Below, piece after piece: positions 1 through 39,103 of a DNA stretch of 39,103 bases. The stretch's first letter is position 1. Every line of letters begins with the position of its first letter. The position numbers and the translations under genes are program-made. The notes under the pieces were generated by a model. It had not been told where the DNA came from. It made no database searches and was given only the letters and a program-made list of their open reading frames with translations. Source of the stretch: a bacterium (GTDB lineage Bacteria > Bacteroidota > Ignavibacteria > Kapaibacteriales > UBA2268); assembly GCA_030431515.1 (NCBI GenBank), contig JAUIIX010000027.1:1-39103 (forward strand), given 5' to 3'.

Positions 1-2358
1 ACTATCTTTTATATCGGCATCGCTAATAAATTTTATCGAATCTTTTAAATCACCAATTTTTGAACTAATCACTCTAACATAAGCAGTTAAATTCTGCCCT
101 GGATGAATAGTATATTTGTTGAGTTCAGATAAAAGAGGTAAACCAAATACATCGAAGTCATTTATATTAGGGTATATTACTCCTGATAATATCAAATCAA
201 CTTTGCTTTTATTATAAATAACAAATTGTTTGACCTGTTCTTGACCAACTATTGCATCTTGAAAAGAAATATCAGATACTTCAATAATTGGTGAAGAAAT
301 ATTTATATCAACTATACCTAACTTTTGAATTAAACAATCATCACCTGTATAAATATTAGTTCTAAAAGTTGTGTCAATTTCAGATGTAAATACTGCAATA
401 ACTTTAATTTTTCCATTTGCAATTATATTATAAGTACTGCTATTATTAAATTCAATCCCATCTATATAAAAGTCAATATTATCATAATCAGCGTAAAGAT
501 TAGTTAAAATAAAATCTTCTTTACTATTATTTTTAATTTCAAAATCAAAAGTATTTTCAACATTTGATTTTGAGTGAATTGTAAAATTATTAGGGTTTAA
601 TGTGATATTTTGAGGCGTATAAGTGATTTTAGTATCAGTAATATTACCATAAACATCCCAAACTCTAATTGTACCAGAAGCAGCTTTCTTATTATCTTCA
701 ATGTCTATAGTAAATTTAGCTGGGTTTTTAGATTTATCTAATACAATCATATTAGTGAGATTAGAATCAGGAATTAACAAATTTCCTTTAAGATTGTCTT
801 CTAATATTTCACCTTCAAATTGAGAATTACAATTAACTGACCAATTAACTATGGGAGCTATTGTATCAATTCCTTGATTTAGAACTAAGTTAATATTACC
901 AGGGTATCCATAAGATTTGAATTCTGACACACCATAGTTAATCAAAGTAAAATTGTAATCTGATTTGAATTTAAAATGTCCATTATTAGGAAGTTTAAAG
1001 TTAACAACGCCATAAGTCATGTTGTTGTAGGGAATATTGATTTTTTGAGCTGATTTTATTCCAATATTATCTTTAATTTTTTCCCATTTGAATATATTAC
1101 CACTTATATATCCTATTTCAAATGAGTTTGGAATATTATTTGACTCATCTAATTCAAATAAAAGATTAACATAATTATTATTAAAGCTAACATCTTGTGG
1201 AAAATTAGGAGATGAAATACTAGTAAATTTAGTCATATTTTCAATTGATGGTAAACTCATCATAAAAGGACCACCATTTGGTACATTTTTCAAATCCTCT
1301 TCATCACCAGTATTATATGATGTAACAGAAATTGCTTTATCAGAAGATATAATAAATGGCTGAAAGAAATTATCTAAAGGTCTTTGTAATTCAATGTATG
1401 ATTTTTCATCTTTGCTGAATACATTATTAATCTCACCAATTAATGTTCCATTTTGATATATTTTAGTATTATTTTCTGCTGCAAAGATTCTAATAATAGG
1501 CGAATATTTTTTAAAATCATACTTACTTATTATATATGACTTACCCCAATATTGAGTAGGTATTTCCATATTCATAATAAAGTCACACCATTTATTATCA
1601 TTTGGAATATTAGCACATTGATTGGAACTAATTACACTAATTGCTTTATTTGAAGTAATTCTTGCATTAGACAAATCATCATTTGCCATTACACTTGATA
1701 ATATCCAAACATCACCTTCTTGTAAAGTTCTTTTAAAAGTATTACCAGAAACTTTAAGACCTCTAACTTCAAATTTAGTATTTTCAGAAGGATAAAAGAA
1801 TTCAACTTCAGTATCATCTTCAGTTGCGATTATCATAGCATTAGATTTTAAAGAATTAAAACCTTCATAACGATCACTTGCATCTGAATATGAAGATACT
1901 ACATATTTATTGCCTAAGTTTTCTTTAGGAATAGCTAAATATGAATCGGAAGTATTTTCAAAGTCAGATAAAACAACAACAGATATAGGATAATCACTTT
2001 TAATAATTGTAGCAGCATTTTTAATCTCGAGGTCATAGAATAAATCTACCATTCCTGTTTTTATCAATGGTTGAATTGTGTTAATATTTATTTTCAAACC
2101 ACTACTAACATTCGCTACAAGTTTTAATTCTCTTCTAAATCCTCTGCTTGGTACCTCGATAATTACATTTGCATCAAAAGGACTAAAAAATATAAAGTTT
2201 ACAAACTCTTTATGGCTTTGATTTTCAAAACTAAGGTTAGGCGGAACAGACAAATAAAATTCTCTCCCAAAGTTATTATGGCCTATTTCATTATAGCCAA
2301 TATTCTCTTGGGAAAATATCAAATTTGAAAAAATTAATATTAAAAGTATTATTCTCAT
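1..2358 (-). CDS. IgGFc-binding domain secreted protein (3' end cut by window edge)
   Basis: This open frame of 786 codons starts at ATG 2358 and is still open at base 1, so the C-terminus is missing. The first ~18 residues are a signal peptide (MRIILLILIFSNLIFSQ). The region that follows, roughly residues 25-370, has the look of the N-terminal IgGFc-binding domain common in Bacteroidota surface proteins: an FGREFYLSVPPN opening, then repeated phrases about evidence, sorted values and recovered states such as SNKAISVISSNQC and SDKAISVTSYNTG. The remainder looks like beta-rich, Ig-like or HYR-type modules. A T9SS tail beyond the edge is likely by analogy but is not visible. Function is inferred to be at the cell surface, and the ligand is unknown. 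No Shine-Dalgarno sequence is obvious upstream. The gene stands apart from the next one by about 144 AT-rich bases. Confidence 0.72.
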   Translation of the reverse strand, partial: MRIILLILIFSNLIFSQENIGYNEIGHNNFGREFYLSVPPNLSFENQSHKEFVNFIFFSPFDANVIIEVPSRGFRRELKLVANVSSGLKININTIQPLIKTGMVDLFYDLEIKNAATIIKSDYPISVVVLSDFENTSDSYLAIPKENLGNKYVVSSYSDASDRYEGFNSLKSNAMIIATEDDTEVEFFYPSENTKFEVRGLKVSGNTFKRTLQEGDVWILSSVMANDDLSNARITSNKAISVISSNQCANIPNDNKWCDFIMNMEIPTQYWGKSYIISKYDFKKYSPIIRIFAAENNTKIYQNGTLIGEINNVFSKDEKSYIELQRPLDNFFQPFIISSDKAISVTSYNTGDEEDLKNVPNGGPFMMSLPSIENMTKFTSISSPNFPQDVSFNNNYVNLLFELDESNNIPNSFEIGYISGNIFKWEKIKDNIGIKSAQKINIPYNNMTYGVVNFKLPNNGHFKFKSDYNFTLINYGVSEFKSYGYPGNINLVLNQGIDTIAPIVNWSVNCNSQFEGEILEDNLKGNLLIPDSNLTNMIVLDKSKNPAKFTIDIEDNKKAASGTIRVWDVYGNITDTKITYTPQNITLNPNNFTIHSKSNVENTFDFEIKNNSKEDFILTNLYADYDNIDFYIDGIEFNNSSTYNIIANGKIKVIAVFTSEIDTTFRTNIYTGDDCLIQKLGIVDINISSPIIEVSDISFQDAIVGQEQVKQFVIYNKSKVDLILSGVIYPNINDFDVFGLPLLSELNKYTIHPGQNLTAYVRVISSKIGDLKDSIKFISDADIKDS

Positions 2359-2502
2359 ATATACATAGACACAATTTTTGTACTTTTATCACACAAAAAA
2401 GCAAAAATAATTTTGCACAATTCATTACTTAAAGCATATCAACGAATTAACTTTAAAAATATTTTTAATTAAAAATAAAAAAAATGCAAAATTTGCAAAA
2501 AA

Positions 2503-2823
2503 TCAAACTTTAGGTTTCCAAAATTTCTCTTTAAAATCCACAACAATATCATTTTTTACTTCAATTCCTTCAGAATTAAGCAATTCTTCCATTGTGTTTT
2601 CACCTTCAAAATTATGCTTTCCACTCAAACAACCTATTCTATTTACTACTCTATGGCAAGGATAATCATAATTTCCCTTTAAAGTATTTAGGATATAACC
2701 AACATATCTGGAAGATGATTTCATACCAGCAGTTTCAGCAATTGCTCCGTAGCTTGTTACCCTTCCAAATGGAATTTTAGACACGATAATTAAGACTTGT
2801 TCGTGAAAGTATTTTTTATCCAT
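2503..2823 (-). CDS. MGMT-family alkyltransferase / ATL-like protein
   Basis: This 106-residue protein consists only of the DNA-binding alkyltransferase fold of O6-methylguanine-DNA methyltransferase, without the N-terminal half of Ada/Ogt enzymes. Visible family landmarks are IPFGRVTSYGAIA (residues 17-29), the SSRYVGYILN recognition helix with its arginine (about 37-46), and the active-site motif PCHRVV with Cys56, followed by NRIGCLSGKHNF. Many short bacterial homologues (ATL proteins) replace this cysteine by Trp or Ala and only flag lesions for excision repair. Here the cysteine is present, so alkyl transfer is possible. The start ATG at 2823 lies only 15 bases from the start of the divergent Nudix gene, so the two promoters must lie inside each other's coding regions or overlap. 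Confidence 0.85.
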   Translation of the reverse strand: MDKKYFHEQVLIIVSKIPFGRVTSYGAIAETAGMKSSSRYVGYILNTLKGNYDYPCHRVVNRIGCLSGKHNFEGENTMEELLNSEGIEVKNDIVVDFKEKFWKPKV

Positions 2824-2838
2824 ACAATTTTAAAAATA

Positions 2839-3483
2839 ATGCAAGAAAAAGAGTTTATAAATTACTTGTCAAAAATCAAAAAAGAAGACTTAATCGGATT
2901 TGAAGCACATAAAAAAATGATACCTTTTAAAACAAATCCAAATATTAGAGAATTTACTCCAAAAGACGATTCAAAAGAAAGTTCAGTTTTAATATTACTT
3001 TCAGAAACTGAAAAAAATAATTTAGATATTACATTTACATTAAGATCGAGTAAACTTCGAAAACACTCTGGACAAATTAGCTTTCCAGGTGGAAGAAAAG
3101 AAAATGGTGAAACTCATATTGATACTGCTTTACGAGAATGTGAGGAAGAAATCAACCTCAACGTAAATGATATAAAAGTAATAACAGAATTAAGTCAATT
3201 ATTTGTTCCACCATCGAATAATATTGTTTACCCAATAATTGCATATAGCAATAAAAAACTAAATCTAAAAGCAAACCCTGATGAAGTTGATGAGATTATC
3301 CCAATAAATTTCAAACATTTTTTAAATGAAAGTAATAAAAAATATTCGAGAAATCTTTATCCGAACCAATTAACCGAATTTCCATATTGGGATATTAATC
3401 ATAAAACACCATTATGGGGAGCTACAGCAATTATGTTGCAAGAACTTTTAGATATTTGGGAAAAATTCAAATCAAACAATTAA
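2839..3483 (+). CDS. Nudix hydrolase, CoA pyrophosphatase type (NudL-like)
   Basis: The 214-residue protein carries a CoA-type Nudix signature. The NuCoA element TLRSSKLRKHSGQISFPGG (about residues 67-85) precedes the Nudix box, G85...E91...RE(99-100)CEEE, whose glutamates bind the divalent metal. The usual glycine after EEx is Asn here. Members of this family hydrolyse CoA and its thioesters to phosphopantetheine derivatives plus 3',5'-ADP. A longer frame opens at 2797, but the first 14 residues would run into the divergent alkyltransferase gene and have no family similarity, so ATG 2839 (MQEKEF) is preferred. No clear Shine-Dalgarno sequence precedes it. The stop codon overlaps the complementary stop of the downstream convergent aminotransferase (TTAA at 3480-3483), leaving no room for a terminator. 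Confidence 0.85.
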   Translation: MQEKEFINYLSKIKKEDLIGFEAHKKMIPFKTNPNIREFTPKDDSKESSVLILLSETEKNNLDITFTLRSSKLRKHSGQISFPGGRKENGETHIDTALRECEEEINLNVNDIKVITELSQLFVPPSNNIVYPIIAYSNKKLNLKANPDEVDEIIPINFKHFLNESNKKYSRNLYPNQLTEFPYWDINHKTPLWGATAIMLQELLDIWEKFKSNN

Positions 3484-4799
3484 TTTAGGCATTTACTAAT
3501 AATACTAATAGCTTCATCAATTTCAGATTTACTCACATTCAAAGGAGGTCTAAATCTAATTGATTTTTTTCCACAAGCCAAAAGAATTAGTCCATTTTGC
3601 ATAAAATTAGATAATAGTTCTTTTCTAAAATCTGGATTTACGTCAAAAGCAACAAACAGACCTCTACCTCTAATATTAGTAATCTTATTAGAATTTATAT
3701 TTTTAAGTTTATTCAGTAAATATTCGCCTTGAATTTTTGCATTTTCAACAAGATTTTCTTCTTCAATTATTTCGAGATATTTAGTGATTCTTACCATGTC
3801 AACTAAATTTCCACCCCAAGTAGAATTTATCCTTGAAGAAGTATGAAAAACATTATCTTTTACTTCATCAATTCTATTGCCAACTAAAATTCCACAAGTT
3901 TGCATTTTTTTTCCAAATGCAATAATATCTGGAAGAACATCTAATTGTTGAAATGCCCACCAAGAACCAGTTATACCAACTCCTGTTTGCACTTCATCAA
4001 AAATCAACATAGCATCATTTTCTAAGCACAAAGATTTAAGTTCTTGTAAATATTCACTTCTAAAATGATTATCACCACCTTCGCCTTGAATTGGCTCTAA
4101 TATAATACACGCAATGTCATCTTTAAAAGATTTAAAAGCTAATTTGATTTGATTTAATGAGTCTTGTTCTCTTTTTATTAAATCATCAATATTTTCTTGA
4201 TTTAAAGGAAATTCAATTTTAGGGTTATTTACTTTTATCCAATCGAATTTAGGAAAATACATTACTTTTTCGGGAACTGTATTTGTCAACGACATAGTAT
4301 ATCCACTTCTTCCGTGGAAGGCTTCATTTAAGTAAATAACCTTATGACCTTTTTCTTCTTTATAACCTTTCTCAAAATTCTTTCTAACTTTCCAATCAAA
4401 AGCAGTTTTTAGTGCGTTTTCGACAGCCAAAGCTCCACCATCAATAAAAAATCCATATTTGAATTCTTTAGGAACAGCAATTTTAAAAAAAGTATTTACA
4501 AAAGTAGCATACTCTTGGGTATATAAATCCGAATTTGAGGGTTTATTTAAAGCAACTTTTCCAATATAATTTATAAAAGTAGGGTCATTAAGTTTAGGAT
4601 GATTATATCCTATAGGCATTGATGCAAAACATGTGAAAAAATCTAAATAATCTTTATTTGTATTTTTATCTCTTAGTTTAGTTCCATTTGAATTGTCCAA
4701 ATCTAAAAGAATAGGCATACCATCAGCTAATATATGTTCTTTAAGAGATTTTACAACATTATCAGAATCAACATTATATTTTGGTGAATAGAAATTCAT
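3480..4799 (-). CDS. lat: L-lysine 6-transaminase (lysine epsilon-aminotransferase)
   Basis: This 439-residue class III PLP-dependent aminotransferase transfers the epsilon-amino group of lysine to 2-oxoglutarate, giving 2-aminoadipate 6-semialdehyde/piperideine-6-carboxylate. Landmarks include FIDGGALAVENALK (about 118-131) for the cofactor phosphate, EAFHGRSGYT (159-168), EPIQGEGGDNHF (235-246), IFDEVQTGVG with Asp268, and AFGKKMQTCGI with the likely Schiff-base Lys297. The FGKKxQ-CGI motif and the N-terminal HILADGMPILLDL segment are typical of lysine 6-transaminases rather than ornithine or GABA enzymes. ATG 4799 is chosen over an upstream in-frame start at 4871 because it has a GAGG Shine-Dalgarno 6 bases upstream and matches family length. 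No second lysine-catabolism gene is adjacent, so the pathway cannot be completed from this window. Confidence 0.86.
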   Translation of the reverse strand: MNFYSPKYNVDSDNVVKSLKEHILADGMPILLDLDNSNGTKLRDKNTNKDYLDFFTCFASMPIGYNHPKLNDPTFINYIGKVALNKPSNSDLYTQEYATFVNTFFKIAVPKEFKYGFFIDGGALAVENALKTAFDWKVRKNFEKGYKEEKGHKVIYLNEAFHGRSGYTMSLTNTVPEKVMYFPKFDWIKVNNPKIEFPLNQENIDDLIKREQDSLNQIKLAFKSFKDDIACIILEPIQGEGGDNHFRSEYLQELKSLCLENDAMLIFDEVQTGVGITGSWWAFQQLDVLPDIIAFGKKMQTCGILVGNRIDEVKDNVFHTSSRINSTWGGNLVDMVRITKYLEIIEEENLVENAKIQGEYLLNKLKNINSNKITNIRGRGLFVAFDVNPDFRKELLSNFMQNGLILLACGKKSIRFRPPLNVSKSEIDEAISIISKCLN

Positions 4800-4804
4800 T
4801 TTAA

Positions 4805-4810
4805 TCCTCA
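4805..4810 (-). promoter_or_regulatory. Shine-Dalgarno sequence of lat
   Basis: On the minus strand the sequence reads TTGAGGATTAAA before ATG 4799. The GAGG core (4809-4806) is 6 bases from the start and supports choosing this internal ATG over the longer frame. Confidence 0.6.
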
Positions 4811-5202
4811 ATTTATTATTAAATATTTTAAAAAAACTACAAAAACTAAATAATATTAGAGTCAGTAGCACTTCTATGATAAATATTTAAAATAAAAAGT
4901 GAATTTTGATATTGGAAAGACATAAACGAACTTCCTCTTATTGTGCCAATAAGAAAAAGACTGGAATTAGCATTAATTGTATTATATCTCATATCTAAAA
5001 GTATAGAAGAATCAAACATATTAATATTGTATGAAGATAAAAACATTAAATTAATTTTCAACAATCATAGTGTAAATGATAGTATTTTGAAAAAAAATAT
5101 ACTTTTTTAAGAAAAAAATTGGTTTAAAAGATTTTTTTTTTTAATTTATCATTTCTAAAAATGAAAAAATAAATTTTATAATTTAAAAATGAGGTAATAT
5201 TA
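4811..5202. other. Intergenic region between lat and the 440-residue membrane protein
   Basis: About 390 bases with no convincing gene. A minus-strand frame (5046-4846 from its first ATG) could encode about 66 residues but has no recognisable family, no Shine-Dalgarno and no coupling to lat. The right half is extremely AT-rich and contains an 11-base T run at 5132-5142. It presumably carries the two divergent promoters, and a clear GAGG ribosome binding site (5191-5194) ends it. Confidence 0.5.
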
Positions 5203-6525
5203 ATGTCAGGTGCAAAAAGCGAGACAGTAAAAATTGGTTTTGTCCAAATATTTATAGCTCTTATAATGACTTTTGGAATTGGTTATTTTTTCCATTTCCA
5301 CTTAATACCAGCAGGTAGTGCTGATTTCGTGGTTCCTTTATTTGAACCAGAACAAGATATGAGGGATAAAATTGGTTTTGTGCATTTTGAAGGTGATGGT
5401 TTAGTTTGGGCTTCTACTTCTAGAGAAAATGAAGAAAAAATTGAAGGAACAAACCCTAAAATAGCAAAAGAATATATCAATGGTGAATATATTTTTGATT
5501 TTACTTTAGATCCTAAAAACAAAGCTGAGCATGGTTATTCTAAAACTGATTCTGAATACTATGTAAAAGCTCCTGCTTTAGGTGAAAATGCCATTTTTAT
5601 TGAACCTCATAAAGCATTTACTATTATTTCATTTGTAATTGGTTTTGTTTTTATGATTTTATTAACGATATTAATGCCATCATCAATGGGGCTTTTTGCG
5701 GCATTGTTTGAAGAACAAGTACACCATGTTAAAACGAAAATTAGACTTCAATCAGGTTTCTCTGATGAAATCGTTGAAGTACTTACTTTACCTGATGGTG
5801 ACTTAGGTAATGTTGATAGAGATAGATTAGAATCAAGTTTCAGAGTTGTATGGAATAAAACAGTATCAGAAACTGAAAAAACTGCTGATCACAGAATTAT
5901 GTTCGATGATGTTTGGGATGAAGATACTGATGTTGTATTTTTTAGAAATGTAGCTTTATACCAAAGAATTAAAGAGTATTTTTCTGAATTCGTAGAAACA
6001 GAAATTGTTAACTGTAAGGATGGTAGATTATGGTCTAAGAGAAGATTTATGATTGGTAAAGGATTGAGATTATATATGGCTCACCACTTCTCTCATAAAT
6101 ATGCAAACAATGTAACTGGAGCTGCTTATGGTGGTGCCGCTGTACTTATTATAGCAGTAGGTATTCGTGGATTGAAATTTATCCCTGCTGTAAGACCTTC
6201 ATTTATCTTAGGTGCGATTTTCTTAGAGTTCACATTACTTGCTTTAATGGCCGTTACTTTATTCTATACTGAAGAAGAAGAAAGAATGGATAAGATGTTA
6301 AAAAGAATGGAGGATGCAAACCGTTCTCAATTAGACGCATTGAAAACTCAACAAGAAGATATTCACAAAATGTCTAATGCTTTAGTTGGTCAAAATTCTG
6401 AAGCTATTAAAGCAAAAATTGAATCTACTATTTCTGAATACTTGACTTCTGGTGAGCAAGTAAACAAACAAATAGCAGAAGCCATTGCTTCTAAATTAGT
6501 TTTTGATATTTCTTCTAAAAAATAA
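5203..6525 (+). CDS. Uncharacterised four-helix membrane protein with C-terminal coiled coil
   Basis: I do not recognise the family of this 440-residue protein. Hydrophobic segments lie at about 11-35, 138-160, 305-322 and 333-355. A polar region of ~100 residues between helices 1 and 2 (36-137) is probably periplasmic, and a mixed charged domain of ~140 residues (165-300) lies between helices 2 and 3. The tail (356-440) is highly charged and heptad-like (EEEERMDKMLKRMEDANRSQ onward), suggesting a coiled coil. The start is supported by a GAGG Shine-Dalgarno 8 bases upstream of ATG 5203. The gene is a single transcription unit closed by a strong terminator. Its codons (GGT, GCT, TCT, TTC) look more biased than those of neighbouring surface-protein genes, hinting at high expression. 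The topology might suit a scaffold or sensor in the inner membrane, but that is inference only. Confidence 0.75.
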   Translation: MSGAKSETVKIGFVQIFIALIMTFGIGYFFHFHLIPAGSADFVVPLFEPEQDMRDKIGFVHFEGDGLVWASTSRENEEKIEGTNPKIAKEYINGEYIFDFTLDPKNKAEHGYSKTDSEYYVKAPALGENAIFIEPHKAFTIISFVIGFVFMILLTILMPSSMGLFAALFEEQVHHVKTKIRLQSGFSDEIVEVLTLPDGDLGNVDRDRLESSFRVVWNKTVSETEKTADHRIMFDDVWDEDTDVVFFRNVALYQRIKEYFSEFVETEIVNCKDGRLWSKRRFMIGKGLRLYMAHHFSHKYANNVTGAAYGGAAVLIIAVGIRGLKFIPAVRPSFILGAIFLEFTLLALMAVTLFYTEEEERMDKMLKRMEDANRSQLDALKTQQEDIHKMSNALVGQNSEAIKAKIESTISEYLTSGEQVNKQIAEAIASKLVFDISSKK

Positions 6526-6549
6526 TTTTAGATAAATATGTTTTTATAA

Positions 6550-6581
6550 AACCTGATTTGAAACAAATCAGGTTTTTTTTT
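6550..6581 (+). terminator. Rho-independent terminator after the 440-residue membrane protein
   Basis: AACCTGATTTG (6550-6560), loop AAA, CAAATCAGGTT (6564-6574): a perfect 11-bp stem followed by a T run to 6581, beginning 24 bases after the stop codon. Confidence 0.92.
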
Positions 6582-6624
6582 GTATTAATATAAAATTATT
6601 TATTTTTTAATCGTCAATTCTTAT

Positions 6625-9600
6625 ATGAAAAACATACTGTTTTATATAATATTAATACTTTCACCATTAACTATTCTTTCAGAAAATTATAAAATATCTG
6701 AAAATGAATTTGTTTTGGAATTAAATTTTAAAGATATTTTAGAAGAAGATACTCTAAATTTACCTAATTATTTGAAAAAGGATAAAGAGGGAATAAAGTA
6801 TTTAAAATTTACATTAGCTTTAAATAATAATAACATAAACGAAGTAAGAATTAATAATAAAAAAATAGATTATACTTTAGAATATTTTGATAATATTAGA
6901 AATATAGAACTTTATAATTTATTAATTCCTCAATCTATATTTACTAATAATTCAAAACTTGAAATATTATATGATAAACAAGTAGAATTAAGTGATAAGA
7001 AAGAGCTTGCTGCAAATTTATTCTCTACAGTTATTAATAAAAAACATCTGAACACATTATTAAAAAAGAAATACACTAAAGCAAAAATAAATCTTTTAAA
7101 TAATGATGATAAGTGGTATGATTACGAAACTAAATATTTAAAAATTATCACAAATCGAGATGCAATTTATAAAATTGATATTAATAGAATTATAGATGAA
7201 TTTGGTGCAATAAATATTTCAAACTTACATATTTCAAATAATGGTTGTGAGTATAATAATTTCTTTATCAAATCAAATGACAATATTATTTCAAGTGATG
7301 ACGAATTTTATTTGTATGGGCATATCGCAAAAGGTGATACTACCTATTATGAGCATTACACTAGTAATGTTATATTTTATTTATACTATGACGCATCTAA
7401 AACTAATAATTCACTAAAACTTATTGAAAATAATAATCCTAATGAACTAAAATATGTTAATAGGAATATCCATTTTGAAGAAGAATTAGAGTATTCCTAT
7501 GGTGATGATTTTAGAATTGTATCTACCAAAAACAACTACAATGAAGGGTGGGTTTTGAAATCCCTTGATGCTTCAGTAAAAGATTTAAAATCATTTACTT
7601 ATAATTCAATATTTTTTCCTTATAATAAAGAAATTGAAATAGTTAATAGATATTCTACTATTAATTCATTTTATAAAGATAGTTTGTTTAATATTTTCAA
7701 CATTCACCATCATCTAAATAATACTTTGTCTGACACGAGCTTAGTTGGTAAATATCAAAAAATTGATTACAAATATAAAGTAAATAATTCACTTTTGGGT
7801 GTTAATTCACTAAAAGTAGAAACTAAAGAATATTTGAATAATTTTGGATTATACGAACCAAGTAAAATTGCAATAGATTATTTTGATGTTAATGGTAAAT
7901 TCTATCCAATAGCAAATGATGGACGTATTGAATTCACATCTAATGAAAACAATGACAATTTTGTAAATATTCTAAATTTGACTGATAATAAAGCAATATC
8001 TATTGATACTAACAATAAGACAATAGAGTTTGTCAATGCAGTTAATGAAGATTTTATTTCTGGTGGAATTAATTTTCTTTCAAATTATTCAACTTTAGTT
8101 TATAATTCAACTTCAATACATTCGAATGAAAAATCAATACTTATAATCTATAGTCTAAATGATGAAATAAAAAGTTTATCAACTAAATCAATAGATGAAG
8201 TTAATAAAATATTATCTTCTAATCTTAAAAGTTTTGTCATACTATCAAATCTTGAAGATATAGGGAGTTTAAATAATACATTAAAAGATAAAGGTATTAC
8301 TACGAGTTCTAAAAATTTTATTGCCGGTAAATTTGGGAATGAAATTAAATATAAAGATCTGAGTATTAATGATAATAATTATATTTCGACTATAAAATGG
8401 GAAAATGCAATATCAAAAACTGCAAAAGTTAATATTAATAAAGGTAAAAATCATATATTTGTCTCTGACTATAAATCATTATTAAATCCTGAATACGAAA
8501 AAACTACATTTGGTAATTTAAGAAGTTCTGAAAATAGAGCTGATATTCTTTATGTAACCCATTCATCACTTAAAGATGGAGTTCAAAAATATCTTGATTA
8601 CAGAAAATCTACTCATCCAGACTTAACCTTTAAAGTAGTTTATATTGAAGATATTTATAATGAATTTTCAGCTGGAAAAGAAGGTCCTCAAGCTCTTAAA
8701 AGATTTTTAGAATATGCCTATCATAACTGGGAATCACCAAAATTCTCTTATCTTTACCTTATTGGTGAAACAAGTTGGGATAGTGATCTAAAAGGAAAAG
8801 ATGCGAAAGTAATTAGTTTAGTTCCAACTTTTGGACTTCCTGTATCAGATATTTGGTATAATAATTTAGACACAACTAACAAGAGTAAAGAAGAAATTTT
8901 TACATCACGATTAACCGCAAAAGATAATCAAGAAATTGAAACTTACCTTAATAAACTAAAAGAATTTGAAAAGAATACTGCAGCACCTTGGTTTAAAAAC
9001 ACCCTTCAAGTTATAGGAGGAGGGGAACATGAAAAAAATACGTTAAGATACTATACAGATATTTCATTTAGAGAATTATTTAACTCTAATTTAGGGGTTG
9101 ATACTACTATAATTGCTTCTACTACATTTAGTAAATGGAATAATGAATTAAGTAATGAAATAAGAAAAAAAATTAACAATGGTGTTCTTTGGACAAATTT
9201 TGCAGGTCACGGAGCTGTAAAAGTTTTTGATTTTGATGGTTGGGCAGAAACTCAGTTAAATAATTTTGGAAAAACTGGAATACTTAGTACAATATCTTGT
9301 AATACTCTCGCTTTTGGTGAGTCAGCTACTCCTTGGTCTAGAAATGAAGCTTATATAATGTATCCAAAGACTGGATTTGTATTCACTTATGGTGGAACAA
9401 CTTTAGGTACAGTTGGTATTCAAAATCATATATTAACGGAAATGCTGAAATCACTTTCTGATGAAAATTTGAATCTAAGAAATGTATTAGAAATTAAAAA
9501 TTATGGAACAAGTAGTATTGAAGGATTTGATGTCACTTTTCTAACATTTAATACACTTGGCGATCCATTAATTGAAATCCCAATTTCAAAAAAAGTTGAA

Positions 9601-12138
9601 TTATATTCATTGGAAAACGAAGTACTAATATCAAGTAAATCTAATTTTATATCAGTTGATGATACTCTCGTTAATCTTTCTGCTAAAATTTATAATAATG
9701 GAATATGTACAGATTCAACAGTTAAAGTTAAGATTATTCATACTTATGGAGAAAATCAAGAAGAGTATTATACTACTTTAGAAAAGATTTGTGCCTATTC
9801 TGAATTTAATTTAGATATAAAAACGCATTCATATTTAGGATTACACAAAATTGAAATTAATATAGATCCAGACAATGATTATGATGAAAATGATAAAAAT
9901 AATAATATTGTTACAATCACATATAACGTTTTTGCTAAAAATATTTTACCAATAGAGCCAAAAAATAATTGGAATATTTCATCTTCGAACCCTAAATTCA
10001 AATTCTTTGACCCAAGTTTTGATAAGAATAAAGAATACAAATTCGTTTTATCATATAATGGAAAATCAATTGAATCTAATATGGAAGAATTGATAATTGA
10101 AGATGAAGCATTTATTTCTTGGATTCCTAATATTCAGATAGAAAATGGTATTGATGTAAAGTTAAATTATGAAATATCAAACGACGAAAATTCAATAAAA
10201 AATCAATATTTACAATTACACACTAAAGAAGTATTAGAGAATAATACAAAATTGAAATTAGATTTGAATAAAGTTATCACAAAGAATTTAACAATGATAA
10301 ATAATTCTTTCCAAATAAAAGATGATACTTTGGATTATGCATTCAAATCAAATAATGGACCCTTAAGAGAAAAAGATCAAGACCCATACCACACTGTAGA
10401 TTTTCAACTTGGTGATGATAAATTGTTAGCACTTACGGTTGCTGAGACTGGAATCTATTCTGTAAGAGTTAGTAAATATAATAAATATGAACCAATTGTA
10501 AGATATTATGAGACATATGGATATAAGGGAGCTGATAAATTTAAAGATGATGCTATTGATTTTATAAAAATGTTGAATGATAGTATAAGTAATGATGATT
10601 ATATTTTCTTAACAGTTATTGGGTCAGGGATGCACGGCTTTCAAAAAGTATGTGGACGCAATGAATACTGCTATATCGACAGTTTAAAGGAAGTTTTAAA
10701 ATTCAAATTCAATGCGACATTAACAGATACTTTAAAATACAACGATGATAATATTTATAGTGGTTTAGTAGGATATACTTTATTTTCCTCTCCAGATTTT
10801 GATTCTTCTGAAGTAAATGAGAAAGTTGGCTTATATGAAAATGAGATTTATACACGCCCAGATATTGAAGGTAAATTATTACAATATAATTTAGATGCAA
10901 GTATCGATATTCCAGTAACTAATAATGTAGAACATTGGCATTCTATAAAAGTTGAAGGTCAATCAAACAATTCTACAATAAAATTAGAAATTTATGATGA
11001 GTCAAATAAACTAATTGAAGAAATAGAAAATTACAATTTTAATGAAGAAATAGATTTATCAAAGTATAATAATCAAAAAATATCATTCAAATTAAATTTA
11101 CAAAGAGCTTCTAAATCAACTAATTTATCAATAAATGATATTATTCTATCTTACAAAGCATATCCAGAATTAGGAATAGTAAAAACAAATAATGATATTG
11201 ACACTTTACTAAGAGGAGATGATTTTTCTATAGATTATTCAATCAAAAACTACTCTTTTAGAAATGATATTTTTGACATTAAATATTCACTTAGAAATAA
11301 TAATCAACTTATTTTTGAAAAGAATATCGATACTTTAGCCAAATCAACTTCTATTCATTTAAATGATACTATTATTACGAATAACCTATCGACTGAAAAT
11401 ATATTTATACATAATTTGAATAATCATTTCAAAAACAAAGAAGATATATCAAATAATAATCAGATTCAAAAACATTTGTATATATATGAAGATACAATTC
11501 CTCCAGTTTTAAAAGTCTATTATAACGATCAACTTGTATATGACCAAATGTATATATCAGAAACTCCTCTTATGAAAGTAGAAATGTATGATAACTCAAA
11601 ATTACCTATAAACGAAGTAAGTAAATTTAGTAGAGTAAAACTAAACAGATTTATTGATGAGAATGAATTAATATTTAATAATGATTTTAACTTTAAAAAA
11701 GATGGAAACTTAAAAGCAACTATTGAATTTACAAGCGATTATATTGAATTTGGAGAATATAACACAAACTTCCTAACAATAACTGCAGAAGATGCTTCTG
11801 GAAATGATACTACAGTTTCATATTATTTGAATTTAGCTCGATTAGTTTCAATCAAAAATTTCATTCCTTATCCAAACCCATTCTCAAACGAATTGTATTT
11901 AGAATTTGAATACAAAGGAAGTATAGAGCCAATAGAAGGGGAGATAATTGTATTTGATGTAAGTGGTCGATTAATTAAGAATTTACCAATGAAGGATATC
12001 AAAGTAGGTAAAAATTCAATCTTATGGGACACTTACTCAAATGAGGGATCCACTATCGCCGTCGGGAATTATATTGTACTTATAAAACTTAACAATGGCT
12101 TAAATCAAAAAGAATCTGCGATTATTCAGAAAAAATAA
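6625..12138 (+). CDS. C25-family (gingipain/PorU2-like) protease with T9SS C-terminal domain
   Basis: This is a 1837-residue secreted protein. A signal peptide covers about residues 1-19. A long beta-rich N-terminal region follows, and the C25 cysteine-protease domain begins near ENRADILYVTH (residue 636). The catalytic dyad is visible as FAGHGA with His862 and TISCNTLAF with Cys892, a spacing close to that in gingipains. Downstream, CARDB/Ig-like modules precede a segment (about 1265-1390) resembling the interleukin-like ILEI domain found in PorU2-type proteins. The last ~90 residues (from IPYPNPFSNELYLEF, 1747) form a type A T9SS sorting domain ending NYIVLIKLNNG..ESAIIQKK. True PorU sortases lack such a tail, so this is better called PorU2-like or a secreted C25 protease. 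It starts 45 bases after the upstream terminator and lacks an obvious Shine-Dalgarno. Confidence 0.87.
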   Translation: MKNILFYIILILSPLTILSENYKISENEFVLELNFKDILEEDTLNLPNYLKKDKEGIKYLKFTLALNNNNINEVRINNKKIDYTLEYFDNIRNIELYNLLIPQSIFTNNSKLEILYDKQVELSDKKELAANLFSTVINKKHLNTLLKKKYTKAKINLLNNDDKWYDYETKYLKIITNRDAIYKIDINRIIDEFGAINISNLHISNNGCEYNNFFIKSNDNIISSDDEFYLYGHIAKGDTTYYEHYTSNVIFYLYYDASKTNNSLKLIENNNPNELKYVNRNIHFEEELEYSYGDDFRIVSTKNNYNEGWVLKSLDASVKDLKSFTYNSIFFPYNKEIEIVNRYSTINSFYKDSLFNIFNIHHHLNNTLSDTSLVGKYQKIDYKYKVNNSLLGVNSLKVETKEYLNNFGLYEPSKIAIDYFDVNGKFYPIANDGRIEFTSNENNDNFVNILNLTDNKAISIDTNNKTIEFVNAVNEDFISGGINFLSNYSTLVYNSTSIHSNEKSILIIYSLNDEIKSLSTKSIDEVNKILSSNLKSFVILSNLEDIGSLNNTLKDKGITTSSKNFIAGKFGNEIKYKDLSINDNNYISTIKWENAISKTAKVNINKGKNHIFVSDYKSLLNPEYEKTTFGNLRSSENRADILYVTHSSLKDGVQKYLDYRKSTHPDLTFKVVYIEDIYNEFSAGKEGPQALKRFLEYAYHNWESPKFSYLYLIGETSWDSDLKGKDAKVISLVPTFGLPVSDIWYNNLDTTNKSKEEIFTSRLTAKDNQEIETYLNKLKEFEKNTAAPWFKNTLQVIGGGEHEKNTLRYYTDISFRELFNSNLGVDTTIIASTTFSKWNNELSNEIRKKINNGVLWTNFAGHGAVKVFDFDGWAETQLNNFGKTGILSTISCNTLAFGESATPWSRNEAYIMYPKTGFVFTYGGTTLGTVGIQNHILTEMLKSLSDENLNLRNVLEIKNYGTSSIEGFDVTFLTFNTLGDPLIEIPISKKVELYSLENEVLISSKSNFISVDDTLVNLSAKIYNNGICTDSTVKVKIIHTYGENQEEYYTTLEKICAYSEFNLDIKTHSYLGLHKIEINIDPDNDYDENDKNNNIVTITYNVFAKNILPIEPKNNWNISSSNPKFKFFDPSFDKNKEYKFVLSYNGKSIESNMEELIIEDEAFISWIPNIQIENGIDVKLNYEISNDENSIKNQYLQLHTKEVLENNTKLKLDLNKVITKNLTMINNSFQIKDDTLDYAFKSNNGPLREKDQDPYHTVDFQLGDDKLLALTVAETGIYSVRVSKYNKYEPIVRYYETYGYKGADKFKDDAIDFIKMLNDSISNDDYIFLTVIGSGMHGFQKVCGRNEYCYIDSLKEVLKFKFNATLTDTLKYNDDNIYSGLVGYTLFSSPDFDSSEVNEKVGLYENEIYTRPDIEGKLLQYNLDASIDIPVTNNVEHWHSIKVEGQSNNSTIKLEIYDESNKLIEEIENYNFNEEIDLSKYNNQKISFKLNLQRASKSTNLSINDIILSYKAYPELGIVKTNNDIDTLLRGDDFSIDYSIKNYSFRNDIFDIKYSLRNNNQLIFEKNIDTLAKSTSIHLNDTIITNNLSTENIFIHNLNNHFKNKEDISNNNQIQKHLYIYEDTIPPVLKVYYNDQLVYDQMYISETPLMKVEMYDNSKLPINEVSKFSRVKLNRFIDENELIFNNDFNFKKDGNLKATIEFTSDYIEFGEYNTNFLTITAEDASGNDTTVSYYLNLARLVSIKNFIPYPNPFSNELYLEFEYKGSIEPIEGEIIVFDVSGRLIKNLPMKDIKVGKNSILWDTYSNEGSTIAVGNYIVLIKLNNGLNQKESAIIQKK

Positions 12139-12180
12139 TTATTTTGGTATAGTCTTTGCTTTTTATATTATATTAAAAGT

Positions 12181-12184
12181 GAGG
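12181..12184 (+). promoter_or_regulatory. Shine-Dalgarno of the 50-codon membrane peptide
   Basis: GAGG lies 4 bases before ATG 12189. It is one of the clearer ribosome binding sites in this weak-SD genome and argues that the small frame is translated. Confidence 0.6.
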
Positions 12185-12188
12185 AAAT

Positions 12189-12341
12189 ATGATTTTACTA
12201 TATATTAAAGCAGCATTTGTTTTTACATCTTTAATTACTTTTCTTTTGATAACTAATCCAAGTTTATTCAAAAGAGCTTTTAATTTAGCTTATGCAAAAG
12301 TTAATTTTACAAGAACAAACAATAATCAAAATAGAAAATGA
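12189..12341 (+). CDS. Small single-pass membrane peptide coupled to NlpC/P60 gene
   Basis: A 50-codon frame beginning MILLYIKAAFVFTSLITFLL has one hydrophobic helix (about residues 1-21) and then a basic tail (FKRAFNLAYAKVNFTRT...QNRK), so by the positive-inside rule the C-terminus should be cytoplasmic. It has a GAGG ribosome binding site, and its TGA (12339-12341) overlaps the ATG of the NlpC/P60 lipoprotein gene as ATGA at 12338-12341, the usual sign of translational coupling. It lies 50 bases downstream of the C25 protease gene. I recognise no family, and the frame is short enough that automated gene calling may miss it. Context suggests it is co-translated with the wall hydrolase and is perhaps an accessory, but that role is inferred. 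Confidence 0.68.
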   Translation: MILLYIKAAFVFTSLITFLLITNPSLFKRAFNLAYAKVNFTRTNNNQNRK

Positions 12342-12859
12342 TATACAGATTAAGCATATTATCTGTAATCATATTAAGTGCTTGTACTAGCAATGTTAGA
12401 TTCTCCTCTGATAATAATCAAAATCAGAAAATTGTTAAATCTAAGAAAAGCAATTCACAAGAACTAAATTATAATTACAAAATTGACAATAATTCATTAC
12501 AATCAAGTGTAGTGGAATATTCTAAAGATTGGTTAGGAGTACCATATCAATATGGTGGAACCACCAATAATGGAATTGATTGTTCTGCTTTTGTTAAAAA
12601 TGTATATAAAAATGTTGGATATGAATTACCCCGAACAGCCGAAGAGCAATTCGATTTTACTAAAAAAGTATCAAGAAAATTAGCAAAAGAAGGTGATTTA
12701 GTATTTTTCAAACGTAGAGCAAAAATCTTCCACGTTGGGATATATTTAGGTAATAACCAACTAATTCACGCTTCTACTTCAAAAGGTGTAATCATCCAAG
12801 ACCTTGACGATAATTGGATTAAAAGCAATTTATATGCTTTTGGTCGTATTCCTTTATAA
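12338..12859 (+). CDS. NlpC/P60 cell-wall endopeptidase lipoprotein
   Basis: This 173-residue lipoprotein has a lipobox LSAC with Cys16 as the acylated residue, then a ~45-residue Asn/Ser/Lys-rich linker. The NlpC/P60 domain (about 57-173) shows the catalytic motifs GIDCSAFV (Cys82), FHVGIYLG (His132) and LIHAST (His144), as in Spr/MepS-type enzymes that cleave peptide stems or cross-links of peptidoglycan. The GDLVFF element (119-124) is also typical. The protein is predicted to be anchored to a membrane facing the periplasm. Its start overlaps the stop of the preceding 50-codon gene. It ends two bases from the convergent DUF2059 gene (stops at 12859 and 12861) with no terminator between. 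Confidence 0.92.
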   Translation: MIYRLSILSVIILSACTSNVRFSSDNNQNQKIVKSKKSNSQELNYNYKIDNNSLQSSVVEYSKDWLGVPYQYGGTTNNGIDCSAFVKNVYKNVGYELPRTAEEQFDFTKKVSRKLAKEGDLVFFKRRAKIFHVGIYLGNNQLIHASTSKGVIIQDLDDNWIKSNLYAFGRIPL

Positions 12860-12860
12860 T

Positions 12861-13307
12861 TTATTCACTTGAATAGCCAGCTTTTTGAAGTTCAGATATA
12901 ATTACTTCAGAAATATGTAATCCCCATTCTTCACCTGCTTTGCTACTTTCATCAACTAATTTTGTAGTTAGTTTAGAGAATTTTTTACCTGTTTCAGAAC
13001 TATAAAACTTAATTACATAATCTATATCTTCTAAAGTTAAGTATTTATGATATATAGGTGCTAATCTATTTGCAAAGTCTTTCAAATATTCTTGTTTATA
13101 ATTTGCCAAATGCTCTTTCCAAAACTCATCCGGAACATTAAAATAGATACCTTTATATTCACTAATCATATAATCTATAGAAGATTCTATACTTTCGTAA
13201 GAGCCACTTATTTTAAAAAATTCCACTATTTTATCTACATACTCCGGACTTTGTGCTTTCAAATTTATTGAAGACACAAATAATACTAAACAAATTAAAT
13301 ACTTCAT
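12861..13307 (-). CDS. DUF2059 domain secreted protein
   Basis: This 148-residue protein has a signal peptide (MKYLICLVLFVSSINLKAQ). The C-terminal half matches the DUF2059 pattern: LAPIYHKYLTLEDIDYVIKF (about 82-101), YSSETGKKFSKL, then a predicted amphipathic helix with SKAGEEWGLHI. The family is widespread in Proteobacteria and Bacteroidota, is predicted to be periplasmic, and has no established biochemical role. It is the last gene of the minus-strand run and begins one base after the lnt stop codon (13309), so it is almost certainly co-transcribed with lnt. A Shine-Dalgarno AAGGAAAA sits in the end of lnt. Confidence 0.82.
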   Translation of the reverse strand: MKYLICLVLFVSSINLKAQSPEYVDKIVEFFKISGSYESIESSIDYMISEYKGIYFNVPDEFWKEHLANYKQEYLKDFANRLAPIYHKYLTLEDIDYVIKFYSSETGKKFSKLTTKLVDESSKAGEEWGLHISEVIISELQKAGYSSE

Positions 13308-13308
13308 T

Positions 13309-14916
13309 TTATTTTCCTTTTTTTAATTTTTGAATAACTACAAATAAATATAAGAAGATTGATAATACAAATAAAATCTTCGCAAAAACATCACCAATAG
13401 AAACATAAACACTTTTTTCATTAAGTTTCGGTACATCAAATGAAATCGCTTCTTTACTCATTATTGTTGCTTCTTTCAAACTTTCTCCAATAGGGGAGAT
13501 GAAGCCGCTTATACCAGAATTAGCAGAACGTGCAATGTATCTTCTATTCTCAATTGCCCTCATCCTTGCTATATTATAATGTTGCAAAGGTCCAGGTGTG
13601 CCATCATACCACGCATCATTAGTAATGATTGCTAATACTTCGGCTCCTCGTTCTGTAAATTCTCTACAAAAATCAGGATAAATAGATTCAATACAAATAA
13701 TTGAAGCTATTTTTGTATTCTTTCCATCTTTATTATATTCTAAATTAAATTTTTCTTGACCTAATCCCCAAGCTGAAATACCAACACCCCAACTAATAAA
13801 CTCTGTTAGAAAATTGAAATACTCTAAATTTGGAATTCTTTCTGCAAATGGAGTTAATTTACCTTTATGATAAACTTTATACAAACTATCTTTTGGGTTA
13901 ATCATAATTGCGGAGTTAAAACTCTCTTCCCATAAATCATTATATTTATCATATCTTGCAGATAGTTGCCTTGATTCGCCTTCTTTATACTCGTAAGTAT
14001 GAATAAAACCAGATAATAAACTTGTATTACTTTTATTAACCCAATTTTGAAGAAATGATAAGTTTAACTCTTTATTAAATTCATCAGAAATTCTTAAAAT
14101 AGAAGTTTCTGGCAATATTGCTAAGTCAAAATCATCATGTTTGCTTAATGAATCTTGTAATCTTAAAAGATAATCAATTTGTGCTATTGGACCAGAAGAC
14201 CATTTTTCCCAAGGATTTATATTCGGTTGTAAAACAACTATTTTTATGCTTTCATTATTTCGTTTAAGTTCTTCATGTTCAAAATTATTAACTCTAATAA
14301 TACCATAAATATTTGGAGCAATTACCAAGAAAAGTATGCTAGTTATTTTAACAAAATCATATTGTTTAGTTTCTTGATATTTATAATAACTTAAAAGGAT
14401 TAAAGAGTTTACCATAGCAATTATAAAAGTAATTCCCCATACACCAAATAAATCGGCAATTTGAACAAAATAAGTATTATTAATTTGACTATTTCCTATT
14501 GATATCCAAGGATAAGAAAGCTCTCCAACAGAATGAAAATATTCAAAAGCAGTATAAATCACTGGGAATAATAGTATTGAAATATTTCTACTAAAATAAC
14601 TTCTTATCTTTAAATAAAAATACATTGGTATCATTAAAATAAATGGGTGAAATAAATCAACTGCAAAACCGGAAGCCATCAGAAATGGGTCAGTCTGCTC
14701 TTGAAAACTCGAAATCCACCATAATGTACTTAAATTAAAAATGAAAAAAGTTAAATATAATTTCCAAAAAATTCTTTTTATTTCACCTTCTTTGTAAGAT
14801 TCAACCCCTAAAAGTAAAAATATAAAAGCAAAGAAGGAAGTAAAAAACAATGGAAAAGGGGGAAATGAAATAGCAAGTAAAATTCCACTAATGATAAAAT
14901 AATATATTTTTTTCAT
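13309..14916 (-). CDS. lnt: Apolipoprotein N-acyltransferase
   Basis: This 535-residue inner-membrane enzyme transfers an acyl chain from phospholipid to the N-terminal cysteine of apolipoproteins, the last step of lipoprotein maturation. The N-terminal half has about seven hydrophobic segments (5-20, 23-40, 50-68, 87-104, 112-126, 158-178, 190-207). The periplasmic nitrilase-like domain follows, with the catalytic triad visible as LPETS (Glu270), YHKGKLTPFAER (probably Lys351) and IICIES (Cys408). ITNDAWYDGTPGPLQHYNIA and MRAIENRRYIARSANSG are strong Lnt landmarks, and a final membrane segment lies at about 510-530. It is 15 bases after the methyltransferase and 1 base before DUF2059. Several lipoproteins in this window are plausible substrates. 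Confidence 0.95.
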   Translation of the reverse strand: MKKIYYFIISGILLAISFPPFPLFFTSFFAFIFLLLGVESYKEGEIKRIFWKLYLTFFIFNLSTLWWISSFQEQTDPFLMASGFAVDLFHPFILMIPMYFYLKIRSYFSRNISILLFPVIYTAFEYFHSVGELSYPWISIGNSQINNTYFVQIADLFGVWGITFIIAMVNSLILLSYYKYQETKQYDFVKITSILFLVIAPNIYGIIRVNNFEHEELKRNNESIKIVVLQPNINPWEKWSSGPIAQIDYLLRLQDSLSKHDDFDLAILPETSILRISDEFNKELNLSFLQNWVNKSNTSLLSGFIHTYEYKEGESRQLSARYDKYNDLWEESFNSAIMINPKDSLYKVYHKGKLTPFAERIPNLEYFNFLTEFISWGVGISAWGLGQEKFNLEYNKDGKNTKIASIICIESIYPDFCREFTERGAEVLAIITNDAWYDGTPGPLQHYNIARMRAIENRRYIARSANSGISGFISPIGESLKEATIMSKEAISFDVPKLNEKSVYVSIGDVFAKILFVLSIFLYLFVVIQKLKKGK

Positions 14917-14931
14917 TTATAAATGTGCCTT

Positions 14932-16065
14932 TTAATTAATTATTTTATCACAAACTACACAAATATTCTTGTCGTGATAATCTTTCATAAAAAATAAATA
15001 CTGTTTATTATTCTCTTTAATACTTAATTTCTTTTTAATATTTGACAAAGTATCGTCAAAATTTCTAATCTTAATAATTCCAGAATCAATACCTTGAGCT
15101 TTAAATTCCTTTTTATTATAATGTAGTTTACTTTTAACCTTGTAAATATTACCAGGATATTCATTATTCAAAACATCAGAAAAGTAAAAATGAGTATTCA
15201 TATTTAATTTATTTAGATTAAATTCTTTGCCAATCTGATCTTGTAAATTTGCTTTTAATACTGCTACATCTGGCTCATATAAATAATTAGCAATATTATT
15301 TTCTAAATCTAATTTAGTATCAGAAAAATCATAATTGAACTCATTAATATTACCATCTTTAATTATTAATAGTTTAATCTTTCTAACTGCATCGGCTTTT
15401 ATATGAACTAACAATTCTTTCAACTCATTATCAATAGATATTAGCCAAACATCATAATTATCAAAATACTTATCTAATTCCTTAATTTCATATATTGGAG
15501 ACAGCTTAATTAAAAATTCTTTAGATTTTAATTTTAGAATAATTTCTAATATATTTGGTTGCAAATCTTCAAGTTTATACAATTTCCGATTACTATCATC
15601 TCTTCTATCTGGGTCAATATAAACTAAATCAAATTCAGTATTATTGTTTTCAATAAAATCTGCAGCACTCAAATTTGATAAATTAAAAGTTGGATAATTT
15701 AATTTAGCAAGATCATATAAAGTAATATTTTTTTCATTATAATAAGTATTTTCAAAATTTCTTGAGAAAAATAAAGTATCTATTCCTAATCCACCTGTCA
15801 AATCTAAAAAGTTATTTCCTTTAAAATAATTTGACTTAGCTTCGGCACTTTTTTCACTCGAACATTGCTCAATAGCTTTAGAATTTTGAGGAAATGTAAA
15901 ATTATAATTTTCAAATAAAGAAGGCAATTTACTTTTAGTTTTTTGCCTCTTTCCAATCTGATTAATCAAAAATCTTTTGTTTGTATCTTTGTGAAATTTG
16001 AATAATAGTTTGCTTGTATCTGCATTAATATTCTCAATTATAAATAACTTATCTTCTTCATTCAT
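14932..16065 (-). CDS. Class I SAM-dependent methyltransferase with THUMP-like domain
   Basis: This protein of about 377 residues has SAM-binding motif I, DLTGGLGIDTLFFSRNF, followed by the motif IV-like DLVYIDPDRRDDSNRKLY. The C-terminal region, with NTHFYFSDV and YKVKSKLHYNKKEFKAQGID, resembles the THUMP-like domain found in a Bacteroidota family annotated as class I methyltransferases. An RNA substrate is suggested by that domain and by the DPDRR motif but is not proven. ATG 16065 (MNEEDKLF) is preferred over an upstream start at 16119. It overlaps the stop of the Ig-domain gene in ATGAATGA (16065-16058), and the additional 18 upstream residues are coded by the end of that gene in another frame. 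Confidence 0.8.
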   Translation of the reverse strand: MNEEDKLFIIENINADTSKLLFKFHKDTNKRFLINQIGKRQKTKSKLPSLFENYNFTFPQNSKAIEQCSSEKSAEAKSNYFKGNNFLDLTGGLGIDTLFFSRNFENTYYNEKNITLYDLAKLNYPTFNLSNLSAADFIENNNTEFDLVYIDPDRRDDSNRKLYKLEDLQPNILEIILKLKSKEFLIKLSPIYEIKELDKYFDNYDVWLISIDNELKELLVHIKADAVRKIKLLIIKDGNINEFNYDFSDTKLDLENNIANYLYEPDVAVLKANLQDQIGKEFNLNKLNMNTHFYFSDVLNNEYPGNIYKVKSKLHYNKKEFKAQGIDSGIIKIRNFDDTLSNIKKKLSIKENNKQYLFFMKDYHDKNICVVCDKIIN

Positions 16066-17341
16066 GTTTGAAATACTTTTTATATTTTTTATCCTTGAAT
16101 TTAACAATATATAAACCATTTCTCAATGAATTATAATCTTTACTTAGAACTATTGAGCCATAGCAATCAACAATATATTCAATATTATCAAGATTATTAA
16201 GAAGCTCAACAGATAAAGGCATAGCATTTTCAGTTACTTCCACTTCTGATATAAAATAAGTTGTATCTTTACAAAAGTTTTTTACTAAGCAAGTGTAAAT
16301 ACCAGAATCCTCTTTAAGAACTTGTTTCTTATTATAATAAGTAGTTTTAGTAGTGTCTAATAGAATCCCATCTTTATACCACACATAGCGTTGAATATTC
16401 CCTGTTGCACTAAATATAAGTGTTAAATCGCTACCTTCCTTTAATGAAATAAAATCATTACTCTTATTTACTAACTTTGTATCATTATAAATACTTAAAT
16501 CTGCAACTTCATATTTAAAAGTCCTTCCAGCAAAAGTAATTTCACAAAAGTATTTTCCAGTTAAATTATTAGTCATCACTTCTTTTATAGTGATTTCTAT
16601 CTTATTATCTAAGTACTGACTAATATAATTTATATCTTCTCCATTAGTATTTCTTAAAGATATATTGAAGTTACTTGGTAATGATTTTTTATTAATCTCT
16701 TCGATTGTAAATTTATATTCAAATTCATGATTTTCGCAAATTGTTGTTAGATATTTAAATGGAGCTTTAATATTATAAAAATCAATCGAGTAACTTGCGG
16801 TATCTTTACCGCAATCGCCTTCAATCACACAATAATAAATGCTATCACTAATTGTTAAATCTTTTATACTAAGTAAATTACTATTTGCACCTGAAAATCT
16901 ATCATCATTATTAATTAAATTCCACTTATTATCATACCATTTTGCATCAATAATTTGCTCACTTACATCATTTATATCACATTTTAACCTTAAAGTCTGC
17001 CCTTCAAAAGAACTAATATTATTAGTCTTATTTATAATATTAGTCTTTGATTTTGAATTAACTAATATCTCTTTAGATTCTTTACTTACATTTAATAAGT
17101 CGGTAACTCTACAAAAATATCTACCAGAATTTTCAAAAGTTAACTTTTCAAAAACAACAGAACTATTCTTTTGGTCTAATAATTCAATACCATCTTTAAA
17201 CCATTGATATTGCAAATTATCACTATCGGCTAAAACATATATTTGTGCAAATTCATTTTCACACACAGATACATTGTTTGAAACTTCAACAATTTCAAAT
17301 GAGTTCAAAAATGAACATAATATTATATAAATTGTTATCAT
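16058..17341 (-). CDS. Secreted protein with tandem Ig-like domains and short T9SS-like tail
   Basis: This 427-residue protein has a signal peptide (about residues 1-13) and three or four immunoglobulin-like domains with paired cysteines: C27-C77 with WFKDG and GRYFCRV, C121-C171 with AKWYDNKW and IYYCVIEG, C202-C266 with GKYFCEI, and a fourth with VWYKDG and GIYTCLVKNFC (C351). The last ~50 residues resemble the end of a type A T9SS sorting domain (VDCYGSIVLS, RNGLYIVKF) but lack the usual YPNP opening. This suggests an extracellular adhesive or binding protein. The ATG at 17341 overlaps the TGA of the S41-like gene as ATGA, and its own end overlaps the methyltransferase start, so it sits inside a coupled operon. 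Confidence 0.78.
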   Translation of the reverse strand: MITIYIILCSFLNSFEIVEVSNNVSVCENEFAQIYVLADSDNLQYQWFKDGIELLDQKNSSVVFEKLTFENSGRYFCRVTDLLNVSKESKEILVNSKSKTNIINKTNNISSFEGQTLRLKCDINDVSEQIIDAKWYDNKWNLINNDDRFSGANSNLLSIKDLTISDSIYYCVIEGDCGKDTASYSIDFYNIKAPFKYLTTICENHEFEYKFTIEEINKKSLPSNFNISLRNTNGEDINYISQYLDNKIEITIKEVMTNNLTGKYFCEITFAGRTFKYEVADLSIYNDTKLVNKSNDFISLKEGSDLTLIFSATGNIQRYVWYKDGILLDTTKTTYYNKKQVLKEDSGIYTCLVKNFCKDTTYFISEVEVTENAMPLSVELLNNLDNIEYIVDCYGSIVLSKDYNSLRNGLYIVKFKDKKYKKYFKHE

Positions 17342-20067
17342 TTTTTTGATTTAATTTCGTTTAACAAATAATTAACTGCTTCTTTCATTATCAAATCATC
17401 TTCACCAATATATACTTTTTCAACTTTTATATCTGGTTCAACCAACTTAAATGATAATTTATCACCTTTTGGATTACCTACACCAAACACACTCATCGAA
17501 AAATTATAATCAAGTGGTAGTGGAACAGAAATTATATCATGAGGCATACCAGCTGTCTTTCTACCAATTAGAGTCCCAACTTGGTAGTATTTTACCAAAT
17601 TCATCACAAACTCTGTATATCCAACAGTATTTTCGTCAATTAGAAAAACTACATTTTTATTCAATCCATCTTCTAATCTTTGCAAGAAAGGTTGAATGCT
17701 TTCATAATTTACATTTTCTCTTTCAGGTTCAATTATATAAGGTATTTTTGTTTGATTAGTCTTTACATCATTTTTCAAAAAATAACCAAGAAAATGTTCG
17801 GATAACAAAGTATTTCCTCTTGCATCAAAAATAAATCCTTTAATATCACCTAATTCTTTAGCAAGATATTTAAAGAACTTATCATCAACCATTGACATAT
17901 TAATATAAATAATGTCATCATCTGGTTTCATCATATCAATTTTTTCAGTATCTAAATATTCTGAAGGAATCAGACTTCTTTTAATTTTTATCGATTTACC
18001 TTCGAATCCTAAATCCAATACTTTTAATGAATCACCAATCAAGAAATTAGAAATTGCTTTAGTTATTCTGTTTTCAAGATTTATTCCGTTTATCAACTTA
18101 ACTTCTTCATTAATAAAGTCTTTTATTTTAACTCCGTCAATCGAAAGTAGTTTATTACCTAACTCAACACCTATAAAACCATTATATATTTCCGTTACTA
18201 TATAGTCATTACCAAATTTCTCAATTTTAAATGGTAAAGAAAATAAATTTTCATCATTTACTTTCCATACTTTCATTTGAGTATCATCAAAAAGTGAAAG
18301 AAAGTGTTTAATAACAGTTTTCAAATCCGAACCATTTGCAATTAAATCCAATGAAGAACTAAACTGTAAATCTAAATCAATGCGTTTATCTTCTAATACA
18401 TAAAAGTATTTAACATAAGAATACAATTCAACTATAACAGAAATCTTAGAATAAAAATCATTTTCATTCAAATTAGAATTATCAGTGTTGTTTATAAAAT
18501 CTTTATATTTAACTTCATTTGCAATAGGTAAAGTGCCGATATCATTTATCAATAGATATTTAGGAAAATTTATAAACAAATCATCATTCAACTTCTCAGT
18601 ATAAAACTCATCTAATTCTGGATAATCAATAACAAATGAATTTTCTGTTGTAATCTTTAATGAATTTTTGCCAGAACTTGATTGCTTATTATCAACATAT
18701 AAATCATAACCAAACTCCTTAACAGTATTTGGAATTATCCAGTCTTTAGGATATCCCATATATTTTAACTCATCAAAATTATCTTCTCCACCTTCTAATT
18801 TTATTAATTTTCCATTTTCATTTACTGAAATTTCAATATCATCAAACCAAGCATCACCATCTCCTATCAATACACAACCGATTGTAATTTTTGCAACATT
18901 ATCTGGAATTACTTGGCTTAACTGAAAAGTTTTCCATTCTTTACTAATTATAGGATTATCCATCATATATAAATTAATATCGTCTCCTTCTTTTCTAATA
19001 ACTCTAAGCCAAAGTTGTGCATTAGAATATACATTTTTTAGATTAGTTTTAACTTTTGCAGAAAAAACTAATTCCTTACCTTGTAAACCATTATAATTAA
19101 TATATTTCATCATCAAACCTTCACGAGTTTTATCTGGCTGAAATACATTTTTAACTTCAGTTTTAGTACTTGTAGGGTAGCAGTCATTATATCCAACTCT
19201 ATGTTTATAGAGTACAGCTACTTTATCTATTTTATTATCACTATAAAGTTTATTTTGAAAATTATTTACATTAGAAAACTTAACAGCCGGAGAGACATTG
19301 GCAAATAGACTGTTCAAATCACTAACTAAATCATTTGAATTAATAACTTTATTAATCCCATATCTAATAAAATTATATTTATTTAAAGATTGAATTTCAG
19401 AACTAGATTGAAAATACTTCGAAAGCCCATAACTTTTAGTAAATGCAAGAATATTATTTTTTTGCGTTGAACTTAATTTAAAATCATCTACAAAACTATA
19501 ATTATAATCTTCAATAACTTCTACTTTGGCATTATCTATGTAACTAACTCCATTACCAAGCATTACCATCCCAATAGAAATACTATGAGCAAATTTACTA
19601 ATATCCATTTCAACAGAAAAGCTATCCCAATTCGATTGCTGGATTGGATTATCAATCATCTGTTCAATCTTATTAGACTTGTTTAACTCATTATATTCGT
19701 TAATAAATAACCTAACACTACTCGTATCATTAGGAAATTCAGTTTTTATATTTGCAGAAAAACGAAGTCTTTTACCTCTATATCTATTTGCATCAAATCT
19801 TTGATATACAGTACCATACATACCTTTAATCAATGGGGTATGGTTATAAATAACTAAAGAACGCTTACCAGAATATACTTCAACTTCGCTGGATAATGAA
19901 AAGTATTCATATTCAGTACTTTTGTTAGTCATTTCCCAGCTATAAGGCATAGCGGGTGGGGAGCCAATTTCAAAATCTAAGTTATACGGATGAAAAATAA
20001 TATTCTGAGATTGTAAGTTAGTGAATAATATTATACTTAATATAAAAGTTGAATAGATTAATTTCAT
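17338..20067 (-). CDS. S41 peptidase-like secreted protein, nucleophile apparently missing
   Basis: This 909-residue protein has a signal peptide (about 1-20). Two copies of a beta-sandwich module similar to carbohydrate-binding domains occupy residues ~25-175 and ~275-500. Both carry the pattern DNPI..S.W..F, an IG.V..G.G turn, and a Tyr/Trp-x-D-acidic end. The C-terminal ~350 residues match S41 (C-terminal-processing/tricorn-like) peptidases: a PDZ-like stretch (IGVELGNKLLSIDGVKI), FDARGN, VVFLIDENTVGYTEFVM, IGRKTAGMP and VEPDIKV. In S41 enzymes of this type the nucleophile is the Ser of SYAE/SAAE; here the aligned residue is Gly816 (VGYTE). It may therefore be a binding or scaffold protein rather than a protease. 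AAGGA precedes ATG 20067, and its end overlaps the Ig-domain gene. Confidence 0.8.
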   Translation of the reverse strand: MKLIYSTFILSIILFTNLQSQNIIFHPYNLDFEIGSPPAMPYSWEMTNKSTEYEYFSLSSEVEVYSGKRSLVIYNHTPLIKGMYGTVYQRFDANRYRGKRLRFSANIKTEFPNDTSSVRLFINEYNELNKSNKIEQMIDNPIQQSNWDSFSVEMDISKFAHSISIGMVMLGNGVSYIDNAKVEVIEDYNYSFVDDFKLSSTQKNNILAFTKSYGLSKYFQSSSEIQSLNKYNFIRYGINKVINSNDLVSDLNSLFANVSPAVKFSNVNNFQNKLYSDNKIDKVAVLYKHRVGYNDCYPTSTKTEVKNVFQPDKTREGLMMKYINYNGLQGKELVFSAKVKTNLKNVYSNAQLWLRVIRKEGDDINLYMMDNPIISKEWKTFQLSQVIPDNVAKITIGCVLIGDGDAWFDDIEISVNENGKLIKLEGGEDNFDELKYMGYPKDWIIPNTVKEFGYDLYVDNKQSSSGKNSLKITTENSFVIDYPELDEFYTEKLNDDLFINFPKYLLINDIGTLPIANEVKYKDFINNTDNSNLNENDFYSKISVIVELYSYVKYFYVLEDKRIDLDLQFSSSLDLIANGSDLKTVIKHFLSLFDDTQMKVWKVNDENLFSLPFKIEKFGNDYIVTEIYNGFIGVELGNKLLSIDGVKIKDFINEEVKLINGINLENRITKAISNFLIGDSLKVLDLGFEGKSIKIKRSLIPSEYLDTEKIDMMKPDDDIIYINMSMVDDKFFKYLAKELGDIKGFIFDARGNTLLSEHFLGYFLKNDVKTNQTKIPYIIEPERENVNYESIQPFLQRLEDGLNKNVVFLIDENTVGYTEFVMNLVKYYQVGTLIGRKTAGMPHDIISVPLPLDYNFSMSVFGVGNPKGDKLSFKLVEPDIKVEKVYIGEDDLIMKEAVNYLLNEIKSKK

Positions 20068-20148
20068 TTTTTCCTTTTTCGTTTTATTTTTAAAACTAAA
20101 TTAACAAAAATTATAATTTTATTACGAAAAAACTATAAATTGAGTTCT

Positions 20149-22446
20149 TTAATTTACTCCATAAGACGATATTACTTCACTTAAATTTAGAATAATTTTA
20201 CTTTCCTTACCATTACTTTCTATATCAAATAATATATTGTTCTTTTTACATAGATTTGAGATTATTCTTAACCCAAGCCCTGTACCTTTTTCATTATTAG
20301 TACCAAGTTTTGGATAAGTCTTTTGTTCATTTTTAAAATCTTCAACTTGACTTAGATCAAACTCTTTTCCTATATTTATAAATTTAAGCAAATTATCTTC
20401 TAAAATAATTGAAAATTTTGAGTTAAAATCAGCAAATTTTATAGCATTATTTATAATATTATTTAAGATTATTTCAAAACTTAACTCCTCAATTATGATA
20501 TTAACTTCACCTATATTCAAATCTAATTCAATATTTTTTGATTCAAATAATCTATTAAATTCTAACAACTTATCAGATAAGAAGTCAAATAAATCTACTT
20601 GAACTAATTGCATTTCTAACTCGTCTTCTTCTGAATTAACCCAGACTAAAACATTTTGAATAAGGATATTCAATCTTTGAAGTGAATCATCAATTTGACT
20701 TATGTAATCATCACGTTCAATTTTATCTAAATCTTTAGTTTTCATCAATTGTATTGCTTTCGAAGTAAGTAATACAGGAGATTTAATATCATGTGCTAAA
20801 AGTGAAATCAATTCTTGCTTCCTAATTCCTATCTCTTTTATTTTATCACTTTGCTCAATTAATTGGTTATTATACTTTTTGATTTTCTTTCTTGATTTAT
20901 TATTATTGTAATATAAAATCCCTATAAAAACTATAACAATCCCTGTAAAGAGTAAATAAAATACTGACTGCTCATATTTATCTGTAATACTTTCAAGTTC
21001 TTCATCTTTTAAGTACATATCTTCTTTCAATCTTTTTACTTCAAGAACTTCTTGCTGTTCAATCACTTTATTTGTAAAATCCATATTAAAAATTGAATCG
21101 TTCAATTTTAATTTTCTTTCTAAAAAGAATAAAGCTAAATTCACATTTCCATAATGCTTATAATAAAGATATTGTGCTTTATTCAGGTCTGCTTCTATCT
21201 TTAGATTATTCTTGTTTTTAATAAGCCCTAAAGCATAGTAAATCTCTTTATTTAATTCTTTATCATCAAAATTTTCTAAATCTAAAGACTTTAAAGCATA
21301 AAAAGAAATTATTTTTGCAACTTCACTTTCCATCTTTAAGTTTTTAAATATACTTATACTCTTATTATAATATTTTTTAAAATTAGATAAATTTCCTTTT
21401 AAATATTCAATATCACCTAATAATCTATTACTCCGAGCAAGAATAATAGAATCAGGTCGTGTTGCGGCAATATTAAATGCTAAATTAGCATAATGAAAAG
21501 CACTATCTATCTGATTTAAAGCTAAATAATCCCTTCCAATTTTATACGCATATTCAATAAAATAATATTCAAAACTAAGACTAACATAATTATACTTTCC
21601 CTTAACTTTATTTAATTCAAAAATTTCTTTTATTTCTGAATTTCTTTTTAATGATTCATTATATTTGCCATATAAATAATCAATATCTGCAATTCTCTGA
21701 TTTACCTCTAAATAATTATAAATGTAAGCATGGATTTCACCAATAGGATCTAAATTGTATTTTTTAATTAGTTTATTCAGTTCAATTTTTAATTGACCTT
21801 TATCTTTCTGAGCAAACAGAAAATCATATAACACTGGGTTCAATTTTTTTAAGTCATTATGATATTTTAATCCAATAGATTTGCCAAACTCCCTAACTAC
21901 ATCCATTGCCTTAATATAATATACATTTGCAAGTAAATACTTTCCTTGTTCTTTGTAAACATCTCCGATTTCTATATAGTTGTAGCGAAAGCCGTGCATA
22001 TCATCTGCATTTCTCAATGATAATGATAAGTTTTGGTAAAATAGGGCACTATCATAATGAGCGGTTCTTCTTAGGATTTCGCCTCTAATAGCATAAGCTT
22101 TTGCTAATTTAAAATTATCATTTATTTTTGAGTAATGAATTGCAGAGTCGGACATTATTAAAGCACTATCTGTGTCAAAGTTAATAAAGTCATAAGATAA
22201 ATCAATATAACTAATTGTAATTTCAAAATCATCATTAGAGTTTTTTATCTTTTTTAGATGACCTTTAATAGTTTCATACTGTCTTCCTCTATTCCCTTCA
22301 GAAAAAGCAATAGAACTAAATAATATTATAAAGCAAAGCAGTTTTAACAAGTTTAGTTGATTTGTTAGTACCAAATTTCTTAAAAAGACTTTTCTTGTGG
22401 AAGTCGATAGTATTTTTTGACACATATAATTTGTCCGCAATTTCAC
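20149..22446 (-). CDS. TPR-containing sensor histidine kinase
   Basis: The order is signal/anchor segment (LLKLLCFIILFSSIAFS), about 400 residues of TPR-like helices outside the membrane, one membrane helix (about 492-515, LLFTGIVIVFIGILYY), a short coiled coil, and the kinase core. HisKA has LAHDIKSP with the phospho-acceptor His552. The ATP domain has N-box ILNNIINNAIKFAD and G2 box KGTGLGLRII. The G1 box reads NIGKE instead of DxGxG, a change seen in other Bacteroidota TPR kinases. The longest frame begins at 22446 but overlaps the response regulator by 131 bases with a long basic leader. A TTG at 22350 would give a normal signal peptide (MLKLLCFIIL...) and a 35-base overlap, so the true start is uncertain. 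It pairs with the response regulator just upstream. Confidence 0.88.
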   Translation of the reverse strand: MKLRTNYMCQKILSTSTRKVFLRNLVLTNQLNLLKLLCFIILFSSIAFSEGNRGRQYETIKGHLKKIKNSNDDFEITISYIDLSYDFINFDTDSALIMSDSAIHYSKINDNFKLAKAYAIRGEILRRTAHYDSALFYQNLSLSLRNADDMHGFRYNYIEIGDVYKEQGKYLLANVYYIKAMDVVREFGKSIGLKYHNDLKKLNPVLYDFLFAQKDKGQLKIELNKLIKKYNLDPIGEIHAYIYNYLEVNQRIADIDYLYGKYNESLKRNSEIKEIFELNKVKGKYNYVSLSFEYYFIEYAYKIGRDYLALNQIDSAFHYANLAFNIAATRPDSIILARSNRLLGDIEYLKGNLSNFKKYYNKSISIFKNLKMESEVAKIISFYALKSLDLENFDDKELNKEIYYALGLIKNKNNLKIEADLNKAQYLYYKHYGNVNLALFFLERKLKLNDSIFNMDFTNKVIEQQEVLEVKRLKEDMYLKDEELESITDKYEQSVFYLLFTGIVIVFIGILYYNNNKSRKKIKKYNNQLIEQSDKIKEIGIRKQELISLLAHDIKSPVLLTSKAIQLMKTKDLDKIERDDYISQIDDSLQRLNILIQNVLVWVNSEEDELEMQLVQVDLFDFLSDKLLEFNRLFESKNIELDLNIGEVNIIIEELSFEIILNNIINNAIKFADFNSKFSIILEDNLLKFINIGKEFDLSQVEDFKNEQKTYPKLGTNNEKGTGLGLRIISNLCKKNNILFDIESNGKESKIILNLSEVISSYGVN

Positions 22447-22948
22447 CTGAATTTAACCCTTCTGATATTAATAATAATACTTCTAATTCTCTTCCACTTA
22501 TTGATTCTTTCAATTCAATTGGATTAATAATTTCATCATCATCTTCGAGCACTTTATAATCTTTGCAATCAGCACACAAATATACTTTATCATTTAAAGC
22601 ATATTCGATGCTACTTTTCAATTCATCTGGTACAATATTTTTACTTAAAAATCCATCTGCTCCATTAGTCAAAGCTCTTTCGACATAGCTTCTTTCAAAA
22701 TGTGAAGATAATATAATAACCTTAACATTTTCAACTTCATTTTTGATTTTTAATAAAATATCAAAGCCAGTTAATTTTGGTAAATACAAATCTAAAAAAA
22801 CTATTTTAATTTCATTCTCTTTTATTTGATTTACTAAATCAACATCATCATTATTCCAGAATATTTTGTCAATAATTTTAATCTCATTCAAAAAATTGCT
22901 AATCAAACTACTAACTAATTTTTCATCATCTACAACCAAAACATTCAT
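22316..22948 (-). CDS. LuxR/NarL-family response regulator
   Basis: This 210-residue two-component regulator has a receiver domain (1-115) with acidic pair Asp7-Asp8, phospho-acceptor Asp53 in VFLDLYLPKLTG, the switch Ser81/Ser82 and Lys103 in FLSKN. A linker containing CADC leads to a LuxR-type helix-turn-helix (about 149-210: ISGRELEVLLLISEGLNSGE, then IADKLYVSKNTIDFHKKSLF). It is encoded just upstream of, and overlapping, the TPR histidine kinase, which is its obvious partner. An AAGGAGC Shine-Dalgarno is present upstream of ATG 22948 on the minus strand. The promoter lies in the 117-base divergent gap before the TPR lipoprotein gene, which could be a regulatory target, but that is inference. 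Confidence 0.93.
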   Translation of the reverse strand: MNVLVVDDEKLVSSLISNFLNEIKIIDKIFWNNDDVDLVNQIKENEIKIVFLDLYLPKLTGFDILLKIKNEVENVKVIILSSHFERSYVERALTNGADGFLSKNIVPDELKSSIEYALNDKVYLCADCKDYKVLEDDDEIINPIELKESISGRELEVLLLISEGLNSGEIADKLYVSKNTIDFHKKSLFKKFGTNKSTKLVKTALLYNII

Positions 22949-23065
22949 AATTGCTCCTTATTTTCTTCAAAATTATAAAATATATTATAAATGCCACCTA
23001 CTTAAAATAGTAGTTCTTGAAATTCTTAAACAATTTTGGCAAAGTATTTGTAAATACATATTATT
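22949..23065. promoter_or_regulatory. Divergent promoter region: regulator operon / TPR lipoprotein
   Basis: These 117 bases separate the divergent starts at 22948 (-) and 23066 (+) and must hold both promoters. No operator could be assigned with confidence. Confidence 0.5.
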
Positions 23066-23806
23066 ATGAAAACTATATTAATTTTACTTACAATATTAGC
23101 CATTTCTTGTACTCCTGTAAGAAGATCATATTTTAAGACTGACCCTAACGAAGTCGAAGAAAACTATGACCTTACAAATGAAGAAATGAGTGAAGACGAA
23201 GAATCTGAAAATGATAATGTTGAAATTCAAGATGATGAATATCAGCCACAAAATACATTTTCTGACACTCCTATCAAAAGATCTGATATTTATTATCCAG
23301 ATAGTGATACTTTAATTGATGGTAGTAATTCCAATTATTATCAACCACAAGGGAATGGTCAATTTAGTCAATATTCTGACGATGATACTGAAATCTTTTC
23401 TGAAACTATTATATTATCTGATAATGCAAATCCAGATAAATTTGATATAGTTAGTGATTACGAAAAAGCTCTAAAACTCTTTGATATGGCAAATTACACT
23501 GCTGCTGAGAAAAAACTAAAAGCTCTTAGTGAAACATTGAAAGAAAATGACACATTAGTACACGAAACTAAGTTTTATATCGCTGAATGTCATATTGCTA
23601 AAAATGAATTTACCGAAGCAACCGAAATATTAAAGAATTTAGATAAAAATGTCGATAAGAACTCAGAGATTACACAAAAAACTCTTGTTCGACTTGGGCA
23701 AATTTATTGTGTTCTTGGTATGAATAAAGTTGCTGAAGATTACTTCAAAAAACTAAAAGGCAATTACCCTAACTCTGTTTATAATAAGTTAGCTAAATGC
23801 AACTAA
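23066..23806 (+). CDS. TPR-repeat lipoprotein with acidic linker
   Basis: This 246-residue protein has a lipoprotein signal (MKTILILLTILAISCTP, lipobox AISC with Cys15). A strongly acidic, Asn/Gln/Tyr-rich low-complexity linker runs from about 25 to 125, including EEMSEDEESENDN. The C-terminal domain (about 127-246) has three TPR-like helix pairs (DYEKALKLFDMANYTAAEKK, then AECHIAKNEFTEATEILKNL and LGQIYCVLGMNKVAEDYFKK), similar to the YbgF/BamD type. It probably acts as a protein-protein adaptor anchored in the periplasm or outer membrane. It is divergent from the response regulator. The T9SS cargo gene follows after 87 bases on the same strand. Confidence 0.82.
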   Translation: MKTILILLTILAISCTPVRRSYFKTDPNEVEENYDLTNEEMSEDEESENDNVEIQDDEYQPQNTFSDTPIKRSDIYYPDSDTLIDGSNSNYYQPQGNGQFSQYSDDDTEIFSETIILSDNANPDKFDIVSDYEKALKLFDMANYTAAEKKLKALSETLKENDTLVHETKFYIAECHIAKNEFTEATEILKNLDKNVDKNSEITQKTLVRLGQIYCVLGMNKVAEDYFKKLKGNYPNSVYNKLAKCN

Positions 23807-23893
23807 AAAACTACTATTTATAGTAGGTGCAATTGATAAGGATATTCATTAATATTGCATAATTGAATTGAAAATAATATAAAAGGATTTATT

Positions 23894-26800
23894 ATGAGAT
23901 TATTTACCCTATTATTAGTAATTTTTACTAATATTACCTTCGCAAATTGGATTAAGCAAAATCCACCCTCAGTTGAGAATTTCAACGACATATATGTTTC
24001 CAAAACTTCCGACCTTGCCTATATTGTAGGTAATAATGGTATAATGTATTTATCAGAAAATGCTGGTACTACTTGGTCACAAAAGTCAAGTAACCTTATA
24101 ACAGGGAATATTAACTCTGTATTCTTTTATTCAAATAATGTTGGATATGTTACAACAAGTGATGGAGGTGTCTTTATAACTTTAGATAAAGCAAACACTT
24201 TTTCTAAACAATTCACAAGTAATAATAATGAAAGTATTAATGATTTAACATTTAGTTGGATAGATTCGTCTTATGTGCATATAGTAGGTAATGATGGTTT
24301 ATATAGGAAATCTACTAATGGTGGGCAAAGTTGGGTGGTAAAAACATTTTCAACTGAGAAATTAGATGTAAACTTTGGAAATATTGTAGGTAATAGCGGT
24401 ACTGTATATTATACTACAAATGGTGGTAATGACTGGACTTCCAAAACAATAACAGGTATTACTGAAAACCTAAATAGTATTGACTATACAGGTGCTAATA
24501 ATATATTTATTACAGTTGGAGATAATGGTAAAATTGGAAGAACTACTAATAGCGGTCAAAACTGGCAATTAATTACATCAAATACAAATAATAACCTACT
24601 TAGTGTGAACTTCACTACTAATCCTAATATTGGATATATCGTTGGAGATGGTGGGATAATTTTAAAAACAACAGATGCTGGGCTAACTTGGAATCAACAA
24701 AACAATGCTGATAATACTAATCTAAATTCAGTAGCGTTTAAAAATAATGCAATTGGAATTGCTGTTGGAAATGCAGGAACAATTCTTAAAACAATTAGTG
24801 GTGGACAAAATCAATCTTTAACATTAAACTACCCACTTGGTAATGAAACATGGAGTATTGGAGAGCAAGTTAAAATTAGATGGTCACAAAACGCACTTAC
24901 TAATGTAAAAATTGAAATGACTAAAGATAATAAAAACTCTTGGGAACAATTATCAACTGTGGATGCTAATCTTGGCGAATATTCATTTACTGTAGGAAAT
25001 CCAATTTCAGAAGATGTTTTTGTTAGAGTTTCTGATGCTGACAACCCTGCTTTATTTATGGAAAGTGCAAAGTTAAGAATTACTAATTTTTTATTGACTT
25101 TAACTTCTCCTACTTTAAATCAAGAATTAAATATTAACTCAAATCATTTAATTAAATGGACAAGTACTAATATTAGTCAAGTTGATATATTATTTTCATC
25201 AAATAATGGAAATACTTGGAATTTAATTGGTGATAATATTCAAGCAAGTAACAATCAGTTTTCTTGGGCAATTGGAAACACTCCAACTCAACAAGCTAAA
25301 ATTAAAATAGAAAATAGTGCAGATGCCACTCAATTTGTAGTTTCTCAACCATTCAAAATTATTGGAGCGAGTTTATTTTTGCTTAATCCAAATGGCGGTT
25401 CTTATGACGCAGGCGACGTAGTAAATATCCAATGGCAATACCAAAATTTAGATAAAATTAATATCGATTATACTACTAATGGAGGAGTTTCTTGGGCAGG
25501 AATTGCAAATAATTTTAATGCAAGTATTGGTGGCTATTCATGGATAGTACCTTACAAACCAGGTCAAGCACAAATTAGAGTAATGAGTTCAGCAGATAAC
25601 ACATTATTCGATATTTCTGAAAATTCATTTACAATTAATGGATATAACCTTACAATATTAAACCCACTTGGCGGCTCATATTCAGCTGGCTCTAACATCA
25701 ATATACAATGGCAAGCAGATCCAAGAATTTCAAATGTTAAAATCGAGTATTCTTCAAATGGTGGAACAAATTGGACAGTTATCAATAATTCAGTTCTTGC
25801 TTCTAACGGTTCATATTTATGGACTACACCAAACACAGCAGGCGAAAATTATAAAATTAGATTAACAGATAATTCTGGTCAAATAATTAAAGTATCAAAT
25901 ACATTTTCACTTTCTTCATTAAGAATAACATCACCTTTAACTAATACAACTCTAAAGGCAAATACTGAGTATTTAGTTAAGTGGGAAGCAATTGGGTTTT
26001 CGAGTGTTAAACTTACTTACTCTCAAGATAATGGAAATACTTGGAATATAATTGCTCCAAATGTATTAGCTCCTCAAAACCAAATAAATTGGACAACACC
26101 TAATATTAATCAAGCAGTTTTACTAAGAATTGAAAGTGCAAGTGATAATACTAAAAATCACATAATCAATCTAAACTTAGAAAAAGCAATGATTACTGTT
26201 ACTGCTCCTGAAACAAATTTATTTAATAGAGCAGGCGAAAAAATTAATATTAATTGGAATTCTAATTTAGTGGAATTTGTTAATATTTCTTATTCAGTTG
26301 ATAATGGAGCACCAATTTCAATCGCAAATAATGTATTTGCAAGTCAAGCTTCATTAACTTGGACCGCTCCTAATATTGAATCAAGTCAAGTGAAAATTAG
26401 AATCGAAGATGCTACAAATAATTTAATTTTCGGTGAATCTGGCTATTTCGGAATATCTAATGATGTAATCACTATCTTATCTCCAAACGGCAATGAAATT
26501 TGGAATCAAGGTGAAACAAGAGAAATTAAATGGACTGCATCTGACGCTACTTTAGTAAATATCGAATTATCAAACGATAACGGTCTAACTTGGAAAACAA
26601 TCGCTACAGATGTAAATGGACAAATGCCTTACCAATGGAAAATCCGCACTAATCCAGGAGCCAAATCATTAATAAAAGTATCAGATGCTAATAAACCAGG
26701 CATCTATGACAAAAGTGGTTTGTCTTTTGTGATTAATGGTTTAGACTTGATTTCTCCAAATGGAAATGAAACTTACATTTTAAGTACAATGGAACAAATA

Positions 26801-29131
26801 ACTTGGAAATCTGTTGGTGTTAGCAAAGTTAACATTTATTATTCAAATAATAATGGAACAACTTGGAACGAAATAGTTAAAAATTATCCATCTGCTTCTG
26901 GTTTCTATAATTGGAATATTCCAGCTGTTACAGGAAATCAATTTAAGATTAGAGTTCTTGACCCAACAAAAACAAATTTCTTAGACATAAGCGATAACAC
27001 ATTTAACATCAATGGAATAAAAATCACATCTCCAAAAAGTGGCGATAAATTACTTTTCGGAACAAATCACACAATTTCATTTGATAAATATAGCATTCAA
27101 AATGTAAAAATTGAACACAGTACGGACAACGGAACAACTTGGTACACTGTTATAGCTCATCAAAACGCTTCAACAGGTCAATATTTATGGAATGTTCCAG
27201 AGATGCCAGGCACTTTAAATAAACTAAAAGTATCAAGCATCGAAATCCCAACCTTATATGACATTACATCTGGTAATTTTGAGATAATGGAACAAGGAGT
27301 AGCAGTTATATATCCAAATGGTGGAGAAAATCTAACTGCAAACGCTTCACAAACAATTACTTGGGCATCAGCAAATATTGATTCAGTTAAAATAGAGTAT
27401 TCTGCTAATAATGGTCAAACTTGGAATTTTATCACAAATGCTACTAAAGCATCTAATAAATTCTATGCTTGGACAACGCCAAATATCAACGGAGTAAATT
27501 ATCAAATTAGAATTACTGACACAAAAGTCGCTGAAATCACAGATATTTCAAACTCAAACTTCTCAATTGTCGGTGGTGAGAATATTCTACCTGATGATTG
27601 GAAATTTACAATGGGAACTGGGAAAAATAGCCATATCATAGTACCTGCTAATATAAATCCTAAAGTTGGAAATATTACTATTGAAGTGGGCGATGTTATT
27701 GGTATTTTCCATAAAGACAATGGTGTTATGAAGTCTGCTGGATATGGTACTTGGACAGGACAAGACATTGCTATAACTGCATGGGGCAATAACTCATTAA
27801 CTACAGTAAAAGATGGATTTGACGACAACGAAACATATAATGTTCGAGTTTGGGATAAATCTACTGGTATAACTTATGATGTAACAGTAACATACTCAAC
27901 TGGAAATTCCTACTTCCTTGAAAATAGTGTTTCAGTTATATCTTCATTCGAAACTCAAAGACCTTTCAATATCAACTTAGAAGGTGGAACTTGGCAATTA
28001 ATTTCATCAAATTTAACACCGATAAACTCTGCTATTACCAACGTAATGAAAGACGTTAAAGATGAAATTGAATATATGAAAAACCAACAAGGACAAATTT
28101 ACTACCCAGACCAAAACATAAATCAAATTGGAAATTGGGCTGTTAAAGATGGTTATCAAATCTACTCTAATAATGATGCAACATTATCAATTATTGGAAA
28201 TACTTTAACTCCATCTGATTATTCATATACTTTTAATGCTAACTTCTGGTATATAATATCTTATTTGCCATCTGAAAGTAGAAGTATAGCATCAGTTTTC
28301 AATAACTTAAACAATGTAATCTTAGTTAAAAACTCGGCAGGGGAGATTTACTACCCAGCATTTGGAATCAATCAAATAGGTACAATGCACCCAGGCGAAG
28401 GATACCAAGTAGCAGTTAGTCAAAACTCACAATCATTCTCATACACTAATAATCCACCAGTAGCTCCAGCAATTCCTGGTGTTATTCAAAGCGATGAAAA
28501 AGAAGATACTTACTATCAAACTGAAATCAAAAAAACAGGAAGTTCTGCTGTCTTAATATTCAATAATATAGAAATGTGGGACGGAGAAATCGGAGTATTT
28601 GACTCTTATGATAGATTAGTTGGTAATGGCAAAATTAATAGCGAATACAACTCAATTACAATTTGGGGAGACAATCCAATTAGTTTTGACAAAGACGGAG
28701 CAAGAGACAATGAAAAACTTAGATTAGAGTTTTACGACTATGGAACTCAATCAGTTAGAAAAGTCGAAATAGAACAAATATTTGAAATGACTACAAGTGC
28801 AAACCTTGGAAAAGAGTTGTTATACAAAAAAGATGCAATATTTAACATCGAAGCAACTAAAGTTTACGCAAGTATTACCGATAATTTACTAAGAACATCA
28901 ATTTATCCAAATCCAAGTCAAGAAACAATCTACTTGAACATAAACGGAGAAGGTAAATACGATATTCAAATAATTGATATGACAGGAAATGTTTTTTTAT
29001 CAAGAAATGCTAATATAACAGGACAATCAACATTGAAATTAGAAGTTGGTAATTTATCAACTGGCTCATACATAATAAATATTATTGGAAATAGAAGTAT
29101 CAGCACACAAAAATTTATAAAAATCGAATGA
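23894..29131 (+). CDS. Giant T9SS-secreted protein: YCF48-like repeats plus ~10 Ig-like repeats
   Basis: This is a 1745-residue exported protein. The signal peptide ends near residue 17 (..NITFANW). Residues ~18-305 form YCF48-like beta-propeller repeats, each with a GNNG/GDNG/GDGG turn and a TTNGG..W motif. Residues ~310-1226 hold about ten tandem Ig-like modules of ~91 residues, each opening with a P.G/PNG motif, then I.W, V.I.YS.NNG..W and a closing W..P. A further segment (about 1230-1660), including DDWKFTMGTGKNS and paired YYP..NQIG elements, precedes a type A T9SS sorting domain (from IYPNPSQETIYLNI, ~1670-1745). The product is probably a cell-surface or released adhesin-like protein. 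AAGGA (23882-23886) lies upstream of ATG 23894. Confidence 0.88.
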   Translation: MRLFTLLLVIFTNITFANWIKQNPPSVENFNDIYVSKTSDLAYIVGNNGIMYLSENAGTTWSQKSSNLITGNINSVFFYSNNVGYVTTSDGGVFITLDKANTFSKQFTSNNNESINDLTFSWIDSSYVHIVGNDGLYRKSTNGGQSWVVKTFSTEKLDVNFGNIVGNSGTVYYTTNGGNDWTSKTITGITENLNSIDYTGANNIFITVGDNGKIGRTTNSGQNWQLITSNTNNNLLSVNFTTNPNIGYIVGDGGIILKTTDAGLTWNQQNNADNTNLNSVAFKNNAIGIAVGNAGTILKTISGGQNQSLTLNYPLGNETWSIGEQVKIRWSQNALTNVKIEMTKDNKNSWEQLSTVDANLGEYSFTVGNPISEDVFVRVSDADNPALFMESAKLRITNFLLTLTSPTLNQELNINSNHLIKWTSTNISQVDILFSSNNGNTWNLIGDNIQASNNQFSWAIGNTPTQQAKIKIENSADATQFVVSQPFKIIGASLFLLNPNGGSYDAGDVVNIQWQYQNLDKINIDYTTNGGVSWAGIANNFNASIGGYSWIVPYKPGQAQIRVMSSADNTLFDISENSFTINGYNLTILNPLGGSYSAGSNINIQWQADPRISNVKIEYSSNGGTNWTVINNSVLASNGSYLWTTPNTAGENYKIRLTDNSGQIIKVSNTFSLSSLRITSPLTNTTLKANTEYLVKWEAIGFSSVKLTYSQDNGNTWNIIAPNVLAPQNQINWTTPNINQAVLLRIESASDNTKNHIINLNLEKAMITVTAPETNLFNRAGEKININWNSNLVEFVNISYSVDNGAPISIANNVFASQASLTWTAPNIESSQVKIRIEDATNNLIFGESGYFGISNDVITILSPNGNEIWNQGETREIKWTASDATLVNIELSNDNGLTWKTIATDVNGQMPYQWKIRTNPGAKSLIKVSDANKPGIYDKSGLSFVINGLDLISPNGNETYILSTMEQITWKSVGVSKVNIYYSNNNGTTWNEIVKNYPSASGFYNWNIPAVTGNQFKIRVLDPTKTNFLDISDNTFNINGIKITSPKSGDKLLFGTNHTISFDKYSIQNVKIEHSTDNGTTWYTVIAHQNASTGQYLWNVPEMPGTLNKLKVSSIEIPTLYDITSGNFEIMEQGVAVIYPNGGENLTANASQTITWASANIDSVKIEYSANNGQTWNFITNATKASNKFYAWTTPNINGVNYQIRITDTKVAEITDISNSNFSIVGGENILPDDWKFTMGTGKNSHIIVPANINPKVGNITIEVGDVIGIFHKDNGVMKSAGYGTWTGQDIAITAWGNNSLTTVKDGFDDNETYNVRVWDKSTGITYDVTVTYSTGNSYFLENSVSVISSFETQRPFNINLEGGTWQLISSNLTPINSAITNVMKDVKDEIEYMKNQQGQIYYPDQNINQIGNWAVKDGYQIYSNNDATLSIIGNTLTPSDYSYTFNANFWYIISYLPSESRSIASVFNNLNNVILVKNSAGEIYYPAFGINQIGTMHPGEGYQVAVSQNSQSFSYTNNPPVAPAIPGVIQSDEKEDTYYQTEIKKTGSSAVLIFNNIEMWDGEIGVFDSYDRLVGNGKINSEYNSITIWGDNPISFDKDGARDNEKLRLEFYDYGTQSVRKVEIEQIFEMTTSANLGKELLYKKDAIFNIEATKVYASITDNLLRTSIYPNPSQETIYLNINGEGKYDIQIIDMTGNVFLSRNANITGQSTLKLEVGNLSTGSYIINIIGNRSISTQKFIKIE
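24820..27575 (+). repeat. Ten tandem Ig-like coding repeats (~270 bases each)
   Basis: Inside the giant T9SS protein, successive modules align by their openings (LNYPLGNETW, LTSPTLNQEL, LLNPNGGSYD, ILNPLGGSYS, ITSPLTNTTL, VTAPETNLFN, ILSPNGNEIW, LISPNGNETY, ITSPKSGDKL, VIYPNGGENL) and by a central YS.NNG..W motif. The copies are divergent at both protein and DNA level, so expansion appears old. Confidence 0.8.
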
Positions 29132-29150
29132 TACTCCTCCATAATGTCAT

Positions 29151-29202
29151 TGATGGCGAAGGCGAAATTAAATTGTAGTGGGTTTAATTTACGCCTCCAT
29201 CA
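29151..29202. repeat. Imperfect palindromic element (REP-like hairpin)
   Basis: TGATGG (29151-29156) pairs with CCATCA (29197-29202). Inside it, GGCGAAATTAAA (29161-29172) pairs with TTTAATTT-A-CGCC (29183-29195) with one bulged A. The apical loop is 10 bases (TTGTAGTGGG). An 18-bp interrupted stem in such AT-rich DNA is unlikely by chance. It lies 20 bases after the stop of the giant T9SS gene, so it may be a terminator-like structure or a dispersed REP/MITE-like repeat; there is no T run directly after it. Confidence 0.5.
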
Positions 29203-29229
29203 GTGGTATTTACAAGCTCTACAAAAAAC

Positions 29230-29296
29230 TAAGTCATCTTGAGTACACCTCTCGATGACTTATTTTATTCCTATTCTTATAGCCGAAGAATCTCCC
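29230..29296. repeat. Possible degenerate dispersed intergenic repeat with hairpin
   Basis: TAAGTCATC (29230-29238) pairs with GATGACTTA (29254-29262), and GAG pairs with CTC inside. The motif GTCATCTTGAG (29233-29243), followed at 29281-29296 by AGCCGAAGAATCTCCC, resembles the two ends of a GTCATCCTGAGC...GAAGGATCTCC intergenic repeat that recurs in many Bacteroidota and other bacterial genomes. Here the ends are separated by extra sequence. The match is from memory of that motif, not from a search. Confidence 0.35.
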
Positions 29297-29611
29297 AGAA
29301 ATGGCTAACATAATTCTTAACCTAGTTCTTACAAAAAACAAAAAACACCGATTTTACTGCAAAAACTTCAGAAAAGTTACTTAACTCTTTATTTTATAAT
29401 TTAAATTAAAATTAGATTTGGTTATAAGGATTTAATATAATAATTATTAATTAAAACTAAAATCACTGCAATTTTTAGCAAATATTTGTTAATATTAAAA
29501 GTACATAATTTAACTTATTAATAATATAAGAGTATTATTTTGTAACTTAAATCTTATAGCTTCCGTAAATTAAGCAAAAATATATAATAAATTTTAATAG
29601 TAAGGTAGATA

Positions 29612-32107
29612 ATGAATATAGATTCAACACAGAAAAAAAGCTTAGTAATAGGATATTTATTATCTTTAATTCTAATTATTATGACATTAATCTCGAGAAG
29701 AGGTGTTTTAGAAGTCCAAGATGCTAATATAATAGTTTTCTTTATTGGTTTATTACTTACTTTAGCTTATTTAACGAGCTTACAATTAAATAAAGCAGTA
29801 AGATTTAGATTTTGGAAAACTGATAAAGCATTTTTAACTATAACTTTGTCACATTTTCTATTACTCTGTTTTATATTAAATAATAGTATAGAAATATTTG
29901 GATATTTTCCTGCTTGGGTAATGGTGTATCTAATCTATTTTATCATTTCATTTCAAGCTTTTGGTATAATAAATCAGTTTAGCTCTCATTTTAAAAATAT
30001 AATATATTTCTCTCTTGGAGTTGGTTTTATTTTCATATTATACTTAGCTTTGTTTTTAATCCCTTACTATTTTATTGGACTAATTGGGTTAATATTCTTA
30101 GGTTTAACAATAAATTTATTCATTCCACTAATTATCGTAATTTCAATAGTTACTATGCTTGTAAGAATTGAGAATACTAAAAAAAACATTATGTTTTTTA
30201 TAGCAGGAATAGTGACTCCTTTGCTTTTAACTTCAATATTTTTAACAAGATGGAACTCTCTTCATAAAGAAATACACAAAGCTCATTCTTCAATTATATT
30301 AAGACCAGATAACAATCTTCCAACTTGGGTATTGTTAAGTCAAAAAATTTCTTCTGATTCATTTACAGCTGATATTATTAAAGGAGAGTATGTATTCGAT
30401 ACTTTTTCAAGAGTTTGGGGAGGAAACGGATTTAATAGAAATTTTGATGAAAGAAGAACTCATGACCCTCTTGTAAATATTGGAATTTCACTTTTTGGTG
30501 AAGTCAATTTAGATATAGATACGAGAATAAAACTTTTAAAGTCGAATTTTAATGCAAGACACCAGAGCCATCGAAGGTTATGGTCAGGTAGGAATTTATC
30601 AACAATAGATGTATTAAATAATATTAAGGTTTACCCAGACTTTAGACTTGCATATACTGAGAAAATTATCACAATAAAAAATAGTTCTAATTGGTCAAAT
30701 TATCAAGAAGAAGCAGTATATACATTTCATCTACCTGAAGGTTCAGTTGCTACATCATTATCACTTTGGATTGAAGGGAAAGAAGAAAAATCTAGATTAA
30801 CAACAAAATCCAAAGCTGATAGTGCTTATGTTAGCATAGTTGGTGTAGAACGAAGAGATCCAGCTCTTTTGCATTGGCAAGAGGGTAATCGACTATCGGT
30901 TACAGTTTTTCCTTGTACTCCGAAAGAGAATAGAATATTTAAAATTGGAATTACAACTCCTTTAGAATTTGATGGGGAAACTTTACAATTAAATAGTATA
31001 TATTTTGAAGGACCCTACCTTAAAAATACACTTGAAACAAGCGTAATAGAAATCGTCTCTGACAATAAAGTAGAAATTATAGACATCCCAAGTGGATTCA
31101 ATAAAGATGAAGGTAATAAATATATTTATACAGGGGAATATAGAAATGATTGGAAATTATCTTTGGAAACGCCACCACTCTCTAAATCAAAATTCTCTTA
31201 TGGTGATTATAGTTATCAAATGATAGAAAGAAAAACTGATTGGGAATCTAAAGAATTTGATAATATCTACCTCGACATAAATAAAAGTTGGGATGAATCT
31301 GAATTTAAATCAATAATAAAACAAGCAAAAGGTAGAAATGTTTATGTTCATTATGATAAAATGATTAAAGTTGAAAATATTAATGAAAACGAAATATTTG
31401 ATAAATTAAATAATAGGAATTTTAGTTTATTTCCTTTTGATGAGATTGTTAATCCTAAAAAATCAATTCTTATTACAAAGTCTGAAGAATTGTCCCCAAA
31501 TTTATCAGATATTAATGATACCAAATTCTATAAAAACTTGACTGAAGGATTAATGAAGCATAAAAATAAAATAAATATTTTACAATTAGGAAGAGTTAGC
31601 TCACCCTATATTAAGACACTAAAAGAATATGAATTGTTTAATTTTTGTAATGGAGATGAAGAGAATTTGACTAAAGTATTATCAAAGAACATTTTCCCAA
31701 AAGGTGTAATGGATACTAACAGAATTGATATTGATATTGCTGATTTAAGTATCATAAGAGATACAAACCTAGTTAAATCAAAAGCCCCAGATCATTTATT
31801 AAGATTATTTGCTTATTCAAACTTAATGAATAAATATGGTAATGATTATTTTAATAGTGTCAACAAGGAGGTTGAAGAACTAGTAAATATAGCTAATGAA
31901 GCTTATATCGTTAGTCCTGTATCAAGTCTTATTGTATTAGAAACAACAAAGGATTACGAACGATTTGGTATTGATGAAAATGAGAATAGTCTAAAAAATG
32001 CATCAATGAAGTCTTCAGGAGCTGTACCTGAGCCACATGAATGGGTATTGATTGGAATATTCAGTTTGATATTAATTCTACTTTATAGAAAGAGGTTTCT
32101 GTCTTGA
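29612..32107 (+). CDS. XrtN-system VIT domain protein with PEP-type C-terminal sorting signal
   Basis: This 831-residue membrane protein is the dedicated partner of exosortase N. Roughly six or seven hydrophobic helices fill residues 10-225. An extracytoplasmic region follows, with a vault-protein inter-alpha-trypsin (VIT)-like domain at about 345-465 (LAYTEKIITIKN, EAVYTFHLPEGSVATSLSLW, RRDPALLHW). A further domain contains LPELS-free segments and ends with AYIVSPVSSLIVLETTKDYE, a phrase typical of VIT-type exosortase targets. The last 30 residues form the sorting signal: VPEPHEW (805-811), a 14-residue hydrophobic helix, and RKRFLS. Known family behaviour is recognition and processing at the PEP motif by the cognate exosortase. 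The function of the VIT protein itself is unknown. Its TGA overlaps the exosortase start. Confidence 0.87.
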   Translation: MNIDSTQKKSLVIGYLLSLILIIMTLISRRGVLEVQDANIIVFFIGLLLTLAYLTSLQLNKAVRFRFWKTDKAFLTITLSHFLLLCFILNNSIEIFGYFPAWVMVYLIYFIISFQAFGIINQFSSHFKNIIYFSLGVGFIFILYLALFLIPYYFIGLIGLIFLGLTINLFIPLIIVISIVTMLVRIENTKKNIMFFIAGIVTPLLLTSIFLTRWNSLHKEIHKAHSSIILRPDNNLPTWVLLSQKISSDSFTADIIKGEYVFDTFSRVWGGNGFNRNFDERRTHDPLVNIGISLFGEVNLDIDTRIKLLKSNFNARHQSHRRLWSGRNLSTIDVLNNIKVYPDFRLAYTEKIITIKNSSNWSNYQEEAVYTFHLPEGSVATSLSLWIEGKEEKSRLTTKSKADSAYVSIVGVERRDPALLHWQEGNRLSVTVFPCTPKENRIFKIGITTPLEFDGETLQLNSIYFEGPYLKNTLETSVIEIVSDNKVEIIDIPSGFNKDEGNKYIYTGEYRNDWKLSLETPPLSKSKFSYGDYSYQMIERKTDWESKEFDNIYLDINKSWDESEFKSIIKQAKGRNVYVHYDKMIKVENINENEIFDKLNNRNFSLFPFDEIVNPKKSILITKSEELSPNLSDINDTKFYKNLTEGLMKHKNKINILQLGRVSSPYIKTLKEYELFNFCNGDEENLTKVLSKNIFPKGVMDTNRIDIDIADLSIIRDTNLVKSKAPDHLLRLFAYSNLMNKYGNDYFNSVNKEVEELVNIANEAYIVSPVSSLIVLETTKDYERFGIDENENSLKNASMKSSGAVPEPHEWVLIGIFSLILILLYRKRFLS

Positions 32108-33432
32108 AAGTAAATTTAAGCAAAGAAAACTTGATATCAATTGCTTCAATTCTTATAATACTTGCCTTAGGATATAATCGTCTTAGCGAGTATTTGGTAT
32201 TTGATTTTAGTCTTATTTTGTTTATAATGGTACTACCATTTTTAATTACATATAAAACTAATATCATTTCCTTTCGTTATGGAATTGTATCTTTATTATT
32301 ACTATCTTTGTTTTTTATTTTCAAATTAGATACACTTTATTTCTTTTCAGTTGTAAGCAGTTTGTTTTTTATCTATGAATCAAGATTTGGGAAATTAACC
32401 AACATTCCCATTTTATTATTAATGATAATTTCTCCAACAAGCCAACATCTAAATAATGTAGTTGGTTTTGAAATAAGACTTAAGCTAACAGAATGGGCAG
32501 GAATAATATTAAATTATTTTTACGATGATTTAAAACAAGTTGGAAATCAAATTTTAATATCTGGAAATCCATTTTCTGTTGACCCAGAGTGTATGGGCTT
32601 AAATATGATGGTGATAAGCTTTTTTATAGGAATAGTTTTTATTGCTTTAGAACAAAAAAAGAATAATTCAAGATATAGCTATTTAAGTATATTTAGTATT
32701 CTATTTTTATCTTTTATTCTTTCATCACTATCCAATTTAGTAAGAATAATATTATTAATTATGTTTGAATCACCTCCAAATACAATATCACACGAATTTA
32801 TTGGTGTTTTCTGTTTTAGTTTGTACGTAGTAATTCCATTATGGTTTATAGTTAAAAGAATTCCTAATAAAATCTACTATCCAGAAAAAATAAAGAATAT
32901 CATTCATTCAAAAAAATCCATATATTTAATTTTAACTCTTATATTAGTTTTATTTTTTTCTATTAAATTTGGAAATTTTAAAAAGCAAGATAACAATCAG
33001 CTCAATTTTAAGTCAATCAATATAAACACATCTGAATTTATTTGTAATAAAGAACGATTAGGTGTTCTAAAATATGAAAAAAAAGATATATTACTTTATA
33101 TCAAACCAAGTGTAAACTTTTATGCATCAGATCATTCTCCAATAGTATGTTGGAGAGGTAATGGTTATAATATCCAAAATGAAACAACCATAAAATTAAA
33201 TGGAATTGATATCTACTTTTGTACACTTTCTCAGAATAACGATGTTTTATATTCAACTTGGTGGTATGATTCAGGTGAAGACAAAACTAAGTCTCAATTT
33301 AAATGGCGTACAGAAACTTTGATAAATGGTAGAAAATACAGATTAGTAAATGTAATAAGTTATGATAAGGAGAAGTTACTATCCGAAACTGAGAAGTTAT
33401 TAAAAACAAAATTATTTAATAATAAAGAATGA
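32104..33432 (+). CDS. xrtN: Exosortase N with fused EpsI-like C-terminal domain
   Basis: This 442-residue integral membrane protein of the exosortase/archaeosortase family has about eight membrane helices up to residue ~295. The catalytic residues are visible in conserved positions: Cys163 in DPECMGLNMM, Arg214 in SSLSNLVRI and His230 in SHEFIGV. A soluble C-terminal region (about 300-442) contains DHSPIVCWRGNGYNI (His344, Cys349), resembling EpsI-type partner proteins, so sortase and accessory appear fused. The start is TTG at 32104, overlapping the TGA of the VIT gene as TTGA. No ATG fits, and the overlap implies coupled translation. Exosortases process PEP-CTERM-like signals, and the upstream VIT protein carries the only such signal recognised here. 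Confidence 0.88.
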   Translation: MKVNLSKENLISIASILIILALGYNRLSEYLVFDFSLILFIMVLPFLITYKTNIISFRYGIVSLLLLSLFFIFKLDTLYFFSVVSSLFFIYESRFGKLTNIPILLLMIISPTSQHLNNVVGFEIRLKLTEWAGIILNYFYDDLKQVGNQILISGNPFSVDPECMGLNMMVISFFIGIVFIALEQKKNNSRYSYLSIFSILFLSFILSSLSNLVRIILLIMFESPPNTISHEFIGVFCFSLYVVIPLWFIVKRIPNKIYYPEKIKNIIHSKKSIYLILTLILVLFFSIKFGNFKKQDNNQLNFKSININTSEFICNKERLGVLKYEKKDILLYIKPSVNFYASDHSPIVCWRGNGYNIQNETTIKLNGIDIYFCTLSQNNDVLYSTWWYDSGEDKTKSQFKWRTETLINGRKYRLVNVISYDKEKLLSETEKLLKTKLFNNKE

Positions 33433-33460
33433 CGAATAAATAATCATTGAAAGACTAAAC

Positions 33461-33490
33461 AAAAAAAAAACCGAATTATTATTCGGCTTT
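33461..33490 (-). terminator. Terminator between convergent exosortase N and NAD kinase genes
   Basis: CCGAAT (33471-33476), loop TATT, ATTCGG (33481-33486). The 10 A's at 33461-33470 form a T run on the minus strand, so it is strongest for the NAD kinase operon. CTTTATT on the plus side may also serve the exosortase operon. Confidence 0.8.
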
Positions 33491-33508
33491 ATTCTTAAAT
33501 ATAAAAAT

Positions 33509-34390
33509 TTACTCTTTATGTTTATCAAATGGGATTTGAGATGCCCAAAGTAATTTTTCTTTTAATAAGTCAAAATATGAAGAGTTTAGTGGTTTTACTA
33601 ATTTGACAACAGCATCTGATTTTTTAATCAAAACTTCATCTCCATCTTTGATTACAACTACATCTTGCCCATCAATAACAAAGTTTGATTCACCTGTTGG
33701 AGAGGATACAATCATTCTAACTTCAGTAGTATTTGGAATTACAAGTGGTCTTAATGTAAGCGTATGTGGAGATATAGGCGTAATACAAAATACTGGTGTA
33801 CCAGGTGCGATAATTGGACCATTGCAAGATAAGGAGTAAGCTGTTGAACCAGTAGGAGTTGTCAAAATCAGACCATCTGCTCTGTAATCAGCAACGTGAT
33901 TTGAGTTAGAATAAGCACTGATTGTAATCATTCTGGAAGTATTCTTTTTCTCGATAACACAATCATTTAATGCGTAATAAAGTTTATCTTTGATTGTAGT
34001 TTCCAATACACTTCTTTCTACAACTCTATAATTACCACTTGTTAAAGCAACAAGAGATTCTTTAAGCATCGAAGTAGGATACTCAGCTAAGAAACCTAAT
34101 TTACCAACATTGAAGCCCATTACTGGAACTCCTGTATTGATCAAAGTTTTGGCTGCTGTTAGCATAGTACCATCACCACCAAATGAAATTACCATGTCAG
34201 CTTTTCTTTCAAAATCGCAGTCAGGACATTCATCAATAAATGGCACTTCTTCGGTATTAATAGAATCAAGAAATGATTCATTTGCTATTACTTTAATACC
34301 TAATTCGTTTAATATTTTAGCAGCTTCTTTAGCATACTTTCTTGCTTCCGGTTTAGAGGGAAGCGTAAAAATCGCAATTGTTTCCATCAT
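33509..34390 (-). CDS. nadK: NAD kinase
   Basis: This 293-residue enzyme phosphorylates NAD to NADP in the cytoplasm. The signature GGDGT lies at 71-75 (ISFGGDGTML), followed by GFNVGKLGFLAEYP, ALNDCVIEKK, the VADYRADGLILTTPTGSTAY segment and PHTLTLRPLVIP. Length and motifs are normal for the bacterial family. The first codons are ATG ATG. The first ATG (34390) overlaps the upstream stop by one base (TAATG), and the second would leave a two-base gap. It is the last gene of a three-gene minus-strand operon and is closed by the terminator at 33461-33490. Confidence 0.96.
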   Translation of the reverse strand: MMETIAIFTLPSKPEARKYAKEAAKILNELGIKVIANESFLDSINTEEVPFIDECPDCDFERKADMVISFGGDGTMLTAAKTLINTGVPVMGFNVGKLGFLAEYPTSMLKESLVALTSGNYRVVERSVLETTIKDKLYYALNDCVIEKKNTSRMITISAYSNSNHVADYRADGLILTTPTGSTAYSLSCNGPIIAPGTPVFCITPISPHTLTLRPLVIPNTTEVRMIVSSPTGESNFVIDGQDVVVIKDGDEVLIKKSDAVVKLVKPLNSSYFDLLKEKLLWASQIPFDKHKE

Positions 34391-35802
34391 TATCTATTAT
34401 GTTTTAAATCTTTACTTTGAAATATTTTTTCATACAATCCAATTTCTATACCAATATAAAAATTAGAAAATTTTGTTAAATCTTCTAAGACACCAGATGC
34501 TCCACCTAATCCAACATCTATTCCTCCAATTGGATCACCAGAAGAATAACCTAAAATAAGACTTCCATTAAACTTACCAGTTCGAGGAAATCCTAAAGTA
34601 ATTTTAGCACCAATATTATAAAATCTTGAAGGATAATAGTTATACTCAATAAATGGATCGACAAATAATTCATCTTTTAATATCTGTTGCATCCAACCAA
34701 CTCTAATTGGTATAATTCCTATTCCACCTGATATTCCACCTAAAAACATTACGTTTAATAACGAAGTACCAATATAAAGTCTTTCATCTAAAATAGGAAG
34801 TGAAATATTAGCATTTAATAGTTTTAAGTATCCACCTCTAATTATTGAATTGGAACTTGTGGAATCTGACTCGTTACTGAAAAATGAACTTTCTGCATTA
34901 CTATTTAATACTGCTACTTCAGCTACTCCAACTCTCCAAGCTGAATGTTCCATATCTTTCCATTCTCGGTAAGTCTCAGGAACTACGTTAATAAAGTCAA
35001 AATATGAAACTCCAAAACCACCATAAAATGTGGTTGGATAAGTTGCTTCATTTGCAAAATCATTGCTATTAATTAATACAGTTGTTTCCATATTCATCCC
35101 AGCCGCAAAGCCAAGATAAGCTCTAAGGTTTAATCCACCTATTGAGCCTAATTCTGCAAATCCTTCAAGTTTTCCATATTGTGATGGAAATACACCCATT
35201 CCAAATCTTGCACCAAGTGCAAAGTAAGGAATATCTGTTTTGAAGTAAAATCTTTTTGTTAAATTAAAAACTCCAAATCCCATCAAACCATTTTCAATAT
35301 GAGCATCTGGCATTATTAATTCCATACCAGTAAAACCCCAAGTCCAATTTTCAGAATCTTGGAACCATCTCAATCTTTTTTCCATAATTCCAAGTCTATA
35401 AATTCCACCTGTGAATAAGGAAGATTCTGTTCCTCTAAAGTCATTTTTCAAATTTTTAGAAGGGTCTAAGTAAACACCAAATATCCCACCATCTAATCCA
35501 ACTTTAGAATCACCACCGAAAATACCAACACTTTCGAATAGACCTAATCTAATAAAATCAGGATATTCACGTTCGACAATACTGTCATATTGCAAAACAG
35601 TATTATCTACTATAATATCCCTTGTAGAAGGATTTACAACTCCATCTTCTTTATTTCGAGGAGAGTTAGAGTAATAATGTCTTTCAGTAGAATCTTTGAT
35701 CGTATGAGTATATTTATCCTTTTCAATTCTTGTATGTTGCTCTTTAATGCTACAAGATTGTAGTATTATTAAGGATAAAATAAGTAATATTACTATTTTC
35801 AT
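34390..35802 (-). CDS. Outer-membrane-type lipoprotein of unknown function (beta-rich)
   Basis: This protein of about 470 residues begins MKIVILLILSLIILQSCS, a lipoprotein signal with Cys17 at the lipobox. A polar linker (about 20-65) follows, then a Gly- and aromatic-rich region with alternating strands, for example LFTGGIYRLGIME, ALGARFGMGVF, YGGFGVSYFDF and GASGVLEDL. This pattern suggests a beta-barrel or beta-sheet outer-membrane protein. I do not recognise the family. ATG 35802 is chosen over a start at 35820 because it overlaps the TGA of the FAH gene as ATGA (35802-35799) and places the signal peptide at the N-terminus. Its stop overlaps the nadK start, so the operon is FAH enzyme, lipoprotein, NAD kinase, a mix with no obvious shared pathway. 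Confidence 0.75.
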   Translation of the reverse strand: MKIVILLILSLIILQSCSIKEQHTRIEKDKYTHTIKDSTERHYYSNSPRNKEDGVVNPSTRDIIVDNTVLQYDSIVEREYPDFIRLGLFESVGIFGGDSKVGLDGGIFGVYLDPSKNLKNDFRGTESSLFTGGIYRLGIMEKRLRWFQDSENWTWGFTGMELIMPDAHIENGLMGFGVFNLTKRFYFKTDIPYFALGARFGMGVFPSQYGKLEGFAELGSIGGLNLRAYLGFAAGMNMETTVLINSNDFANEATYPTTFYGGFGVSYFDFINVVPETYREWKDMEHSAWRVGVAEVAVLNSNAESSFFSNESDSTSSNSIIRGGYLKLLNANISLPILDERLYIGTSLLNVMFLGGISGGIGIIPIRVGWMQQILKDELFVDPFIEYNYYPSRFYNIGAKITLGFPRTGKFNGSLILGYSSGDPIGGIDVGLGGASGVLEDLTKFSNFYIGIEIGLYEKIFQSKDLKHNR

Positions 35803-36449
35803 AATACTTCTAATTCCCAATTTAATTTATTTTCAAGAGTAGCTTTTATTTTATCTTTCGAATTTAATTTTCCTACACCAGCAGGTGTTCCAGTCATAAT
35901 ACAATCACCTTTTTGTAATGAAAATCTTTTAGAAATATATGAGATAAGTTCTTCAATTGAAAAGATCATATCATTAGTATCGCCAGATTGAGTCAATTTT
36001 CCATTTAAACTCATTTCGAATTTCAATCTATCTATGTTTATATTATCAATATCAATAATCTCAGATAATGGTGCAGATTGATAAAAACTTTTTGACAATG
36101 CCCATGGTAAAGATTTCTTTTTTAACTCTGACTGAATATCACGCAAAGTTAAATCTAATCCTAATCCTATCCCAGCAATATATTGACGAGCATTTTCGGC
36201 TTCTACATTGTGAATATCTTGATTAATAACAACTACTAATTCTGTTTCAAAATGAACATCATCCGAAAAATCAGGAAGTGCAAATTTATTTTCCAAGACA
36301 GCTGATGTTGAAGCTTTTAGAAAAATGATTGGTTCACTCTCAGTAGATGCTCCCATTTCTTTGGCGTGGTCAGCATAATTTCGACCTACACACCAAATTG
36401 AGTTGATTTTTAGAGATTTACCATTTACAAATTTGTAATATTTATCCAT
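35799..36449 (-). CDS. Fumarylacetoacetate hydrolase (FAH) family enzyme
   Basis: This 216-residue cytoplasmic enzyme of the FAH fold has CVGRNYADHAKEMGA (20-34), PIIFLKAS, the metal-binding HFETE motif (66-70, Glu68 and Glu70) with Asp99 in LGLDLTLRD, Lys120 in WALSKSF, and MTGTPAGVG near the end. The compact size and motifs match the YcgM/FAHD1 group, which includes acylpyruvate hydrolases and oxaloacetate tautomerase/decarboxylase. The exact substrate cannot be read from the sequence. It is the first gene of the operon with the lipoprotein and nadK. No classic Shine-Dalgarno is apparent. Confidence 0.88.
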   Translation of the reverse strand: MDKYYKFVNGKSLKINSIWCVGRNYADHAKEMGASTESEPIIFLKASTSAVLENKFALPDFSDDVHFETELVVVINQDIHNVEAENARQYIAGIGLGLDLTLRDIQSELKKKSLPWALSKSFYQSAPLSEIIDIDNINIDRLKFEMSLNGKLTQSGDTNDMIFSIEELISYISKRFSLQKGDCIMTGTPAGVGKLNSKDKIKATLENKLNWELEVL

Positions 36450-36704
36450 ATTCCATTTTTATTTTTACAAATTTAAAAATAATATTTTAAAGAAATAATT
36501 TATTTAGTTTTTATTTTCAATTTGCTATTGTAATAAGGTGTAATATAAGAAGATAAATATATATTGATTTTACAAAGAAATGAAATAAAAAATAAATTAT
36601 TAATCAACAATAAGAGACAAATTACTCTTTTTCTTGATTGTAAAAATTTTATTTCTTATTTTAGTTTTTTAGAAAATGAAATTTAAAAATAAGGATTTTT
36701 TAAA

Positions 36705-36998
36705 ATGAGTAATGACACACAATTAGACTTATGGGAAGTATTCACTCAAAGAAAGTCTGGGACACCATTTATTCATGCTGGTAGTCTGCATGCTTCAGAT
36801 AATGAAATGGCTATTCAGAATGCAAGAGACGTATATGCAAGAAGAGACAAACCCTATGCACTTTGGGTAGTACCTTCTAATTCTATTACTTCAACTACAC
36901 CAGAAGATAATCCATCATTTTTTGAATCAAGTGAAAAAGCATATCGTCACCCAAAATTTTATAAAATTCCAAAAGGAGTAAGTGTTGATATCGACTAA
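36705..36998 (+). CDS. paaB: 1,2-phenylacetyl-CoA epoxidase subunit PaaB
   Basis: This 97-residue protein is a full-length PaaB: LWEVFTQRKSGTPFIHAGSL (residues 8-27), MAIQNARDVYARRDKPYALW (about 34-53), and the C-terminal YRHPKFYKIPKGV. PaaB is a small non-catalytic subunit of the PaaABCE multicomponent monooxygenase that epoxidises the ring of phenylacetyl-CoA; it bridges PaaAC units. AAGGA (36692-36696) lies upstream of ATG 36705. It overlaps paaC by 17 bases. Notably, the catalytic subunit gene paaA does not precede it; the upstream neighbour is a divergent FAH-family gene. Confidence 0.95.
   Translation: MSNDTQLDLWEVFTQRKSGTPFIHAGSLHASDNEMAIQNARDVYARRDKPYALWVVPSNSITSTTPEDNPSFFESSEKAYRHPKFYKIPKGVSVDID
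36974..36978 (+). promoter_or_regulatory. Shine-Dalgarno of paaC inside paaB
   Basis: AGGAG lies 3 bases before GTG 36982 and 6 bases before TTG 36985. Both are in frame and no ATG is available near the conserved N-terminus, so paaC must use a non-ATG start. Confidence 0.6.
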
Positions 36999-37737
36999 TG
37001 AATTATTTAACTATTGCTTAATGCTTGCTGATGATAGATTAATATTAAGCCATAGATTATCACAACAATGTGGACACGGACCTTATCTTGAAGAAGATAT
37101 TGCACTTACTAATATTGCACTCGATTTACTTGGTCAAGCAAATGAAATTTATACTTATGCTGGAACTTTAGAAAATAAAAGTGCTGATGAGTTAGCTTAT
37201 TTACGTACAGATACTCAATTTAAAAATGTAATTATTTCAGAATTAGAAAATGATGATTTTGCTTGGATAATTGCTCGTCAATTCTTTTTTGATATTTCTG
37301 CATATCATTTATATACTGAATTGCTAAAAAGTAAAGATGAAACACTTGCTGCAATTGCCGAAAAATCTCTAAAAGAAGTAACTTATCACTTACGTCATTC
37401 TAAAAAATGGTTCCATATTTTAGCAGATGGTACTGATGAAAGTAGAAATAAACTTACGGATGCAATTGACGATTTATGGTCTTACACTTTCGAATTGTTT
37501 GAAACAAATCCGACTATTGATTCATTAGCAAAACAAGGTATTGCTGCTGATTTGAAAATTGTAAAAGAAAAATGGCTAAAAGATATAAATGAAAATTTTG
37601 CAATACTTAATTTAACTGTTCCTAAAAATACTTGGATGCATTCAGGTGGAAGAGTTGGAAAACATTCTGAACACTTAGGAAGAATATTAACAGAAATGCA
37701 ATATCTTCAAAGATCTTTTCCAAATGCTGCATGGTAA
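36982..37737 (+). CDS. paaC: 1,2-phenylacetyl-CoA epoxidase subunit PaaC
   Basis: This 251-residue ferritin-like helical protein is the structural partner of PaaA in the phenylacetyl-CoA epoxidase. Family landmarks are LADDRLILSHRLSQQCGHGP (about 15-34), LEEDIALTNIALDLLGQA, FAWIIARQFFFD and HLRHSKKWFHILADGTDES. PaaC lacks the catalytic di-iron role, which belongs to PaaA. Translation probably starts at GTG 36982 or TTG 36985, overlapping the end of paaB. A strong terminator follows 27 bases after the stop, so paaD and paaE are not in this unit. Length is normal for the family. Confidence 0.95.
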   Translation: MLISTNELFNYCLMLADDRLILSHRLSQQCGHGPYLEEDIALTNIALDLLGQANEIYTYAGTLENKSADELAYLRTDTQFKNVIISELENDDFAWIIARQFFFDISAYHLYTELLKSKDETLAAIAEKSLKEVTYHLRHSKKWFHILADGTDESRNKLTDAIDDLWSYTFELFETNPTIDSLAKQGIAADLKIVKEKWLKDINENFAILNLTVPKNTWMHSGGRVGKHSEHLGRILTEMQYLQRSFPNAAW

Positions 37738-37763
37738 ATATTCACAATATATATTTTTAAAAG

Positions 37764-37788
37764 AAGGGTAGTTTTAACTACCCTTTTT
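37764..37788 (+). terminator. Rho-independent terminator after paaC
   Basis: AAGGGTAGTT (37764-37773) and AACTACCCTT (37776-37785), with T's to 37788. It lies between the convergent paaC and ene-reductase genes, and the complement also has a T-rich flank, so it may work in both directions. Confidence 0.88.
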
Positions 37789-37793
37789 AATTT

Positions 37794-38864
37794 CTATGCA
37801 CTTGGATAGTCAGTATATCCTTTTTCATCTGGGGTATAAAGTAAGTCGTAATTTACTTGATTCAATTCTAGATCATTTGAGATTTTATTGACAAAATCAG
37901 GGTTAGCTAAAATAGGACGACCAAAAGCAACTAAGTCTGCTTTATCATCATTCAAATCTTTTTCAGCTCTATCTTTATCATATCCACCTGATAAGATTAA
38001 TGTATTTTTAAAGTTTTTTCTAACAAGGTCTTTAATTTTTTGTGGAACTTCAGGTGAACCCATGCTTTGATGGTCAACCATGTGAATATACCTAATTCCA
38101 ATATTGTTAAGTTCTTTAGTTAAGTAATCATAAGTTTCATCTAATGAATCATAGATTGTAATATCATTAAAAACACCATAAGGAGAAATTCTAATTCCTA
38201 CTTTTTCTTTCCCAATCGCATCAGCTACTTTTTGAGTAACTTCTAAAGCAAATCTCGTTCTATTTTTAACACTTCCACCATATTCATCTGTTCTCATATT
38301 TGAATCTGGGCAAATAAATTGTTCTATCAAATAACCATTTGCACCATGTATTTCAACACCATCAGCACCTACTTTTATGGCATTGATTGATGCATCAACA
38401 TATTCATCTATGGTACTTTTAATTTCATCTTTAGTCATTTCAGTAGGAATTGGATAGTCTTGTAAACCTTCTTGATCAGTCCACATCTGTCCTGAAATTT
38501 TAATTGAAGACGGAGCTAAGACTTTACTTCCTTTAGGCATATTAAGTGGATGAGAAACTCTTCCAGTATGCATTAATTGAACAAAAAACTTTGCACCTAC
38601 TTTATGAACTTCCGATGTTACTTTTTTCCATCCTTCAACTTGTTCCTGTGAGTAAATACCAGGTATTCTTGAATAACCAATTCCGTTTGGAGAAGGAGAA
38701 GTTCCCTCACTGATAATAAGACCATTTGATGCCCTTTGTCCATAATAAGTAGCCATCATTTCATTAGGGATATTGCCAATAGCTCTACTTCTCGTCATAG
38801 GAGCCATAACAACTCTGCTCGATAATTCTAAGTCACCTAAGTGATATTTTGATAATAATTTCAT
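37794..38864 (-). CDS. Old Yellow Enzyme family alkene reductase (NemA-like)
   Basis: This 356-residue FMN-dependent flavoenzyme reduces activated C=C bonds (and, in NemA-type members, N-ethylmaleimide or nitro compounds) using NAD(P)H. The TIM-barrel family motifs are present: MAPMTRSRA (20-28), LIISEGT, FVQLMHTGRVSHP (94-106), and the substrate-binding pair His173/Asn176 in EIHGANGYLIEQF. DEYGGSVKNRTRFALEV and VAFGRPILANPDFV are also typical. Length is normal. It is a single gene with its own upstream region; the terminator at 37764-37788 probably also ends it. The physiological substrate is unknown. Confidence 0.93.
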   Translation of the reverse strand: MKLLSKYHLGDLELSSRVVMAPMTRSRAIGNIPNEMMATYYGQRASNGLIISEGTSPSPNGIGYSRIPGIYSQEQVEGWKKVTSEVHKVGAKFFVQLMHTGRVSHPLNMPKGSKVLAPSSIKISGQMWTDQEGLQDYPIPTEMTKDEIKSTIDEYVDASINAIKVGADGVEIHGANGYLIEQFICPDSNMRTDEYGGSVKNRTRFALEVTQKVADAIGKEKVGIRISPYGVFNDITIYDSLDETYDYLTKELNNIGIRYIHMVDHQSMGSPEVPQKIKDLVRKNFKNTLILSGGYDKDRAEKDLNDDKADLVAFGRPILANPDFVNKISNDLELNQVNYDLLYTPDEKGYTDYPSA

Positions 38865-38921
38865 AATTTAGTATTTAGTTAATAAAACAACTTTATTATA
38901 TTGACGAGAGTAAATATATTT

Positions 38922-38939
38922 TAGTTTGTATGACAACTA
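38922..38939. promoter_or_regulatory. Possible operator upstream of the ene-reductase gene
   Basis: TAGTTTGTATGACAACTA is an imperfect inverted repeat (TAGTT-GT / AC-AACTA), 58-75 bases upstream of the ene-reductase start. Such spacing and half-sites fit a repressor of the MarR/HxlR/TetR kind that often controls these reductases, but no regulator gene is adjacent. Confidence 0.25.
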
Positions 38940-39003
38940 TATTTTTTAATTTTCAATTGATTGGTGATTAATGGTAGATTCTGGAATAAGTCTGGATTGT
39001 TGG

Positions 39004-39032
39004 AAAAAAAAAGAACTTCCGAGGAAGTTCTT
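39004..39032 (-). terminator. Terminator of the right-edge gene (mscL)
   Basis: AAGAACTTCC (39011-39020), loop GA, GGAAGTTCTT (39023-39032). The A run 39004-39012 becomes the T run on the minus strand, 5 bases past the stop codon of the partial gene at the right edge. Confidence 0.85.
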
Positions 39033-39037
39033 TATGA

Positions 39038-39103
39038 TTATTTTTTTAATAAATCTCTGATTTCTGTAAGTAGCAATTCTTCTTTTGTTGGTTCAGGAGG
39101 AGC
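39038..39103 (-). CDS. mscL: Large-conductance mechanosensitive channel MscL (C-terminal 21 residues only)
   Basis: The minus strand from the right edge reads APPEPTKEELLLTEIRDLLK-K and then TAA (39040-39038). This closely matches the conserved C-terminal bundle of MscL, whose E. coli protein has PAPTKEEVLLTEIRDLL near its end. MscL is the inner-membrane pressure-release channel for hypo-osmotic shock. Only the cytoplasmic tail is visible; the membrane helices lie outside the window. A terminator directly follows the stop. Confidence 0.78.
   Translation of the reverse strand, partial: APPEPTKEELLLTEIRDLLKK

Follow-up and report, generated by a model that had tools for sequence, protein, structure and literature searches.

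A conserved exosortase N pair with a single dedicated VIT-domain membrane target

Two overlapping genes and their products

The window, i.e. the whole 39,103-nucleotide stretch of DNA that was analysed, carries on its forward strand a gene for a VIT-domain protein followed immediately by an exosortase gene, xrtN (Table 1). Both products had been named by a sequence-only reading of this DNA, and HMM searches upheld the two names: the VIT protein matched TIGR04477 over its full length at 861.8 bits (cut-off 250) and the Pfam VIT model PF08487 at 39.2 (cut-off 26.5), while the enzyme matched the exosortase N model TIGR04476 at 332.2 bits (cut-off 200) over model positions 6-406 of 406, the general exosortase/archaeosortase signature TIGR04178 at 39.9 (cut-off 23), and also Pfam Exosortase_EpsH PF09721 above its cut-off. 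Two other models for multi-pass targets were not reached by the VIT protein, namely TIGR04286 (MSEP-CTERM, the exosortase K target; 72.4 versus a cut-off of 150) and TIGR02921 PEP_integral (22.6 versus 200). The pair is an ordinary member of the named exosortase N/TIGR04477 family, having the same gene order and adjacency as nearly all relatives and differing from them in nothing essential; its own traits are the TTG start, the −4 overlap and the absence of an upstream cassette. A literature search found no paper naming ‘exosortase N’.

Table 1. Features of the VIT protein/exosortase N locus (positions of the window)
Feature	Position	Strand	Description or evidence
XrtN-system VIT protein gene	29612..32107	+	831 aa, ATG; TIGR04477, Pfam VIT PF08487
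Predicted N-terminal membrane domain, ~7 helices (residues 5-229)	29624..30298	+	AlphaFold2, hydropathy
VIT domain (residues 352-445)	30665..30946	+	PF08487; inter-alpha-inhibitor heavy chain 1 fold match
Predicted von Willebrand A-like domain (residues 551-717)	31262..31762	+	AlphaFold2 and ITIH1 match
Sorting signal AVPEPHEW (804-811), helix, RKR basic end	32021..32104	+	P-E-P-x-E-W invariant in 77 relatives
AAGAGG, ribosome-binding-like site	32090-32095	+	8 nt 5′ of the xrtN TTG; kept in L035
TTGA overlap, VIT gene/xrtN	32104-32107	+	4 bases common to both ORFs
Exosortase N (XrtN) gene	32104..33432	+	442 aa, TTG start; TIGR04476, TIGR04178
Active-site residues Cys163, Arg214, His230	32590-32592, 32743-32745, 32791-32793	+	invariant in 69/69
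XrtN C-terminal EpsI/DUF3485-like domain	33037..33405	+	invariant residues; weak DUF3485 matches
Terminator-like hairpin, bidirectional	33467-33490	.	between xrtN and the convergent NAD kinase gene

The four-base TTGA overlap and the TTG exosortase start, both read earlier from the sequence, proved exact in their coordinates. In L035, a genome of the window's own genus that is nearest to the window in the tree (support 100) and whose target protein is 77% identical, the AAGAGG site is kept, as is the TTG at −4, so the TTG with this site closely upstream is a credible start codon for xrtN. ‘Translationally fused’, as the module had been called, was nevertheless the wrong term: the two ORFs are read in different frames, by which a gene fusion was rejected, and over 75 loci the spacing between the genes was −4 or −1 in only 30 and 0-20 nt in 19, while others had wider gaps of up to 430 nt. 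Translational coupling thus appears common in the family, not essential to it, and the two genes of the window may be coupled in this way. With the hairpin behind xrtN and 480 nt of intergenic DNA in front of the VIT gene, the pair looks like a two-gene transcription unit; terminator-like sites in the region numbered 4 against 0.9 expected, and sigma-70-like promoter matches there equalled the shuffled expectation. The locus is neighboured by the NAD kinase gene, a gene for a T9SS-tailed protein and phenylacetate genes, which give no hint of function. A plasmid-borne origin was dropped, as no plasmid match was found.

The sorting signal proposed earlier, VPEPHEW, was located at residues 805-811 of the target, followed by a helix and the basic RKR, and G803, P806, E807, P808, E810 and W811 are invariant among 77 relatives. 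When the own genome was searched with the PEP-CTERM model PF07589, one sub-cut-off match was obtained elsewhere (E 8.4) and the VIT tail went unmatched; the signal of the window is a distinct GAVPEPHEW variant lying outside PF07589.

That target and enzyme are both multi-pass membrane proteins, as had also been claimed, was borne out. An AlphaFold2 model of the target, built on a 77-sequence alignment (mean pLDDT 89), lays out a helical membrane domain up to residue 229, a soluble region at 329-720, a further helical part carrying a conserved ‘VSPVSSLIVLE’ segment, and a final helix at 808-830. Taking hydropathy and the model together, the helix count and the charged loops (that joining helices 2 and 3, KAVRFRFWKTDK, and RIENTKK before the last helix) point to a positive-inside topology in which the N-terminus and the RKR tail would lie inside and the ectodomain in the periplasm. 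A cleavable signal peptide was not evident in the target. The modelled ectodomain matched inter-alpha-inhibitor heavy chain 1 (ITIH1) with a Foldseek E of 9e-14 and a Z of 16.5 over 391 residues (span 326-783), the next unrelated row having Z 9.9; the high rmsd of 7.5 may reflect domains rotated relative to each other. This predicted likeness to the inter-alpha-inhibitor heavy chain is one of fold only, over the VIT plus vWA region. Human ITIH4 gave a weak sequence match (E 0.09) covering the VIT domain and a VTPLTSMVV segment. Furthermore, the metal site of the vWA-like domain is degenerate, reading D555-x-N557-x-S559-W560 and not the canonical DxSxS, with the Asn kept in 71 of the 77 relatives, Trp560 in all 77 and the last Ser in just 38, so canonical metal binding appears doubtful.

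In XrtN, the reading of Cys163, Arg214 and His230 as the exosortase catalytic residues withstood alignment, with none of the 69 aligned proteins departing from it; G147, N211, G234 and P245 are likewise invariant across the set. A second invariant group, comprising K334, H344, P346, C349, W350, G354, W386, W387 and N416, lies in the C-terminal domain, where DUF3485/EpsI (PF11984) matches weakly in 14 of the 69 members (best E 0.006), including the window's own protein (11.5 bits against a cut-off of 26.1, E 0.24). This fits, and does not prove, an exosortase with a fused EpsI-like domain. The AlphaFold2 model of XrtN reached pLDDT 89.5, and neither sequence nor fold searches found a solved exosortase structure. 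A Mog1/PsbP/DcrB-like fold for the C-terminal domain was set aside, its matches being weak (Z < 8).

One exosortase N and one target per genome

A profile of the C-terminal 35 residues of the target, in which G, V, P, E, P, E and W are invariant, was searched in 16 whole genomes that carry the pair. Exactly one strong match per genome was returned in 16/16, always the VIT protein (E 5e-12 to 1e-18), and the next-best match anywhere in these genomes had E 0.011; in the own genome the VIT protein scored 1e-18 and the runner-up 0.62. A degenerate DNA pattern for the motif occurred at 4 places in the own genome, the VIT gene among them. Many PEP targets in the own genome were rejected on the searches with PF07589, the tail profile and the degenerate DNA pattern. 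On the enzyme side, one XrtN-like match was found in each of the same 16 genomes, 14 of which had no other exosortase match; the own genome has a second exosortase-family gene (G000:C42), encoding a 170-aa XrtH/XrtX-like protein that scores below every exosortase-subtype cut-off. The earlier claim of one enzyme with one dedicated target was thereby confirmed as a strict one-to-one pairing. In a phylum sample of 395 genomes, moreover, 4 had matches above cut-off to the VIT family, and the same 4 had them to the XrtN family; since the target was present in only 3 of 123 genomes of the window's own order, the module is patchy in its distribution.

A contig scan yielded 80 loci with relatives of the pair, nearly all labelled Bacteroidota (Sphingobacteriales, Chitinophagales, Cytophagales, Saprospirales, Marinilabiliales and Flavobacterium) and one labelled Chlorobi. 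Where enough flanking DNA was present, XrtN almost always lay 3′ of the VIT gene, an exception being L059, where the neighbour of the VIT gene is not XrtN and the exosortase of that genome sits on another contig. Comparison with the congener L035 gave dN/dS of ∼0.06 for the target and ∼0.07 for XrtN at a dS near saturation, showing strong purifying selection on both genes. Over 69 genomes, the pairwise distances among the targets closely tracked those among the XrtN proteins (Mantel r 0.94, 0/999 permutations), a correlation to which shared species history contributes. The pair is real and conserved.

An upstream cassette in relatives and the proposed working

Clustering of the upstream genes over relatives, using the 64 loci whose upstream DNA extends for 3.4 kb or more, revealed a two-gene cassette in front of the pair in 20 of them, always on the same strand, composed of an ∼210-aa membrane protein that matches nothing in Pfam or NCBIfam and a PF13601 winged-helix regulator. 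In 9 of the 20, the regulator and target genes are 6-90 nt apart, and the cassette loci are spread over Paludibacteraceae, Sphingobacteriaceae, Saprospiraceae, Hymenobacteraceae, Chitinophagaceae, Marinilabiliaceae, Flavobacteriaceae and other families. Among 21 XrtN genomes the membrane protein was single-copy in 19 and absent from the two Kapaibacterium-type genomes, the own genome included, and two thirds of the relatives have no cassette next to the pair. The cassette is a unit of its own, as its membrane protein occurs in 98 of 296 phylum-sample genomes; the genes that follow it in that sample encode CreD, DUF4153 proteins or, in a single genome, exosortase K with its MSEP-CTERM VIT target, this last linkage being seen in just 1 of the 4 MSEP genomes. 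CreD also lies between the cassette and the VIT gene in six XrtN loci, and Stenotrophomonas without CreD has an envelope of impaired integrity (PMC4689548). Taken together, the cassette linkage, the CreD proximity in relatives and the Stenotrophomonas phenotype suggest, by gene order, that in many Bacteroidota the XrtN pair is part of a regulon for envelope maintenance, and the cassette linkage is a new functional lead for the exosortase N pair. Of the earlier description as a regulated and self-contained module, ‘regulated’ gains from the winged-helix cassette of the relatives and loses by its absence from the own genome, while ‘self-contained’ suits the own genome and not the relatives.

On this evidence we consider it somewhat probable that the pair forms a dedicated two-protein inner-membrane system in which XrtN trims its target, with a role in envelope maintenance. 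The target would insert through its ∼7 N-terminal helices with the N-terminus inside, placing the ITIH-like VIT and vWA-like ectodomain in the periplasm, from which the C-terminal helix would re-enter the membrane to end in RKR. XrtN, as an integral cysteine protease, would recognise G-A-V-P-E-P-H-E-W at the periplasmic face and, using Cys163, Arg214 and His230, cut at or near PEP, removing the last helix alone. The new C-terminus of the target would then be left free or be joined to a membrane or envelope amine, related enzymes being suspected transpeptidases (PMC11980579). After the cut the ectodomain would stay tethered by the seven-helix domain, and the loss of the second anchor would mature or switch an envelope-maintaining protein. 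In this picture the family identity, the invariant residues, the one-to-one pairing, the motif-helix-basic tail and the cassette linkage in relatives are observed and the topology and ectodomain fold are predicted, while the cutting, its site, what takes the place of the helix and the envelope-maintenance role are inferred.

The PEP cut might instead be a signalling step, i.e. regulated proteolysis that alters the seven-helix domain, as a sensor or channel-like unit, in an envelope-stress response. The cassette speaks for this, being single-copy, linked to the pair in nearly a third of the loci analysed, and found elsewhere before creD and exosortase K/MSEP-CTERM; the own genome, however, has the pair without the cassette, and we regard this alternative as unlikely. 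Classical PEP-CTERM sorting, by which the exosortase would free the target and its ectodomain would reach the cell surface or the exopolysaccharide layer, appears rather improbable. The tail is a textbook motif-helix-basic signal and other exosortases act in biofilm and surface traits (PMC12188702; XrtF of Flavobacterium johnsoniae, PMC10936215), yet with ∼7 further helices and no evident signal peptide a PEP cut would leave the target in the inner membrane, and no exopolysaccharide gene is among the identified neighbours of the pair. The ‘surface machine’ of the sequence-only reading is weakened by the same anchor, which would stay after any VPEP cut: as the seven helices would keep the ectodomain at the inner membrane, export of the target to the surface is unlikely and an inner-membrane, periplasm-facing device likely. 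A stable XrtN-target membrane complex without cleavage, with the conserved tail as a docking helix, would equally fit the strict pairing, the co-variation and the usual adjacency, but is highly implausible, given a protease triad invariant over deep divergence and a P-E-P-x-E-W that resembles the cleavage motifs of processed relatives.

Beyond the proposed trimming of the target by XrtN, a speculative extension, which we hold to be doubtful, is that an envelope-stress regulon of Bacteroidota, under an undescribed membrane-protein/winged-helix sensor cassette, uses the XrtN and exosortase K pairs interchangeably as effector modules, with anchor removal from the VIT-vWA protein as a repair or remodelling switch.

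The pair among known systems

Many exosortases serve many targets, and to our knowledge exosortase substrates and functions are mostly unknown. A pair in which one enzyme strictly serves one substrate, whose structure has been predicted and whose predicted cut site is clear, is therefore an unusually clean case for studying exosortase function, and the linkage to creD and the winged-helix cassette offers a first functional hypothesis for the exosortase N family. Two things are added here: the prediction that the target remains bound to the inner membrane after the cut, and the recurrent linkage of the pair to a regulatory cassette associated with the envelope.

Among other systems, exosortase K/MSEP-CTERM (TIGR04287/TIGR04286) comes closest, a separate family that likewise consists of an exosortase and a neighbouring VIT-domain target and lies behind the same regulatory cassette in one genome. 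By hhalign (99.3%, E 3e-20, 330 columns), its target is homologous to that of the window in a stretch that takes in the final membrane helices and the VIT domain, whereas the tail carries an MSEP motif and XrtK, at 166 aa, is without the extra C-terminal domain. With MSEP-CTERM and TIGR02921 PEP_integral already in NCBIfam, a multi-pass target is not unusual for this branch of the exosortases, contrary to the earlier reading.

The 2011 GlyGly-CTERM paper (PMC3237569) described bacterial VIT/vWA proteins as dedicated targets of an LPXTG sortase, or as targets of rhombosortase or exosortase. These systems share the VIT/vWA-family ectodomain, and in the LPXTG cases, as in the window, the processing enzyme is encoded next to its one dedicated target; their tails are other sorting signals, and unlike them the window target has the predicted N-terminal seven-helix domain and a decayed metal site. 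More distant is the archaeosortase ArtA with its PGF-CTERM targets, a family relative that also has a Cys-based catalytic triad and a tripartite signal (PMC11980579), but whose substrate is the S-layer glycoprotein, with attachment of lipid, and that is related to XrtN in sequence through TIGR04178 only.

Location of the XrtN-VIT module and of the winged-helix cassette

In the congener (L035, titled Candidatus Kapaibacterium), the XrtN-VIT pair is preceded at 80 nt by a WYL-domain regulator and occupies a different location from that in the window, so the module is moved or rearranged within the genus. One third of the Bacteroidota genomes sampled carry a cassette comprising an uncharacterised, single-copy membrane protein with the sequence IRxLMERSSRFISLSGLSG and a winged-helix regulator, which precedes creD, DUF4153, XrtN-VIT or XrtK-MSEP.

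Coordinates of the features
Feature	Location	Positions
Exosortase-family ORF, 170 aa	L003 (G000:C42)	1405-1917
Overlapping ORF, 208 aa	L003 (G000:C42)	1890-2516
WYL-domain regulator ahead of the pair	L035	3737-4750
Cassette examples	L054	5599-6515
	L149	6692-8955
	many other loci	
Invariant H-x-P-x-x-C-W and G354 (XrtN residues 344-354)	window	33133-33165
YCF48/BNR-like and reelin-like repeats, type IX C-terminal sorting domain, 1745 aa	window	23894-29131
Peptidase C25 and FlgD-like Ig domain, 1837 aa	window	6625-12138

Exosortase-family proteins

The XrtN C-terminal domain holds a second invariant Cys/His set, separate from the protease triad. The genome of the window has a second exosortase-family gene (L003); its 170-aa product is XrtH/XrtX-like, yet falls under the cut-off of every exosortase subtype, and is possibly an exosortase type without a name. 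Its overlapping ORF had no family, and a J-domain ORF lies upstream.

Type IX sorting

Directly 5′ of the VIT gene lies that of the 1745-aa type IX-tailed protein. The 1837-aa protein is similar to the type IX secretion sortase PorU, and type IX sorting is therefore probably also in use in this genome.
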